Below, piece by piece: positions 1 through 64,000 of a stretch of 64,000 nt of DNA. Position numbers and translations under genes: made by a program. The notes under the pieces are model-generated. The model had not been told where the DNA came from, ran no database searches, and worked only from the letters and a program-made list of their open reading frames with translations. Numbering within the stretch: the first letter of the stretch is position 1; the number at the start of each line of letters is the position of its first letter. Source of the stretch: Kineosporia succinea (lineage in GTDB: Bacteria; Actinomycetota; Actinomycetes; Actinomycetales; Kineosporiaceae); the NCBI RefSeq assembly GCF_030811555.1, contig NZ_JAUSQZ010000001.1, positions 3,159,241-3,223,240 of the forward strand. Reading direction: 5' to 3'.

Positions 1-2
1 CG

Positions 3-599
3 CTGCTCGAGGCCTCGCGCACCGACCTCGACCGGCTCACCGGCGGGGCTGTGCACCAGGGCCTCGTGCTGCAGGTCCCGCCCTACGACTACGCGCACCC
101 GAGCGATCTGCTCGAGCTCGCGGTCGACAGCGGAAGGCCGCCGCTGCTGGTGGTTCTCGACGGGGTGACCGACCCGCGCAACCTGGGTGCAGTCGTCCGT
201 TCGGTGTCCGCGTTCGGTGGCCACGGCGTCATCGTGCCCGAGCGCAGGGCGGCCGGTATGACCGCCACCGCCTGGAAGACCTCGGCCGGGGCCGCTGCCC
301 GCACCCCGGTCGCCCGAGTCGCCAACATCAACCGGGCGATCGAGTCACTCAAGGCCGCCGGGCTTTTCGTGGTCGGTCTGGACGCCGGCGGCGACGTCGA
401 GCTGCCCGGCCTGGAGCTGGCCACCGGCCCGCTCGTGCTGATCGCCGGCGCCGAGGGCAAGGGCCTGTCCCGCCTGGTGCGCGAGAACTGCGACGCGATC
501 GCCTCGATCCCGATGATCGGCGGCACCGAGTCGCTCAACGCCAGTGTGGCGATGGGCGTTTCGCTCTACGAGGTGTCGCGTCTGCGGGCGTCCCGGTAA
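3..599 (+). CDS. rlmB: 23S rRNA 2'-O-methyltransferase RlmB (TrmH/SpoU family), 3' part only
   Basis: The reading frame is open from the left edge, so the gene begins upstream of the window and only its last 198 or so codons are present. The product is a SPOUT-class methyltransferase. Family knowledge says RlmB uses S-adenosylmethionine to methylate the 2'-O of G2251 in 23S rRNA. The three SpoU motifs are visible: [16 protein letters not shown] (motif 1, with the RNA-contacting N and R), [12 protein letters not shown] (motif 2) and [22 protein letters not shown] (motif 3, knot and cofactor site). The segment [14 protein letters not shown] near the start is typical of the linker after the N-terminal L30e-like domain, so most of the catalytic domain is here. 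A strong hairpin follows the stop codon. Confidence 0.93.
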
Positions 600-609
600 A
601 CCAGCAAAA

Positions 610-660
610 CACCCATGGTGGACGTCCCGGTCGAGGTGACCGGAACGTCCACCATGGGTG
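610..660. terminator. Bidirectional hairpin terminator between rlmB and the DUF4032 gene
   Basis: Positions 610-625 and 645-660 form a perfect 16-bp inverted repeat. The stem continues inwards after one mismatch, pairing 627-632 with 638-643 around a five-base loop. It lies between two convergent genes and is followed by a short T run on the plus strand (669-672), so it probably ends transcripts from both sides. Confidence 0.85.
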
Positions 661-671
661 CTGGGGGCTTT

Positions 672-1931
672 TCAGATGATCGGATCGCTCACGACCGGCA
701 TCTCCTGGGTGTCGACACCCAGTACGGCCTTCTCGTCGGGCCGGTGCACCAGCACGTTGCGGATGTAGCTGGCGACCGCCTCGTCGATACCGATGTCGCG
801 GCCCTTGTTCTCCGAGATGAACCACGCGTGCTCCAGCACCTCGTGGAAGATCTCGGCCGGGGCCAGTTTTCCGCGCATGTCGGCCGGGACGGCCCGCACC
901 ACCGGCTCGAACCGGCGGGCCAGCCACTCGTGCGAGATCACGTCTTCGTCGATGCCCTGCCGGTCGGTGGCGGCGCGGTAGGTGTCGAGGTCGTTGAGCA
1001 GCCGCCGGGCCTGGTTCTCCTCGACGTCCAGACCGGTCAGCCGCAGCAGACGGCGGCGGTGGTGCCCCGCGTCCACCACCTTGGGCTGGATCTCGATCGA
1101 GGTGCCGGTGACGTCGGTGTTGATGTTCAGCTCGCCGACGTCGAAACCCAGGTCGTTGAGACGGCGGATACGGGCCTCGACCCGCCAGCGCTCGTCCGGC
1201 TCGAAGGCCTCCTTGGCGGTGAGCTCCGACCACAGGGTGCGGTAGCGCTCGATGAACGCGTCGGCGGTCTTCACCGGGTCGAGGCTCTCGTCGAGCAGGC
1301 CACCGGCCTCGAGGTCCATCAGCTCGCCGGCGATGTTGGTGCGCGCCAGGTCGAGGTCGTGCTCGCGCTGCCCCCGGCTCAGGGTGTCGTACAGGTCGCC
1401 CGTCTCGGCGTCGACCAGGTAGGCGGCGAAAGCGCCCGCGTCCCGCCGGAAGAGCGTGTTCGAGAGTGAGACGTCGCCCCAGTAGAAGCCGCTCAGGTGC
1501 AGACGCACCATTAGCACGGCCTGGGCGTCGACCAGCCGCATCACCGGCTCCGGGCCGATGGCCTGGGAGAAGACCGCGCGGTAGGGCAGTGAGAACTGCA
1601 GGTGCCGGGTGAGCAGCACCGGGTCGAGGTCTTCACCGTTGGCGTCGGTGCGCCCGGTGATGATGCCCAGCGGCTCGACCGCTGGCAGGCCCAGACGGCG
1701 CAGCAGGCGCAGCAGGCCGTACTCGCGGCGCGCGAACTCCTCGGTGATCTCCTTGGCGGCGATCACGTTGCCGGAGAGCTGCACGAAACGCACGACGTGG
1801 CGCGAGATACCGCGCGGAAGGGTGGCCAGCCGGTTGGCGGGCCAGTTCTCCAGCGGAACGTCCCACGGCAGGTCCAGCAGGGCCGGATCGGGTGCCGCGG
1901 ACGTGATCTGAAGTGTTCGTGTGGCTGTCAT
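672..1931 (-). CDS. DUF4032 domain protein with a kinase-like fold
   Basis: A 419-residue protein of the actinobacterial DUF4032 family, often annotated as lipopolysaccharide-kinase-like. The middle carries a degenerate kinase catalytic core: a lysine in NVIAAKEITEEFARREYG could play the ATP-binding role, FYWGDVSLSNTLF resembles the HxDxxxxN loop with the aspartate and asparagine kept, and LVDAETGDLY sits where DFG would be. The C-terminal third (about residues 250-419) is the DUF4032 part and has no obvious motif. No signal peptide or membrane segment is seen, so it is probably cytoplasmic. The ATG start follows GAGGG closely. Substrate and role are not known to me. It is convergent with rlmB and lies next to msiK, which transcribes in the same direction with about 100 bp between them. 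Confidence 0.8.
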   Translation of the reverse strand: MTATRTLQITSAAPDPALLDLPWDVPLENWPANRLATLPRGISRHVVRFVQLSGNVIAAKEITEEFARREYGLLRLLRRLGLPAVEPLGIITGRTDANGEDLDPVLLTRHLQFSLPYRAVFSQAIGPEPVMRLVDAQAVLMVRLHLSGFYWGDVSLSNTLFRRDAGAFAAYLVDAETGDLYDTLSRGQREHDLDLARTNIAGELMDLEAGGLLDESLDPVKTADAFIERYRTLWSELTAKEAFEPDERWRVEARIRRLNDLGFDVGELNINTDVTGTSIEIQPKVVDAGHHRRRLLRLTGLDVEENQARRLLNDLDTYRAATDRQGIDEDVISHEWLARRFEPVVRAVPADMRGKLAPAEIFHEVLEHAWFISENKGRDIGIDEAVASYIRNVLVHRPDEKAVLGVDTQEMPVVSDPII

Positions 1932-2031
1932 CCCTCAAAACCCCCGCTCGGGCTCCGGTTTCACCGCACCGCCGGTCCTGGGCGCCCAGGACCGGCGGTA
2001 CGGATCATCCGTGCGGAGCAGTTGATCGAGG

Positions 2032-3105
2032 TCAGGCGCCGATGCGCTCGCCCGACTCGGTGTTGAACAGGTGCGTGTGGCCTTCCTTGGCCTGGAGGTG
2101 GACCGTCTGGCCCTTCTCCGGGGGACGGCGGCCGTCGACGCGGGCGATGACCGGGAGGTCGGTGCCCTCGCTCTTCAGCGTGCCGTGCAGGTAGGCGTCG
2201 GCGCCGAGGACCTCGACCAGCTCGACCTGGACCGGGAGGCCGTGGTCGGACAGGGAGAGGTCTTCCGGACGCACACCCAGGGTGACCCGGGAACCGCCGG
2301 CGCTCAGGGTGTCGCGGGAGATCGGGTAGACCTCGTCGCCGAACTGCACGCCGCCGTTGGTCACCGGCAGGTTGAGCAGGTTCATCGCGGGCGAGCCGAT
2401 GAAGCCGGCCACGAACGCGTTGTTCGGGTGATCGTACAGCTCACGGGGCGAGCCGACCTGCTGCAGGAGACCGTCCTTCAGCACCGCGACGCGGTCACCC
2501 ATCGTCATGGCCTCGGTCTGGTCGTGCGTGACGTAGACCGTGGTGACGCCCAGACGCCGCTGCAGCGACGCGATCTGGGTGCGGGTCTGGACGCGGAGCT
2601 TGGCGTCCAGGTTGGACAGCGGCTCGTCCATCAGGAAGACCTGGGGCTGACGCACGATCGCGCGGCCCATGGCCACACGCTGACGCTGACCACCGGAGAG
2701 GGCCTTCGGCTTGCGGTCCAGGTACTCGGTGAGGTCGAGGATCTTGGCGGCCTCAGCCACGCGCTGCTGGATCTCGGACTTGCTGACGCCCGCGATCTTC
2801 AGCGCGAAACCCATGTTCTCGCCGACGGTCATGTGCGGGTAGAGCGCGTAGCTCTGGAACACCATCGCGATGTCGCGGTCCTTCGGCGGCATCTGCGTGA
2901 CGTCCCGGTCGCCGATGAGGATGCGTCCTTCGTTGACGTCTTCCAGACCGGCGAGCATGCGCAGCGAGGTGGACTTGCCGCAGCCCGAGGGCCCGACCAG
3001 AACCAGGAATTCGCCGTCTTCGATGTGGAGAGCGAGCTTGTCCACGGACGGCTTGGTGGCACCCGGGTAAACGCGGGTTGCCTGGTCAAATGTGACGGTG
3101 GCCAC
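2032..3105 (-). CDS. msiK: Sugar ABC transporter ATPase, MsiK/UgpC type
   Basis: A 357-residue ATPase of the MalK/UgpC class. It has Walker A (GPSGCGKST), Q-loop (VFQSYALYPHMT), signature (LSGGQRQRVAMGRAI), Walker B (FLMDEPLSNLDAK) and H-loop (VTHDQTEAMTM), followed by a C-terminal TOBE/regulatory domain. No permease or binding-protein gene lies beside it. Streptomyces MsiK, from family knowledge, is a stand-alone ATPase that powers several carbohydrate importers, and this sequence looks very like it. I placed the start at the GTG at 3105 (VATVTF) because AAGGGAAG lies seven bases upstream. An in-frame GTG six codons earlier (3123) has no ribosome site. A LacI-family gene is divergent upstream. 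Confidence 0.88.
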   Translation of the reverse strand: MATVTFDQATRVYPGATKPSVDKLALHIEDGEFLVLVGPSGCGKSTSLRMLAGLEDVNEGRILIGDRDVTQMPPKDRDIAMVFQSYALYPHMTVGENMGFALKIAGVSKSEIQQRVAEAAKILDLTEYLDRKPKALSGGQRQRVAMGRAIVRQPQVFLMDEPLSNLDAKLRVQTRTQIASLQRRLGVTTVYVTHDQTEAMTMGDRVAVLKDGLLQQVGSPRELYDHPNNAFVAGFIGSPAMNLLNLPVTNGGVQFGDEVYPISRDTLSAGGSRVTLGVRPEDLSLSDHGLPVQVELVEVLGADAYLHGTLKSEGTDLPVIARVDGRRPPEKGQTVHLQAKEGHTHLFNTESGERIGA

Positions 3106-3467
3106 TTTGCCACTTCCCTTCACCGGCAGGAACGTGCCGGACGATCCGAGTGGAGGGTCAACCTGCCGCCGAGGAGGCGAACAGGTCTTACCTGGTTGAC
3201 CGGACCCGCCTGGGCCCGGGAACAGCGATGACCGGGCGACGCGGGGCGCCGTCGGCCACGGGGTACATCCAATACCGAAGGACAGTCGCGCGCCTAGGGG
3301 TAGTCGGTGTCATCTGCATCCCACTGACGGCTGTTTCCCGCCTGCGTGAGCGGCTGACCACGATAAGTTCACTCGAGTGTGATCAAGTCACGTCCTGATT
3401 CACCCCGAATGTCGCAATCTGTCTGTTCTCATATAAAGCCGTCGAGAATCGTTCAGAGAGGCGGCCG
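3106..3467. promoter_or_regulatory. Divergent regulatory region between msiK and the LacI regulator, with nested inverted repeats
   Basis: About 360 bp without a credible gene, feeding msiK leftwards and the LacI-family gene rightwards. It contains an 8-bp inverted repeat (3156-3163 GGTCAACC and 3194-3201 GGTTGACC). Nested in it is a smaller one (3182-3186 and 3190-3194). These dyads sit 50-100 bp upstream of the msiK start and are candidate operator or hairpin sequences. The final 100 bp before 3468 are AT-richer than the surroundings, as expected for a promoter. No clear -35/-10 pair could be assigned. Confidence 0.5.
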
Positions 3468-4508
3468 ATGCCGTCAGCACCCCGCGCCCGGCTCGCCGAC
3501 ATCGCCGTTCAGGCCGGCGTCAGCGAGGCCACGGTGAGTCGTGTGCTCAACGGCCGGTCGGGGGTGGCCGAGGCCACCCGGGAGGCCGTGCTCACCGCCC
3601 TCGACGTGCTCGGCTACGAGAGGCCGGTGCGGCTGGCCCGGCACTCCGCCGGGCTGATCGGCCTGATCGTGCCCGAGCTCGACAACCCGATCTTCCCGGC
3701 CTTCGCCCAGGTGATCGAGTCGGCACTGGCCACCCACGGCTACACGCCGGTGCTGTGCACCCAGACCCCGGGCGGCGTGCGGGAGGACGAGTACACCCAG
3801 ATGCTCACCGAGCGCGGGGTCGCGGGCATCATCTTCGTCTCCGGCCTGCACTCCGACACCTCGGCCGACCCGTCGCGGTACGTCGCGCTGCGCCGCCGGG
3901 GCCTGCCGATCGTGCTGGTCAACGGGTATGTCGAGGGGCTCGACGCACCGTTCGTCAGCAACGACGACGTGACCTCGATGGACCTGGCCGTCACCCACCT
4001 GGTGGCGCAGGGGCACCGCCGCATCGGGCTGGCGCTCGGGCCCCGGCAGTACGTGCCGGTGATCCGCAAGATCGACGGGTTCCGGCAGGCGATGAAGCGG
4101 CACCTGGGGCTTTCGGATGTCGACGACTCGATCGAGTGCTCCCTGTTCTCGGTGGAGGGCGGGGCGGCGGCGGCCCGGCGGCTCGTGGAGACCGGCTGCA
4201 CCGGAATCATCTGCGGCAGCGACCTGATGGCGCTCGGGGCGATCCGGGCGGTGCGCGACCGGGGGCTGACCGTGCCCGGTGACGTCTCGGTGATCGGGTA
4301 CGACGACTCCCCGCTCATCGCCTTCACCGACCCGCCGCTCACCACCGTTCGTCAGTCGGTGCACGCGATGGGCGCGGCGGCGGTGCGGGCTCTGCTCGAC
4401 GACATCCACGGCGGGGGCACGGGCAGTTTCGCGCCCCGCACCGAGTATCTGTTCCGGCCCGAGCTGGTGGTGCGGGGGTCGACGGCGGCCGCCCGGGTGA
4501 GTCTGTGA
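3468..4508 (+). CDS. LacI-family transcriptional regulator
   Basis: A 346-residue repressor-type protein. Residues 6-52 form the LacI helix-turn-helix and hinge: LADIAVQAGVSEATVSRVLN then TREAVLTALDVLGYER. The rest is a periplasmic-binding-protein-like sensor domain, with the usual IGLIVPELDNPIF opening, GHRRIGLALG at the middle and a GDVSVIGYDDSPL block near the end. The ATG is preceded by AGAGAGG seven to eight bases upstream. The gene is divergent from msiK, so control of sugar uptake is a reasonable inference. The ligand cannot be read from the sequence. Confidence 0.9.
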   Translation: MPSAPRARLADIAVQAGVSEATVSRVLNGRSGVAEATREAVLTALDVLGYERPVRLARHSAGLIGLIVPELDNPIFPAFAQVIESALATHGYTPVLCTQTPGGVREDEYTQMLTERGVAGIIFVSGLHSDTSADPSRYVALRRRGLPIVLVNGYVEGLDAPFVSNDDVTSMDLAVTHLVAQGHRRIGLALGPRQYVPVIRKIDGFRQAMKRHLGLSDVDDSIECSLFSVEGGAAAARRLVETGCTGIICGSDLMALGAIRAVRDRGLTVPGDVSVIGYDDSPLIAFTDPPLTTVRQSVHAMGAAAVRALLDDIHGGGTGSFAPRTEYLFRPELVVRGSTAAARVSL

Positions 4509-4602
4509 TCTCGGCCACTGCCGGGGGTTCCCCTTCGTGCAGCCCTCACCTACCCTCGGTGATGGACAATGGCGCCCGCTAGTTCCCCGGGAGGTTCCCC
4601 GC

Positions 4603-5031
4603 ATGCGGATCAGTGATCTACTCCGGAACAAGGGCGGGCTGGTCGTCACGATCAGCCCGGAACGGCCCGTCACCGAACTGCTCGACCTGCTGGCCACGAA
4701 CGGCGTCGGGGCCCTGGTGGTCTCGGCCGACGGGCAGACGATCGACGGCATCGTCAGCGAGCGCGACGTCGTGCGCAAACTCCAGCGCTTCGGCCCTGAT
4801 CTACTGGCCGAGCCGGTGAGCGAGATCATGAGCCGGCACGTGCAGACCTGCCCTCCCGACACCGAGATCGAGGAGCTGGCCAAGCTGATGACGAAGGGCC
4901 GGTTCCGTCACGTCCCGGTGGTCGACGGCGAGCGCCTGGTCGGCATCGTCAGCATCGGCGACGTGGTCAAGCAGCGCATCGACGAGCTCGAGGGTGAGCG
5001 CGACCAGTTGCAGGCGTATATCAGTACCTGA
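4603..5031 (+). CDS. Tandem CBS-domain protein
   Basis: A 142-residue protein made almost entirely of two CBS motifs (about residues 10-65 and 75-130). The second ends in FRHVPVVDGERLVGIVSIGDVVK, a classic CBS strand-helix pattern. Such Bateman modules bind adenosine nucleotides. Stand-alone pairs are common in actinobacteria, often as stress-linked regulators of unknown target. The ATG at 4603 is favoured because GGGAGG lies about eight bases upstream; the frame is open for 22 codons further but without a ribosome site. It sits between the LacI gene and a Ser/Thr kinase gene and faces the same way. Confidence 0.85.
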   Translation: MRISDLLRNKGGLVVTISPERPVTELLDLLATNGVGALVVSADGQTIDGIVSERDVVRKLQRFGPDLLAEPVSEIMSRHVQTCPPDTEIEELAKLMTKGRFRHVPVVDGERLVGIVSIGDVVKQRIDELEGERDQLQAYIST

Positions 5032-5108
5032 ACTCACAGGTTGGTAACGACCTGCGCGCAGCGTGCAACGGCTACGCGTTGTCGGGCGTTTGGCCTACCG
5101 TGTTCACC

Positions 5109-7142
5109 ATGCCGCACGATGCAACCGCCCGTGCAGCAGGCGAGACCGGGCGGATCGGCCAGTACCGCCTCGTCCAGCGCCTGGGCGAAGGCGGAATGGG
5201 CGTTGTCCACCTGGGTCTCGACGAGAACGGCAAGGCCGTCGCCGTCAAGGTGCTGCGCCCCCATGTCGCGGGCGACCCCGACGCGCGCCGACGTCTGGCC
5301 CGCGAGGTCGCCACGCTGCGCCGTGTCCGTCATCCCCGGGTCGCCGGCGTGCTCGACGCCGACGTCGAGGGCGACACCCCCTACATCGTCACCAGCTTCG
5401 TGCCGGGCAAGACGCTCGAGAAGCACGTGCGTGACCACGGCCCGCTGCCGCGTGGCCATGTGGCGCGCATCGGCAAGGTGCTGGCCGACGCGTTGCGCAC
5501 CATCCACAACGCCGGGGTCGTGCACCGAGATGTGAAGCCGGCCAACGTCATGCTCCTCGACGGTGAGCCGGTGCTGATCGACTTCGGTATCGCGCACGCC
5601 GCCGACGAGTCGCGCATCACCCACACCGGCCTGGTCATGGGCACCCCCGGCTACTTGTCGCCCGAGATCATCGGGGGCGACGCGGTGAGCCCGGCCACCG
5701 ACTGGTGGGGTTGGGGCGCCACGCTGGCCTACGCCGCCACCGGCCGCCCGCCGTTCGGCACCGGGCCGATCGAGGTCGTGCTCGACCGGGTGCGCCGCGG
5801 GGCGATGGACGTCGACGGGGTGGACGAGGGGCTGCGCAGCACGCTCACCCGTGCGCTGTCGGTAGACCCCCGGGTGCGCCCGCACCCGGAGGAGCTGATC
5901 GCCGGCCTGGCCGCCCCCGCGCCGGCCCGCCCGGCCACCGGCCCGAACCAGCAGAACGCCTGGGGCTCGCGGGGTGACGTCTATGTCAGCCCCGACGAGG
6001 AGACCCACCGCGTCCCCGGTCCCGACGAGGTGATGGCCGCCAGCCGTCAGCTCGGCTACGACCCCGACGACGTGGCCACCGCCCGCACGCCTCCCCCCTC
6101 GTTCGCGCCCGGTGACACCGGTTTCGCGAACGCGCAGACCTCCGTCCTCCCGCCGCCCCCGAAGGGTGGCAACAACGACGTCACGTCGGTGATCCCGCCG
6201 AGCGGGGGCAGCAACGCCGCGACCTCGGTGATCCACCCGAGCTCCGGTGGCAACAACGCCGAGACCTCGGTGATCCCGCCCGCCTGGGGTTCGGCGCCGC
6301 AGGAGACGCGGCGGTTCGACCCGCCGGCCGCTCCGGCTCAGAACGGCCAGAACGGTCAGAACGGCCAGGGAGGTTTCGCCGGGCAGTTCGGGAGCCAGGG
6401 CGGTCCGGCCAACGGTTTCGAGAACCGGCCCCAGCGGGGGCAGGCCCCGGTGCTGGCCAAGGGGCGCCCGGTCGGCGACGACCCCGACCACGAGCCCGTG
6501 CACCACGAAGACGAGAACCCGGGCGAGAAGCTGCTCGACCGGCTGCCTCTCGGCTCGATCCCGCTGTTCCTGTTCGGCCTGCTGGTGGCCATCGCCGCGA
6601 TCGGGGCGGTGGCGCCCTACGGCTCGGTGATGATCGTGGCCGTCGGCATGGTGGTGGCCCGGGTGGTCGACCGCACCAACACGGCGCTCCTGCAGCGGCG
6701 CGACGTGCGCGGCTCGCGGGCCAGCGACGGTCTGGTCACGGCGCTCGCCCTGCCCTGGCGCATCCTCAGCTCCACGCTGTCCACGGTGATCAGCCTCATG
6801 CTGCCGCTGCTGATCGGCGTGAGCGTGGCCTTCATCGCCGCCGCGGTGCAGACCGGGGGCGCGCCCTCGGCGGCCATCCCGGGTTCACCCCTCCCGCTCG
6901 CGGCGGGCATGGTGGCGCTGGTGCTGACGGCCTGGTGGGGTCCGGGTGGTGGCCCGGTGCGGCGAGGCACCGAGAAGCTGGCCTCCGCCGTCACCGGTGG
7001 CACCCAGGTGCGGGTGTTCGCCTGGGTGGTGCTCGGGCTGATCGTGCTCTCCAGCCTGATGGTGCTGGGCAACAACGACCACAAGCCCGACTGGGGCCCG
7101 CTCGAGGGCACCCGGATCGTGCAGCAGCTCAGCTCGAACTAG
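5109..7142 (+). CDS. Membrane Ser/Thr protein kinase with TSV repeat linker and multi-span C-terminus
   Basis: A 677-residue Hanks-type kinase. The kinase domain occupies about residues 16-275: glycine loop LGEGGMGVVHLG, lysine in VAVKVL, catalytic loop VHRDVKPANVML, DFG in LIDFGIAHA, and GTPGYLSPE. A proline/glycine-rich linker follows with four TSV[IL] motifs in imperfect 13-residue repeats and a QNG repeat. The C-terminal 200 residues contain about four hydrophobic spans, so the kinase is anchored in the membrane. There is no PASTA or other obvious extracellular sensor. The ATG at 5109 is chosen because the box TACCGT (5096-5101) ends seven bases before it, suggesting a leaderless mRNA. 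An upstream in-frame start at 5079 is possible but less likely. Its stop overlaps the convergent GGDEF-EAL gene by 4 bp. Confidence 0.88.
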   Translation: MPHDATARAAGETGRIGQYRLVQRLGEGGMGVVHLGLDENGKAVAVKVLRPHVAGDPDARRRLAREVATLRRVRHPRVAGVLDADVEGDTPYIVTSFVPGKTLEKHVRDHGPLPRGHVARIGKVLADALRTIHNAGVVHRDVKPANVMLLDGEPVLIDFGIAHAADESRITHTGLVMGTPGYLSPEIIGGDAVSPATDWWGWGATLAYAATGRPPFGTGPIEVVLDRVRRGAMDVDGVDEGLRSTLTRALSVDPRVRPHPEELIAGLAAPAPARPATGPNQQNAWGSRGDVYVSPDEETHRVPGPDEVMAASRQLGYDPDDVATARTPPPSFAPGDTGFANAQTSVLPPPPKGGNNDVTSVIPPSGGSNAATSVIHPSSGGNNAETSVIPPAWGSAPQETRRFDPPAAPAQNGQNGQNGQGGFAGQFGSQGGPANGFENRPQRGQAPVLAKGRPVGDDPDHEPVHHEDENPGEKLLDRLPLGSIPLFLFGLLVAIAAIGAVAPYGSVMIVAVGMVVARVVDRTNTALLQRRDVRGSRASDGLVTALALPWRILSSTLSTVISLMLPLLIGVSVAFIAAAVQTGGAPSAAIPGSPLPLAAGMVALVLTAWWGPGGGPVRRGTEKLASAVTGGTQVRVFAWVVLGLIVLSSLMVLGNNDHKPDWGPLEGTRIVQQLSSN

Positions 7143-9298
7143 GCCGTCAGCAGCTCGTACCGCGGGCTGGGCTTGCCGAAGAGGTAGCCCTGAGCGTGCT
7201 CCACGCCGATCCCGGCGAGGAGCGCGCTCTGCGCCTCGGTCTCGACGCCCTCGACGATCACGTCGATGCCGAGACCGTGGCCGAGCCCGATCAGGGCCTC
7301 CACGATGCGGTCGCACTGCGGGTCCTCACCCAGACCCGAGGTGAAGCTGCGGTCCACCTTGATGCCCGAGACCGGAAGGTCGCGCAGGTACGACAGGGCC
7401 GAGAAGCCGGTGCCGAAGTCGTCCACCACGATCCGCACCCCGATGCCGTGTAGGCGCTCGATCTCCTGGCGGGCCGACGGCGCCGCGCTCAGCATCACCG
7501 ACTCGGTCAGCTCGAGCACGAGTTGCCCGGCGGGCAGCCCGGATTCGGCCAGAGCCTTCTCCACCTGGTCGGCGAGACCGGGCCGGATCATCTGGTTCGG
7601 GGAGACGTTGACGGCCACGTAGCCCGGGTGCGGGCTGGACGCGGCGGCCTGCACCGCGGCGCGCAGCACCCAGGTGCCGAGCTCGACGATCAGGCCGGAC
7701 TCCTCGGCGACGGGCAGGAAGGTGATCGGGGGCATGAGCCCGCGCTGCGGGTGACGCCAGCGCACCAGCGCCTCGCGGCCGATCACGTTCCGGCCGAGCA
7801 GACCGACGATCGGCTGGAAGTGCAGCTCCAGCTCGCCGTCGGTGATCGCGGCGCGCAGCTGGGACTCCAGGTCCAGACGCTCGGCGGCGGCCTTGCGCAG
7901 GCCGGTGTCCACGGCGTCCCAGCGGTCGCGGCCCCGGTTCTTCGCCTGGTAGGTGGCGATCTCGGCGTCACGCAGCAGCATCAGGGGGTCGTTGTCGGCG
8001 GTGTTCGAGAGGGCGATGCCGACGCTGATCGTGGGGCGCAGCGTTCGGCCCCCGAGCACCAGCGGCTCGTTCACCGCGGCGCGCACCCGGTCGGCGATCA
8101 TGCCGGCCTCGCTCTCGTCGGCGATGTCGTCGCACACCACCACGAACTCGTCGCCGCCCAGACGGCCGGCGGTGTCACCGGCGCGCAGCGAACCGGCGAC
8201 GCGGCGGCCGATCTCGGCCAGCACCTCGTCGCCGTCCTCGTAACCGGCGTTGTCGTTGACGACGCGGAAATGGTCGACGTCGCACTGCAGTACGGCCACC
8301 CGCAGACCGCTGCGGCGGGTGCGGTCGAGGGCCTTCTGGATGCGGTCGAGCACGAGCGGACGACTGGGGAGGCCGGTGAGCCGGTCGTGCAGCGTCATGT
8401 GGGTCATCAGGCCCTGGGCCTGGTACAGGTCGCTGCGGTCCTCGATCTGCACGACGAGCTGGACCGCGCGGGAGGAGGAGTCGCGGATCGGGGTGACGAC
8501 GAGCGTGCCCCACAGATGCATGCCGCCGTGCCCGGTGAAGCGCCGCTCCAGCCGCAGCGCGTCCTCGTCGTTGCTGATCAGGCCGGCGATCCGGGCGCGC
8601 ACGGTGTCGACGTCCTTGGGGTGCACGATGTCGGCCAGAGTGCGGGCCTGCAGCTCGTCGGCGCGGTAGCCGAGCATCCGGCACAGCGTGCGGTTCACCC
8701 GCAGGAAGCGGCCGTTCAGCGTGGCCACGGCGATGCCGATCGGGCTGTGCTGCATGGTGCGGCGGAAGATGTCCTCGCCGTCGGCGTCGTGCACCGGGGC
8801 GTCCGGGCCGGGCGCCGGGTCGGCGGCCGGGGTGATCGAGCTGACCACCGCGCGGGCCGTTCCGTCGTCGCCCAGCAGCGGGATCGAGGTGACCTGCAGC
8901 AGCCGGCTCACCCCGTCGACCAGCACCGGGTCGGTGAAACCGCTCTGCATCTGGCCGCTGCGCAACGCGGCCGAGCTGATCCGGTTCAGGCCCTCGATGC
9001 GGCCGGGGCGGGGTTCGGCGACCCGGCGGTGCCCGTTCAGGTGCAGCGGGCTGGTCTCGTCGGCGCCGGCCCGGCGCGGGCTGGGCACACCCGGGGTCGG
9101 TTCCTCGGGGCCCTCGATCAGGGTGAGGCCGAGCAGCTGACCGGCCTTCGGGTTCGCCAGGAGCACGCTGCCGTTCGCGTCCTGCAGCAGCACGCCGTCC
9201 GGGAGCGCGCCGAGCAGGGCCCGGTGCCGGGCCTCCGACTCGGCGACGGTAACGCGGGCCAGGTCGTGCCGGGCCCGGCGTAGATCTCCTCGCGGCAT
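7139..9298 (-). CDS. PAS-GGDEF-EAL cyclic-di-GMP turnover protein
   Basis: A 719-residue cytoplasmic signalling protein. Two PAS regions (about residues 15-150 and 175-290) are followed by a GGDEF domain (about 300-465) and an EAL domain (about 480-719). The cyclase active site is intact (GRLGGDEFVVV). An RxxD inhibitory site (RAGD) lies five residues upstream of it. The phosphodiesterase residues also look intact: REALVRW, NVSPNQ, ELTES, DDFGTGFSALSYL, KVDRSF, EGVET and QGYLFG. The protein could therefore both make and break cyclic di-GMP. The start at 9298 is preferred because GAGGAGAG lies just upstream; the frame stays open to 9394. Confidence 0.9.
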   Translation of the reverse strand: MPRGDLRRARHDLARVTVAESEARHRALLGALPDGVLLQDANGSVLLANPKAGQLLGLTLIEGPEEPTPGVPSPRRAGADETSPLHLNGHRRVAEPRPGRIEGLNRISSAALRSGQMQSGFTDPVLVDGVSRLLQVTSIPLLGDDGTARAVVSSITPAADPAPGPDAPVHDADGEDIFRRTMQHSPIGIAVATLNGRFLRVNRTLCRMLGYRADELQARTLADIVHPKDVDTVRARIAGLISNDEDALRLERRFTGHGGMHLWGTLVVTPIRDSSSRAVQLVVQIEDRSDLYQAQGLMTHMTLHDRLTGLPSRPLVLDRIQKALDRTRRSGLRVAVLQCDVDHFRVVNDNAGYEDGDEVLAEIGRRVAGSLRAGDTAGRLGGDEFVVVCDDIADESEAGMIADRVRAAVNEPLVLGGRTLRPTISVGIALSNTADNDPLMLLRDAEIATYQAKNRGRDRWDAVDTGLRKAAAERLDLESQLRAAITDGELELHFQPIVGLLGRNVIGREALVRWRHPQRGLMPPITFLPVAEESGLIVELGTWVLRAAVQAAASSPHPGYVAVNVSPNQMIRPGLADQVEKALAESGLPAGQLVLELTESVMLSAAPSARQEIERLHGIGVRIVVDDFGTGFSALSYLRDLPVSGIKVDRSFTSGLGEDPQCDRIVEALIGLGHGLGIDVIVEGVETEAQSALLAGIGVEHAQGYLFGKPSPRYELLTA

Positions 9299-9759
9299 GA
9301 CTCTCCTCATCGTGTCCCGCGCCCTCGCCAACGAGACACGGCGTTCCTCACCGGCAGTGTATGAACCCTTACCCCGTGTCCGACGGGACGACACGGGGAG
9401 GTCTACGCCTCGTTGACACTTTTCGGTGCCCGGGTTGATCCGCTTTAGCCCGGCGAAGGGTGACTGAGATCAAAAATCCTGTCCGGTGGACGCTTCCGGG
9501 GAACGCCGGATTGGTCCGTCGTCACTCGATTGCCGCCTTGTGCGGACTTCGGAGGCCCGTCCGGGCGTCACCTCACATTCCGGGGCCCGGGGGCGTCTAC
9601 CGATCGGGAGGGGTGATCACCGATGCGGGTCCGGATCACGTTCAGGGTGTTCCCCGATCGTGCCCGGGCAGTGACGCTCCTCATACTCGGCTGGTGTGGC
9701 GGGAAACCTCGTCACAAGGGGGAGCCGGTCGCCGGTTCAGGGGAGCTCGGAGTCGAGTC
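9299..9759. promoter_or_regulatory. Divergent intergenic region between the GGDEF-EAL and MMPL genes
   Basis: About 460 bp with no gene I can support. On the minus strand a TACACT box (reverse complement of 9356-9361) lies about 60 bp upstream of the GGDEF-EAL start. On the plus strand TTGACA occurs at 9413-9418, but no convincing -10 follows at 17 bp spacing. An in-frame extension of the MMPL gene reaches back to 9460 but reads as non-protein-like sequence. Confidence 0.4.
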
Positions 9760-11919
9760 ATGACGCGCACAGCCACGTTCGTCGTCAGGCATCGCTGGTG
9801 GGTGATCGGCTTCTGGCTGATCGCCCTCGTCGCCGGGGTCGGGGCCGCGTCCGCCGTGCCCGACCGGCTGACCTACGACTTCTCGCTGCCGGGGCAGGAG
9901 GGTTACGAGACCTCGGCGAAGCTGGGCGAGGCCTACGGCATCACCGGGGAGCAGTCGTTCGTGCCGGTCTACGCCGCTGCCGACGGTGTCCGGGGGCACC
10001 GGGCCGAGATCGCCGAGGTCGACGCGGCGCTCGCGCAGCTGCCCGGGGTCCAGGTGGTGGGCTACGCCGAGACGGGTGACGAGCGCTTCCTCTCCGACGA
10101 CGGGCGGGCCGCGTTCAGCCTGCTGTTCACCCCCACCGCCGAGGGCTTCGAAGACCCGCTCGCCGGGCAGGTCGAGCAGACCCTGGCCCGGGCCGCTCAG
10201 GAGGTCGGGCTCGAGACGAGTCTCACCGGCTACCAGCAGCTCTCGCTCGACTCGGCCGACGACACCGAGGGCCCGAGTGTGCTCGCCGAGACGCTGATCG
10301 GGGCGTTCGGGGCGCTGATCGTGCTGCTGTTCGTGTTCGCCTCGTTCCTGGCGCTGGTGCCGCTGCTGATCGCGGCGGTGGCCATCCTGTCCACCTTCCT
10401 GGTGGTGCTCGGGCTCACCGAGGTCACCGACGTGTCGTTCGTGGTGCAGTTCCTGGTCGCGCTGATCGGGCTGGGCGTCGCCATCGACTACTCGCTGCTG
10501 GTGGTGTCGCGCTGGCGGGAGGAGCGGGCGCACGGGGCGGGCAACGACGAGGCGGTGGTCACGGCGGTGCGCACGGCCGGGCACGCGGTGCTGGCCTCCG
10601 GGGTCACGGTCGCGATCAGCCTGGTCGCGCTGATCGTCGTGCCGGTGCCGATGCTGCGCAGCATGGGTTTCGGCGGCATGCTGATCCCGCTGATGAGCAC
10701 GCTGGTCGTGCTCACGCTGCTGCCGGCGCTGCTCAGTCTGGCCGGGCCCCGCGTCGACTGGCCGCGAATCCGCAAGGAGAGCAGGGCTTCCCGGGCCTGG
10801 ACGGCCTGGGGCCGGGGTGTGGTGCGGTTCCGCTGGGTCGCCGCCGCCGTGGGCGCCGCGGTGCTGGGGCTGGCCGTCGCACCGGTGTTCGGTCTGCAGT
10901 TCGGCATCACCAGTTCCGGTTCGCTGTCCGACTCCGGCCCGGCCTACGAGACCCTGAGCGATCTGCGCGACGGGGGAGTGGGCAGTGGCGTGCTGTCGCC
11001 GATCACCGTGGCGGTGGCCTCCCCGGCCGATGTGCCCGCCACGGTCGCCGCGGCCTCGGCCGTCGCCGGGGTGAGAGTGGTGGCCCCGCTCGACCCGTCG
11101 CCCTCCGGTCTCACCGGTGTGGTGGTGGTGCCCGACCAGGAGACGGTCGACAACACCTCGGTGGCGCTCACCGACGACGTGCGAGATGCCGTGAGTGCCC
11201 TGCCCGGCTACGAAGGGCTGGCCGGGGCGGGGCCGATCGTGCAGGACTACCAGCGCGCCGTGTACGACCGGTTCCCGCTCGTGCTGACCCTGATCGCACT
11301 GGTCACCTTCGTGCTGCTGATGCGCACCTTCCGCTCGGTGCTGCTGCCGCTCAAGGCCGTGGTGCTGAACCTCGTGAGCGTGGCGGCGGTGTTCGGGCTG
11401 GCTACGTTCTTCTGGCAGGAGGGGCACGGGTCGGAGGCGGTGTTCGGCGTCAGCGAGACCGGGGCTATGGAGTTCTGGCTCCCCGTGCTGATTTTCGCGT
11501 TCCTGTTCGGGCTCTCGATGGACTACGAGGTGTTCCTGCTGGCGCGCATGCGCGAGGAGTACGACCGCACCGGTTCCACGAGAGCTGCGGTGGAACAGGG
11601 CATGGGCCGCACCGGGCGGCTCATCACGTCGGCCGCGCTGATCCTGTTCTTCTCGTTCGCGGCGCTCGCCTCGGCGCCCGACACCGAGATCAAGGTGCTC
11701 GCCACGTCGCTCGGGGTGGGCATCCTGGTCGACGCCACGCTGGTGAGGTCGCTGCTGGTGCCGGCGCTGGTGTCCCTGTTCGGCAAGTACAACTGGTGGC
11801 TCCCGGCCTGGCTGGCCCGGCCGCTGAGGGTCGAGCCGTCACCGTTGCGGCCGGAGGTGCCCGCGGCGTCGCCTGCGGGTGACGAGGGGGAGCGCCAGCG
11901 GGTCGAGGTGGTTGGCTGA
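9760..11919 (+). CDS. MMPL/RND-superfamily transporter
   Basis: A 719-residue membrane protein of the MMPL family (related to MmpL lipid and drug exporters). The first helix is near residues 10-35, then an external loop, a five-helix bundle, a second external loop and a second five-helix bundle. This is the usual duplicated RND layout. Hallmark motifs appear in both halves: GVAIDYSLLVVSRWREE and GLSMDYEVFLLARMREEY, each with the DY pair thought to relay protons. The start is the ATG at 9760, where the protein begins MTRTATFVVRHRWWV; the 100 upstream open codons are not typical protein. The substrate cannot be inferred. A strong terminator follows. Confidence 0.9.
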   Translation: MTRTATFVVRHRWWVIGFWLIALVAGVGAASAVPDRLTYDFSLPGQEGYETSAKLGEAYGITGEQSFVPVYAAADGVRGHRAEIAEVDAALAQLPGVQVVGYAETGDERFLSDDGRAAFSLLFTPTAEGFEDPLAGQVEQTLARAAQEVGLETSLTGYQQLSLDSADDTEGPSVLAETLIGAFGALIVLLFVFASFLALVPLLIAAVAILSTFLVVLGLTEVTDVSFVVQFLVALIGLGVAIDYSLLVVSRWREERAHGAGNDEAVVTAVRTAGHAVLASGVTVAISLVALIVVPVPMLRSMGFGGMLIPLMSTLVVLTLLPALLSLAGPRVDWPRIRKESRASRAWTAWGRGVVRFRWVAAAVGAAVLGLAVAPVFGLQFGITSSGSLSDSGPAYETLSDLRDGGVGSGVLSPITVAVASPADVPATVAAASAVAGVRVVAPLDPSPSGLTGVVVVPDQETVDNTSVALTDDVRDAVSALPGYEGLAGAGPIVQDYQRAVYDRFPLVLTLIALVTFVLLMRTFRSVLLPLKAVVLNLVSVAAVFGLATFFWQEGHGSEAVFGVSETGAMEFWLPVLIFAFLFGLSMDYEVFLLARMREEYDRTGSTRAAVEQGMGRTGRLITSAALILFFSFAALASAPDTEIKVLATSLGVGILVDATLVRSLLVPALVSLFGKYNWWLPAWLARPLRVEPSPLRPEVPAASPAGDEGERQRVEVVG

Positions 11920-11923
11920 GCGT

Positions 11924-11963
11924 TTTCGGGGGGCCGGCGACGCATGTCGCCGGCCCCCCGAAA
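11924..11963. terminator. Bidirectional hairpin terminator
   Basis: Positions 11924-11941 pair perfectly with 11946-11963 (18 bp, loop GCAT). T and A runs lie at the two ends of the stem. It is located between the convergent MMPL and saccharopine-dehydrogenase-like genes and should stop transcription from both directions. Confidence 0.9.
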
Positions 11964-11983
11964 GTCTTGCTGTCCGGCCGTTC

Positions 11984-13096
11984 TCAGTCCACGCGTTCGA
12001 GCCCGGCCTGCCGGGCCCCCTCGATGGCGGCCGTCAGCCCGAAGGCGTTGACGGGTCCCGTCGCCCCGGCCACGGTAGGCCCGCAGTTCGGCACCGCGAT
12101 CGCGTGCCAGGCCAGCAGCCGGGCGGTGAGGTCGTAGGGGTTCGGGCCGGTCAGCGTCACCCGGGCCAGGGTGTTGCCGGCCTGGTCCTGGGCCTCGGCC
12201 ACCACCATGCTCACCATCGCGGTGCGCCCCGCCGAGTCCGGCCCGCCGGTGGCCTCGCGCACCATCCGCCGGTGCATCATCTTCGTGATCGCCCGCCCCG
12301 GCGAGAGCCGGGCGGTGCTGGTGGCCGACTTCGGCAGCAGTGACTTGCCGTTCGGATCGGGGCGCAGCCAGCCGATGTAGACGTCGACATCCCGCACCCG
12401 GGGCTGGAACTGGGCCAGCGTGAAGTGCTCGGGGCCACCGACGCTGATGGCCGTGCGTTCCATGCCGTCGATCGTGTAGGTGCGCTCGCGGCGTCCGGGC
12501 ATCTCCGACTCGATCACCCCGTCGCGGCGCACCAGGCCGGGCTCGAACAGGGCGCCGGTCACCGACTCGAGCACCCCGGCGCTGAACGAGGCCTGGTCGA
12601 AGTCGCCGAGTACGAAGTAGGCCACCTGGACGCGGGTGGCGGCGGAACCGGCCTCCTGCAGAGCGGCGGCCCCGGCGATGTTGCCGGGGGAGAAGCTGAA
12701 CCCGACGCTGGGCATGACCACCACGCCGGCCTCGCGGGCCGGGCGTCCCCACTTCTGGAACACCGTGCGCACGAACGGCGGCTCGGGCGCCACGTCGAGG
12801 TAGTGGGCGCGGCGCGTCACGGCGGCGCGCACCACCTCCTCGCCGACCGTGCGGAACGGGGTGATCGTGCTGAGCACGACGTCGCCCGGGTTGATCAGGG
12901 CGGTCAGGGAACCGCGATCCCTGGCGTCGGCGATGCGGAAGTCCAGACCGCCGAGCTCGTCGGCCAGCTGAGAGAGCTTGCGGCCGTCCCGACCGGCCAG
13001 GATGGGGCTGAGGCCTCGTTCCACCAGGGCCCGGGCCGTCACTCGGCCCAGGTAGCCGGTGGCCCCGAGAAGTACGGTTCGCGGTCCATTTGTCAC
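11984..13096 (-). CDS. Saccharopine-dehydrogenase-like NAD(P)-binding protein
   Basis: A 370-residue protein with an N-terminal Rossmann fold: VLLGATGYLGRVTARALVERG carries the GxxGxxG pattern. It is followed by the substrate-domain layout of the saccharopine dehydrogenase/trans-acting enoyl reductase family (VLSTITPFRTVGEEVVRAAV, then HYLDVAPE). In actinobacteria such proteins act as reductases on varied substrates, and the true reaction here is unknown. The GTG start lies six bases after a TAGTTT box (reverse complement of 13103-13108), so the mRNA is probably leaderless. It is convergent with the MMPL gene across a terminator. Confidence 0.8.
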   Translation of the reverse strand: MTNGPRTVLLGATGYLGRVTARALVERGLSPILAGRDGRKLSQLADELGGLDFRIADARDRGSLTALINPGDVVLSTITPFRTVGEEVVRAAVTRRAHYLDVAPEPPFVRTVFQKWGRPAREAGVVVMPSVGFSFSPGNIAGAAALQEAGSAATRVQVAYFVLGDFDQASFSAGVLESVTGALFEPGLVRRDGVIESEMPGRRERTYTIDGMERTAISVGGPEHFTLAQFQPRVRDVDVYIGWLRPDPNGKSLLPKSATSTARLSPGRAITKMMHRRMVREATGGPDSAGRTAMVSMVVAEAQDQAGNTLARVTLTGPNPYDLTARLLAWHAIAVPNCGPTVAGATGPVNAFGLTAAIEGARQAGLERVD

Positions 13097-13533
13097 AGGG
13101 CGAAACTAGGCACTTGGCTCACATGTCCACCAGTGGAAACCAGGAACACAGCGTCCTTTAGCGGTCACAGGTGACGCAAGTCATAGCCCGGATCCGGACT
13201 TCCGTCCCGGACAAGACTATTCGGGTTTGTCTGGTTCCTGACTCTATGAGCGGATGCCGCGCTCGGAGCGGGACGGTGTCGTAAATGGCTCTGGAGTGGT
13301 CACATCCGGATAACGGTGGCGGATTCACCGGCGGGTGTGCCGGTTTTCGGACACATGTCCAGGAAGACGTCGCGGATCCTAGATGCTGAGGCGGGTGGGC
13401 GTCGAGAACCGGGCCGGGAGTGTGTCGGGCTCGGTGAGCCAGGATCTGAGGCCGTTCGTCACGGCCTGACCCACCTGCGCGGGGTTCGCACGCAGGGTCC
13501 GGTTGACCGGTAGAGTTCCTCGTGCAGGAACCC
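13097..13533. promoter_or_regulatory. Region between the reductase promoter and tRNA-Thr
   Basis: About 440 bp. The left edge holds the leaderless promoter of the minus-strand reductase (TAGTTT, 13108-13103). The right edge holds a TAGAGT box (13511-13516), about 18 bp before tRNA-Thr, that is probably its -10 element. I see no gene in between. The minus-strand frame crossing this area is the antisense of the tRNA. Confidence 0.5.
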
Positions 13534-13607
13534 GCCCGCTTAGCTCAGTTGGCCAGAGCAGCTGTCTTGTAAACAGCAGGTCATCGGTTCGAATCCGATA
13601 GCGGGCT
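13534..13607 (+). tRNA. tRNA-Thr (anticodon TGT)
   Basis: A complete 74-base cloverleaf. Acceptor stem 13534-13540 pairs with 13600-13606, followed by discriminator T at 13607. The D arm is 13543-13559, with GCTC pairing GAGC. The anticodon arm is 13561-13577 with loop CTTGTAA, giving anticodon TGT (decodes ACA). The T arm is 13583-13599 with TTCGAAT in the loop. CCA is not encoded. A TAGAGT box 17 bases upstream is a likely -10. Confidence 0.96.
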
Positions 13608-14110
13608 CCGGGGTCAGGGCTTGAAACGGAACTCTGACCAGTATCGATGGCCAATCGGCCGACCGTCGGCACGGGCCGTCACATGTCATCGCATGCGGCT
13701 GATGGCGGCTGTCCCTGCCCGGGGCGTGCCCCCGTTCCTGTCCCATCCGTGTCCCGGCGGGTCCGGGAGGCTGCGGAGGTGGACCAGGTCGAGTCCGGCC
13801 GGATCAATGCGGCCCGGGTGCCCGGAAAGCTGTTGCCTCTCCAGCCGAATACATCCGGCCGAGGCCGTACTTCGGCCCTGGTCGAGCCGGCACGGCAGCG
13901 ACCGGTGAGCTCCTCGTCCCCGCGATGCTGCCGGCCCTCGGCATGAGGCCGACGGGAACACCCGGCTCTGCGACGCTCACGGGAAGCGGCTGGCGCCGAT
14001 CAGTGACGCGATCATCTCCACATCGATGTCCGCGCGCACCGGGCATCGAACTGAGACGGCGCACCCGTCTTCGGGCGCGGCGGGGGTTTCGAGAACCGGC
14101 GAAAGGTGGG
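13608..14110. other. Intergenic stretch downstream of tRNA-Thr, no gene seen
   Basis: About 500 bp between the tRNA and the stop codon of a convergent small membrane-protein gene. Several overlapping open frames exist on both strands. None has a ribosome site with protein-like composition. No attachment-site duplication of the tRNA 3' end was noticed in the window. Confidence 0.4.
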
Positions 14111-14506
14111 TCAGACGCGCGGCCGGGTGCGGTACAGCCAGTACAGCCCGATCATCGGCAGCACCAGCGGCACGTACCCGTAGCCCTGGCCGAAGTTCGT
14201 CCACACCGTGTCGTCGGGGAAGTCGCCGGAGTCGACCAGGGTGAGCACGCCCACCGTGACCACACCGACCAGCTCGAACGCGCACGTGCCCAGCGCGACC
14301 CGGCGCCAGAGCGCTCCCGGGCGGGCCAGGGCCACGGTCGCCACGATGTAGACGATGCCCGACAGCAGCGACAGCACGTAGGCCAGCGGGGCCTCGTCGA
14401 ACTTGGTCAGGATCTGCGTGATCCCCCGGGCCGTGGCCGCCAGGGCGAAGATCGCGTACACGGCCACCAGGACGCGGCCGGGACCTGAGGTGCGGGGGTC
14501 ATCCAC
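14111..14506 (-). CDS. Small integral membrane protein (131 aa)
   Basis: A 131-residue protein with four likely transmembrane helices: VLVAVYAIFALAATARG, YVLSLLSGIVYIVATVALA, VALGTCAFELVGVVTVGVLTL and YVPLVLPMIGLYWLY. A polar stretch DSGDFPDDTVWTNFGQGYG before the last helix probably faces outside. I do not recognise a functional family beyond conserved actinobacterial membrane protein. Its GTG start overlaps the end of the upstream membrane-protein gene by 8 bp, so the two are translationally coupled and their products may act together. Confidence 0.72.
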   Translation of the reverse strand: MDDPRTSGPGRVLVAVYAIFALAATARGITQILTKFDEAPLAYVLSLLSGIVYIVATVALARPGALWRRVALGTCAFELVGVVTVGVLTLVDSGDFPDDTVWTNFGQGYGYVPLVLPMIGLYWLYRTRPRV

Positions 14507-14864
14507 CGACGGTGCTCCAGATCTGAAACATCCGGGCCGTCATCACGGCCACGGCAAAGCAGGCAATGAAGATCACCAGGACGCTGGTCCTGGACTTGTC
14601 GGCGGCCGACCAGAACACTCCCGCGGGCAGGATCAGCAGCTCGCTGGCGGCGTAGGAGATGAACGTGGCCGTCTCGTCGGGCCGCTGACCACCGGCCACC
14701 AGGGCGACGGCGACGATCAGCTGCACCACGAGCAGCACCTCGAACGCGACCAGCACCAGCAGCAGCGTGTTGCTGGCGCGGCGGTTGCGGGCGAAGAGCA
14801 CCGCGGTCCAGACCGAGGTGATGAGGCCGACGGCGATCACCAGACCGGACAGGATGCTGCTCAC
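14499..14864 (-). CDS. Small integral membrane protein (121 aa)
   Basis: A 121-residue protein with four probable membrane helices (ILSGLVIAVGLITSVWTAVLFA, LLLVLVAFEVLLVVQLIVAVALV, ISYAASELLILPAGVFW and VLVIFIACFAVAVMTARMF). It has no recognisable catalytic motif. The GTG start at 14864 lies eight bases after TAGAGT on the same strand (reverse complement of 14873-14878), which suggests a leaderless transcript. It is the first gene of a two-gene unit with the 131-residue membrane protein, which it overlaps by 8 bp. Confidence 0.72.
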   Translation of the reverse strand: MSSILSGLVIAVGLITSVWTAVLFARNRRASNTLLLVLVAFEVLLVVQLIVAVALVAGGQRPDETATFISYAASELLILPAGVFWSAADKSRTSVLVIFIACFAVAVMTARMFQIWSTVGG

Positions 14865-15060
14865 GAGGGAGCACTCTAATGGGGACGTCCGACACGACGA
14901 CCGGCGGTTGCAGACCCGGCCTCAGACGGCCGCGAGAGGGCCTGGGGCGGCCTCGTGACGGCCTGGGGCGCCCCCGAGACGGCCGGGGGCGGCCCGAAGT
15001 CATCGCCGTGTCATCCCGAATGTCTACCGGCCCGGTTGTGCTCTGTACGAGGATGAGGCC

Positions 15061-15372
15061 ATGAGTTATGTGGTCATCAACGTGCTGACCGTGCCCGGCG
15101 GGCGCGGCGACGTGCTGGAGCAGCGGTTCGCGAACCGCGCCGGCATGGTGGAGAACCAGACCGGCTTCGAGCACTTCGAACTGCTCCGGCCGGTCGAGGG
15201 CACCGATCAGTACCTGGTCTACACCCGCTGGAAGACGAAGGAGGACTTCGAGTCCTGGCAGTCGTCGCAGGCCTTCCAGCGGGGGCACACCGACGGGCAG
15301 CGCCCGGCCGGCGACAGCCCTGCCGCCACCGGCTCGAGCATCTGGTCGTTCGAGGTCGTGACCGAGGCCTAG
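15061..15372 (+). CDS. Antibiotic-biosynthesis-monooxygenase fold protein, MhuD-like heme-degrading candidate
   Basis: A 103-residue ABM-fold protein. The sequence resembles Mycobacterium tuberculosis MhuD along its whole length (VENQTGFEHFELLRPVEGTDQYLV compares with the MhuD core). The residues known to matter in MhuD appear at equivalent places: Asn7, Trp66 and a histidine at 76 (His75 in MhuD). MhuD family enzymes bind two hemes and open the ring to release iron, giving mycobilins; assignment to that reaction is an inference from these residues. The ATG follows a purine-rich GAGGATGAGG. It stands alone between two minus-strand genes. Confidence 0.8.
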   Translation: MSYVVINVLTVPGGRGDVLEQRFANRAGMVENQTGFEHFELLRPVEGTDQYLVYTRWKTKEDFESWQSSQAFQRGHTDGQRPAGDSPAATGSSIWSFEVVTEA

Positions 15373-15419
15373 TAGGCCTAGTAGGCCTCAGGGCCCGGAA
15401 AGTGCTGGAAGGCCAGGCC

Positions 15420-15878
15420 TCACACCCGGCCCGGCGGGAAACCACCGGTCGCGATCGGCCCCCAGCGCTCCGGGGTGATGCGGATCAGGCTCTTGCCCTG
15501 CTTCACCATCGCCTCCCGGTACTCGTCCCAGTCCGGGTGCTCACCGGAGATGCAGCGGAAGTACTCGACCAGGGGCTCCACCGAATCAGGCAGGTCGATC
15601 ACCTCGGCGCTGCCGTCGACCTGGACGTACGGCCCGTTCCACTCGTCGGACTGGATGCAGACCGACGCGGTGGGACGGCGCCGCAGGTTCACCGACTTGG
15701 CCCGCTCGGGGTAGGTCGAGATGACGATCCGGCCCTGCGTGTCCACGCCGCAGGTGACGAGGGACAGCTGCGGGGTGCCGTCGGAGCGGGTGGTGACCAG
15801 CGTGGCCCGGTGCCGCGGCCGGATGAACTCCAGCAGCTCGTCGAGTTCCACGCGCTTGGCGGTCGCGATGGTAGGCAT
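15420..15878 (-). CDS. PPOX-class, probably F420-dependent, oxidoreductase
   Basis: A 152-residue split-beta-barrel protein of the pyridoxamine-5'-phosphate-oxidase-like class. The typical layout is visible: LLEFIRPRHRATLVTTRSDGTPQLSLV (strand pair), GRIVISTYPERAKSVNLRRRPTASVCI (cofactor phosphate contacts) and GPYVQVDGSAEVIDLPD. In actinobacteria this subgroup usually uses deazaflavin F420; the cofactor choice here is inferred. The true start is the ATG at 15878, seven bases after a TAGTTT box (reverse complement of 15886-15891), so it looks leaderless. The much longer open frame upstream is the shadow of the divergent DUF4832 gene. Confidence 0.83.
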   Translation of the reverse strand: MPTIATAKRVELDELLEFIRPRHRATLVTTRSDGTPQLSLVTCGVDTQGRIVISTYPERAKSVNLRRRPTASVCIQSDEWNGPYVQVDGSAEVIDLPDSVEPLVEYFRCISGEHPDWDEYREAMVKQGKSLIRITPERWGPIATGGFPPGRV

Positions 15879-15935
15879 GTTCGCCAAACTAACCTTTAAC
15901 GTGCAGCTGAGCCCGCCCGGCCTAGCGTGCCGGGC
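15879..15935. promoter_or_regulatory. Compact divergent pair of leaderless promoters
   Basis: Only 57 bp separate two divergent start codons. On the minus strand TAGTTT (15891-15886) is followed by 7 nt and ATG. On the plus strand TAGCGT (15923-15928) is followed by 7 nt and ATG. With so little space the two RNA polymerase footprints must overlap. Confidence 0.65.
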
Positions 15936-17312
15936 ATGCGATACACCAAGCGGGTTCTGGCCGGCACCCTCGCCGGACTGGTGCTGTGCGGTGGACTGGC
16001 GATCAACGCGTCGGCAGCCGAACCGAGCACCGTGACCTACCGGGCGAGCGACGCGACGATCGCCAATCCCGAACGGGGCTTCTACAAACACACCGAGACC
16101 CACAGCACCGGATACCAGGCGCTGAGTGCGGAAACCCTGAAAGGCTACCGCGAGCAGGGCATCACGCAGATCCTGCGGGTCTTCTACCTGGAAGACTTCG
16201 TCAGCGCCGACCTGAGTGCCGACTACCTGGCCAAGGTACAGAAAGACCTGGACACCGCCCGGGAGGCCGGGGTCTCGGTGATCGTGCGCTTCGCGTACGC
16301 GCAGGGTGGTGACTGGCCCTACAGCCCGCCCTACGGCGACGCCTCGCTCGACACCGTGCTCGGCCACATCGACCAGCTGGAGCCGGTGTTCCACGACAAC
16401 GCCGACGTGATCGCGCTCGTGCAGCAGGGTTTCATCGGTCTGTGGGGCGAGGGCTACTACACCGACCACTTCGTGGCGAACCCGGCTGACCCGGGTGTGG
16501 TCACCGAGGCCGACTGGGACAAGCGCAACGCGGTGGTGAAGGCCCTGCTCGAGGCGGTACCCGACGAGCGCATGGTGGCGGCCCGCACGATGTTCTCGAA
16601 GCAGCAGTACGTGGGGTCGGCCACGGCCCTGACCGGTGAGCAGGCGTTCGACGGCAGCGACCAGGCGCGCCTGGGTCACCACAACGACTGCTTCCTGGCC
16701 TCCGCCGACGACTTCGGCACGTTCCTGTCCGACCCGATCACCCTCGACCAGGAGTACCTGGAGCAGGACAGCCAGTACCTGCCCGTGGGGGGTGAGACCT
16801 GTGGCGTGAACGCCCCGCGTTCGGAGTGGGCCAGCGCGTCCGCCGAAATGGCGCGCTACCACTACAGTTACCTCAACCGCGACTACAACACCGACGTGCT
16901 GAACTCGTGGGGGGCCGACGGGCTGGAGGCGACGGCCAAGAACCTCGGTTACCGCGTCGTCCTCCAGCAGAGCTCGGTCGAGAACGACACGGTCTCGGTG
17001 ACCCTGGTGAACCAGGGCTGGGCCGCGCCGTACAACGAGCGCACCGCGAAGCTGGTTCTCAAGAGCGGTGATTCGACCGTCGCGGTCGATTTCGAGAGCG
17101 ATGCCGATGTGCGGACGTGGCGGCCGGGTCAGCCGGTCACGCTCACCGGGTCGGTGGACGAGGCGCCCGCGGGCACCTACGAGGTCTACCTCTCGATCCC
17201 GTCGGCCCAGGCGGAGGAGAACCCGGACTACGCCATCCAGACGGCCAACACCGGTACGTGGGACCCGTCGACCGGGCTGAACGACCTGAACCAGAAGGTC
17301 ACGGTCGGCTGA
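15936..17312 (+). CDS. Secreted DUF4832/DUF4874-type carbohydrate-related protein
   Basis: A 458-residue exported protein. Residues 1-28 form a signal peptide (RYTKRVLAGTLAGLVLCGG then AINASAAEP, probable cleavage after ASA). The mature part opens with NPERGFYKHTE and continues as a TIM-barrel-like domain (DTAREAGVSVIVRFAYAQGG, then VIALVQQGFIGLWGEGYYTDHF). The family is DUF4874 followed by DUF4832, as in glycoside-hydrolase-like proteins. The last 110 residues form a beta-sandwich-like DUF4832 module. Catalytic function is unproven. The ATG at 15936 is chosen over a GTG three codons earlier because the TAGCGT box ends seven bases before it. A terminator follows. Confidence 0.82.
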   Translation: MRYTKRVLAGTLAGLVLCGGLAINASAAEPSTVTYRASDATIANPERGFYKHTETHSTGYQALSAETLKGYREQGITQILRVFYLEDFVSADLSADYLAKVQKDLDTAREAGVSVIVRFAYAQGGDWPYSPPYGDASLDTVLGHIDQLEPVFHDNADVIALVQQGFIGLWGEGYYTDHFVANPADPGVVTEADWDKRNAVVKALLEAVPDERMVAARTMFSKQQYVGSATALTGEQAFDGSDQARLGHHNDCFLASADDFGTFLSDPITLDQEYLEQDSQYLPVGGETCGVNAPRSEWASASAEMARYHYSYLNRDYNTDVLNSWGADGLEATAKNLGYRVVLQQSSVENDTVSVTLVNQGWAAPYNERTAKLVLKSGDSTVAVDFESDADVRTWRPGQPVTLTGSVDEAPAGTYEVYLSIPSAQAEENPDYAIQTANTGTWDPSTGLNDLNQKVTVG

Positions 17313-17316
17313 ACCG

Positions 17317-17353
17317 CGGGCCGGGCCTGGTGCTCACGACCAGGCCCGGCCCG
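17317..17353. terminator. Hairpin terminator between two convergent genes
   Basis: A perfect 15-bp stem pairs 17317-17331 with 17339-17353 around a seven-base loop. It lies 5 bp after the DUF4832 stop codon and 7 bp before the stop codon of the convergent dehydrogenase gene. There is no long T run, but stems this strong commonly work in high-GC genomes. Confidence 0.8.
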
Positions 17354-17359
17354 TCCGCC

Positions 17360-18229
17360 TCAGTACCCCAGGTACACCGCGCCCATGTCCTTGTCCCCGT
17401 GCCCGGCCCGCTCGGCGCGGGCCAGGTGCTCGAGGGCCACCGCCACGAACGCCGGGTCGGCCCCGGCCGCGCGGGCGCCGTCCACGATCAGCCCGGCGTC
17501 CTTCACCGCGCCGCTGAGCGCGAAAGACGGCTCGTACGAGTCATTCAGCATGGCCCGGCCCTTGAGTCCGACGTACGCCGCGTCCACCGCCGAGCCCTTC
17601 ACGGCCTCCAGGAACAGCGCCGGGTCGAGCCCGAACGCCTCCGCCGTCTTCAGCGACTGCGCCACCCCGTCGAGCACGGTCAGCACCCAGCCGTTGGCCA
17701 CCAGCTTGAGCCGGGTGCCGGCGCCGGCCTCGCCGACCCACATCGTGCGCGAGCCGATCGCCTCGAACACCGGCGTCACCACCGGCCGGGCCGAGTCCGG
17801 GCCGGAGGCCAGCACCGTCAGCGCGCCCTGCTCGGCCGGGCCCTTGGTGCCCAGCACGGGGGCGTCGACGAGCACCAGGCCGTGCTCCCGGGCCAGCGCG
17901 GCCAGCCGGTCGTGGCCCTCGACCCCGACCGTGCTGGTCTGGATCCAGGTGGTGCCGGGCTTCAGCGACCCGGCGGCGGCCCCGATCGCGGAGGCCACGC
18001 TGTCGGCGTCGAACAGCATGGTGACCACCACGTCCGCGCCCTCCACCGCCTCGGCGGCGGAGGCGGCCACCACGGCGCCCTCCGCGGCCAGGGGCTCGGC
18101 CTTGGCCGGGGTGCGGTTCCAGGCGCGCAGGGACAGGCCCGCACGGGCGATGTTCAGGCCCATGCCGAGGCCCATGGTGCCGGTGCCGAGGAGGGCGACG
18201 ATGGGTGCGTTGTCGGAGGCTTCAATCAC
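17360..18229 (-). CDS. Beta-hydroxyacid dehydrogenase family (3-hydroxyisobutyrate dehydrogenase-like)
   Basis: A 289-residue NAD(P)-dependent dehydrogenase. The N-terminal Rossmann domain has VALLGTGTMGLGMGLNIARAG (GxGxMG nucleotide motif). The substrate motif DAPVLGTKGPAEQGAL matches the family DAPVSGG site, although the second glycine is replaced (LGTKG). The catalytic lysine is in GTRLKLVANGW. The C-terminal helical domain holds KDAGLIVDGARAAGADPAF. The substrate is unknown. The GTG start lies seven bases after TAACGT (reverse complement of 18237-18242), pointing to a leaderless mRNA. Confidence 0.86.
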   Translation of the reverse strand: MIEASDNAPIVALLGTGTMGLGMGLNIARAGLSLRAWNRTPAKAEPLAAEGAVVAASAAEAVEGADVVVTMLFDADSVASAIGAAAGSLKPGTTWIQTSTVGVEGHDRLAALAREHGLVLVDAPVLGTKGPAEQGALTVLASGPDSARPVVTPVFEAIGSRTMWVGEAGAGTRLKLVANGWVLTVLDGVAQSLKTAEAFGLDPALFLEAVKGSAVDAAYVGLKGRAMLNDSYEPSFALSGAVKDAGLIVDGARAAGADPAFVAVALEHLARAERAGHGDKDMGAVYLGY

Positions 18230-18545
18230 CGTGCGGACGTTACGCCTGAGGCGGGGCGCCCGCTTCCGGACGTCGCGCTGCGTGAGCGAGCACCCTGATC
18301 AGGGATGGCTGTTCATGACGAAGGGCAGATTTTAAGCACACAATCTGGCCTAAATCGGCTTAAACTTGCCGAAGGGCGAGACAAGTGCCACGCGGCTCCA
18401 GGAGGCGTGCGGTGCCCTTAGTGCCTAGGGTTACAAGGCGTGAATGACGTCACGATGGGTGAATCGTCATCGGATGTTCCTCTCCGTCACCATCCGCGTC
18501 GCGTCTGACACGCGGACATAGGACCTGACCAGGAAGGCCGACCCC
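18230..18545. promoter_or_regulatory. Divergent region upstream of the trehalose gene, with AT-rich inverted repeat
   Basis: About 315 bp. The left end carries the TAACGT promoter of the dehydrogenase. An AT-rich patch contains TTTAAGC (18331-18337) and its inverse GCTTAAA (18358-18364), 20 bp apart, a possible operator. Further right, 18443-18473 holds partly self-complementary sequence (ATGACGTCACGAT then ATCGTCAT) that would lie in the 5' leader of the trehalose gene. No gene is supported here. Confidence 0.45.
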
Positions 18546-21056
<2,511 letters not shown>

Positions 21057-21217
21057 TGCACCATCCAAGCCGCTCTCGCCATACGGGCTGATTCGTCGCG
21101 AGGATGGACATCTCGACATGCCGCCCCATCCGCCCCGTGATTCGATCTTGGTGTCGGAAAGAACAGAGGCGTCCAGGGCTTGTCCCAAGCGCCCCTTAGA
21201 GTGACAGGAGCTTGTTC

Positions 21218-21364
21218 ATGCCTCTCTGGCTGATCCTCATCATCGTCGGTGTCGTTCTTGCTGTCCTGGGCTTCGGTGGCGTCGGCAACCTGCTCATCTG
21301 GATCGGTGTGATCGTGCTCGTCGTGGGCGCCGTGCTCGCTCTGGTCGGCCGTTCAAGGGTCTAG
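21218..21364 (+). CDS. 48-residue hydrophobic membrane peptide
   Basis: A short gene with an excellent ribosome site (AGGAG seven bases before ATG). The product starts MPLWLILIIVGVVLAVLGF and continues with a second hydrophobic stretch (LLIWIGVIVLVVGAVLAL), ending VGRSRV. It is almost wholly hydrophobic, with two helices joined at a glycine turn and a positive tail that should face the cytoplasm. Similar tiny two-helix proteins recur in actinobacteria without known function. It stands alone, followed after 36 bp by a terminator, which supports a real transcription unit. Confidence 0.72.
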   Translation: MPLWLILIIVGVVLAVLGFGGVGNLLIWIGVIVLVVGAVLALVGRSRV

Positions 21365-21399
21365 CACCAGTGAGCGCCGTCCGACCACGGCCTGAACTC

Positions 21400-21436
21400 A
21401 CTGTGGGCGTCACCCTCCGGGGTTGACGCCCACAGT
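21400..21436 (+). terminator. Rho-independent-type terminator after the small membrane gene
   Basis: A 13-bp perfect stem pairs 21400-21412 with 21424-21436 around an 11-base loop, followed by CGTTTTGG. It closes the transcription unit of the 48-residue peptide before the NlpC/P60 gene begins. Confidence 0.8.
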
Positions 21437-21475
21437 CGTTTTGGTGCTTGCGGACGCGGTGGTCGCCCTTCGGCG

Positions 21476-21590
21476 AACCGGGTGTCACCCGGGTGGGCTA
21501 AAGGGTTCGCGAGTGCGTGCCGAACTTCGCTGAGAGACAGCGTGGGCCCCCTGAACGGGGGCGGTCCACGAGGCGGAGAAAGGCGGGAAC
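21476..21590 (+). promoter_or_regulatory. Structured leader upstream of the NlpC/P60 gene
   Basis: The 115 bases before the GTG contain several potential RNA hairpins. 21478-21482 pairs with 21488-21492. 21528-21532 pairs with 21538-21542. A stronger bulged stem (21541-21551 with 21557-21570) ends 20 nt before the start codon. The second and third stems share bases, so they are mutually exclusive. This could be a regulatory leader, but I could not match a known riboswitch consensus. Confidence 0.4.
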
Positions 21591-22928
21591 GTGCGAGCAG
21601 GACTGCGATCACGACGGGTGCGCGACACGGCTGCGGCCCTCGCGCTGGCGAGTGCCCTCATCGGGGGCACGGCGCTGAGCGCGGCCGCCGACGAGCCGAT
21701 CCCGGGCCAGGACGACGTGCGCCGGGCCCAGCAGCACACCGACGAGGTGCAGTCGCGGGTCGACGCGATCCAGGCCCAGCTGAAGGCCTCGGCCCAGCGG
21801 GTGGAGGCCGCGAATGTCGCGCTCAGCGAGGCCGCCGAGAACTACGACTACGCCCAGGTCAAGCTGCAGGAGGCGGGCAAGGCCGCGGACGCCGCGCAGG
21901 CGGTGGCCGCCGACGCCAACACCAAGCTCGACGGCGCCCAGGAAGACGTGGGCCGGCTGGCCGCCCAGACCTACCGCTCCGGCGGGCAGCTGGCCGACCT
22001 GAACGTGCTCCTGTCGCCGCAGGGCACCGACGAGGTGCTCGAGCACGCCTCGATGATGCAGGTGCTGGCCGGTCAGCAGCAGCGCACGGTGCGCCGCGCC
22101 GACTCCGCGCGGGTGGTGGCGAACAGCCTCACCGCCCAGGCCGCCCAGGCCCTCGAGCGCCGCCAGGCCGCCGCCGACGAGCTGGAGAAGACCAAGGAGG
22201 CGGCGCAGCAGAAGGCCGCCGCCGCCCAGGCCGCCCTGGCCGACGACACGAAGCAGAAGAACGCGCTGCTCACCGAGCTGGCCGCCGCCCGCCGCACCTC
22301 GGTGCAGGTCGAGCGGCAGCGCGAGGAGGGGCTGCGCCGGCAGGCCGACGAACGGCGTGAGGCTGCGGCCCGGGCCGCCCGGGAGGCCGCCCGCGAAGCC
22401 GCTGACCGCGAATCCGCGGCGGCGAAGGACGACAACGACGGTGGCGGAAGCAGTTCCGGCGGTTCGACCAGCTCCGGCGGGTCCGGTAACTCGGGTGGGT
22501 CCGGCTCGGGCGGGTCGGCCAGTTCGGGCGGGTCGGGCGGGTCGAGGAGTTCGGGCAGCAGCTCGGCCGGTGGCAGCGCGGTGTCCTGGGCCAAGGGCAA
22601 GCTCGGCCTGCCCTACCTCTGGGGCGGCGAGGGGCCGGGCAGCTACGACTGCTCGGGTCTGGTGATGAAAGCCTGGGCGCAGGCCGGGGTTTCGCTGCCG
22701 CACTCGTCCCGGCTGCAGTACCAGTCGGTGCAGCACATCTCCTACGACAGCATGCGTCCCGGCGACCTGATCTTCTTCGGCACCAACACGAGCAACCCCT
22801 CGAGCATCCACCACGTCGCGATGTACATCGGCGGCGGGCAGATGATCGAAGCGCCGTACACGGGCGCATTCGTGCGCATCGTGCCGGTGCGCACCTCCGA
22901 AGCCATGCCCTACGCGGGCCGCCCCTGA
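21591..22928 (+). CDS. Secreted NlpC/P60 peptidoglycan endopeptidase with coiled-coil N-terminus
   Basis: A 445-residue cell-wall hydrolase of the RipA type. Residues 1-33 form a signal peptide ending SAAADEP. Residues 40-285 are a long charged coiled coil rich in Q, A, E and R. Residues 286-325 are a flexible Gly/Ser linker. Residues 330-445 are the NlpC/P60 domain with catalytic Cys in YDCSGLVMKAW, His in SSIHHVAMYIGGG and a third residue, probably Glu, in GQMIEAP. Family enzymes cut the D-Glu to diamino acid bond of the stem peptide during cell separation. The coiled coil may hold the enzyme inactive or recruit partners, as in RipA. The GTG start has a purine-rich GGAGAAAGG upstream. Confidence 0.9.
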   Translation: MRAGLRSRRVRDTAAALALASALIGGTALSAAADEPIPGQDDVRRAQQHTDEVQSRVDAIQAQLKASAQRVEAANVALSEAAENYDYAQVKLQEAGKAADAAQAVAADANTKLDGAQEDVGRLAAQTYRSGGQLADLNVLLSPQGTDEVLEHASMMQVLAGQQQRTVRRADSARVVANSLTAQAAQALERRQAAADELEKTKEAAQQKAAAAQAALADDTKQKNALLTELAAARRTSVQVERQREEGLRRQADERREAAARAAREAAREAADRESAAAKDDNDGGGSSSGGSTSSGGSGNSGGSGSGGSASSGGSGGSRSSGSSSAGGSAVSWAKGKLGLPYLWGGEGPGSYDCSGLVMKAWAQAGVSLPHSSRLQYQSVQHISYDSMRPGDLIFFGTNTSNPSSIHHVAMYIGGGQMIEAPYTGAFVRIVPVRTSEAMPYAGRP

Positions 22929-23013
22929 CCGCGAACCGGGCGCCGACGCGTCCACCATCGGCGGTCGGGCATGCTGTTCGGGTTCAAAAGGCCTGATCAG
23001 GAGGAGACGCCCG

Positions 23014-24414
23014 GTGGACGGCACAGTGAGGAAGCACCCGGTCGACGAGGTGCTGCCGATACCGCGGCTGGCGGTGCTGGGTCTTCAGCACGTGCTCATC
23101 ATGTACACCGGGTGCGTCACGGTGCCGCTGGTGTTCGGGGCGGCCGTCGGGCTCGACACGAGCACGATCGGCCTGCTGATCAACGCCGACCTGCTGGTGG
23201 CCGGCGTGATCACGATCATCCAGGCGCTCGGCGTGGGCCGGGTCCTGGGCGTGCGGCTGCCGGTGGTGGCGGGCGCGACCTTCGCCGGGGTGAGCCCGAT
23301 GATCCTCATCGCCTCGAACCACGGGCTGCAGGCGGTCTACGGCTCGATGCTCGCGGCGGGTGTGTTCGGCCTGCTGATCGCCACCCCGTTCGCGCGCGTG
23401 GTGCGGTTCTTCCCACCGGTGGTGACGGGCACGGTGATCACGATCATCGGCCTGTCGGTGATCAACGTGGCGGCCGGGCTGATCCTCGGGCCGGACCCGG
23501 CGGCCGACGACTACGCGCAGCCGGTCAACCTGGCCATCGGGTTCGGCGTGGTGCTGGTGATCGTGCTGGTGACCCGCTTCGTGCGTGGGTTGCTCGGCCA
23601 GCTCGCCGTCATGATCGGCCTGGTGCTCGGTACCGCCGTCGTGGGCGTCCGCGGCGACCTGGACTTCTCCTCGGTCGGCGACGCGGACTGGGTGGGCTTC
23701 GCCGCACCGTTCCACTTCGGCGCCCCGGAGTTCCCGCCCGCCGCCGTGATCGCGATGTGCGTGGTGATGCTCGTGATCTTCACCGAGTCCACCGCCGACA
23801 TGCTGACCGTGAGCAAGCTGGTGGGTAAGGATCTCACCCGCTCCGACCTGCGCCGCGGGCTGATGGCCGACGGCCTCTCGGGCGTGCTCGCGGGCTTCTT
23901 CAACTCGTTCCTCGACACCGTCTTCGCCCAGAACATCGGGCTTCTCAGTGTCACCCGGGTGCGCAGTCGCTACGTCGCCGCGACGGCCGGTCTCTTTCTC
24001 GTGCTGCTCGGTCTGGTGCCGAAGATGGGCGAGGTGATCGCCTCGCTGCCCGGGCCGGTGATCGGAGGCGCGGGCCTGGTGATGTTCGGCACGGTGGCCG
24101 CCGTCGGCATCCGCACGCTGGCCGAGGTGGAGTACGAGGGCACGCACAACCTCACGCTGGTGTCGGTCTCACTCGGGTTGGGGCTGCTGCCGGTGGCGGC
24201 GCCGACCGCGTTCGTGAACCTGCCCGAGGCGTTCCAGACCATCGCCGGCAACGCGATCACGGCGACCGCGGTGACGGCGTTCCTCCTCAACCTGCTCCTC
24301 AACCACACCGGCCGGTTCGCGCCCGCCGGGCCGATGGACTCCGGCGTGAGCGTCGACGCCCAGGCCCCGGCCCCGGTGCTCGACCTGGGTGATGTTGATC
24401 GCAGGGAGCCGTGA
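23014..24414 (+). CDS. NCS2-family purine/pyrimidine permease (uracil-xanthine permease type)
   Basis: A 466-residue transporter with about 14 membrane segments arranged as two inverted repeats. Family marks are GLQHVLIMYTGCVTVPLV in the first helix, GATFAGVSPMILIASNHG, FTESTADMLTVSKLVGK (substrate-site E region), DGLSGVLAGFFNSFLDTVFAQNIGLLSVTRV (the conserved QNxG motif) and VIGGAGLVMFGTVAAVG. NCS2 members import uracil, xanthine or urate by proton symport. The FAQNIGLL form leans towards the xanthine/urate branch, but I cannot settle the substrate. AGGAGG lies eight to nine bases before the GTG. A terminator follows. Confidence 0.9.
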   Translation: MDGTVRKHPVDEVLPIPRLAVLGLQHVLIMYTGCVTVPLVFGAAVGLDTSTIGLLINADLLVAGVITIIQALGVGRVLGVRLPVVAGATFAGVSPMILIASNHGLQAVYGSMLAAGVFGLLIATPFARVVRFFPPVVTGTVITIIGLSVINVAAGLILGPDPAADDYAQPVNLAIGFGVVLVIVLVTRFVRGLLGQLAVMIGLVLGTAVVGVRGDLDFSSVGDADWVGFAAPFHFGAPEFPPAAVIAMCVVMLVIFTESTADMLTVSKLVGKDLTRSDLRRGLMADGLSGVLAGFFNSFLDTVFAQNIGLLSVTRVRSRYVAATAGLFLVLLGLVPKMGEVIASLPGPVIGGAGLVMFGTVAAVGIRTLAEVEYEGTHNLTLVSVSLGLGLLPVAAPTAFVNLPEAFQTIAGNAITATAVTAFLLNLLLNHTGRFAPAGPMDSGVSVDAQAPAPVLDLGDVDRREP

Positions 24415-24420
24415 AAAACG

Positions 24421-24455
24421 GACGAGGGCCCCTCGGCTTCCCGGAGGCCCTCGTC
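24421..24455. terminator. Bidirectional terminator between the permease and ppa
   Basis: A perfect 10-bp stem pairs 24421-24430 with 24446-24455, with further partial pairing inside. The run AAAAA just before it serves as the T tract for transcripts from the minus strand (ppa). Confidence 0.8.
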
Positions 24456-24493
24456 TGTGACTGTCGGTGAATCCCGTCAGCCGACCTGAGGCG

Positions 24494-24997
24494 TCAGTGC
24501 GCCAGGCCCTTGGCCTGCGCGTCGATGAGTCGCTTGCGCGAGTTCTCGATCTCGGCCTCCGCGGCGGCGCGGCTGGCCCAGGCGGCGTCCTCGACCGACT
24601 TGCCCGGCTCGAGGTCCTTGTAGGTCTCGAAGAAGTGCTGGATCTCGAGGCGGTAGAACTCGTTCACGTCCTCCAGCTCCTGGAAGACCTCGAGGCGGGG
24701 GTCGCCCGACGGGATGCACAGGATCTTGTCGTCGCCGCCCTTCTCGTCGCGCATGTGGAACATGCCGATGGCCCGGCACTTCACCAGGCAGCCGGGGAAG
24801 GTCGGCTCCTCGAGCAGGACCAGCGCGTCCAGCGGGTCGCCGTCCTCACCGAGCGTGTTGTCGATGAAGCCGTAGTCCGCCGGGTAGCGCGTAGCGGTGA
24901 AGAGCATGCGGTCCAGGCGGATTCGGCCGGACTCGTGGTCGACCTCGTACTTGTTCCGCTGTCCCTTGGGAATCTCGATGGTGACGTCGAAGTCCAC
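24494..24997 (-). CDS. ppa: Inorganic pyrophosphatase
   Basis: A 167-residue family I soluble pyrophosphatase, which splits pyrophosphate into phosphate to drive biosynthesis. The catalytic pattern is complete: [18 protein letters not shown], the [25 protein letters not shown] signature with the metal-binding aspartates, and later VEDAAWASR. Length is normal for actinobacteria. The start is the GTG at 24997. It is divergent from dacB with only 69 bp between start codons. The ppa-dacB-protease-tilS-hpt-ftsH order matches the Mycobacterium arrangement from memory. Confidence 0.95.
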
Positions 24998-25066
24998 GGG
25001 TGTTCGCTACCTTCCGGCATGTGTGTGGGCGGCCCAGCGTAATCTGGTACCTCTGGACCATGGGTT

Positions 25067-26515
25067 GTGATCGGGGTGTCTGACGTCACCCAGCGGGCGT
25101 CCAAGCAATGGGTGATCCGCTCGTCCGTGGTTCTCGCTGTTCTCGTCGCCGCACTGATCGTCGCTCTGACGGTACTTGGTCCCCTCGGCGGCCGTCAGCC
25201 TGAGTCATCCCAAGGGGCCATCCAGCCCTTGACAGACCGGGTACCCGGCGCAGTGCTGCCTGAGCAGGAATCGCCCGACGTACTGCCGGTCGTGAGCACG
25301 CAGGCGCCGGCGGTGTCCGCGACAAAGCTCACACAACGCATGAGCAAGCTGATGGCGAGCAAGGACCTCGGCAAGTCGGTCTCGGTCGACGTGCTCGACC
25401 CGCTCACCGGCGAGCACCTGCTCAGCCGCTCCGCCGCCGACGCCCGCACACCGGCGTCCACCGCGAAGCTGCTCACCACGGCCGCGGCCCTCTCCGCACT
25501 CGGTGCGCACGCGACGCTGCCCACCACCGCGCTGGGCGACGGCGAGACGGTCTACCTGGTCGGCGGAGGCGACGTGCTGCTCGGGGCCGGGAAGAGCGAC
25601 GAGGACGCCGTGGTCGGGCACGCCGGGCTGGCCACGCTGGCCGAGCAGACCGCGAGCGCTCTGAAGGCCGCCGGCACCACCTCGGTGACCGTGGCCCTCG
25701 ACGACGGGCTGTTCGAGGGCTCGCCGATGGCTCCCGGCTGGGCGCAGTCCGACGTGACCAACGGCTACGTCGCCCCGCTCTATTCGGTCGAGATCAGCGC
25801 GGGCCGGCTCAAGGAGGGCAACTACGTGCCCCGGTCGAAGGACCCGGGCATGGCGGCGGCCCAGGTGTTCGCCAAGGCACTGGCCCACGAGGGCATCAAG
25901 GTCGCGCGCAAGATCCCCCGGGAGGACCCGCCCCAGGCGTCGACCCGCCTCGGGGAGGTGCGCTCGGCGTCCGTCGGCGACCAGGTCGAGTTCACGCTCG
26001 ACCACAGCGACAACACCGTGGCCGAGGCGCTGGGCCGGCTGGTGGCGATCGAGCGAGGCGAGGGGGCGACCTTCGCCGACACCGGGCCGGCGGTGCTGGC
26101 CGAGCTCGCCGAGCACGACGTGGCGGTCGAAGGTGCGACTCTGGCGGACGGGAGCGGGCTTTCAGCTGAGAGCAGAATTCCGGTGCAGACGCTGACGGCG
26201 GTGCTGGCCCTGGCGGCCGGTGACGACGGCACGGACCTGCGGCCGATGCTCACCGGCATGCCGATCGCGGGGGTCTCGGGCACGCTCTCCGAGCGCTTCG
26301 AGTCGGCGGCCGAGAGCGGGTCGACCGGCCTGGTCCGGGCCAAGACGGGCACGCTCAGCGGGGTCAGTTCGCTGGCCGGGACGCTGGTGGACGCGGACGG
26401 GCGCTACCTGGTGTTCGCGGTGATGGCCGATCGGGTGCCGTCCACCGCCGCGGCCCGGGAGGCGCTCGACCGGTTCGCCAACGGCCTGGTCGGGTGCGGC
26501 TGCTCGGACTCCTAG
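25067..26515 (+). CDS. dacB: D-alanyl-D-alanine carboxypeptidase/endopeptidase, PBP4 family
   Basis: A 482-residue class C low-molecular-weight penicillin-binding protein. One N-terminal membrane helix (VIRSSVVLAVLVAALIVALTV) anchors it, followed by a proline-rich stalk. The active-site triads are present: SxxK in RTPASTAKLLTTAAA, SxN in DHSDNTVAEALG, and KTG in VRAKTGTLSGVSS. The family trims or cleaves peptidoglycan peptides outside the cell. The GTG at 25067 is used; another GTG three codons downstream (25076) is about equally likely. The gene starts a run of same-strand genes reaching ftsH. Confidence 0.92.
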   Translation: MIGVSDVTQRASKQWVIRSSVVLAVLVAALIVALTVLGPLGGRQPESSQGAIQPLTDRVPGAVLPEQESPDVLPVVSTQAPAVSATKLTQRMSKLMASKDLGKSVSVDVLDPLTGEHLLSRSAADARTPASTAKLLTTAAALSALGAHATLPTTALGDGETVYLVGGGDVLLGAGKSDEDAVVGHAGLATLAEQTASALKAAGTTSVTVALDDGLFEGSPMAPGWAQSDVTNGYVAPLYSVEISAGRLKEGNYVPRSKDPGMAAAQVFAKALAHEGIKVARKIPREDPPQASTRLGEVRSASVGDQVEFTLDHSDNTVAEALGRLVAIERGEGATFADTGPAVLAELAEHDVAVEGATLADGSGLSAESRIPVQTLTAVLALAAGDDGTDLRPMLTGMPIAGVSGTLSERFESAAESGSTGLVRAKTGTLSGVSSLAGTLVDADGRYLVFAVMADRVPSTAAAREALDRFANGLVGCGCSDS

Positions 26516-26608
26516 AAGACGTGTGCGGAGGACGTGGCGGGCCTCGGGAGGGCTGTTCGCCGGGCGGGCTGCGGACGCCCGGCGGGCCACGGCACGTACC
26601 GTTGATCC

Positions 26609-27688
26609 ATGGCAGCGGATCCGGTGGTGGCTGAACCCGTCGACACGATGATCAACTGGGACCTGGCGGCGCGCACGGCGGCCCGGGTCGGAAAACCCGG
26701 GCCCGACGTCAGCCTGGCCGAGGCTCAGCAGATCGTGGGCGAGCTGCGGCAGGCGGCGCTCACGGCGCACCCGCACGTGCAGGCGGTCACCGGGCTCAGC
26801 ACGACCCCGGGCGAGGGCGTCTACGTGGTCGACCGGCCGGGCTGGGCCAAGGCCAACATCGCGGCCTTCCGGGCCCTGCTGGCGCCGGTGATGGTCGAGG
26901 TGCAGCGCCGCAACGAGGAGCGGGGCAAGCCCGGGGCGGGCAGCAGCGCGATCGGCAGCCGGGTCACCGGGGCCGAGATCGGCGCCCTGCTCGGCATCCT
27001 CTCCAGCCGGGTGCTGGGGCAGTACGACGCCTTCGCGAGCCCGGGCCGGCTGCTGCTCATCGCCCCCACGATCGTCTCGGTGGAGCGCGAGCTGGAGGTC
27101 GTGCCCGAGGACTTCCGGCTCTGGGTGTGCCTGCACGAAGAGACCCACCGGGTGCAGTTCACCGCCTCCGACTGGCTCACCGACCACCTGCTCACCGAGG
27201 TCCGTGCGCTGATCACCGAGCTGATGGCCGACCCCTCACAGGTCGCCGACCGGTTCGGCCAGCTGCTGCGCGGTCTGCCCGAGGTGGTGCGCGGCGAGGG
27301 CGACGGCCGGTCGGTGCTCGACGCCGTGCAGACCCCCGAGCAGCGCCGCAAGCTGGCCCGGATCACCGCGATCATGTCGCTGCTCGAGGGCCACGCCGAC
27401 GTGATCATGGACGATGTGGGCCCGCAGGTCGTGCCCACCGTCGCCACCATCCGGCAGCGGTTCACCCGGCGCCGGGCCGGGCGCGGCGCCATCGACCAGG
27501 TGCTGCGCCGCCTGCTCGGGCTGGACGCGAAGGCCAAGCAGTACGCCGACGGGGCCCGGTTCGTGCGGGGTGTGGTCAACGAGGTCGGGATGGACGGGTT
27601 CAACGCCGTCTGGTCGTCGGCCGACGCGCTGCCCGAGCCCGAGGAGATCAGCGACCCGAAGGCCTGGGTGCGGCGGGTGCATGGATGA
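26609..27688 (+). CDS. DUF2342 zinc-dependent metalloprotease
   Basis: A 359-residue protein of the actinobacterial DUF2342 family (sometimes called coenzyme F420 biosynthesis associated). The metal site HExxH is in WVCLHEETHRVQF, and a second conserved block MSLLEGHADVIMDDVG lies about 85 residues later and probably supplies the remaining ligands. No signal peptide is seen, so it is cytoplasmic. Its substrate is unknown. The ATG follows the TACCGT box (26597-26602) by six bases, indicating leaderless translation. Its last codons overlap the tilS start by 8 bp. Confidence 0.86.
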   Translation: MAADPVVAEPVDTMINWDLAARTAARVGKPGPDVSLAEAQQIVGELRQAALTAHPHVQAVTGLSTTPGEGVYVVDRPGWAKANIAAFRALLAPVMVEVQRRNEERGKPGAGSSAIGSRVTGAEIGALLGILSSRVLGQYDAFASPGRLLLIAPTIVSVERELEVVPEDFRLWVCLHEETHRVQFTASDWLTDHLLTEVRALITELMADPSQVADRFGQLLRGLPEVVRGEGDGRSVLDAVQTPEQRRKLARITAIMSLLEGHADVIMDDVGPQVVPTVATIRQRFTRRRAGRGAIDQVLRRLLGLDAKAKQYADGARFVRGVVNEVGMDGFNAVWSSADALPEPEEISDPKAWVRRVHG

Positions 27689-28772
27689 CGTCACCGCTGT
27701 GCACGTCGCGGTGCGGGACTGTCTGAGTGATCTGACCCCGGCCGGCCGGGTGCTCGTCGCGTGCAGCGGAGGGCCGGACTCGCTGACGCTCGCGGCGGTC
27801 ACGGTGACCACGGCCCGCGCCCACGGGTTCGCGGCCGGGGCGGTGGTGGTGGACCACGGCTGGTCGCCCGCGGCCTCGGCGGCGGGTTCGGCGGCGGCGC
27901 ACGAATGCCGTTCGCTGGGGCTCGATCCGGTGGAGCTGGTGCGGGTGCACGCGTCCGGCCCGGGGGGTCCCGAGGCGGCCGCCCGCGACGCTCGGTACCG
28001 GGCGCTGGACGAGGCGGCGGCGCGCCGGGGAGCCGCCGCCGTCCTGCTCGGGCACACCCTGGACGACCAGGCCGAGACCGTGCTGCTGGGGCTCGGGCGG
28101 GGCTCGGGGGCGCGGAGCCTGGCCGGGATGCCGGCTCGGCGCGGGGTGTTCCGGCGGCCCTTCCTCGGGGTGCGGCGGGAGGTCGTCGCGCGGGCCGGGC
28201 AGGCCCTGGGGCTGCACCCGTGGCACGACCCGGCGAACGACGACCCGGTCTACACCCGGGTGCGGGTGCGGCAACTGGCCCCCGCGCTGGAGCAGGCGCT
28301 CGGGCCTGGGGTGGCGCAGGCGCTGGCGCGCAGTGCGGCGATGCTGCGCGAGGACGCGGACGCGCTGGACGCGCTCGCGGCTGAACTGGTGGCGGTGGTC
28401 ACGGTTTCCGGGGAGCTCGAGGATGTTCCGGGCCGTGCGGACCGTGCGGACCGTGCGGGGCTTGAGGGTCGTGCGGGGCTCGACGGTCGTGCCGGGCTTG
28501 AGGACGGCGTGGTCGCGGGGGAGCCCGGCGTCCGGGCCGTCGTGGGCCCGTTGCGGGACGCCCTGCCCGCCCTGCGGCGCCGGGCGCTGCTCGAGCTGGC
28601 CCGCCGGGCCGGATGCCCGTCCGGGGGGCTCGGGCACCGGCACGCGCTGGCCCTGGAGCGGCTGGTGCTCACCGGTCGGGGCCGGGTCGACCTCCCGGGT
28701 GGGGTCCTCGCCCGGGTCGACCGGGGGCCGGGCCCCCGGCTGAGCCTGTGCCGCCGGATTGTGGCAGGCTGA
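27681..28772 (+). CDS. tilS: tRNA(Ile)-lysidine synthase
   Basis: A 363-residue N-type ATP pyrophosphatase that converts C34 of the CAU-anticodon isoleucine tRNA to lysidine. The PP-loop is [17 protein letters not shown], and further conserved blocks are [25 protein letters not shown] and the hallmark [19 protein letters not shown]. The C-terminal part carries an in-frame repeat-rich insert (28431-28506; [16 protein letters not shown] pattern) not expected in the family. The ATG at 27681 overlaps the end of the protease gene (ATGGATGA), showing coupling. hpt follows. Confidence 0.93.
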
Positions 28773-28837
28773 GATGCCGCCGGATCCGGCGCGTCGTACT
28801 CACCTCCGAATGCACCTCCGAACCAACCTGGAGATTC

Positions 28838-29392
28838 GTGGACGCCTCCGACATGGGCACCGACCTGGAGAAGGTCCTGCTCACCGAGGAACAGATCCAG
28901 AACCGGCTGAACGAGCTGGCCGAGCAGATCGAGACCGACTACGCCGGCCAGGACGTGCTTCTGGTGGGCGTGCTCAAGGGCGCGATCATGGTGATGGCCG
29001 ACCTGAGCCGCACCCTGCACCGCAGCTACGAGACCGACTGGATGGCGGTGTCGTCGTACGGCTCGGGCACCAAGTCGTCCGGGGTGGTCCGCATCCTCAA
29101 AGACCTCGACCGCGACATCAGCGGCCGGCACGTGCTGATCGTCGAGGACATCGTCGACTCCGGCCTGACGCTGTCCTGGCTGATCGCCAACCTGAGCTCG
29201 CGCGGCCCGGCCTCGGTCGAGGTCTGCACGCTCCTGCGCAAGCCCGACGCGATGAAGGTGGACCTCAAGGTCCGCTACGTCGGGTTCGACATACCCAACG
29301 AGTTCGTGGTCGGCTACGGCCTCGACTACGCCGAGCAGTACCGCAACCTCCGGGTGGTGGGCACCCTGGCGGAGCACGTCTACTCGAGCTGA
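28838..29392 (+). CDS. hpt: Hypoxanthine phosphoribosyltransferase
   Basis: A 184-residue type I phosphoribosyltransferase of purine salvage, making IMP and GMP from hypoxanthine or guanine and PRPP. The PRPP-binding loop is [16 protein letters not shown]. The family signature [16 protein letters not shown] and the base-binding region [24 protein letters not shown] are clear. The GTG at 28838 has GGAG five bases upstream; an ATG five codons later (28853) lacks a site. Lying downstream of tilS and upstream of ftsH is the standard bacterial arrangement. Confidence 0.95.
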
Positions 29393-29643
29393 CACCGGCT
29401 GGGCAGAAGCTGTGAGCACGACCGCGGGGGAGATCGGGCGGAACAGTGGGGCGATGTCCTCCGTTCCTCTCTTAGCCACCTGCCGGACGCCGCTCCGTGA
29501 TACGGAGAATCGGTTTCCGGCGGTGGCAACGACTGCCGCGAGCTGTCCATGGACCGGTAGGTCTGTGGGCATCGGTGTACCGTCGTCCTATTGAGCACGA
29601 GCAGGAGGGTCGGGGCCTTGACGGCCCCAGGTGAACACACGGC

Positions 29644-31629
29644 ATGGACGTCAAACGACTGACGCGGGGGCCGGCGATCTGGGTGATCGTCTTCGTGGTC
29701 CTGCTCATCATCGGGGCCCGCGTGTTCGCGCCCAACCAATACGCGAAGATCGACACGTTCCGGGCCATCGAGCTGATCGAGCAGGGCAAGGTCGAGAGCG
29801 CAACCCTGATCGACGGGGACCAGCGCATCGAGCTCACCCTGAAGGCCGGCAACGAGATCAAGGACAAGCTCCAGGTCGAGGCCAACTACATCTCGCAGCG
29901 CGGCGACGAGATGGTGCAGCTGTTGAAGGACAACCCGCCGAGCGAGGGGTTCACCGACGAGGTGCCCCGCACGTCGTGGTGGTCCAGCCTGCTCATCGGC
30001 GTCCTGCCGCTGATCCTGCTGCTCGCCGTGTTCTGGTTCCTGATGGGCCAGATGCAGGGCGGCGGCTCGCGGGTGATGAACTTCGGCAAGTCCCGGGCCC
30101 GGCTGGTCAGCAAGGACACCCCCAAGGTCACCTTCGCCGACGTGGCGGGTGCCGACGAGGCGGTGGAGGAGCTCCACGAGATCAAGGAGTTCCTGGCCGA
30201 GCCGGCCAAGTTCCAGGCCGTCGGCGCCAAGATCCCCAAGGGCGTTCTGCTCTACGGCCAGCCCGGTACCGGTAAGACGCTGCTCGCCCGGGCCGTCGCC
30301 GGTGAGGCCGGTGTGCCGTTCTACTCGATCTCCGGTTCCGACTTCGTCGAGATGTTCGTCGGTGTCGGTGCGTCCCGCGTGCGTGACCTGTTCCAGCAGG
30401 CGAAGGAGAACGCCCCGGCGATCATCTTCGTCGACGAGATCGACGCGGTGGGCCGCCACCGTGGTGCCGGTCTCGGCGGTGGTCACGACGAGCGTGAGCA
30501 GACGCTGAACCAGCTCCTCGTCGAGATGGACGGCTTCGACGTCAAGACCAACGTCATCCTGATCGCGGCCACCAACCGGCCCGACATCCTCGACCCCGCC
30601 CTGCTGCGCCCGGGCCGTTTCGACCGCCAGATCGCGGTCGAGCCGCCGGACATGAAGGGCCGGGTCAAGATCCTCGGCGTCCACTCCAAGGGCAAGCCGA
30701 TGGCTCCCGACGTCGACCTCGAGGGCGTCGCCCGCAAGACCCCCGGGTTCAGCGGTGCCGACCTGGCCAACGTGCTCAACGAGGCCGCCCTGCTGACCGC
30801 CCGGGCCAACGCCCGGGTGATCGACGACCAGGCGCTCGACGAGGCGATCGACCGCGTCATCGCGGGTCCGCAGAAGCGGACCCGGCTGATGAGCGACAAG
30901 GAGAAGAAGATCACCGCGTACCACGAGGGTGGTCACGCGCTGGTGGCGGCGGCGATGAACAACACCGAGCCGGTCACCAAGGTCACGATCCTTCCCCGTG
31001 GTCGCGCCCTCGGCTACACGATGGTGCTCCCGCAGGACGACAAGTACTCCACCACCCGCAACGAGATGCTCGACCAGCTGGCCTACGCGCTCGGCGGCCG
31101 GGTGGCGGAAGAGATCATCTTCCACGACCCGACCACGGGGGCCTCGAACGACATCGAGAAGGCCACCGGCATCGCCCGGTCGATGGTCACCACGCACGGC
31201 ATGTCCGAGCGCATCGGTGCGATCAAGCTGGGCCGCGGCAGCGGTGAGGTCTTCCTGGGCCGCGACATGGGCCACGAGCGCGACTACTCCGAAGAGGTCG
31301 CCGGGGTCGTCGACGACGAGGTGCGCCGCCTGATCGAGGCCGCCCACGACGAGGCCTATCAGGTGCTGATCGAGAACCGCGACGTTCTCGACAGCCTGGT
31401 GCTGACCCTGCTCGAGAAGGAGACGCTGAACCGGGCGGAGCTGGCCGAGATCTTCGCGCCGGTGCGCAAGAGCCCGGTGCGGCCGGTCTGGCTCTCCAGC
31501 GAGCGCCGCGCGGTCTCCGACATCCCGCCCGTGCTCAGCCCGGCCGAGCGCCGGATCGGGCAGAACGGCACGTCGCCCTCCACGGCGTCGGCCAACGGGC
31601 ACGGTGCCGAGCTCGGAGATCTGAACTAA
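29644..31629 (+). CDS. ftsH: ATP-dependent membrane zinc metalloprotease FtsH
   Basis: A 661-residue AAA protease that degrades misfolded membrane and some soluble proteins. Two membrane helices bracket a short external domain (residues 11-28 and about 112-134). The AAA module shows Walker A (GQPGTGKT), Walker B ([11 protein letters not shown]) and the second region of homology ([21 protein letters not shown]). The protease site is [12 protein letters not shown], with a third ligand in the downstream acidic region. The C-terminal 60 residues are a low-complexity tail. An AGGTG precedes the ATG. A terminator and then folE follow. Confidence 0.96.
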
Positions 31630-31644
31630 GTTCTAGGCGAACAG

Positions 31645-31680
31645 AGTCCCCGTAGGTTCCTCACGGAACCTGCGGGGACT
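31645..31680 (+). terminator. Hairpin terminator between ftsH and folE
   Basis: A 16-bp stem with one G-T wobble pairs 31645-31660 with 31665-31680 around a four-base loop and is followed by TTTC. It separates ftsH from the folate operon, although read-through is possible since folE begins 68 bp later. Confidence 0.82.
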
Positions 31681-31748
31681 TTCGACTTGAGAACGGCGTA
31701 CGGGGCGCCGGACTCGTCCCGAACATTGCCCGACCACTGGAGAACGAC

Positions 31749-32348
31749 GTGGCAGACGAGCTGGACCCGGCCGACAACGCGGTAGACACCGGCCGCATCG
31801 AGAAGGCGGTGCGCGAGATCCTGGTCGCGATCGGCGAGGACCCCGATCGCGACGGTCTGCTCGACACGCCGGCCCGGGTGGCCCGTGCCTACGCCGAGAT
31901 GTTCGCCGGCCTCCGCCAGGACCCGGCCGACGTGCTGTCCACCACCTTCGACCTCGGTCACGAGGAGATGGTGATGGTGCGCGACATCGAGCTGTACTCC
32001 TGCTGCGAGCACCACCTGGTGCCGTTCCACGGGGTGGCGCACGTCGGCTACATCCCCAGCGCCGACGGCCGCATCACCGGGCTGAGCAAGCTGGCCCGCC
32101 TGGTCGACGTCTACGCCAAGCGTCCGCAGGTGCAGGAACGGCTCACCACCCAGGTCGCCGACGCCCTGGTCGAGCACCTCCGGCCCCGTGGCGTGATCGT
32201 GGTCCTGGAATGTGAGCACCTCTGCATGTCGATGCGTGGCGTGCGCAAGCCGGGCTCGCGTACCGTGACGTCCGCGGTGCGTGGCCAGCTGCGCGACCCC
32301 GCGACCCGCGCCGAGGCGATGAGCCTGATCCTCGCGCACACCCGCTGA
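31749..32348 (+). CDS. folE: GTP cyclohydrolase I
   Basis: A 199-residue type I enzyme that opens GTP to dihydroneopterin triphosphate, the first step of folate synthesis. The zinc and substrate motifs are present: [21 protein letters not shown] (zinc Cys and His), [23 protein letters not shown] and CLHMSMRGV-like [14 protein letters not shown]. The GTG start is preceded by GGAG. It opens the folE-folP-folBK-DUF3180 cluster, with 22 bp to folP. Confidence 0.95.
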
Positions 32349-32370
32349 TCCCTCCGACAGGAAAGTAGAC

Positions 32371-33279
32371 GTGACCGACATCCCGGGACCCGCGCTGCCC
32401 GGCCTGACCACACCGTCCTCACGCACCCTGGTCATGGGCGTTCTCAACGTCACGCCCGACTCGTTCAGCGACGGCGGGCGATGGCTCGACCCGGGCGCCG
32501 CGGTGGCGCACGGTCTGGAACTGCGGGCGCAGGGCGCTGACCTGGTCGACGTCGGTGGCGAGTCCACCCGGCCGGGGGCCGAGCGGGTCTCCGAGGCCGA
32601 GGAGCTGCGCCGCACCGTTCCGGTGGTGCGCGCCCTCGCCGACCAGGGTGTCGTGGTCAGCATCGACACGATGCGCGCGAGCGTGGCCCGGGCCGCCCTG
32701 GAGGCGGGCGCGGTGCTGCTGAACGACGTCAGCGGTGGCCGCTGGGACACCGCGATGCCGGCGCTCGTGGCCGAGAGCGGCGCGCCGTTCGTGGCCATGC
32801 ACTGGCGCGGTGTGCAGGCGCTCGGCCGGGCCGAGCACGATCTGGCCGCGCGTTACGACGACGTGGTGGCCGAGGTCGGGGCCGAGCTCACCCGGGCCCT
32901 CGACGAACTGGTGGCGGCGGGGGTCGACCCGTCGCAGGTGGTGCTCGATCCCGGTCTCGGCTTCAGCAAGAACGCCGAGCACAACTGGGAACTGCTGGCC
33001 CATCTCGACGCGCTGGCCCACCTGCGTCGGCCGGTGCTGGTCGGGGCCTCGCGCAAGCGGTTCCTGGGCAGTCTGCTGGCCGGGCCGGACGCGGCGCCGG
33101 CGCCGGTGGAGGAGCGCGACGACGCCACGGCGGCGGTCAGCACGCTGGCCGCGCTGGCGGGTGTGTGGTGCGTGCGGGTGCACGCGGTACGGGCGAGTGT
33201 GGACGCGGTCCGGGTCGGCGCGGCCGTCCGGCAGCATCAGCGGGCGGGTTCGGGAAGGACAGCGGGGACAGCACTGTGA
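32371..33279 (+). CDS. folP: Dihydropteroate synthase
   Basis: A 302-residue TIM-barrel enzyme that joins hydroxymethyl-dihydropterin pyrophosphate to p-aminobenzoate and is the sulfonamide target. Signature blocks are MGVLNVTPDSFSDGG, DVGGESTRPGAERV, SIDTMRASVARAAL, LLNDVSGG, VLDPGLGFSKNAEHNW and VGASRKRFLG. AGGAAAG lies upstream of the GTG. The stop codon overlaps the next start in a GTGA tetranucleotide, so folP and the folB-folK fusion are translationally coupled. Confidence 0.95.
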   Translation: MTDIPGPALPGLTTPSSRTLVMGVLNVTPDSFSDGGRWLDPGAAVAHGLELRAQGADLVDVGGESTRPGAERVSEAEELRRTVPVVRALADQGVVVSIDTMRASVARAALEAGAVLLNDVSGGRWDTAMPALVAESGAPFVAMHWRGVQALGRAEHDLAARYDDVVAEVGAELTRALDELVAAGVDPSQVVLDPGLGFSKNAEHNWELLAHLDALAHLRRPVLVGASRKRFLGSLLAGPDAAPAPVEERDDATAAVSTLAALAGVWCVRVHAVRASVDAVRVGAAVRQHQRAGSGRTAGTAL

Positions 33280-34226
33280 GTTCCGGGATGGGCTTCGGCC
33301 CGATCACCTCGCCCTCGGGGCGGTTGCTCGACCAGATCCGGCTCTCCGGCGTCACCGCCCGGGGCACGCACGGGGTCTTCGACTTCGAGCGGCGCGAGGG
33401 GCAGGACTTCGTGATCGACGTGGTCCTGCACACCGACATCGCGCCCGCCGCGGCGAGCGACGACCTGACGAAGACCACGCACTACGGCGAGCTCGCGGGC
33501 ACGGTCGCCGACATCGTGCGGGGTGAGCCGGTCGACCTGATCGAGACCCTGGCCGAGCGCATCGCACTGGCCTGCCTGCAGCCGCCGGGTGTGATCGCGG
33601 CCGACGTCGCCGTGCACAAGCCCCAGGCCCCGATCGAAGAGACGTTCGGGGACGTGGTGGTCGCCATCCGTCGCGAGCGCACTGTTCTCCTCGAGAGGGC
33701 TCCGGCCGAACCGGTGCCGGTGGTGCTGGCCCTGGGCACGAACATGGGTGACCGGCTGATGATCCTGCGGGGCGCCGTGAGCGACCTGCGCGAGACCGAG
33801 GGCCTGGAGGTCGACGTGCTCTCGCCGGTGATCCAGACCGACCCGGTGGGCGGCCCGGAGCAGCCCGACTACCTCAACGCCGTGGTGCTGTGCACCACCA
33901 CGCTGAGCGCCTACGACCTGCTGGCCGCCTGCAACCGGATCGAGGCCGGGTTCGGCCGCGAGCGCACGGTGCGGTGGGGCCCGCGCACCCTCGACATCGA
34001 CGTGATCAGCTACGGCGACCTGCGCAGCTACGACGAGAAGCTGACACTGCCGCACCCGCGCGCGCACGAGCGGGCGTTCGTGCTGGCGCCCTGGCTGGCC
34101 GCCGACCCTCAGGCCTCGCTGCTCACCGAGCGCGGCACCGAGAAGGTCACGGTCCTGCTCGACGGGGCGCCCGACCGGATCTCGCTGCGGCAGCGGCCGG
34201 AACTGACGCTGGAGCACTGGGCGTGA
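33276..34226 (+). CDS. folBK: Fused dihydroneopterin aldolase and HPPK (FolB-FolK)
   Basis: A 316-residue bifunctional folate enzyme. Residues 10-130 are FolB, which converts dihydroneopterin to 6-hydroxymethyl-dihydropterin: IRLSGVTARGTHGVFDFERREGQ-type start, then TTHYGELAG and LIETLAERIAL. Residues 147-316 are FolK, which pyrophosphorylates that product: ALGTNMGDRLMILRGAV, then TVRWGPRTLDIDVISYGD and LPHPRAHERAFVLAPW. The GTG at 33276 gives a 4-bp overlap with folP. Many actinobacteria keep the two as separate neighbouring genes; here one chain holds consecutive steps. DUF3180 overlaps its end by 4 bp. Confidence 0.92.
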   Translation: MSSGMGFGPITSPSGRLLDQIRLSGVTARGTHGVFDFERREGQDFVIDVVLHTDIAPAAASDDLTKTTHYGELAGTVADIVRGEPVDLIETLAERIALACLQPPGVIAADVAVHKPQAPIEETFGDVVVAIRRERTVLLERAPAEPVPVVLALGTNMGDRLMILRGAVSDLRETEGLEVDVLSPVIQTDPVGGPEQPDYLNAVVLCTTTLSAYDLLAACNRIEAGFGRERTVRWGPRTLDIDVISYGDLRSYDEKLTLPHPRAHERAFVLAPWLAADPQASLLTERGTEKVTVLLDGAPDRISLRQRPELTLEHWA

Positions 34227-34699
34227 GGGCCGCCCGGATCGGCCGCGCGCTGCTGATCGGCGTGGCCTCGGCCGTGATCTTCTGGGTGCTGCTCGACACC
34301 TGGACCGGGCAGGGGCACGAGGCCCCGCCGTTGCCGTGGACCTCGGTGTTCGGTGTCGTGGCGCTGTTCCTGGTGGTGTTCGCGGCCGGGCTGCCGATGC
34401 GCCGCTGGCAGCGCACCGACCCGGGCGACCGCAAGGACGTGCGGCGGCCGATCGATCCGCTGGTCGCGGCACGCACCGCGGTGCTGGCCAAGGCGGCGGC
34501 CTACGGCGGTGCGGTCATCTTCGGCTGGTATCTGGCCCAGGGTCTGCTCCTGCTGCCCGACCTGGTGGGCGACCGGCTCGACCGCTTCATCCTGGCGCTG
34601 ATCGCGGCGGTGTCCGCGGTCGCTCTGAGCGTCACCGGATTCGTGGTGCAGAAATGGTGCAGAGTGCCCCCGGATGACGACGAGTCGAAGTCTGATTGA
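34223..34699 (+). CDS. DUF3180 membrane protein
   Basis: A 158-residue membrane protein with four predicted helices (LLIGVASAVIFWVLLDTW, TSVFGVVALFLVVFAAGLP, AYGGAVIFGWYLAQGLLLLP, FILALIAAVSAVALSVTGFVV). It ends in an acidic tail (DDDESKSD). DUF3180 genes habitually follow folK in actinobacteria. Their function is unknown, and the linkage hints only loosely at folate metabolism or envelope. The GTG start sits inside the folBK stop (GTGA), so it is coupled to that gene. Confidence 0.87.
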   Translation: MRAARIGRALLIGVASAVIFWVLLDTWTGQGHEAPPLPWTSVFGVVALFLVVFAAGLPMRRWQRTDPGDRKDVRRPIDPLVAARTAVLAKAAAYGGAVIFGWYLAQGLLLLPDLVGDRLDRFILALIAAVSAVALSVTGFVVQKWCRVPPDDDESKSD

Positions 34700-34884
34700 G
34701 AGATGCCTGTGGCCCGAGTGGGCCACGAACCTCCCGCCAGTGTGAAAACCCCTGGGCGGGAGGGTGACAGGTAGATCGGCCGAACGGCCATTCCTGTTGG
34801 TATGGGCGCTGCTGCACCCGCGCGTAACTACCCTGGGTACCCGATCGTAAACACAACGCGGTCATCGATCCCAGGAGACACCCC

Positions 34885-36213
34885 TTGCCCTCTGCAGCCC
34901 TGTCTGCGCCCGGCGCCGTGCCCTTGGCGTCGGGCCCACTGGACGTGGTCAATGCGTTCGTCCCCTGGGACTCGGTTCAGGACCTGCGCGCCTGGATGCC
35001 GCTGGGGGTCGCGGGGGTCATCGTCTGGAGCTTGTGGATCTACCGCTGGGTGCTGTCCCGGGCCTATCGCCCCGTCAGCAACCTGTACCGCACCAGCACG
35101 TCGGTGGTCGTGCCGTCGTTCCGTGAGGACGTCGAGATCCTGCGCCGCTGCCTGGCGACCTGGCTGGAGCAGAACCCGTCCGAGCTGATCGTGGTGCCGG
35201 ACGTCGAGGACGTCGAGTGCATCGAGATGCTCAACCGGGTCGGTGACCCGCGTCTGCGCGTGCTGCCGTTCGCGCACCAGGGCAAGCGCTCGGCGCTCGG
35301 GGTGGGGATCCGGGCCGCACGCGGTGAGGTGCTGGTGCTGACCGACTCCGACACCGCCTGGGAGCCGGGGCTGCTCGACGCGGTGCAGATGCCGTTCCAG
35401 GACCCGGCCGTGGGCGCGGTCGCCACCCAGCAGAAGGTCTACAAGCGCTGGTCGAGCGTGTGGCGGGTGATCGCGGACTGGATCATCGACCTGCGGTACT
35501 ACGACTACGTGCCGGCGATGGGTCGCGCCGGGGGTGTCATCTGCGTGTCCGGCCGTACCGCGGCCTACCGTCGCGAGGCCGTGCTGCCGGTGCTGCCGAA
35601 CCTGGAGCACGAGTTCTTCCTGGGGCGCCGCTGCATCTCCGGTGACGACGGCCGGCTGACCTGGCTGGTGCTGGCCTCCGGCTACCAGACCGTGTTCCAG
35701 TCGAGCGCCCAGGCGATGTCGATGTTCCCGGCCAACTTCGCCGGGTTCGTGAAGCAGCGCATCCGCTGGAGCCGTAACTCCTACCGCTGCTACCTGACCG
35801 CGCTCTGGAAGGGCTGGCTGCGCGACGTGCCGTTCGTCTCCAAGATCACCGTGCTGCAGATCCTGCTCACGCCGGTCACCATGGGCATGGCCCTGACCTA
35901 CCTGGTGCTCTCGCGCATGGCCCCGGGCTGGCAGGGCGTGGTGCTGGCGTTGTGCTGGCTGATGGCGGGCCGCCTGGTGCGCAGCGTCTCGCACCTGCGC
36001 CGGCACCCGGCCGACATCATCCTGCTGCCGGTGGTGACGCTGGTGGTCATCCTGATCTCGCTGCCGATCAAGCTGTACGCCTTCGTCACGATGAACAAGC
36101 AGGGCTGGCTCACCCGCAACAGCGACCAGATCGGTGGCGACGGCCAGGACAACGCCTCGCTCGGGGTCAGCGTCGACGAGACCGGCCGCGGGGTGGTTCT
36201 CGATGTCCGGTAA
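34885..36213 (+). CDS. Processive family 2 glycosyltransferase (hyaluronan/NodC-like polysaccharide synthase)
   Basis: A 442-residue integral membrane GT2. One N-terminal helix (about residues 40-58) is followed by the catalytic domain and then three or four C-terminal helices (about 312-410). Synthase motifs are present in order: TSVVVPSFRED, HQGKRSAL, LVLTDSDTAWEP (DxD for the nucleotide-sugar metal), GRAGGVICVSGRTAAYRRE, SGDDGRLTW (catalytic base region) and KQRIRWSRN (the QxxRW product-binding motif). This set marks enzymes that build and export beta-linked polymers such as hyaluronan, chitin oligomers, cellulose or alginate. The sugar cannot be read. The TTG start has AGGAG seven bases upstream. 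Its end overlaps the next gene by 11 bp. Confidence 0.88.
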   Translation: MPSAALSAPGAVPLASGPLDVVNAFVPWDSVQDLRAWMPLGVAGVIVWSLWIYRWVLSRAYRPVSNLYRTSTSVVVPSFREDVEILRRCLATWLEQNPSELIVVPDVEDVECIEMLNRVGDPRLRVLPFAHQGKRSALGVGIRAARGEVLVLTDSDTAWEPGLLDAVQMPFQDPAVGAVATQQKVYKRWSSVWRVIADWIIDLRYYDYVPAMGRAGGVICVSGRTAAYRREAVLPVLPNLEHEFFLGRRCISGDDGRLTWLVLASGYQTVFQSSAQAMSMFPANFAGFVKQRIRWSRNSYRCYLTALWKGWLRDVPFVSKITVLQILLTPVTMGMALTYLVLSRMAPGWQGVVLALCWLMAGRLVRSVSHLRRHPADIILLPVVTLVVILISLPIKLYAFVTMNKQGWLTRNSDQIGGDGQDNASLGVSVDETGRGVVLDVR

Positions 36214-39200
36214 GACGTTCCGCCGGATCGCGGTGGGCGGCGCGGTGGCCGGGGTCCTGGTCGCCGCGTTCGGCGTGTCCACGGTCACCGCCGCCCCGCG
36301 CTCCGCCACGACGGCCCCCGCCGACGGCCCGGTGCTCGCCGCGAAGGCGGCCCGCGCCGATCCGCTGCACCAGGCCGAGCTGGTCACGGGGGAGGACCAG
36401 CGGGTCACCCGGGCGCTGCTGACCCCGGCCGTGCGCAAGGAGAAGGGCGCCGGCACGGGGCCCTACCGGGCGCGCTCGAACGGCCAGTACACGCTGGTGC
36501 TGACCGCCCGTAAGCGGCCCTACAGCTGGGACGACCTGCGAAAGCTGTCGCCGGACAAGCTGGTTCCGCAGGCCGACGGTTCCTTCCTGCTGCGGGAGCA
36601 CGTGCTGGTCGGGCCGGGGGCCACCCTGGCGATCAGCCCGAGCCGCCCGCTGAGGATCAAGATGAGTTCGGGTCCCGACGGTTTCGTCTCGATCGTCACC
36701 GACGGCGGCCGGCTGCGCCTGAACGGCACGGCCACGGCGCCGATCTCGATCCTGAGCTGGGACGAGTCGCACGGCAAGCCCGACCAGAAGCTCGGCGACG
36801 GACGGGCCTACGTGCGAGCCAGCGGCCAGCTGCAGGCGACCTGGACGAAGTTCAGCCGGCTCGGTTTCTGGAGCGGGCGCACCGGGGGTGTGGCCGTGGT
36901 CGCCTCCTCGTCGCTGCCCACCACGAACCTCAGCACCAGCGCCGCGACGGGCGTCACCGACGACCCGGTCGCGCAGCGCGCGGCGAGCCACACCGACATC
37001 CTGCCCGCGGGCAAGACGCCCACCACGGTGCAGGACGAGACGGCGTCGTTCACGTCGTCGATCAGTGACTCCTCCATGACCGGAAACGCTTTCGGGCTGT
37101 TCCTGTCCGGCTCGTCCGGCCCGCAGGTGACCAAGACGGTGATCAGCAAGAGCCTGGTCGACGGCCTGGTGCTGCACCGCAACGTGTCCACCGCGACGAT
37201 CCGCGACGTGAAGGTCGAACTGTCGGCCGTCGACGGCGTGGTCATCAACCGCAACGTCGAGGGCACGGTGCTCACGCAGCTGGACGTGCAGCGCAACGGC
37301 CGTGACGGGGTCGTGCTCAACGGCAGTCCGCTGGCCGACGGGCCCTCACCCAGTGGCGCGTCCACGCGTCCGTTCGGCAACAACGTCCTGACCACCAGCA
37401 AGAGCACCGGCAACGGACGCATCGGGGTGCACGTCGCCGGCGGCGTCGCGATCACCGTGCAGGGAAACACCGTGACCGGTGGGCATTCCGGCATCGTGGT
37501 CTCGGACCAGGCCCGCGACGTCACGGTGAACAGCAACACGGTCAAGGACACCTCGGTCAACGGTATCCAGGTGCGCGACGACTCACACGCCGAGCTCACG
37601 TCGAACAACGTGATCGGGTCGGCCACCGGGGTGCACATCCGGGACGCGGTGGCGACGTTGCGCGACAACTCCACCTCGGGCGTGACGCTGCACGCGTTCA
37701 CGTTCGTCGGGCACGTGGCCGGCAGCCGGGCCGACGGCAACCAGTTGCGCGGCTCGGGCACCTCGGCCGTGGACCTGGTGCGGGTCAGCGGTGACGAGCC
37801 GAAGGTGACCGACACCGACGACTCCGGCTGGTCGAAGACCGTCACCAAGGACTCGCTCGTCAGCATTCTCCTGCATCCGCTCACGATGGTCTGGATCGGT
37901 GTCGGCATCCTGCTGCTCCTGATGAGCCGTCCCCGGCGCGGTACCCGTACCCCCTACCTGGCTGATCCTCTGATCTCGCGGGTCGGGCCGGTGGGTGGTC
38001 ACCTCCCGGCGGTGCAGTCGGTCGGGAATGCGGAGACGGCGGTGGAAATGCACGCGCTGCCGTCGGAAACGTCTCGACAGCCGAAAACCGCCCGGCACCC
38101 CGAATTCGCCCCGCACTCCGAGACTGTCCGGCACCCCGAATTCGCCCCGCTCCCCGAGACTGTCCGGCACGCCGAGACTGCCCAGAACGCCGAGACCGTG
38201 CGGATGACGCCGGTCGCGGCCTCGCCGCTCGCCAGGACCCAGCCCCACCCGGAGCCCGCCCTGGCCGCCGCCGGCAACGGTGTCGGTGCCGGCGCCGGAT
38301 CGGCTGGTTCAGCCGGCGCCGGTTCGGCCGGCCCCACGATGCGTGGCCCGGAGACGCCACGCCGGGAACGTGGGCGTTCGCAGACGGGTGCCCAGGGGCA
38401 GGCCGGTCGCGAGTCGACGAGGCGAGAGACCGTCGCCCGCGAAGCGGCCGCCCGGGAACACACAGCCCGGCAAGCAGCCCGGGAAGCGGCAGCCCAGGAA
38501 CACGCGGTCCGGGAAGCGGCCGCCCGGGAACACGCAGCTCGGGACGCGGCGGCGCGGGAACACGCGGCGCGGGAACACGCGGCGCGGGAACACGCGGTCC
38601 GGGAAGGGGCGGCGCGGGAACACGCGGCGCGGGAACACGCGGTCCGGGAAGGGGCGGCGCGGGAACACGCGGCTCGGGAACACGCAGCTCGGGAACAGGC
38701 AGCCCGGGAACAGGCAGCCCGGGAACAGGGAGCCCAGGAAGCAGCGGCCCAGGATACGACAACCCGGCAGAGCAGCACCCGGCAGAGCGCCACCCGGGAG
38801 ACGTCAGCCCAGGAGGCAGCGTCGGCGCCGACGAGCCGCAATCCGGAACCGGCCTCCCGCTACCGTCCGCGCAGTGCGACCCCGTCCCCGGCGACCCCCG
38901 GCGACCGGCCACGCCGAGCCCGGACGGACTCTCCCACCCGCGACCAGTCCACCCAGCCTGACCAGGGCAGCGCCCAGCCCGCCCGGATCAGCGAGGCCGG
39001 CGTCCCTCGTCCCACCCCGGCCCGACCCTTGGTGCCGGGTCTGCAGCCGAGGCGAGCACAACGTCCGCAAGCAGTGAGGCCCGGAAACCCCGCCGACCAC
39101 CCGGGCCACCGCGCCACCCCTCACCACACCGGCAGCCAGCACCCGAACAGCCAGCACCCGAACAACCAGCACCCGAACAACCAGCACGTCGGCACCCGAG

Positions 39201-39532
39201 CCGGCTTCTCCGAACCCGAGCCCCCGGTGGCCGCCGACTGGAGGCAGGCGCGTCCGGCGTCCACCGGAGCCCAGGCCCCCACGCCCGTGGTGCCCCGTCA
39301 GCAACCCGACGTGAGCATCGACGTCCGTGATTCCCGCCCCCGTGGACGCCAGAACGAACGTCTGAACGACCGCCCGAACGAACCCGGCCGCGCCGGGACC
39401 AGCCAGAACGCCGGGACCAGCCAGAACGCCGAGACCCACCAGAACGAGGGCAGCACCGTGATCGACCTGGCCATCGCCGAGGCCCGGATCAACCCCGCCA
39501 CCCCGCGCCGCCGCCGGGCGGTGGGCCGGTGA
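36203..39532 (+). CDS. Membrane-anchored right-handed beta-helix protein with a long repeat-rich tail
   Basis: A 1109-residue protein. Residues 1-31 look like a signal peptide. Residues 32-190 form an N-terminal domain. Residues about 200-540 are parallel beta-helix coils of the PbH1/NosD type, for example VQGNTVTGGHSGIVVSDQA then VTVNSNTVKDTSVNGIQV. One membrane helix follows (about 553-574, HPLTMVWIGVGILLLLM), with SRPRRGTR after it. By the positive-inside rule the remaining 535 residues would be cytoplasmic. That tail is low complexity: three 12-residue HPEFAP/ETVR repeats, about twenty AAREH-type pentapeptides, QHPNN repeats and TSQNAG repeats. Beta-helix proteins of this kind include polysaccharide epimerases and lyases, but I cannot assign a catalytic site. 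The ATG at 36203 overlaps the glycosyltransferase gene. Confidence 0.82.
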   Translation: MSGKTFRRIAVGGAVAGVLVAAFGVSTVTAAPRSATTAPADGPVLAAKAARADPLHQAELVTGEDQRVTRALLTPAVRKEKGAGTGPYRARSNGQYTLVLTARKRPYSWDDLRKLSPDKLVPQADGSFLLREHVLVGPGATLAISPSRPLRIKMSSGPDGFVSIVTDGGRLRLNGTATAPISILSWDESHGKPDQKLGDGRAYVRASGQLQATWTKFSRLGFWSGRTGGVAVVASSSLPTTNLSTSAATGVTDDPVAQRAASHTDILPAGKTPTTVQDETASFTSSISDSSMTGNAFGLFLSGSSGPQVTKTVISKSLVDGLVLHRNVSTATIRDVKVELSAVDGVVINRNVEGTVLTQLDVQRNGRDGVVLNGSPLADGPSPSGASTRPFGNNVLTTSKSTGNGRIGVHVAGGVAITVQGNTVTGGHSGIVVSDQARDVTVNSNTVKDTSVNGIQVRDDSHAELTSNNVIGSATGVHIRDAVATLRDNSTSGVTLHAFTFVGHVAGSRADGNQLRGSGTSAVDLVRVSGDEPKVTDTDDSGWSKTVTKDSLVSILLHPLTMVWIGVGILLLLMSRPRRGTRTPYLADPLISRVGPVGGHLPAVQSVGNAETAVEMHALPSETSRQPKTARHPEFAPHSETVRHPEFAPLPETVRHAETAQNAETVRMTPVAASPLARTQPHPEPALAAAGNGVGAGAGSAGSAGAGSAGPTMRGPETPRRERGRSQTGAQGQAGRESTRRETVAREAAAREHTARQAAREAAAQEHAVREAAAREHAARDAAAREHAAREHAAREHAVREGAAREHAAREHAVREGAAREHAAREHAAREQAAREQAAREQGAQEAAAQDTTTRQSSTRQSATRETSAQEAASAPTSRNPEPASRYRPRSATPSPATPGDRPRRARTDSPTRDQSTQPDQGSAQPARISEAGVPRPTPARPLVPGLQPRRAQRPQAVRPGNPADHPGHRATPHHTGSQHPNSQHPNNQHPNNQHVGTRAGFSEPEPPVAADWRQARPASTGAQAPTPVVPRQQPDVSIDVRDSRPRGRQNERLNDRPNEPGRAGTSQNAGTSQNAETHQNEGSTVIDLAIAEARINPATPRRRRAVGR
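38096..38203 (+). repeat. Three 36-bp tandem repeats within the beta-helix gene
   Basis: Units at 38096-38131, 38132-38167 and 38168-38203, the first two nearly identical and the third more diverged. Each encodes a 12-residue block of the form HPEFAPHSETVR. They are in frame and lie just after the membrane helix. Confidence 0.85.
38445..38760 (+). repeat. 15-bp tandem array (AAREH pentapeptides) with an exact 45-bp higher-order repeat
   Basis: About twenty in-frame 15-bp units of the type GCGGCGCGGGAACAC. Within it, 38564-38608 and 38609-38653 are identical 45-bp copies (three pentapeptides each: AAREH, AAREH, AVREG). Exact higher-order copies indicate recent expansion by slippage or unequal recombination. 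Confidence 0.9.
39137..39190 (+). repeat. 15-bp tandem repeat (QHPNN) near the end of the beta-helix gene
   Basis: Three full copies and one partial copy of a 15-bp unit of the form CAGCACCCGAACAAC, in frame and encoding QHPNS/QHPNN. Later, at about 39406-39445, an 18-bp unit encoding TSQNAG/E is repeated two and a half times. Confidence 0.8.
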
Positions 39533-40716
39533 ACGGGCCGAAGGGTGGTCCGCTGATGGCCGTCGCCGTTCTCGGCCTGGTCGTCACGTTCGGCGCGGGC
39601 TGGGCCGTGGGGCAGAACGGGTCCGACGAAACCTCGCAGGCCGTCAGCACTCCCGCTCCGGACATCACGTCGGTGGCGACCCCGGCCGCCACCACCCCGG
39701 ACCCGGACGACACCGTCCTGCCCGCCGAGACGTCCACCCAGCCGTCCGATTCGGACGACTACGCGGCCAGCCGGATCAAGCTGCCGTCGGTGGACAAGTG
39801 GAAGACGCCTCCCGTCGCGGTGTTCCGCTGTCCCAAGGCCACCGTCACCGTCTCGACCAGTGACCAGCTGCAGCGAGCGCTCGACACCGCCAAGGCCGGT
39901 ACCTCGATCCGGATCGCGGACGGGCTCTACACCGGCAAGTTCCGCACCAGCCGCGACGGCACCGCCAAGAAGCCGATCTACCTGTGCGGGGGCCGGGGCG
40001 CGGTGCTCGAGGCGGGGGCGGTCAAGGGCGGGTACTCGCTGCACTTCGACGGCGCTTCGTACTGGCGCGCCAACGGTTTCACCGTGCGCAACGGCCAGAA
40101 GGGCATCATGGTCGACGCCGGCACCGGCATCGGCCTGCAGAACCTGCTGGTCGAGCAGATCGGTGACGAGGCCGTGCACCTGCGCACCGGCAGCACGAAG
40201 AACGTGGTGCGGGGCCTGACCATCCGCGATACCGGCCGACGCAAGCCGCAGTACGGCGAGGGTGTCTACATCGGCACGGCCGAGAGCAACTGGTGCGAGT
40301 ACACCGACTGCCAGCCGGATCCCAGCAACGACAACTTTGTCCTGGGCAACACCATCTCCGGGACCACGGCCGAGAGCGTCGACATCAAGGAAGGCACCAA
40401 GGGCGGGGTGCTGAGCGGCAACACCTTCAACGGGTCGGCCATGACCGAGGGCGACAGCTGGGTGGACGTGAAGGGCAACGGCTGGCTGATCTCGAACAAC
40501 ACCGGAACCTCCTCGCGCGCGGACGGTTACAAGGTGCTCGAGATCCTCGACGGCTGGGGCTGGCGCAACCTGTTCGCGGCCAACCGGTCCACGGTCAAGG
40601 GCAGCGGTTACGCCGTCAACGTGACCAAGCGGCACAGCGACAACGTGGTGCTGTGCGACAACACCGTCACGTCGGCCGCCAAGGGCCTGACCACGATCGA
40701 CTGCTCGAGGAAGTAG
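39529..40716 (+). CDS. Exported right-handed beta-helix protein (pectate-lyase/epimerase-like fold)
   Basis: A 395-residue protein. It begins with a short positive region and a hydrophobic helix (LMAVAVLGLVVTFGAGWAVG), which is a signal peptide or membrane anchor, then a Thr/Pro-rich stalk to about residue 85. Residues 95-395 form beta-helix coils: IRIADGLYTGKFRTSRDGTAKKPIYLCGG is the typical opening of PbH1 lyase-like proteins, followed by DGASYWRANGFTVRNGQKGIMV and repeated asparagine-rich turns. Several cysteines (CP, LCGG, WCEYTDC, LCDN, DCS) could form disulfides outside the cell. The GTG start overlaps the preceding gene's stop by 4 bp, making it the third coupled gene of the glycosyltransferase operon. 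Its stop abuts the stop of convergent nuoD with no gap. Confidence 0.83.
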   Translation: MNGPKGGPLMAVAVLGLVVTFGAGWAVGQNGSDETSQAVSTPAPDITSVATPAATTPDPDDTVLPAETSTQPSDSDDYAASRIKLPSVDKWKTPPVAVFRCPKATVTVSTSDQLQRALDTAKAGTSIRIADGLYTGKFRTSRDGTAKKPIYLCGGRGAVLEAGAVKGGYSLHFDGASYWRANGFTVRNGQKGIMVDAGTGIGLQNLLVEQIGDEAVHLRTGSTKNVVRGLTIRDTGRRKPQYGEGVYIGTAESNWCEYTDCQPDPSNDNFVLGNTISGTTAESVDIKEGTKGGVLSGNTFNGSAMTEGDSWVDVKGNGWLISNNTGTSSRADGYKVLEILDGWGWRNLFAANRSTVKGSGYAVNVTKRHSDNVVLCDNTVTSAAKGLTTIDCSRK

Positions 40717-41895
40717 CTACTTGTCCACGTCCCCGACGACGAAGAACGTGGACCCGAGAATCGCCACCAGGTCGGAGAGCAGGCAGCCCGGCAGCAGTTC
40801 GCTGAGCACCTGCACGTTGCTGAACGAGGCCGAGCGCAGCTTCAGCCGCCAGGGCACCTTGTCGCCCTTGCTGACCAGGTAGTACCCGTTGAGCCCGAGC
40901 GGGTTCTCGGTCCAGCGGTAGACGTGGCCGGCCGGAACCTTCAGGACCTTGGGCAGTTTCGTGTTGATCGGGCCGGGTGGCAGTTCGCGCAGCCGTTCCA
41001 CGCAGGCCTGCGCCAGGTCGAGGCTCACGTGCACCTGCTCCACCAGGACCTCGAACCGGGCCAGGCAGTCGCCCTCGGTGCGGGTGACCACGCGACCCGG
41101 CCCGCCGGGGGCGAACAGCTCGCCGTAGGCCAGGTAGGGGTCGTCACGGCGCAGGTCGATGTCGAGCCCGCTGGCCCGCGCGACCGGACCGCTCACCCCG
41201 TAGGCGGCGGCCGTCTCCCTCGACAGCACACCCACACCGCGCGTCCTCGCCCGAAGGATCTCGTTGCCCACGATCAGCGACTCCAGCCGGGGCAACCGCC
41301 GGCGCACGGCCGCGATCGTCTTCAGCACCCGGGCGGTCCAGCCCGCGGGCAGGTCTTCCTTCAGGCCGCCGACCCGGTTGAACATGTAGTGCATGCGCCC
41401 GCCGCTGATCTCCTCCATCACCGCCTGCAGTTCCTCCCGCTCGGTGAACGAGTAGAAGACCGGCGTGATCGCCCCGAGCTCCAGCGGGTACGAGCCCAGG
41501 AACATCAGGTGATTGAGGACGCGGTTGAGCTCGGCCAGGAGGGTGCGGGCCCAGACGGCCCGTTCCGGCACCTCGAGTTCGAGCATCTGCTCGGCGGCCA
41601 GCACCACGCCGAGTTCGTTGGCGAACGCGGAGAGCCAGTCGTGGCGGTTGGCCAGCACGATGATCTGCCGGTAGTCGCGCACCTCGAAGAGCTTCTCGGC
41701 GCCACGGTGCATGTACCCGACGATCGGCTCGGCGCTGATCACGCGCTCGCCGTCGACCACGACGCGCAGCCGCAGCACACCGTGGGTGGCCGGGTGCTGC
41801 GGGCCGATGTTGAGCACCATGTCCGACGTGGCCAGCCCCCCGGCCCCGAGCGCGACGGTCAGGGCCCGGGCGTCACCACCGTCAGTGGAAGTCAC
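40717..41895 (-). CDS. nuoD: Orphan NADH-quinone oxidoreductase subunit D homologue
   Basis: A 392-residue NuoD/NDUFS2-like 49-kDa subunit standing alone, with no other nuo gene in the window. Conserved blocks include [15 protein letters not shown] (quinone-site His34 and His38), [12 protein letters not shown] and the C-terminal [40 protein letters not shown] and [17 protein letters not shown]. The usual quinone-binding tyrosine (Tyr108 of bovine NDUFS2, in the RLDY motif) is tryptophan here (RHDW, residue 87). It lacks the CxxC pairs of group 4 hydrogenases. It may be a paralogue that exchanges into complex I or has a separate role. It is convergent with the beta-helix operon. Confidence 0.88.
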
Positions 41896-42126
41896 GGTGC
41901 CGAGTCTGTCACCTGCCGGGCGGCGCGGCCTCGCTTATCGGTGCGGGATCACGAGCGCGATGGCGGACGCGGCGGCGCCCCCTGGTGGGCGGGCGGCGGG
42001 ATCGCGGTGCTTTCGATGATCGACCATCGAACGCGGCGTGGTCGGGGCTCGGGGAGGGCGTGGCGATCGCAGGCGGGGGTTCATCGGGTCTGGGTCGGGG
42101 CGGGCAGGTGTGACATCCTGCGGAAT

Positions 42127-42633
42127 ATGGCCGGGACGACGGATGGTTCGCTGGGCGACGTGTTCGATGCCGACGGCGTGGTCTGGACGCCGGTCTCGCA
42201 ACGGCTGGCCTCGGCCCGACGGGCCTGGCTCGGCCTGGAGACCGTGGTCGGTGCGGTCGTGCTCGCGATTCCCGCGGTGCTCTGGACCCCGTGGTTCTGG
42301 ATCGGCGTGGCGGCCGTTGTCGCCGCGTTCTTCTGGGGCTGGTGGCTCGTCGGCCGGCAGGTGCGGGCCTGGGGTTACGCCGAACGCGCCGACGACCTGC
42401 TGATCCGGCACGGCGTGATGTTCCGGGAGCTGGTCGTGGTGCCGTACGGGCGGATGCAGTTCGTCGACGTGCAGGCCGGTCCCGTCGATCAGTTGTTCGG
42501 TGTGGCGCACATCCAGCTGCACACCGCCTCCGCCGGCACCGACGCCCGCATCCCGGGCCTGATCGCGGCCGAGGCCTCACGCCTGCGTGACCGCCTCGCC
42601 TCCCGCGGCGAGGCCAGGCTGGCGGGTCTGTGA
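42127..42633 (+). CDS. PH-domain (bPH2/DUF304) membrane protein, YdbS-like
   Basis: A 168-residue protein. A cytoplasmic lead is followed by two membrane helices close together (TVVGAVVLAIPAVLW, WFWIGVAAVVAAFFWGWWLV). A bacterial PH-like domain then runs from about residue 85: GYAERADDLLIRHGVMFRELVVVPYGRMQFVDVQAGPVDQLFGVAHIQLHTA. DUF304 proteins come in pairs like Bacillus YdbS-YdbT, linked to resistance to an antimicrobial compound. The ATG at 42127 is the first start consistent with this layout. The stop overlaps the next PH gene in a GTGA. Confidence 0.83.
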   Translation: MAGTTDGSLGDVFDADGVVWTPVSQRLASARRAWLGLETVVGAVVLAIPAVLWTPWFWIGVAAVVAAFFWGWWLVGRQVRAWGYAERADDLLIRHGVMFRELVVVPYGRMQFVDVQAGPVDQLFGVAHIQLHTASAGTDARIPGLIAAEASRLRDRLASRGEARLAGL

Positions 42634-44252
42634 GCCAGCCGCCGTACGAGAATCAGCCGCCGTACGAGAACCAGTCGCCGTACGAGAACCAGCCGCCGTA
42701 TGAGAATCAGCCGCCGTACGAGAACCAGTCGCCCTTCCCGAATCAGCCGGATGCGGCCCGGCCCGAGATGGCCCGGCCCGAGATGGCGCGGTCCGGCCTG
42801 GCCGACGGCCAGTGGCACCTCATGCATCCGGCCACGCCGTTCCTGCGCTCGTGGCAGGTCATCGCCGTGGTGCTGGTCTTCATCGTGCAGAGCCTGGGCA
42901 ACAACGCGCTCTCCGGTGAGGGTTTCGAGCGTCCGCACCTGGGGGGTCGCTGGCTGGCCGGGGGCGGGGCGCTGGTCGTGCTGGTGGTGCTGATCGGCAT
43001 CGGGATCGCGTTCGTGGTCTGGCGCAGCACCCGGTTCCGGGTGCTCGACGAGGCGCTGGAACTGCACTCGGGCATCCTCTTCCGCAAGCAGCGCAGCGCC
43101 CGGCTCGACCGGATGCAGGCCGTCGACGTGGTGCAGCCCTTCCTCGCCCGGCTGCTCGGCCTGGCCCGGCTGACGGTCGAGGTGGCGGGCGGCAAGGAGT
43201 CCAACGTCGCCCTGTCCTACCTGCGGGAGGACGACGCGCGCGCCCTGCGCAACCACCTCCTGGCCTCGGCCGCGGGCGTCACCTACGAGGGACCGCACGC
43301 GCCGGAGGCCCCGGAACGCAGCACGCTCGAGGTCCCGGTCGGCCGGCTGATCGCGTCGCTGGTGGTCAGCGGACCGGCCATCGGGTTCGTCGTCGGGGTG
43401 CTGGTGCTCGCGGTGATCAGTGTCGTGATCGGCCATCCCGGGCCGCTGTTCGGCTCGTTCGCCCCGCTGCTGGGCGCCGCCGGCGTGCTCTGGACCCGCT
43501 TCACCAACGGTTTCGGCTTCCGCGTCGCCGACTCACCCGACGGGCTGCGGCTGCGCTACGGCCTGCTCGAGCAGCGCACCCAGACCGTGCCGCCGGGCCG
43601 GGTGCAGGCGGTGCGTATCAGCCAGGGCCTGCTCTGGCGCCGTCTGGACTGGTGGACCGTGCACGTCAACATCGCGGGCTACGGCAACGAGGACAAGGAC
43701 AAGAACACCGGCACGACGCTGCTGCCGGTCGGGCCCAAGGTCGACGCGGTCGGTGTGCTCTCCCTGGTGCTGCCCGACCTCGGGGCGTCCCCCGGCGAGA
43801 ATCCGTGGGACGTGGTGGACGCCGGTCTGCGCGGCACCGGCCCGCAGGCGGGATTCCTCACCGCACCGCGTCGTTCGCGCTGGGTCGACCCGATCTCCTG
43901 GGGACGATCCGGCGTCCGCGTCACCGACCAGGCCCTGCTCATCCGCAGCGGCCGGATCTACCGCCACCTCGACATCGTCCCGCACGCCCGCACCCAGAGC
44001 CTGGGCCTCAGCCAGGGCCCGCTGCAGCGCCGGCTCGCGCTCGCCTCGTTCGCCGTGCACTCCACCGCCGGGCCGGTCGAACCGGTGGCCTCGCACCTCG
44101 ACCAGATCCAGGCCGGTGAGCTCCTCGCCGTTCAGTCGGCGCGGGCCGAGCTGGCCCGCAAGCACTCCGGCCCGGAACGCTGGATGGAACAAGGCAGTTC
44201 GGTGGAACCCGGCGGTTCACAGGTCGCAGAGCAGCCAGGCGAAGCCTCCTAA
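42630..44252 (+). CDS. Large PH-domain (bPH2/DUF304) membrane protein, YdbT-like
   Basis: A 540-residue protein. It opens with six tandem hexapeptides of the PPYENQ type (residues 4-39). There are membrane helix pairs around residues 75-130 and 240-295, each followed by PH-like segments: VLDEALELHSGILFRKQRSARLDRMQAVDVVQP, LRYGLLEQRTQTVPPGRVQAVRI, and a third near ALLIRSGRIYRHLDIVPHARTQSLGLSQG. This is the multi-PH layout of YdbT. It is coupled to the small PH gene by a 4-bp overlap, and the two probably form one complex. Its 3' end overlaps the convergent midA-like gene by 36 bp. Confidence 0.84.
   Translation: MSQPPYENQPPYENQSPYENQPPYENQPPYENQSPFPNQPDAARPEMARPEMARSGLADGQWHLMHPATPFLRSWQVIAVVLVFIVQSLGNNALSGEGFERPHLGGRWLAGGGALVVLVVLIGIGIAFVVWRSTRFRVLDEALELHSGILFRKQRSARLDRMQAVDVVQPFLARLLGLARLTVEVAGGKESNVALSYLREDDARALRNHLLASAAGVTYEGPHAPEAPERSTLEVPVGRLIASLVVSGPAIGFVVGVLVLAVISVVIGHPGPLFGSFAPLLGAAGVLWTRFTNGFGFRVADSPDGLRLRYGLLEQRTQTVPPGRVQAVRISQGLLWRRLDWWTVHVNIAGYGNEDKDKNTGTTLLPVGPKVDAVGVLSLVLPDLGASPGENPWDVVDAGLRGTGPQAGFLTAPRRSRWVDPISWGRSGVRVTDQALLIRSGRIYRHLDIVPHARTQSLGLSQGPLQRRLALASFAVHSTAGPVEPVASHLDQIQAGELLAVQSARAELARKHSGPERWMEQGSSVEPGGSQVAEQPGEAS
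42639..42746 (+). repeat. Six 18-bp tandem repeats encoding PPYENQ at the start of the PH protein
   Basis: In-frame units at 18-bp steps from 42639 (CCGCCGTACGAGAATCAG type); the sixth has diverged to SPFPNQ. They give a proline/tyrosine-rich cytoplasmic N-terminus. Confidence 0.88.
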
Positions 44253-45083
44253 CCCGCCCGGGTCGAGCAGTTCGGCGTCGCTCACCCCGAGCTGCGCCAG
44301 GGCCCGGGCCTGGGTGGTCAGCGTGCCCGAGCCCCAGGCCGCGAGCACCGAGTCGATGGCGACGTGGGCCGTGACGTCCATGGAACCGTCGGGCCGGGGC
44401 GGCACCGCCCGTCCTCGCGAGAACCCGGTCAGGCTGCCTGCATTCGGCCGCTCGATGCGGGTGTGCGCGTAGTCGACGCACAGGGCCGCCACCGCCCCGG
44501 CCCGGCTCGCGCGCTCGAGCAGGCTGCGCCAGAACCGGTCCCGGGGCAGTCCGACCTCGATCCGGTCGCCCTCCTCGAGCCCGTCGGCCGGCCACCAGTG
44601 CTGGGTCCAGGCCAGGTCGACGGTGGACGCGCGTCCGCCCAGACTCTCCCGCCCGGTTCGCGGGTCGACGAGTACCGGCCGGGGCCGTCCCCTTTCGTCG
44701 ACCTCCAGCACGTTCACGGGGATGACGTCGAGCAGTTCCCAGGCGACCACCAAGGCGCCTTCGAGAGCGGCGTCGGGCAGCGCGTCCACCATCTGCGCCC
44801 ACGTGATCGACGGTGACAGGCCCGTGGGCCGGGCCACCACGTCCACTCCCCAGAGCTCGAGCGATGAGCCCACGAGTGCGGTGAGGAGCTCACCCCGGCC
44901 GGCCCCCACGTCCACCAGCCGGCTCGCCCCGAGCGACGCGGCGAGCCGCGAGACCGCCTGCCCCAGCTCACCGGGAGCCGCGTGCGAGGCGGTGCGGAAG
45001 TGGCCGGCCGGACCTTCGGGACGCCGGTAGAAACCGTCCGGCCCGTAGAGCGCCGTCTGCCAGGCGTCCCGCCAGAGCCTCAC
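44217..45083 (-). CDS. MidA/NDUFAF7-type SAM-dependent methyltransferase
   Basis: A 288-residue class I methyltransferase of the COG1565 family. Diagnostic features are GHFRTASHAAPGELGQAV (compare family GDFYTSPE-FG), LVDVGAGRGELLTAL (SAM motif I), VAWELLDVIPVNVLEVDERG (compare ANELLDALPV) and MDVTAHVAIDSV near the end. Eukaryotic NDUFAF7 methylates an arginine of complex I subunit NDUFS2, the homologue of NuoD. An orphan nuoD lies only 2.3 kb away on the same strand. The GTG start is 7 bp from the end of another methyltransferase gene, with which it forms an operon. Confidence 0.84.
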   Translation of the reverse strand: MRLWRDAWQTALYGPDGFYRRPEGPAGHFRTASHAAPGELGQAVSRLAASLGASRLVDVGAGRGELLTALVGSSLELWGVDVVARPTGLSPSITWAQMVDALPDAALEGALVVAWELLDVIPVNVLEVDERGRPRPVLVDPRTGRESLGGRASTVDLAWTQHWWPADGLEEGDRIEVGLPRDRFWRSLLERASRAGAVAALCVDYAHTRIERPNAGSLTGFSRGRAVPPRPDGSMDVTAHVAIDSVLAAWGSGTLTTQARALAQLGVSDAELLDPGGLGGFAWLLCDL

Positions 45084-45090
45084 CGCCGGC

Positions 45091-45828
45091 TCACTCCGGG
45101 CGGCGGAGCACCAGCGCGACGTCCGTGACCGTGAACAGGAACCGGCCCTGCGCCGCGAGCGCCGCCAGTCCCTCGACCCAGGTGACGGCCCGGGCCGCGA
45201 GCTCCGGGTCGTCCTTGGTCGCGGCCAGCACGCCCATCGCCACCTTCCAGCTCACCGACCCCTGGTCGAAGCGCCGGTGCGGGTCGGCCCAGGTGTCCAC
45301 GGTGACCGTCTCGAACGGCGACCGGGTGGCCAGCGACAGCAGCTTACGGCCCATGAAACCGTCGGCGCGCTCGGCGAAACCGGGCACCGTGGAGACGAAA
45401 CGATCGACCAGCAGCCGGGTCAGCGCGTCGTCGGAACTGGCGAACAGCGCCGTGTCCCAGTCGCTGTGGGCCAGCACCAGCAGGCCGCCCGGCCGCAGCA
45501 CCCGATGACACTCGGCCAGGTGCTCGAGCGGATCGGCCACGTGCTCGGCCACGTTCAGCGAGATCACCCGGTCGAGCGAGGCCTCGGCGAAGGGCAGCGG
45601 TTCTTCCAGGTCGGCGAGCAGCGAGCGCACCCGGGCGTCGTTGAGCACGTCGTCGTCGAGGCTGGAGGCCGAGTCGACCGCGTGCACCCGCTTCGGCTCG
45701 GTGCCGTTCGCCGTCGCGGACCTCAGCAGGGCCCGCACGATACGGCCCGGGCCGGTGCCCAGATCGGCGATCTCGAGCCCGGGCCGGTCGAGGCCGACCA
45801 GTTCAGCAATGCGTTCGTGACGTCCCAC
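45091..45828 (-). CDS. Class I SAM-dependent methyltransferase
   Basis: A 245-residue Methyltransf_11-type enzyme: SAM motif I is IADLGTGPGRIVRALL, then an acidic residue in VHAVDSASS, SLDRVISLNVAEHVADPLEHLAECHRVLRPGGLLVLAH (motifs II and III). The substrate is not apparent. The GTG start follows a TAGTGT box (45840-45835) by six bases, so it appears leaderless. It is first in a two-gene unit with the MidA-like gene and is divergent from the DUF2520 gene. Confidence 0.85.
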   Translation of the reverse strand: MGRHERIAELVGLDRPGLEIADLGTGPGRIVRALLRSATANGTEPKRVHAVDSASSLDDDVLNDARVRSLLADLEEPLPFAEASLDRVISLNVAEHVADPLEHLAECHRVLRPGGLLVLAHSDWDTALFASSDDALTRLLVDRFVSTVPGFAERADGFMGRKLLSLATRSPFETVTVDTWADPHRRFDQGSVSWKVAMGVLAATKDDPELAARAVTWVEGLAALAAQGRFLFTVTDVALVLRRPE

Positions 45829-45893
45829 GCTGCAACACTAGAGCTTCTGCCCGAGGGGGTGGCCCCGCGTCGTCAGTTGGTTACCCTGCCCTG
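45829..45893. promoter_or_regulatory. Divergent leaderless promoters between the methyltransferase and DUF2520 genes
   Basis: A 65-bp spacer. Minus strand: TAGTGT at 45840-45835, then six bases and GTG. Plus strand: TACCCT at 45882-45887, then six bases and GTG. No ribosome site is seen for either gene. Confidence 0.65.
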
Positions 45894-46808
45894 GTGTCTG
45901 AATCGCATCGTCCGTCCGACCGCCCGGGACGCCTCGGCGTCGGAGTGATCGGCGCCGGCCGGGTCGGGGCCGTGCTCGGATCGGCCCTGCGAGCGGCCGG
46001 TCACGCGGTCGTCGGCGTGAGTGCCGTGTCCGAGGCGAGCCGCGAGCGCGCGTCGGTGCTGCTGCCCGGTGTGCCGGTGCTCGAGGTTCCCGACGTCGTG
46101 GAACGTGCCGAGCTGGTCGTGATCGCGATCCCCGACGACGCCCTGCCCGGCCTGGTCACCGGCCTGACCGAGACCGGCGCCTGGCAGCCCGGTCAGCTGA
46201 TCGTGCACACCAGCGGGCGCTTCGGCTGGAAGGTCCTGGAGCCCGCCGTCAGTCGTGGTGCGATCCCGCTGGCCCTGCACCCGGCGATGACGTTCACCGG
46301 CACGAGCCTCGACCTGAGCCGGCTGGTCGACTGCTGCTTCGGCGTGACGGCGCCCGGCCCGGTGCTGCCGATCGCGCAGGCGCTGGTGGTCGAGATGGGC
46401 GCCGAGCCGGTGGTGATCGACGAGAACATGCGCGGGCTCTACCACGCGGCGCTCGCCCACGGCTCGAACCATCTGGTCACGCTGGTGGCGCAGGCTCTCG
46501 ACCTCCTGCGCGGGGCCGGTGTCGAAGACCCGGCCCGGTTGCTCGCCCCGCTGCTGTCGGCCTCGCTCGACAACTCGCTGCGCGGCGGTGACAACGCCCT
46601 GACCGGCCCGGTCGCCCGGGGTGACGCGGGCACGCTGGCCGATCACCTGACCGCGATCCGGGCGCTGGGGGAGCGGGGCGAGGGCACGCTGGAGACCTAC
46701 CGGGCGATGTCCCGGGCCACGGCCGACCGGGCTCTGGCGTCGGGACGGCTGCCGGTGGCGAGTGCGGAGGCGTTGCTGGCAGCGCTGAACTCGGAGCCCG
46801 AGGCGTAG
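45894..46808 (+). CDS. Rossmann-like and DUF2520 domain protein
   Basis: A 304-residue dehydrogenase-like protein. The N-terminal Rossmann domain has LGVGVIGAGRVGAVLGSALRAAG (GxGxxG) and LVVIAIPDDALPGLV. The C-terminal DUF2520 domain is helical, with YHAALAHGSNHLVTLVAQALDLL and an ALTGPVARGDAGTL block like that of ketopantoate reductase/P5C-reductase-type enzymes. Genes of this type commonly sit just before panC in actinobacteria, as here, which suggests a link to pantothenate synthesis, but the reaction is not established. The start is a leaderless-type GTG. Confidence 0.85.
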   Translation: MSESHRPSDRPGRLGVGVIGAGRVGAVLGSALRAAGHAVVGVSAVSEASRERASVLLPGVPVLEVPDVVERAELVVIAIPDDALPGLVTGLTETGAWQPGQLIVHTSGRFGWKVLEPAVSRGAIPLALHPAMTFTGTSLDLSRLVDCCFGVTAPGPVLPIAQALVVEMGAEPVVIDENMRGLYHAALAHGSNHLVTLVAQALDLLRGAGVEDPARLLAPLLSASLDNSLRGGDNALTGPVARGDAGTLADHLTAIRALGERGEGTLETYRAMSRATADRALASGRLPVASAEALLAALNSEPEA

Positions 46809-47227
46809 GCGACCGGCTCCGGTGACGTGGCGTCAGCCGGTGGGCTGACCGTGGTGGCCTGACGGTGGTGGGCTGACCGTGGTGGCCTGACCGTGATGGC
46901 CTGACCCGGGGCGGGGTCCTGACCTGGTGGCCTGCTTCGGCGCGCGGCCTGACCCGGCCTGACCTGACCGACCCGGCCTGACCTGGGCAGGGGGAGCAGG
47001 CTTTTCTTTTCGGATCCCCGCACGATCTGTAACGAATGCGGCCGCTTTCCTTGTCGATCGTCCGGGGTCCTCGAAAACGGCTGCCCCTCCTCTGGGGAGG
47101 TACCCGCCTCGTCCTCCCGATCGTCCGCAAAAAGGTGTGAGCGCCAACCGGGACCGAACCCCAGGAGTAGCTCGCGTCACGCGACCGGCCCTCAGCCGTC
47201 CGTTACATGACGAGTAGGTTAAGCGCC
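46809..47227. other. Intergenic region with a tandem repeat patch upstream of panC
   Basis: About 420 bp. The left part (46838-46990) is a degenerate 14-bp tandem repeat built on GTGGCCTGACCGTG. The middle has no recognisable feature. The right end has the TAGGTT box (47215-47220) that ends seven bases before the panC ATG and is its likely -10 element. No gene is supported. Confidence 0.6.
46838..46990. repeat. Intergenic minisatellite, about 14-bp unit
   Basis: Five fairly regular 14-bp copies of a [GA]TGG[CG]CTGACCGTG unit run from about 46839 to 46910. They are followed by more degenerate copies (CCTGACCCGG, CCTGACCTG) to about 46990. The frames crossing it are different on every unit because 14 is not a multiple of three, so it is unlikely to be coding. 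Confidence 0.75.
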
Positions 47228-48079
47228 ATGTCCACAGTTGTGGCCCGGACCCGGGACGAGCTCGCCGTAGCCCGCGAGAAGCTGCACGGCACGGTCGGTG
47301 TCGTGATGACGATGGGTGCCCTGCACGCGGGGCACGCCGAGCTGGTGCGCCAGGCGCGCGAGCGTGCCGACAGCGTCGTCGTGACGATCTTCCTCAACCC
47401 GCTGCAGTTCGGCCCGAACGAAGACCTGGCCAAGTATCCGCGCACCTTCGAGGCCGACCTGGCACTGTGCGAGGCCGAGGGGGTCGACCTGGTGTTCGCC
47501 CCCTCGCCCGACGTGGTCTACCCGGGGGGTGACCCGGGCGTGCGGATGTCGGCCGGCGTCCTCGGTGACAAACTCGAGGGGGCCTCGCGGCCGGGGCATT
47601 TCGACGGGGTGCTGACCGTGGTGGCCAAGATGTTCCACCTCACGCGGCCCAGCCTGGCGTTCTTCGGGCAGAAGGACGCGCAGCAGCTCCTGCTGATCCG
47701 CCGGATGGCCACCGACCTCGACTTCGGCCTGGAGATCGTGGCCGTGCCCACCGTGCGCGAGCCCGACGGCCTGGCCCTGAGCAGCCGCAACCGTTACCTG
47801 AGCGGGCTCGACCGGGAGTCGGCCCTGGCCTTGTCGAAGGCGCTGGACGCGGGTCTCGCGGTGCGCGAGCAGGGCTCGGCCGCGGTGCGCCGGGCCGCCC
47901 GCGACGTGCTGGTGGCCGAGCCGCTGGTGCAGGTCGACTACCTGGTGCTGGTCGATCCGGTGACGCTCGACGACGTGCCCGAGTGGTACCAGGGCGAGGC
48001 GGTGCTGCTGGTCGCGGCCAAGGTGGGCACGACCCGGCTGATCGACAACCGGCCCCTGGTCGTGGGTGGCGGGCTGTGA
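47228..48079 (+). CDS. panC: Pantothenate synthetase
   Basis: A 283-residue enzyme that joins pantoate and beta-alanine with ATP. Class-I-synthetase-like motifs are [18 protein letters not shown] (HxGH), [34 protein letters not shown] and [12 protein letters not shown] (KMSKS-like). The ATG at 47228 is preferred over an earlier frame start (47207) because TAGGTT ends seven bases upstream, giving a leaderless mRNA. It heads a panC-nadB-nadC operon with 4-bp GTGA overlaps. The panD gene that often follows panC is absent here. Confidence 0.95.
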
Positions 48080-49809
48080 GCACCGGGCCGGGGACCACCA
48101 CGTCGTCCCCCGTTCGACCCCGGCTGGCCACGAGTCTGGCGACGCCGGAGGTCGGCTGGACCACCCGGGCCGACGTGATCGTGGTCGGCTCGGGCATCGC
48201 GGGTCTCACCGCCGCGCTGCGTCTGCGCCGCCGGGTGCCGCGCGTGCTGCTGGTGACCAAGACCGTGCTCGACTCCGGCTCGACCCGCTGGGCGCAGGGC
48301 GGCATCGCGGCGGCGCTGGCCCCGGAGGACTCCCCGGCCGAGCACCTCGACGACACCCTGGTGGCCGGCGTCGGGCTCTGTGACGAGGACGCCGTGCGCG
48401 CGCTGGTCACCGAGGGCCCGGCCCGGGTGCGTGAACTGGTCTCGCTGGGCGCCAATTTCGACCGCACGCCGGAGGGTGAGATCGCCCTGACCCGCGAGGG
48501 TGGGCACCACCGCGACCGCATCGCGCACGCCGGGGGTGACGCGACCGGCGCCGAGATCTCGCGCGCCCTGATCGCCGCCCTCGAGGCCGTGCGCGGCGAC
48601 CCGGGCATCGAGGTGCTCGAACACGCCCTGGTGCTCGACGTGCTCACCGCGGCCGACGGAACGGCCTGCGGTGTCACGCTTCACGTCATCGGTGAGGGCA
48701 GCCGGGACGGAGTCGGCGCGGCTCTGGGGCGGGCCGTGGTGCTCGCGACCGGCGGTATCGGGCAGGTGTTCCAGTCGTCGACCAACCCGCGCGAGGCGAC
48801 CGGCGACGGCATCGCCGCGGCGCTGCGGGCCGGCGCCGAGGTGGCCGACCTGGAGTTCGTGCAGTTCCACCCGACCGTGCTCTGGCTCGGCCAGAACGCC
48901 CGCGGTCAGCAGCCTCTCATCTCCGAGGCGGTGCGGGGCGAAGGTGCGCTGCTGGTCGACGTCAACGGCGTGCGCTTCATGCCCGGCGTGCACGAGATGG
49001 CCGAGCTCGCCCCACGCGACGTGGTGGCCAAGGCGATCGTGCGGCAGATGGCGGCCACCGGTTCGTCACACGTCTTCCTCGATGCTCGTCACCTGGGCCG
49101 CGACTTCTTGCGGCGGCGCTTCCCGACCATCGTGAACGCGCTGTCCGGGCACCGGTTCGACCTCGCCGAGGACCTGATCCCGGTGGCGCCCGCCCAGCAC
49201 TACCACTCCGGCGGCATCCGGGTGGACGCCGTCGGCCGCTCCAGCGTGGCCGGTCTCTACGCGGCCGGCGAGTGCTCGTGCACCGGGGTGCACGGGGCCA
49301 ACCGGCTCGCCAGCAACTCGCTGCTCGAGGGCCTGGTCTTCGCCCATCGGATTGTGGACGACGTGAGCACCCGGATCTCTCACGGTGACCTTCCGCAGCG
49401 GGAACCTTCGGCGCGCCCGGGACCGGCCGGCCTGCTGCCGGCCACCGCCCGGGTGAAGATCCAGCGGGCGGCCTCGGCCGGACCCGGGGTGATCCGCACC
49501 GCGGCCGGGCTGTCGGCCACGGCCGCCGACCTGGCCCGCATCTCGTCGGGTGTCCCGGTGGAGGTTCCGGCCGGGGCGCAGAAGCTCGACGTCACCCACG
49601 GCACGGCCGAGTGGGAGACGATGAACCTGCACGCGGTGGCCACGGCGCTGACCGCGTCAGCCGCGCTGCGCGAGGAGACCCGCGGTGGGCACTACCGCGA
49701 GGACTTCCCAGCGGCGTCCGAGAAGTGGCTGGGACGCCTGGTGGCCCGGCTGAATCCTGACGGCGAACTGGAGACCCGGTTCGCCGCTCTCCCGGAGGGA
49801 AAACTGTGA
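48076..49809 (+). CDS. nadB: L-aspartate oxidase
   Basis: A 577-residue flavoprotein that oxidises aspartate to iminoaspartate for NAD synthesis. FAD-binding and active-site blocks are [83 protein letters not shown] and the [31 protein letters not shown] motif. The C-terminal helical domain is complete. The GTG at 48076 overlaps the panC stop (GTGA). nadA, for quinolinate synthase, is not in the window, so it must lie elsewhere. Confidence 0.95.
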
Positions 49810-50954
49810 GCTGGGAATCCGTATGGCCCTCCGGGGTGGCCGAGGGCCTGGTCGCGGCCGGGCTCGACCCCGAGCGGGTGCGCGCGGTGGTGCGGGACGC
49901 GCTGGCCGAGGACCTGGGCATCGGCGGGGCCGTGGTCGCGATGCCGGGTGCAGTGCCGGGTGCGGCGCCGGGACATGACGTGACCAGCGAGTCGACCATC
50001 GGCGCGGACGTGCTGGGGGAGGCCCACGTGGTCGCCCGGGCCGCCGGGGTGATCAGCGGAATGCCGCTGGTGCCGGTGGTTCTCGCGGAGGTGGCGGGCT
50101 GGCTGGAGTCGGCGCGGGCGTCGGTGCCAGGTGCTTCAGGTGCTTCGGGTGCTTCGGGTGCTTCGAGTGCTTCGAGTGCTTCGGGGACTGGGGGTGCGGG
50201 CTCGACGGTTGCCGGTGACCTGGCTGCTTCGGCGGGTGTTTCGGCTGCGGGTTCGGCTTCTGCCGGCGGCTTCGCCCGCCACGCTGTCTCGGCCGAGCTG
50301 TTGCGGGCCGACGGCGACGCGGTGCAGCGCGACGACGTTCTCGCCGTGCTGCGCGGCCCGGTCCAGGTACTGCTCATCGCCGAACGGACGCTGCTCAACC
50401 TGATCTGTCGCACCAGCGGTATCTCCACGCACACCCGGCGCTGGGCCGACGAGCTGGAGGGCACCGGCGCCCAGGTGCTCGACACCCGCAAGACCACGCC
50501 GGGTCTGCGCATGCTGGAGAAGTACGCGGTGCGCAGCGGCGGCGGCACGAACAAGCGCATGGGTCTGTACGACGTGGCCATGGTGAAGGACAACCACAAG
50601 ATCGCCGCCGGATCGGTGGCCGCCGCCTACCGGGCCGTGCGGTCACGTTTTCCCGAGGTCACGGTGCAGGTGGAGGTCACCACGCCGGACGAGGCGGTCG
50701 AGGCAGTCACCGCCGGGGCCCGGTTCCTGCTGTGCGACAACATGTCTCCGGCCGTGCTGGCGCAGAGCGTGAAGCTGGCCCGGGCGGCCGTGGCGGAGCC
50801 GGTCGAGCTCGAGGCCACCGGCGGGCTGACCCTCGAGGTGGCGAACGAGTACGCCCGCACCGGCGTCGACTACCTGTCGGTCGGCGGGCTCACCCACTCG
50901 TCGCCGATCCTCGACCTGGCGATCGACCTGCAGACCTCCCTGTCGGGCGGGTAG
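49806..50954 (+). CDS. nadC: Nicotinate-nucleotide pyrophosphorylase with a low-complexity insertion
   Basis: A 382-residue quinolinate phosphoribosyltransferase, about 90-100 residues longer than the family norm. Core motifs are AEDLGIGG and GHDVTSESTIGADVLGEA (with an extra AMPGAVPGAAPGH stretch between), LIAERTLLNLICRTSGISTHTRRW, LDTRKTTPGLRMLEKYAVRSGGGTNKRMGLYDVAMVKDNH and LEATGGLTLEVANEYARTGVDYLSVGGLTHS. Residues about 100-160 are an Ala/Ser/Gly-rich insert that includes six 9-bp repeats (50130-50183). It falls in the N-terminal alpha/beta domain, between AEVAGWLESARAS and HAVSAELLRADGDAV. All catalytic residues remain, so the enzyme is probably active. The GTG start overlaps nadB by 4 bp. 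Confidence 0.93.
   Translation: MSWESVWPSGVAEGLVAAGLDPERVRAVVRDALAEDLGIGGAVVAMPGAVPGAAPGHDVTSESTIGADVLGEAHVVARAAGVISGMPLVPVVLAEVAGWLESARASVPGASGASGASGASSASSASGTGGAGSTVAGDLAASAGVSAAGSASAGGFARHAVSAELLRADGDAVQRDDVLAVLRGPVQVLLIAERTLLNLICRTSGISTHTRRWADELEGTGAQVLDTRKTTPGLRMLEKYAVRSGGGTNKRMGLYDVAMVKDNHKIAAGSVAAAYRAVRSRFPEVTVQVEVTTPDEAVEAVTAGARFLLCDNMSPAVLAQSVKLARAAVAEPVELEATGGLTLEVANEYARTGVDYLSVGGLTHSSPILDLAIDLQTSLSGG
50130..50183 (+). repeat. Six 9-bp tandem repeats (Gly-Ala-Ser) inside nadC
   Basis: Consecutive 9-bp units of GGTGCTTCG, the last two with A in the first position, encoding GAS or SAS. They use codons (GGT, GCT, TCG) rare in the rest of this gene, which points to slippage rather than ordinary coding evolution. 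Confidence 0.9.
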
Positions 50955-50991
50955 ACCTCTTCGCCCGGCCGGCGGGGCCTCCCCGTCGTGA

Positions 50992-51028
50992 GAAAGGGCC
51001 GGGCCTCCTGGGGAGGCCTGGCCCTTTC
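50992..51028. terminator. Bidirectional terminator between nadC and the glycosyltransferase gene
   Basis: A 17-bp stem with one G-T wobble pairs 50992-51008 with 51012-51028 around TGG. The stem carries AAA and TTT near its base. It lies between two convergent genes. Confidence 0.85.
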
Positions 51029-51048
51029 ACGTGGAAGAGTGTTGCCGA

Positions 51049-52236
51049 TCAGGCCTTTTCGGTGAGAAGGCGCTCGTAGTTGTTGCGCAGCCATTCGGCG
51101 ATCTTGACCCGCTCGTTGAACCGCTCGGTCGGGTCGGCCCGCACCACCGCGGGACCCTGGGCGGCCTCGGCGAACGCCTTGGCCAGCGACCCGACGTCGG
51201 GAACGCCCTTGCCGTCGCAGTCGTAGACCAGCCCGGGACGCTGCCCGGCGGCGTGGTTGCTCGACGGCGTGATCACCTGGGTGCCCAGGTCGAAGCAGGC
51301 CTCGGGCCACAGCGAGTGGGAGCCGAAGAAGGGCGGCACGAGTGCAGCGTCGAGACCGAAGATGTTGTCCCAGAGCTGAGAATCGGTCATTGGGCGGTGC
51401 GCCCGCAGCGAGCCACCGGCCTCGCCCATGATCCGGTCGATCTCGCGGATCGTCGCCGGGTCGTAGCGCGTGGAGTCGGAGTCGAGCAGGTGGTCGTGCG
51501 CGAACAGCACCAGCCGCACCTCGGGCGTCTGCTTCGCGGCCTCGGCCAGGGCCGACACCACGCGCACCGGGTCGCTGGGCAGACGCAGGCTGCCCAGGTG
51601 CACCCCGACCAGGTACGGCGAGTTCTGACCGCGGGCCGGGCGCTCACGGCGCATCCGCACGAAGTCGACCGCGTGCGGGTGGGGCTGGACGTCGGCCGCC
51701 ACCTTCCAGCGCTTCGCGATCTCCTGGGCCGCGCCCTCGGTGAGCGTGATGACCTGGTCGGCGGCCGGGATCAGCACGTCGAGCTGGGCGGCGTAGCCGG
51801 CCGGGTCGAGGCCCGTCGGGTCGCTCAGGTGGTAGGCGGTGACCACCAGCGGCTTTCCGGCCGCCCGGGTGGCCCGCACCGCGGCCTGGGTGTGGTCGGC
51901 ATTGCCCCGCGGGTTCAGGGCGTGCACGTGCACGATCTGCATGTCGCCGAGATTGCTGTCCAGCCAGCCGGGATCGAACGCGGCCGGGGGTTTCGGGGCC
52001 GAACCGGGCATCTGGACGGTAGGACGGTGCACACCGTCGACGCCCTCGGGATGGCCGAGGTGCCGGACATAGACGCCGCGCCCGGGAAGTGCGGCGATAC
52101 GGATGATCGATCGCCCCTCCCACTCCGGGGATGCGCGACGTCGCTTACGGGAAGGGGACACGGGCGCCTCTCGCGAGAAATCGCTGATAGCTGAGGGTGT
52201 GAGACTCGCGCCTGTGCTGGACGAGGTGGCCACCAT
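51049..52236 (-). CDS. GT-B-type glycosyltransferase (GT4-like)
   Basis: A 395-residue protein of the glycosyltransferase group 1 fold. The N-terminal half has a basic lead (PSRKRRR) and then IVHVHALNPRGNADHTQAAVRATRAAGKPLVVTAYHLSD, the acceptor-side pattern of GT4 enzymes. LVGVHLGSLRLPSDPVRVVSALAEA resembles the start of the donor domain. The usual ExxxxxE donor motif is only partly visible (FFGSHSLWPEACFDLGTQVITP). Donor and acceptor sugars are unknown. AAGGAG lies about 11 bases before the ATG. It stands alone between nadC (convergent) and the ANTAR gene (divergent). Confidence 0.75.
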   Translation of the reverse strand: MVATSSSTGASLTPSAISDFSREAPVSPSRKRRRASPEWEGRSIIRIAALPGRGVYVRHLGHPEGVDGVHRPTVQMPGSAPKPPAAFDPGWLDSNLGDMQIVHVHALNPRGNADHTQAAVRATRAAGKPLVVTAYHLSDPTGLDPAGYAAQLDVLIPAADQVITLTEGAAQEIAKRWKVAADVQPHPHAVDFVRMRRERPARGQNSPYLVGVHLGSLRLPSDPVRVVSALAEAAKQTPEVRLVLFAHDHLLDSDSTRYDPATIREIDRIMGEAGGSLRAHRPMTDSQLWDNIFGLDAALVPPFFGSHSLWPEACFDLGTQVITPSSNHAAGQRPGLVYDCDGKGVPDVGSLAKAFAEAAQGPAVVRADPTERFNERVKIAEWLRNNYERLLTEKA

Positions 52237-52403
52237 AACCTGATCAACTCCTTCTCATCGACCTGATGACACAAGAGCGGGGGCGCCGGGGGCTGAGCAC
52301 GATTCCGCCTACTTGAGACTGGCATCTGTGATCGCTTTGCGCGCGCTGAAGCCCGATGCTTGGACACCGACGGCTACCGCGCCGCTCAACGAAAGGATCA
52401 GCT

Positions 52404-53183
52404 TTGACCATCCGCGAGTTCGGGAACGACCTTCTGACAAGCCTTCTCGAGTTCACGCTGCAATCCGTGCCGGGGAGTCTCGGCGTAGGTCTCAGTGTGG
52501 CCACGGACAGCAAGAACGAAGGCGGCACCCCCAAGGCGATCGCGGCCATCGGGGTCGCCACCGAACTCGACACCGCGCAGTGGAAGCATGCGCAGGGCCC
52601 GATCTGGGACGCGTTCCGGCGCGACACCGTGATCGTGCGGCCTCTCGGCGAGGACGACGAGGACCTCGGCCTGCGCTCGCTGCCCGATCTCGGTGCCGAG
52701 GTGAACGGCGTGAAGGGTGCGATCTTCGTGCCCGGTGAGTTCGGTTCCGACCTGCCCACCGTGTTCTCGGTCTACCTCGACCACGTCCCCGACGACCGGG
52801 TGCTGCGCGACATCGACCGTTACGAGCCTCTGGTCACCCAGGCCCTGGCCGTGGTCGAGTACTGCGCCGGGGAGGAGCAGGTGGCCCAGCAGATGCTGCA
52901 GATGACCCAGTACCGCCGAGTCATCGAGCAGGCGAAGGGCCTGGTCATGGGGGCCATCGGGGCCGACGCCCCGGCCGCCTTCGCGGCCCTGGCCCGGGCC
53001 AGCCAGCACTTCAACATCCGGCTGCGCACCCTGGCGGTGGCCCTGGTCGAGCACGTCGGCCGGCAGGACGCCGAGCACCCCGACGACCCGGAGCTGATCG
53101 TGCGTCCCACCCCGGCCGAGCGCGAGACCGCGGCCCGGATCTGGGCGGCCCTGACCACCAGCGCGATCCTCGAGCAGGGCTAG
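52404..53183 (+). CDS. GAF-ANTAR RNA-binding antitermination regulator
   Basis: A 259-residue protein. Residues 10-165 resemble a GAF sensor domain (GPIWDAFRRDTVIVRPL then GAIFVPGEFGSDLPTVFSVYLDH). Residues 175-235 match ANTAR: YRRVIEQAKGLVMGAIGADAPAAFAALARASQHFNIRLRTLAVALVEHV. ANTAR proteins bind paired hairpins in mRNA leaders and suppress termination. No partner kinase lies nearby. The start is a TTG at 52404, chosen because AAAGGA lies six bases upstream and the GAF domain begins shortly after. The frame is open 16 codons further back without a site. Confidence 0.85.
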   Translation: MTIREFGNDLLTSLLEFTLQSVPGSLGVGLSVATDSKNEGGTPKAIAAIGVATELDTAQWKHAQGPIWDAFRRDTVIVRPLGEDDEDLGLRSLPDLGAEVNGVKGAIFVPGEFGSDLPTVFSVYLDHVPDDRVLRDIDRYEPLVTQALAVVEYCAGEEQVAQQMLQMTQYRRVIEQAKGLVMGAIGADAPAAFAALARASQHFNIRLRTLAVALVEHVGRQDAEHPDDPELIVRPTPAERETAARIWAALTTSAILEQG

Positions 53184-53295
53184 CACCCGTGGCCGGCCGA
53201 GAGGGGCGGGTCCGGCCTGATCACGCGAGGCGCGCCATCACGCAAAGTGCGCCGCCGGTGATCGGGCCCGAACTCGCCCTCCGACCCTCGGCCCG

Positions 53296-53337
53296 GCTCG
53301 CACGGCTGCGACCAGGGCTCGCACGGCTGCGACCAGG
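53296..53337. repeat. Two 21-bp direct repeats upstream of lysS
   Basis: Positions 53296-53316 and 53317-53337 are perfect tandem copies (GCTCGCACGGCTGCGACCAGG). They end 40 bp before the lysS -10 box. The copy placement would put them in the upstream promoter region. Confidence 0.8.
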
Positions 53338-53390
53338 GGTTGACGGCGCGGCGGGAAACCCTTAGGCCCGGCCGACTAGGATTGCTCGTC

Positions 53391-54914
53391 GTGACCGAGC
53401 AGCAGGCTGATGCCCCCCGCGAATTGCCCGATGTGACCGGGGAGGACCTCCCCGAGCAGATGCGTATCCGCTCGGAGAAGCGGGCCCGCATTCTGGCCGC
53501 CGGCAAGGCCCCCTACCCGATCGAGGTCGGGCGCACCCACACCCTCGCCGAGGTCCGCGCCGCCCACGCCGAGCTGGAGACGGGTGCCTCCAGCGGCGAC
53601 ATCGTCACGGTGGCGGGGCGCGTCGTGCGGTTCCGTGACGCCGGCAAGCTCCTGTTCGCCGTGCTGCAAGACGGTGACGGCACCCAGCTGCAGGTGATGG
53701 TGTCCAAGAACGGTGTCGGCGACGAGGCCCTGGCCTCGTTCAAGGCCGACGTCGACCTGGCGGACTTCGTCTCCGTGCACGGGGAGGTCATCTCCTCCCG
53801 CCGCGGCGAGCTCTCGGTGATGGCCGACAGCTGGGCGATGGCGTCGAAGGCGCTGCGCCCGCTCCCGGTGCTGCACAAGGACATGTCCGAGGAGGCGCGG
53901 GTCCGCCAGCGCTACGTCGACCTGATCGTGCGCCCGGCCGCCCGCGAGGTGGTGAAGACCCGCGCCGGCGTGGTGCGTTCGCTGCGCGACACCTTCCACG
54001 CCCGCGACTTCACCGAGGTCGAGACCCCGATGCTGCAGGTGCAGCACGGCGGTGCGGCGGCCCGTCCGTTCCAGACCCACATGAACGCCTTCGACATCGA
54101 CCTGTTCCTGCGGATCGCGCCGGAGCTCTTCCTCAAGCGCGCGGTGGTCGGCGGAATCGACCGGGTCTTCGAGATCAACCGCAATTTCCGCAACGAGGGC
54201 GCAGACTCCACGCACTCCCCGGAATTCGCGATGATCGAGGCCTACCAGGCCTACGGTGACTACAACTCGATCGCTGACCTGGCCCGTGAGCTCGTGCAGA
54301 ACGCGGCGCGGGCGGTCACCGGCGGCACCTCGGTCGAGCTGGCCGACGGCACCGCGTACGACCTGGGCGGCGAGTGGCGCCAGATCACCATGTTCGGCTC
54401 GCTCTCCGAGGCGGCCGGCCGCGAGGTCAGCGCCCAGACCGAGTGGGCCGAGCTGGTCGAGCTGGCGGGCAAGCACGACGTGCACGTCCAGGACTACTAC
54501 GGCCCGGGCAAGCTGGCCGAGGAGCTCTTCGAGGCCCTGGTGGTGCCGGATCTGTACGCCCCGACCTTCGTGCGGGACTACCCCGAAGACACCTCCCCGC
54601 TGGTGGCCGCGCACCGCACCACGCCCGGCGTGACCGAGAAGTGGGACCTCTACGTGCGCTCGTTCGAGCTCGGCACGGGCTACTCCGAGCTGGTCGACCC
54701 GGTGGTGCAGCGCGAGCGCTTCGTGGCCCAGGCCCGGGCCGCGGCCGCCGGTGACGACGAGGCGATGAAGCTCGACGAGGACTTCCTGCGCGCCATGGAA
54801 CACGGCATGCCGCCCACCGGCGGTCTGGGAATGGGCCTCGACCGGTTGCTCATGGCAATCACCGGTCTGGGCATCCGGGAGACGATTCTCTTCCCCTTGG
54901 TCAAGCCCGAATAA
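53391..54914 (+). CDS. lysS: Lysyl-tRNA synthetase, class II
   Basis: A 507-residue enzyme that charges tRNA-Lys. The N-terminal OB domain (about 60-170) holds [30 protein letters not shown]. The class II core shows motif 2 ([32 protein letters not shown]) and motif 3 ([29 protein letters not shown]). The start is the GTG at 53391, eight bases after TAGGAT (53377-53382), so the mRNA is likely leaderless. The lysS-lsr2-clpC order is the usual actinobacterial one. Confidence 0.95.
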
Positions 54915-54958
54915 GCAGGCCGGAACAGTCCCAGGACAGCAGCACGACAGGAGTCGCT

Positions 54959-55165
54959 ATGGAGTACGTGGCCGCGATCTTTCCCTCGATCGGTGTTCTC
55001 GCCCTCTTCGTCATCGCCATCCGGGCCATCTTTCAGGCCGACCGGCGCGAGCGTCTGGCCCAGGCCGCGGAGGACCGCAGGCTGGACGCGGCGGAGAAAT
55101 CCGGGAACGGGCAGACTGCGCAAACGCATACCTCGCAATCTGTGAAGCCGGCGGATTCGGTGTAG
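54959..55165 (+). CDS. Small single-span membrane protein between lysS and lsr2
   Basis: A 68-residue protein: VAAIFPSIGVLALFVIAIRAIF is one membrane helix, followed by a charged cytoplasmic helix (QADRRERLAQAAEDRRLDAAEK) and a polar tail. AGGAG sits six bases before the ATG, a strong site. I recognise no family with a known role. It lies 44 bp after lysS and could be cotranscribed with it. Confidence 0.77.
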   Translation: MEYVAAIFPSIGVLALFVIAIRAIFQADRRERLAQAAEDRRLDAAEKSGNGQTAQTHTSQSVKPADSV

Positions 55166-55193
55166 CAACGCGATCACCTTCAGGCGTTGTTTA

Positions 55194-55223
55194 GCGTCAC
55201 TCGTTCGGCCGAACGGGTGACGC
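55194..55223. promoter_or_regulatory. Perfectly centred 30-bp palindrome upstream of lsr2
   Basis: Arms of 15 bp (55194-55208 and 55209-55223) with one mismatch and no loop: GCGTCACTCGTTCGG against its inverse. The lack of a loop and of a T tract suits a protein-binding operator better than a terminator, though it could also end the upstream transcript. Confidence 0.6.
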
Positions 55224-55316
55224 GGTGCACGCCGATGCCGGTGAAAGGTTTGAATGACGCCGCTCGTGGACACACCGCGAATGCTCTCGTTATTGAGGGC
55301 ACCCAGTGGTGTTGGC

Positions 55317-55345
55317 TTGACATGCTGGAATGTCGACTCCATGAT
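55317..55345 (+). promoter_or_regulatory. Sigma70-type promoter for lsr2
   Basis: A consensus -35 TTGACA (55317-55322), a 17-bp spacer and a -10 CATGAT (55340-55345) sit about 60 bp before the lsr2 ATG. The surrounding 200 bp are distinctly AT-richer than the window, as expected for a promoter autoregulated by the AT-binding Lsr2 protein (inference). Confidence 0.7.
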
Positions 55346-55405
55346 TCCGATGAATGGGTTCGCCTGCCCGGGGTGGACTCCGGTGGCGTTTTCTAGGAGT
55401 AATTG

Positions 55406-55747
55406 ATGGCGCAGAAGGTGCAGGTCATTCTTGTTGACGACCTGGACGGCGGCGAGGCCGAGGAGTCGGTCTCGTTCTCGCTCGACGGGGTCAACTATGA
55501 AATTGACCTCTCCGCAGCCAATGCGGAGGCATTGCGGGAAGCGATCGCACCGTGGGTGGGGCACGCGCGCCGCATCAGCGGCCGCTCCGGCGGTGGCCGG
55601 GGTCGTGGAGGCGCGACCCGGGGCCGGGCCGCCGCCAAGGCGGACCTGGGCGACGTGCGGTCGTGGGCTCGTGACAACGGCTACCAGGTGAGCGACCGCG
55701 GCCGGGTCTCGGCCGAGGTCATGGCCGCCTACGAGGGCGCTCACTGA
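55406..55747 (+). CDS. lsr2: Nucleoid-associated protein Lsr2
   Basis: A 113-residue H-NS-like xenogeneic silencer. The N-terminal dimerisation domain is AQKVQVILVDDLDGGEAEESVSFSLDGVNYEIDLS. A basic Gly/Arg linker follows (RSGGGRGRGGATRGRAA), then the C-terminal DNA-binding domain DVRSWARDNGYQVSDRGRVSAEVMAAYEGA with the minor-groove RGR hook. The ATG at 55406 is used (a TTG precedes it directly); AGGAG is six bases upstream. A classic terminator follows. Confidence 0.95.
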   Translation: MAQKVQVILVDDLDGGEAEESVSFSLDGVNYEIDLSAANAEALREAIAPWVGHARRISGRSGGGRGRGGATRGRAAAKADLGDVRSWARDNGYQVSDRGRVSAEVMAAYEGAH

Positions 55748-55834
55748 CACCACGCACACAGGTGCACCGGTGACCGGGCGATCCGGCCGCCGGGGTGAAG
55801 CACGGCCGCGCCACCGCCGTTTTCACGGTGAAGT

Positions 55835-55878
55835 CCGCGACGGGCGCCGAACCATCACCGGTTCGGCGCCCGTCGCGG
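55835..55878 (+). terminator. Strong rho-independent terminator after lsr2
   Basis: A perfect 19-bp stem pairs 55835-55853 with 55860-55878 around a six-base loop, immediately followed by TTTTG. Confidence 0.93.
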
Positions 55879-56806
55879 TTTTGTCGCCGCCCCATTGTTT
55901 TCCGGCCCGGCGACCGGATAGCCGAAAAAATGGGTGCGGGGGCGGCCGCGGAATTCGGCACAATCCCGAATCGCCAGGTCGGCGTGAATGAGGCGCCGAA
56001 AATACCGGCCGTCGGCGTCCGGGTTCTGTACCACTGTCGTGCGTAGTTGTTGACGGCGGGGTGGATTCCCGGTGGCGTGAGGGTGTCCGTGGCTCGTTCT
56101 CCCCGTGTTCTCCGGTGTTGTCCGCAGGGGATGTGCCGCCGGCCCGGCCGGGTTTGTGCCGCGGTTCCGCCGGACCGCCCGAAGATGCGAACCAGCGCCG
56201 ATGAAGGCGAGGACGAAGAGCTCGGGCGAAGGACATCGTTGACGGCTCGACCGGGTGTTTGTGATCTGCGGAACTCGGCGCCGGTTTCCTCTTCGCGGCA
56301 ATGCCGGATGTGCAGGTGGCCTCTTAGCGGACGCGGGTGCCCGGTGCACAAAACCGCGGTTCGCCCGAATTCGTCAGGCGAATTCCTCGTGCCACCCGCG
56401 CCTTTCCGGCATCCGGGCACCCGGGCGACCACGACGTCCTCGAGCAGGAGAGGGCGACCACCCGAAAGGGTGACCCGCCGTAACCACCGAGGGCGTGGGG
56501 TGGCACCCTGGTGACAGCACCGGAGGGCACCGCCGACGGCGCCGCACGGGCCCGGGACCTTGGTCCCGAATCGCCCGGAGAGCCGCCGAGGCCGTGAAAA
56601 GCGTTGGTTCTGTCCGCCAACAGCGAACATCGAAGGGCTGTGCCCGAGCCCTGGAACACGTAAGGTTCCAGCTCCGTTGGCCGATGCACGGGTGTCGGAA
56701 CAGTCTCACTCTCAGATCGCAGGGTGTTTCTTTCCGTAGCCCCAGATAGCATCGATAAGGTCAGCGAGACCCCGTCTCACCCCCACTGACCGCACGAGGA
56801 GCGCAG
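55879..56806. other. Long gene-poor stretch upstream of clpC
   Basis: About 930 bp between the lsr2 terminator and clpC. Open frames exist on both strands, but they lack ribosome sites and have Cys/Arg/Pro-rich, non-protein-like composition. Base composition is slightly less GC-rich than nearby genes. The right part contains a candidate ClgR operator (56615-56625) and a TAGCAT box (56747-56752) that may be a clpC -10. A TTCGCC/GGCGAA dyad lies near 56360-56385. An untranslated leader or a small RNA gene could hide here. Confidence 0.5.
56615..56625 (+). promoter_or_regulatory. Candidate ClgR operator upstream of clpC
   Basis: The 11-mer CGCCAACAGCG fits the ClgR core consensus CGCYNANRGCG (recalled from corynebacterial and streptomycete work) and is followed by AAC, matching the WWS edge. 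It lies about 190 bp before the clpC ATG. ClgR activates clp genes in actinobacteria, so the location makes sense. Confidence 0.55.
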
Positions 56807-59338
<2,532 letters not shown>

Positions 59339-59358
59339 TCCAAGATCACGCTCCACGG

Positions 59359-59393
59359 CGAAGGCCGGAACCCCCATCGGGTTCCGGCCTTCG
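59359..59393 (+). terminator. Hairpin terminator after clpC
   Basis: A perfect 15-bp stem pairs 59359-59373 with 59379-59393 around CCATC, with a TTT a few bases downstream. Confidence 0.88.
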
Positions 59394-59520
59394 GCCGTTT
59401 GCCAGCCGGAGGCTGGTGTCCCGGAGGCTGATGTCCCGAAGGCCGACTCCCCGGCGCCAAACCCGGCACGAAGGTCGGTTTGCTGTCACGAAGATCCGGT
59501 CCTCGTGAGAGCATCGATCC

Positions 59521-60024
59521 GTGGCTGACTTCCGCGTCCGGCGTGCCCGCACCACCGACGTCCCCACGATCGCCGGCCTCGTCGCGGGCTACGCCGACCA
59601 GCGCATCCTGCTGCACAAGGAACGGGTCACGTACTACGAAGACGTGCAGGAGTTCCGGGTCGCGGCCGACTCCGCCGACCAGGTCATCGGATGCGGTGCG
59701 GTGCACGTGCTCTGGGAAGACCTGGCCGAGGTGCGCACGCTCGCGGTGGCGGCGGCCTGGCGCGGCACCGGCGTGGGGCACACCCTGCTCGACACCCTTG
59801 TCGAGCAGGCCACGGAACTCGGCGTCAGTCGCTTGTTCTGCCTCACCTTCGAGGTGAAGTTCTTCGAGCGCCACGGTTTTCGCGAGATCGAGGGCACTCC
59901 CGTGGCCCCCGAGGTGTATGCCGAGATGCTGCAGTCGCGCGACGAGGGCGTGGCCGAGTTCCTCGACCTGGCCCGGGTGAAGCCCAACACCCTGGGCAAC
60001 AGCCGCATGCTCCTCGAACTCTGA
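59521..60024 (+). CDS. argA: GNAT amino-acid N-acetyltransferase, ArgA type
   Basis: A 167-residue GNAT-fold enzyme. It resembles the short actinobacterial N-acetylglutamate synthases: LLHKERVTYYEDVQEF, CGAVHVLWEDLAEVRTLAV and the acetyl-CoA loop WRGTGVGHTLLDTLV, then LFCLTFEVKFFERHGFREIEG. The family makes N-acetylglutamate, the first step of arginine synthesis. No other arginine gene is nearby, so a different amine acceptor is possible. The GTG at 59521 has no strong ribosome site. It is convergent with the ABC ATPase gene, only 6 bp apart. Confidence 0.82.
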   Translation: MADFRVRRARTTDVPTIAGLVAGYADQRILLHKERVTYYEDVQEFRVAADSADQVIGCGAVHVLWEDLAEVRTLAVAAAWRGTGVGHTLLDTLVEQATELGVSRLFCLTFEVKFFERHGFREIEGTPVAPEVYAEMLQSRDEGVAEFLDLARVKPNTLGNSRMLLEL

Positions 60025-60030
60025 GTGCTT

Positions 60031-60969
60031 CTAGACCGTCAGCCGCCGAACCAGTTCTGACACATCCGGTTCCATCAGCGTGAGCCCACGCACCGGCGCC
60101 CGGGCCACCACGTCCGCAAGCACTCTGGCGGTTCGCGCCTGACCGGGCGTGATGCCCAGACGCTGCCGCAGACCACCCGCCTCGACCGCGATCAGCTCAG
60201 CCCCCGGCAGGTCGTCGAGCGGGCCGATCGGGGTCAGCAGGTCCACCACGAGCACCCGCTCGGTGCCCAGCAGATCGTTGAGTTCACCGACCCCGCCGTC
60301 GAATCCGATGCGTCCACCCACCCCGACGAGCAGCCGGGGGCAGAGCGACTCGACATCAGCCAGATCGCTCGTGGCCAGCAGCAGGGTGCGCCCGTTCATC
60401 CGGTTCTCCTGACGCAGCACCGAGCGCAGGCGCTCCTTGCTGGCGGCGTCCATGCCGCGCATCGGCTCGTCGAGGATCAGCACCGGCGGGTCGGGCAGCA
60501 GCACGGCGATGAGTTCGGCCCGCCGGCGCTGGGCGGCGGTCAGGTCGCTCACGGGGGTATGGAGGACGTGGTTGAGCTCGAGCCGCTCGGAGAGTTCAGT
60601 CGCGCGGTCGGCGGGAACGTCGTGGTACTGGCACAGCATCGTCAGTGAGCCGCCGAGCAGCTCGTCGAGCCAGAGCTGCGAGTGCTCGTTGACGATGACC
60701 CCGACCTGCCCGCCGAGTTCCCGCTGGTCGCGGGACGGGGTGTGCCCGAGCACCGAGACCGAGCCGAACGACGGGGTGGAGTGGCCGGTGGCCAGCCGCA
60801 CCAGGCTGGTCTTGCCGTGGCCCGGCGGCAGCAGGAAGCCGACCGCCTCACCTCGGCCAACGCTGAAGTGCAGACCCTCGAAGAGTGGTCTGCCTCGTCG
60901 GAACATCCCCCGGCGGGGCGTGAAATCGACCCCGTCGAAAACGATCGCGCCCCCGTCGCTCTGCGCCAC
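60031..60969 (-). CDS. ABC-type ATPase with degenerate signature motif
   Basis: A 312-residue ABC ATP-binding protein. Walker A is LLPPGHGKTSLVRLA (first glycine replaced), Walker B is VLILDEPMRGMD. The signature LSGGQ is replaced by LTAAQ, and the H-loop histidine by serine (LLLATSDLADVE). The C-terminal 80 residues resemble the regulatory tail of export ATPases. No permease gene adjoins it. It may be an accessory or weakly hydrolysing ATPase working with a distant permease. The GTG start follows TAATCT (60981-60976) by six bases, suggesting a leaderless mRNA. Confidence 0.78.
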   Translation of the reverse strand: MAQSDGGAIVFDGVDFTPRRGMFRRGRPLFEGLHFSVGRGEAVGFLLPPGHGKTSLVRLATGHSTPSFGSVSVLGHTPSRDQRELGGQVGVIVNEHSQLWLDELLGGSLTMLCQYHDVPADRATELSERLELNHVLHTPVSDLTAAQRRRAELIAVLLPDPPVLILDEPMRGMDAASKERLRSVLRQENRMNGRTLLLATSDLADVESLCPRLLVGVGGRIGFDGGVGELNDLLGTERVLVVDLLTPIGPLDDLPGAELIAVEAGGLRQRLGITPGQARTARVLADVVARAPVRGLTLMEPDVSELVRRLTV

Positions 60970-61042
60970 GGGTTGAGATTAGCGAAGATTTAAGGCATTC
61001 AGTCGGCACCCGTAACGTACGCCACGGGTATTCCCTCGGACG

Positions 61043-62122
61043 CTATTCGGGGAGCTGGTATCGCTGACCGGGCAGTGGTTCGACCAGTCCGTCTTCGATC
61101 AGGCCGGACAGGCAGCGGCCGCGCTGGGTGGGTTCGCGCAGGGCACTGTCGGGTACCTCGATCACCAGCTGCGGGTGTGACAGCGGCTCGCGGCTCTTAC
61201 GCAGGGCGGCCAGCAGGGCGCCGCGGATCTGCCGGTCGGTGCCGGCCCAGGCCTGGCCCTTGCGGGCGGGGCCGGAGTGCGCCGGGGAACCGGCCCGGAG
61301 CCAGGCACACTGGTCGGACACCGGGCAGTCACCGCACTTGGGGGAGCGGGCGGTGCAGACGAGGGCGCCGAGTTCCATCACGGCGACGGCCCAGCGCGCG
61401 GCCCTCGCGTCGTGCGACGGCAGCAGTTCGGTGGCCAGACGGGTTTCGGCCGCGGTGACGGCAGTGGGCGGGTACTCGATGCCGGTGACGGTGCGAGCGA
61501 ACACCCGGCGCACGTTGGTGTCGAGCACGGCGTGCCGCTGGCCGAAGGCGAAGCTGGCCACGGCCGCGGCGGTGTACGAGCCGATGCCGGGCAGAGCCAG
61601 CAGTTCGGTGTGGTCGGTGGGCACCTCGCCGCCGTGGCGTTCGACGATGGCCTGGGCCGCTGCGTGCAGCCGGAGCGCTCGCCGGGGGTAGCCGAGCCGG
61701 CCCCAGGCGCGGATGGCCTCGCCGGGCCCTTCGGCGGCCAGGTGTTTCGGCGTCGGCCAGCGCTCGACCCACTCCCGCCACACCGGCAGCACACGGTTCA
61801 CCGGGGTCTGCTGCAACATGATCTCGCTGATCAGGATGTGCCAGGGCGGGCAGTCGGGTTCACGCCACGGCAGGTCTCGCTGGTTCGCGTCGTACCAGGC
61901 CAGGATCTTGCGGTGCAGGGTGCTTTTGGACGCGGTGGGGCCTGCGGGGATTGGGTCACCTTGGCGTGGGGCGCTCGAGGGGACTGCGAGGGTGGGGTCG
62001 CCTTGGTTCTGGGGGCTTGTGGACGTGGCGGCACCGTCGGCGCGGCGGTTCGCCTCGCGGGTGGCCGGCTTTCGCGGCCGGCTGCTGGGGGCCGGGTGCT
62101 TCGCGCCGGTGGTGGGGCTCAT
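61043..62122 (-). CDS. mutY: A/G-specific adenine glycosylase
   Basis: A 359-residue base-excision enzyme that removes adenine opposite 8-oxoguanine. The first 65 residues are a disordered Pro/Ala/Ser extension. The catalytic domain has the glutamate in LISEIMLQQTPVNRV, the helix-hairpin-helix LPGIGSYTAAAVASFAFG, the aspartate in HAVLDTNVRRVFAR, and the iron-sulfur cluster Cys-x6-Cys-x2-Cys-x5-Cys in CTARSPKCGDCPVSDQC. The C-terminal 60 residues look like a winged helix rather than the Nudix-like 8-oxoG reader seen in E. coli. The ATG follows GGAGACG. disA and radA next door make a small DNA-maintenance cluster. Confidence 0.93.
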   Translation of the reverse strand: MSPTTGAKHPAPSSRPRKPATREANRRADGAATSTSPQNQGDPTLAVPSSAPRQGDPIPAGPTASKSTLHRKILAWYDANQRDLPWREPDCPPWHILISEIMLQQTPVNRVLPVWREWVERWPTPKHLAAEGPGEAIRAWGRLGYPRRALRLHAAAQAIVERHGGEVPTDHTELLALPGIGSYTAAAVASFAFGQRHAVLDTNVRRVFARTVTGIEYPPTAVTAAETRLATELLPSHDARAARWAVAVMELGALVCTARSPKCGDCPVSDQCAWLRAGSPAHSGPARKGQAWAGTDRQIRGALLAALRKSREPLSHPQLVIEVPDSALREPTQRGRCLSGLIEDGLVEPLPGQRYQLPE

Positions 62123-62228
62123 CGTCTCCGTCTCGAATCTGGACGTTCACCGCGACGGTGCGCCGTGCGTCTTCAAGCCTGCTCCGCCCCTGACCCCTGG
62201 CCTTTGCCCCTCGGGCCCGAAGGGCAGG

Positions 62229-63311
62229 TCAGATGTACCGCTCCAGGATGCTGGACTCGGCCAGGCGCGAGAGGCCCTCGCGCACCGCGCGAGCGCGCTG
62301 GTCGCCGACGCCCTCGACGAGCATCAGGTCGTCGAGATTGGCGGCAAGAAGTTTCTGCAGGTCGCCGAAGTGGTCGACGAGGCGCTCGACGATCGCGCCG
62401 GGCAGGCGCGGCACCTTGGTGAGCAGCCGGTAGCCCTTGGGACTGACCGAGGCGTCCAGCGCGTCGCCACCCTGCACGAACCCGAGAACCCGGGCCACCA
62501 GCCCGAGATCGACCAGGTCGCCGGAGGGGATGTCGGCCAGGGCGGCCACCACCTCGGGCATCGAGCGCTCGCGGCGGGTGGCGTCGAGGTAGTCGCGGAT
62601 AACCAGGTCACGGTCGGGGCCGACACCGCCGATCAGCTCGTCGAGCTGGAGCGAGAGCAGACGGCCGTCGGTGCCGAGTTCGACCACGTAGTGCTGGATC
62701 TCGTCGGAGATGCGGCGCACCATCTCGAGGCGCTGGATCACGATCGAGACGTCGCGGACGGTGACCAGGTCTTCGATCTCGAGCGCGGAGAGGGTGCTGG
62801 TGACCTCGTCGAGCCGGGCCTTGTAGCGCTCGAGCGTGGCCAGGGCCTGGTTGGCCTTGCCGAGGATCGCGTCGGAGCCCTCGAGCACGTAGCGGCGGCC
62901 GGCCACGTAGAGCGCGATGATGCGCATGGACTGGCTGACCGAGACCACCGGGTAGCCGGTCTGCTTCGCGACCCGCTCGGCGGTGCGGTGGCGGGTGCCG
63001 GACTCGTCGGTCTGGATGGTGGGGTCGGGCACCAGCTGCACCGCGGCCCGCAGGATGTGGGACGCGTCTTGATCGGTGACGATCGCGCCGTCCATCTTGG
63101 CCAGCTCGCGCAGGCGGGTGGCGGAGAACTCGACGTCGAGATTGAAGCCGCCGGTGCAGATCGTCTCGACCAGGGCGTCGTGGCCGAGCACGATCAGCGC
63201 GCCGGTCCGGCCCCGCAGAATCCGCTCCAGGCCGTCGCGCAGCATCGTGCCGGGAGCCACGGCGGCAAGGGTGTACCGCAACAGCTCTTCGGGAGTGCGC
63301 TCCGCAACCAC
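62229..63311 (-). CDS. disA: DNA integrity scanning diadenylate cyclase
   Basis: A 360-residue enzyme that makes cyclic di-AMP and scans DNA for branched lesions. The N-terminal DAC domain has the catalytic DGA ([11 protein letters not shown]) and RHR ([13 protein letters not shown]) motifs intact. A central helical spine follows, then a C-terminal helix-hairpin-helix domain ([22 protein letters not shown]) that binds DNA junctions. The GTG start lies six bases after TAGACT (63323-63318), indicating a leaderless transcript. It is divergent from radA, whose protein is known to interact with DisA in Bacillus and Mycobacterium. Confidence 0.95.
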
Positions 63312-63410
63312 ACGATGAGTCTATCCGCCCGCCGAACCGGCTCGGGCACAAAGCCCCTGGCCCGGGCCGAGGGAGCAAGATTGTCGGTGGTGGCGCGTAG
63401 GTTCGGGGGT
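63312..63410. promoter_or_regulatory. Divergent leaderless promoters of disA and radA
   Basis: A 99-bp spacer. Minus strand: TAGACT at 63323-63318, six bases, GTG of disA. Plus strand: TAGGTT at 63398-63403, seven bases, GTG of radA. Shared control of two proteins that work together is plausible. Confidence 0.65.
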
Positions 63411-64000
63411 GTGAGTACATCATCGGCAGGGCGGGCCAAGCGGTCCGGGCGTGACAACCCCGGCTACCGCTGCGCGGAGTGCGGCTGGAGCACCGTGAAG
63501 TGGGTGGGCCGCTGCGGCGAGTGCCAGGCCTGGGGCACCGTGATGGATGCGGTTCCGGCCGCGGCCGCCCCGGTCACCAAGGCGCGGGCGGCGGCCCAGA
63601 AGGCCCAGCCGATCGGTGAGGTCACCACCGAGAACGCGAAGACCTGGTCCACTGGCGTCGAAGAGCTCGACCGGGTGCTCGGCGGCGGCATCGTCAGCGG
63701 GGCCGTGGTGCTGCTGGCCGGTGAGCCCGGCGTCGGCAAGTCCACGCTGCTGCTCGACGTGGCCAGTCGCGCCGCTCAGAACTCGCGCACCGTGCTCTAC
63801 GTCACCGGTGAGGAGTCGGCCAGCCAGGTGCGGGTGCGGGCCGAGCGCATCGGGGCGCTGCGTCCGCGGCTGCTGCTGGCCGCCGAGACCGACCTGAGCA
63901 CGGTCCTGGGCCACGTTGAAGACGTGAAGCCCGACCTGCTGGTGGTCGACTCGGTGCAGACCATCGCGAGCGACGCGATCGACAGCAGCGCCGGCAGTGT
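63411..64000 (+). CDS. radA: DNA repair protein RadA, 5' part only
   Basis: The first 196 codons; the frame is open to the window edge. A zinc finger opens the protein (YRCAECGWSTVKWVGRCGECQAWGT, Cys-x2-Cys and Cys-x2-Cys). Then comes the RecA-like ATPase domain with STGVEELDRVLGGGIVSGAVVLLAGEPGVGKSTLLLDV (Walker A GEPGVGKST) and VTGEESASQVRVRAERIG, and Walker B LLVVDSVQTI. RadA/Sms extends D-loops during recombination. The KNRFG motif and Lon-like domain lie beyond the window. The GTG start is leaderless-type. Confidence 0.93.
   Translation, partial: MSTSSAGRAKRSGRDNPGYRCAECGWSTVKWVGRCGECQAWGTVMDAVPAAAAPVTKARAAAQKAQPIGEVTTENAKTWSTGVEELDRVLGGGIVSGAVVLLAGEPGVGKSTLLLDVASRAAQNSRTVLYVTGEESASQVRVRAERIGALRPRLLLAAETDLSTVLGHVEDVKPDLLVVDSVQTIASDAIDSSAGS

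Follow-up and report, generated by a model that had tools for sequence, protein, structure and literature searches.

The window analysed here, a stretch of 64,000 nucleotides of Kineosporia succinea DNA, covers positions 3,159,241-3,223,240 of a single-contig genome of 8.07 Mb. It contains a trio of open reading frames, GT, BH1 and BH2, which were found exactly at the coordinates given beforehand and all lie on the + strand (Table 1). The first-pass annotation had proposed a compact three-gene operon, and its coordinates are confirmed together with the overlaps of 11 bp between GT and BH1 and of 4 bp between BH1 and BH2. GT begins with a TTG codon, and 7 bases separate this start from an AGGAG that is its likely ribosome-binding site. 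A promoter and terminator scan at the operon gave no signal above that of shuffled sequence.

Table 1. Features of the operon and its borders (window positions).
Feature	Position	Strand	Basis
GT: predicted membrane GT2 polysaccharide synthase, hyaluronan-synthase-like	34885..36213	+	Pfam PF13641 (E 4.4e-30); nearest solved structures
AGGAG, likely ribosome-binding site of the GT TTG start	34873..34877	+	read from the sequence
BH1: predicted membrane-anchored beta-helix protein, AlgG-like	36203..39532	+	
BH1 beta-helix domain, aa 85-545	36455..37837	+	predicted model; aligned range in the AlgG comparison
BH1 membrane segment, aa 555-573	37865..37921	+	hydropathy; modelled helix at 559-574
BH1 tail rich in repeats, aa 574-1109, predicted to be cytoplasmic, variable among family members	37922..39529	+	tail-length comparison; tandem repeat
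BH2: predicted exported PL31-type polysaccharide lyase	39529..40716	+	PDB 6kfn profile, Foldseek, PsAly residues
DUF3180-type gene (presumed), left boundary of the inserted operon	34223..34699	+	in 7/8 same-family genomes searched
nuoD-like gene (presumed), right boundary of the inserted operon	40717..41895	-	near the site in two trio-less same-family genomes

The operon had been regarded as an insertion, and it does lie between a gene that we take to belong to the DUF3180 family and one that, from its sequence, is presumably nuoD-like. The DUF3180-type gene adjoins folBK in the trio-less genomes that were read. In two relatives (G001 and G003) matched copies of these two genes enclose the trio, and in a third (G005) the DUF3180-type gene is directly upstream of GT; judged by gene order and sizes, the same neighbours probably flank the trio in G004 and on the downstream side in G005. 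The site itself is variable, because other genes separate the DUF3180-type and nuoD-like genes in two trio-less genomes of the family, one gene in G010 and four in G007. In the congener G002 neither GT nor BH2 nor the DUF3180-type gene gave a match, through either an assembly gap or a loss; this genome is uninformative as an empty site, and the contig of G008 ends soon past the DUF3180-type gene.

Is the trio also linked in other genomes? Genome contigs were searched with GT only, the best 80 of 86 loci were kept, and these were searched by tblastn with BH1, BH2 and UDP-glucose dehydrogenase (UGD) seeds, some of which came from seven of the same loci. Among these best 80 of 86 loci the nearest named relatives of GT, 89% identical, are those of Kineosporia babensis and K. 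rhizophila, and the region downstream of GT holds BH1 in 79/80, BH2 in 66/80 and UGD in 52/80. When 14 loci short of DNA are left out, 66 loci with 5.5 kb or more downstream remain, and these have BH1 in 66/66, BH2 in 62/66 and UGD in 52/66; where BH2 is not downstream (L114, L116, L117 and L119), a BH2-like match lies in another position, between 2.1 and 4.1 kb away from the end of GT. A loss of linkage in related genomes, named beforehand as evidence against the operon, was not found. The linkage is not due to chance, as it recurs across Actinomycetota. The commonest gene order is GT-BH1-BH2-UGD, with GT and BH1 overlapping or abutting in 31 of 77 junctions and BH1 and BH2 overlapping in 31 of 65. 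Fifteen BH1-BH1 junctions occur in loci labelled Thermomonosporaceae and Streptosporangiaceae, and tandem BH1 and tandem BH2 genes precede UGD in the Actinomadura loci L062, L064, L069, L070 and L089. Clustering of the neighbours in the named trio loci gave no further cluster present in more than 10 loci.

The idea of a three-gene machine holds in that the trio is conserved, but the conserved unit usually has UGD as well. In relatives UGD is the usual fourth gene (in the locus in 55/66); no UGD is linked to the trio in the window, and the genome has a homologue, 61% identical, at 1,323,594, unlinked and 1.9 Mb away. One linked UGD was compared with solved structures and matched UDP-glucose dehydrogenases best, with 327 bits versus 188 for GDP-mannose dehydrogenase. 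For five linked UGDs the best NCBIfam equivalog was the TuaD-type UDP-glucose dehydrogenase, yet the scores fell below its cut-off. By these matches, the linked dehydrogenase in relatives is of the UDP-glucose type, and the GDP-mannose 6-dehydrogenase of alginate operons is not linked.

A second sample comprised 98 order relatives, the window's own genome included. GT matches were present in 13 of these, ten sharing 64-100% identity and three sharing 31-34%. In eight of the ten genomes with a close GT, the contig also carries BH2, no more than about 3.3 kb away, and in the other two (G009 and G012) GT is near a contig end. Another role of BH2 relatives exists in the family, since they occur without a GT match in 3/98 genomes. 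Phylum-wide, a close GT is rare (4/396 genomes at E 1e-90, counting the window's own). In a GT tree with 81 rows, families mostly form groups of their own, with Kineococcus apart from Kineosporia, and this grouping suggests that GT has long been resident in Actinomycetota and has been lost many times. Distances among GTs are correlated with BH1 distances (Spearman 0.82) and less so with BH2 (0.52) and UGD (0.60) distances, a correlation that shared ancestry alone would also give to some extent. A trio GT at L109:10055-11278, on a contig that is labelled Stenotrophomonas maltophilia and ends 78 bases past GT, is probably contamination: its DNA is 97.8% identical over 1670 bp to Microbacterium saccharophilum.

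The description of GT as a processive GT2 with DxD, GDD and QxxRW motifs was upheld, as HxGKR, DSDT, GDD, QRxRW and WLTR are unchanged in 33/33 aligned sequences, the window's included. Among the solved structures compared, the strong relatives and best matches of GT are the hyaluronan synthases CvHAS and XlHAS1. NodC, a chito-oligosaccharide synthase, was the top NCBIfam match, but its score of 140 bits fell short of the cut-off (550) and it was rejected. We mapped the residues of GT ourselves, using alignments to CvHAS and XlHAS1 and residue roles given in passages of PMC11750622. CvHAS K177, C267, G270, R341 and W342 correspond to GT K134, C220, G223, R294 and W295, all of which are kept, and XlHAS1 C337 corresponds to C250; of these two active-site cysteines, C250 is kept in 33/33 sequences and C220 in 32/33. 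GT has in common with these enzymes GKR, DSDT, GDD, QxxRW, the active-site lysine, the DxD motif, the Trp and Arg of WGTR and both cysteines. The two differ at GDDR, which reads GDDG in GT, and at WGTR(G), which reads WLTR with Leu409 in place of Gly, each in 33/33 sequences. They also differ at two positions near the acceptor, where CvHAS R256 becomes V209 (Val in 31/33, Ala in 2/33) and S345 becomes N298 (33/33). According to passages of the same source, exchanging the Gly of WGTRG for Ala in CvHAS is incompatible with function (PMC11750622). Because the GDDR, WGTRG, R256 and S345 positions are changed, GT is judged to be hyaluronan-synthase-like and not a hyaluronan synthase.

BH1 had been described as a membrane-anchored beta-helix protein, which agrees with its predicted structure (aa 1-600, mean pLDDT 84.2): a beta-helix is followed by a C-terminal membrane segment, and hydropathy marks a further hydrophobic segment at the N-terminus (aa 9-27). 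The fold resembles that of AlgG (PDB 4nk6), the periplasmic mannuronan C5-epimerase. NosD, a copper protein, passed its Pfam cut-off for BH1 (53.8 bits vs 23.6) but reached 18.5 against 300 in NCBIfam, and AlgG is closer in fold. BH1 and AlgG share, besides the fold, the catalytic-base His of DPHD, equivalent to H325 (kept in 52/54 aligned sequences, with 2 gaps), and an Arg position, R350 (kept in 51/54). BH1 differs from AlgG in its C-terminal membrane anchor, in the long tail of the window protein and in the DPHD motif, which reads VLHR in the window with only its His kept. Because of this change, and because the position of AlgG Tyr314 is Asp in 35/54 and His in 16/54 members of the family, catalysis by BH1 is uncertain.

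The cytoplasmic repeat tail that the first-pass annotation counted as part of the system is present in the window, where a 15-bp tandem repeat of 20.5 copies occupies 38450-38754, but it is not a defining part because its length varies in the family: at 536 aa (about 535) it is the longest among the tails measured, against a family median of about 55. Tails of 106-210 aa are present in other genera too, and a long tail is not specific to the genus group. The repeat codes for a tail of A-R-E-H-A type, to which models of histone HC2 match, probably via composition; an HC2 assignment passed the Pfam cut-off (45.6 bits vs 40) but was rejected, as the match lies wholly inside the A/R/E-rich repeat tail.

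BH2 was expected to be an exported beta-helix protein, consistent with a hydrophobic segment at its N-terminus (aa 9-27 by hydropathy) and the predicted fold (mean pLDDT 86.2). Its profile match to the PL31 alginate lyase PsAly (PDB 6kfn) has an E value of 2.4e-71 over 263 positions, and PsAly is rank one in Foldseek (rmsd 2.2, TM 0.87 on the target and 0.66 on the query, 34% identity). With residue roles from passages of PMC6796002, PsAly Lys128, His154, Arg156, Tyr184, Lys221, Asp250 and Lys252 map to BH2 K191, H217, R219, Y247, K287, D313 and K315, and Glu181 and Asp219 to E244 and D285. All nine are invariant in 49 aligned sequences, and Glu216 (E282) is kept in 48/49, so that BH2 has equivalents of the catalytic Tyr184/Lys221 and of the first cation site Glu181/Glu216/Asp219. 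We assign BH2 to polysaccharide lyase family 31, which its sequence similarity, PsAly fold and catalytic residues all fit, with lyase activity as the predicted function. BH2, which shares PsAly's seven conserved residues of the active site, differs from it in being encoded beside a polymer synthase and in having Lys335/Leu337 for Gln276/His278, a loss of the second-site Gln and of an active-site His that are each kept in 46/49 family sequences. The exchange is found in all five Kineosporia read from the genus group to which the window belongs, with Lys for Gln276 and, for His278, Leu in the window and Ile in the other four. In passages of PMC6796002 His278 is not among the residues named as completely conserved and is not family-defining; H278A is listed at 0.25 in a table whose unit is not established, and the wild type is given as 18 U/mg in a separate passage. 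The Kineosporia BH2 may be weaker or of shifted specificity. Just past the operon in Kineococcus and Cellulomonas, a BH2 paralogue of 454-534 aa lies on the opposite strand (L094:16660-18264, L095:16271-17710 and L101:16096-17460).

What polymer could these proteins handle? PsAly prefers polymannuronate according to passages of PMC6796002, and characterised PL31 acts on alginate; a relative of a GH5+PL31 enzyme is reported to have both glucuronan and alginate lyase activity in a passage of PMC13235733 that does not name the responsible domain. Because of these reports and of the UDP-glucose type of the linked UGD, the comparison points to a glucuronate-containing polymer, either a homopolymer or a copolymer. 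The operon is real and conserved, and we consider it fairly probable that the three genes form a synthase-dependent operon whose product is an acidic exopolysaccharide containing uronate: GT would polymerise, BH1 would most likely epimerise and BH2 would cleave. Computational support for this reading comes from gene linkage, synthase type, AlgG fold, PL31 membership and the UGD linked in relatives. GT would polymerise UDP-sugars including UDP-glucuronate, and its own membrane channel would carry the chain across. BH1, anchored at the outer face of the membrane, would take the chain into its beta-helix groove, where C5-epimerisation of uronate, as by AlgG on mannuronan, is the most likely reaction. 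BH2 would cut the same polymer by beta-elimination and trim or clear misdirected chains, like AlgL, which clears such chains of alginate. We infer the product sugar, the epimerase activity and the strain's own polymer as the lyase target. Points that weigh against this reading are the altered DPHD and Tyr314 positions of BH1, the exchange of Gln276/His278 in BH2, the unlinked UGD of this genome, the BH2 relatives that lack a GT match and the rarity of a close GT in the phylum. The earlier suggestion of a polymer made and then modified or cut at the outer face fits the predicted synthase, fold and lyase family.

One alternative concerns BH1, which could instead be a guide tethered to the membrane that conveys or shields the growing chain, leaving BH2 as the sole catalytic modifier; we hold it possible at less than even chances. 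A product other than a polyuronate, namely a copolymer that joins glucuronate to a neutral or amino sugar and resembles hyaluronan or the type-3 capsule, is somewhat unlikely: the nearest solved synthases and both conserved cysteines speak for it, but GT departs from hyaluronan synthase at GDDR, WGTR, S345 and R256, and the substrate of characterised PL31 is alginate. That BH2 degrades environmental alginate or glucuronan as food and stands beside a synthase by accident would suit the few relatives found without GT, but its tight, repeated coupling with GT and BH1 makes this improbable.

Pseudomonas and Azotobacter make alginate from an operon with the synthase alg8, the epimerase algG, the lyase algL and the dehydrogenase algD. 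The trio resembles this operon in combining a processive GT2 with a protein of AlgG fold, a lyase for polyuronates and, in most relatives, a nucleotide-sugar 6-dehydrogenase, and by analogy the set would work like the synthase, AlgG, AlgL and AlgD. It differs in the type of dehydrogenase (in relatives), in the DPHD motif, in the hyaluronan-synthase-like GT, in a lyase of PL31 instead of PL5 and in its Gram-positive host; by neighbour clustering, no group of export or acetylation genes (algK/E and algI/J/F/X in alginate operons) recurs beside the trio in more than 10 loci. True alginate from GDP-mannuronate is the least probable product, for although PsAly prefers polymannuronate and BH1 resembles AlgG, the linked dehydrogenase is UDP-glucose-type and GT matches synthases that use UDP-sugars.

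In the open-licence literature we met no described actinobacterial trio of this kind, which does not prove its absence in print. Passages of an operon survey place alginate operons largely in Pseudomonas and contain no actinobacterial trio (PMC7112194), and for actinomycetes with PL41 homologues no alginate pathway is known according to passages of PMC11468063. The imp cluster for the sporangium matrix of Actinoplanes is not a trio system: passages on it describe several enzymes of GT4, a single GT2 and a route of the Wzx/Wzy type, and the word 'beta-helix' is absent from the text (PMC12691653). A Streptomyces synteny paper is, in its passages, unrelated to the trio (PMC13118837).

Returning to the uronate polymer favoured above, we tentatively propose, with more doubt than confidence, that Actinomycetota have an undescribed synthase-epimerase-lyase system which makes and remodels a C5-epimerised glucuronan (glucuronate/iduronate) as a matrix polymer outside the membrane from UDP-glucuronate, a Gram-positive counterpart of alginate. 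To our knowledge, alginate-like chemistry comes from proteobacteria and brown algae only, and a tailorable polyuronate from a three- to four-gene Gram-positive module, if true, would widen that range, supply a compact cassette with which to make acidic polymers and place the PL31-type lyases of actinomycetes in a context. The operon opens the matrix of its hosts to direct test by gene removal.

An MBOAT O-acyltransferase gene and an AlgX-like SGNH gene adjoin each other at L144:7225-8706 and 8864-10465 (about 1,333,125-1,336,365 of the own genome), ~8 kb from the unlinked UGD of the window genome. The pair has no tblastn match among the 80 named trio loci, and it could acetylate a polysaccharide.
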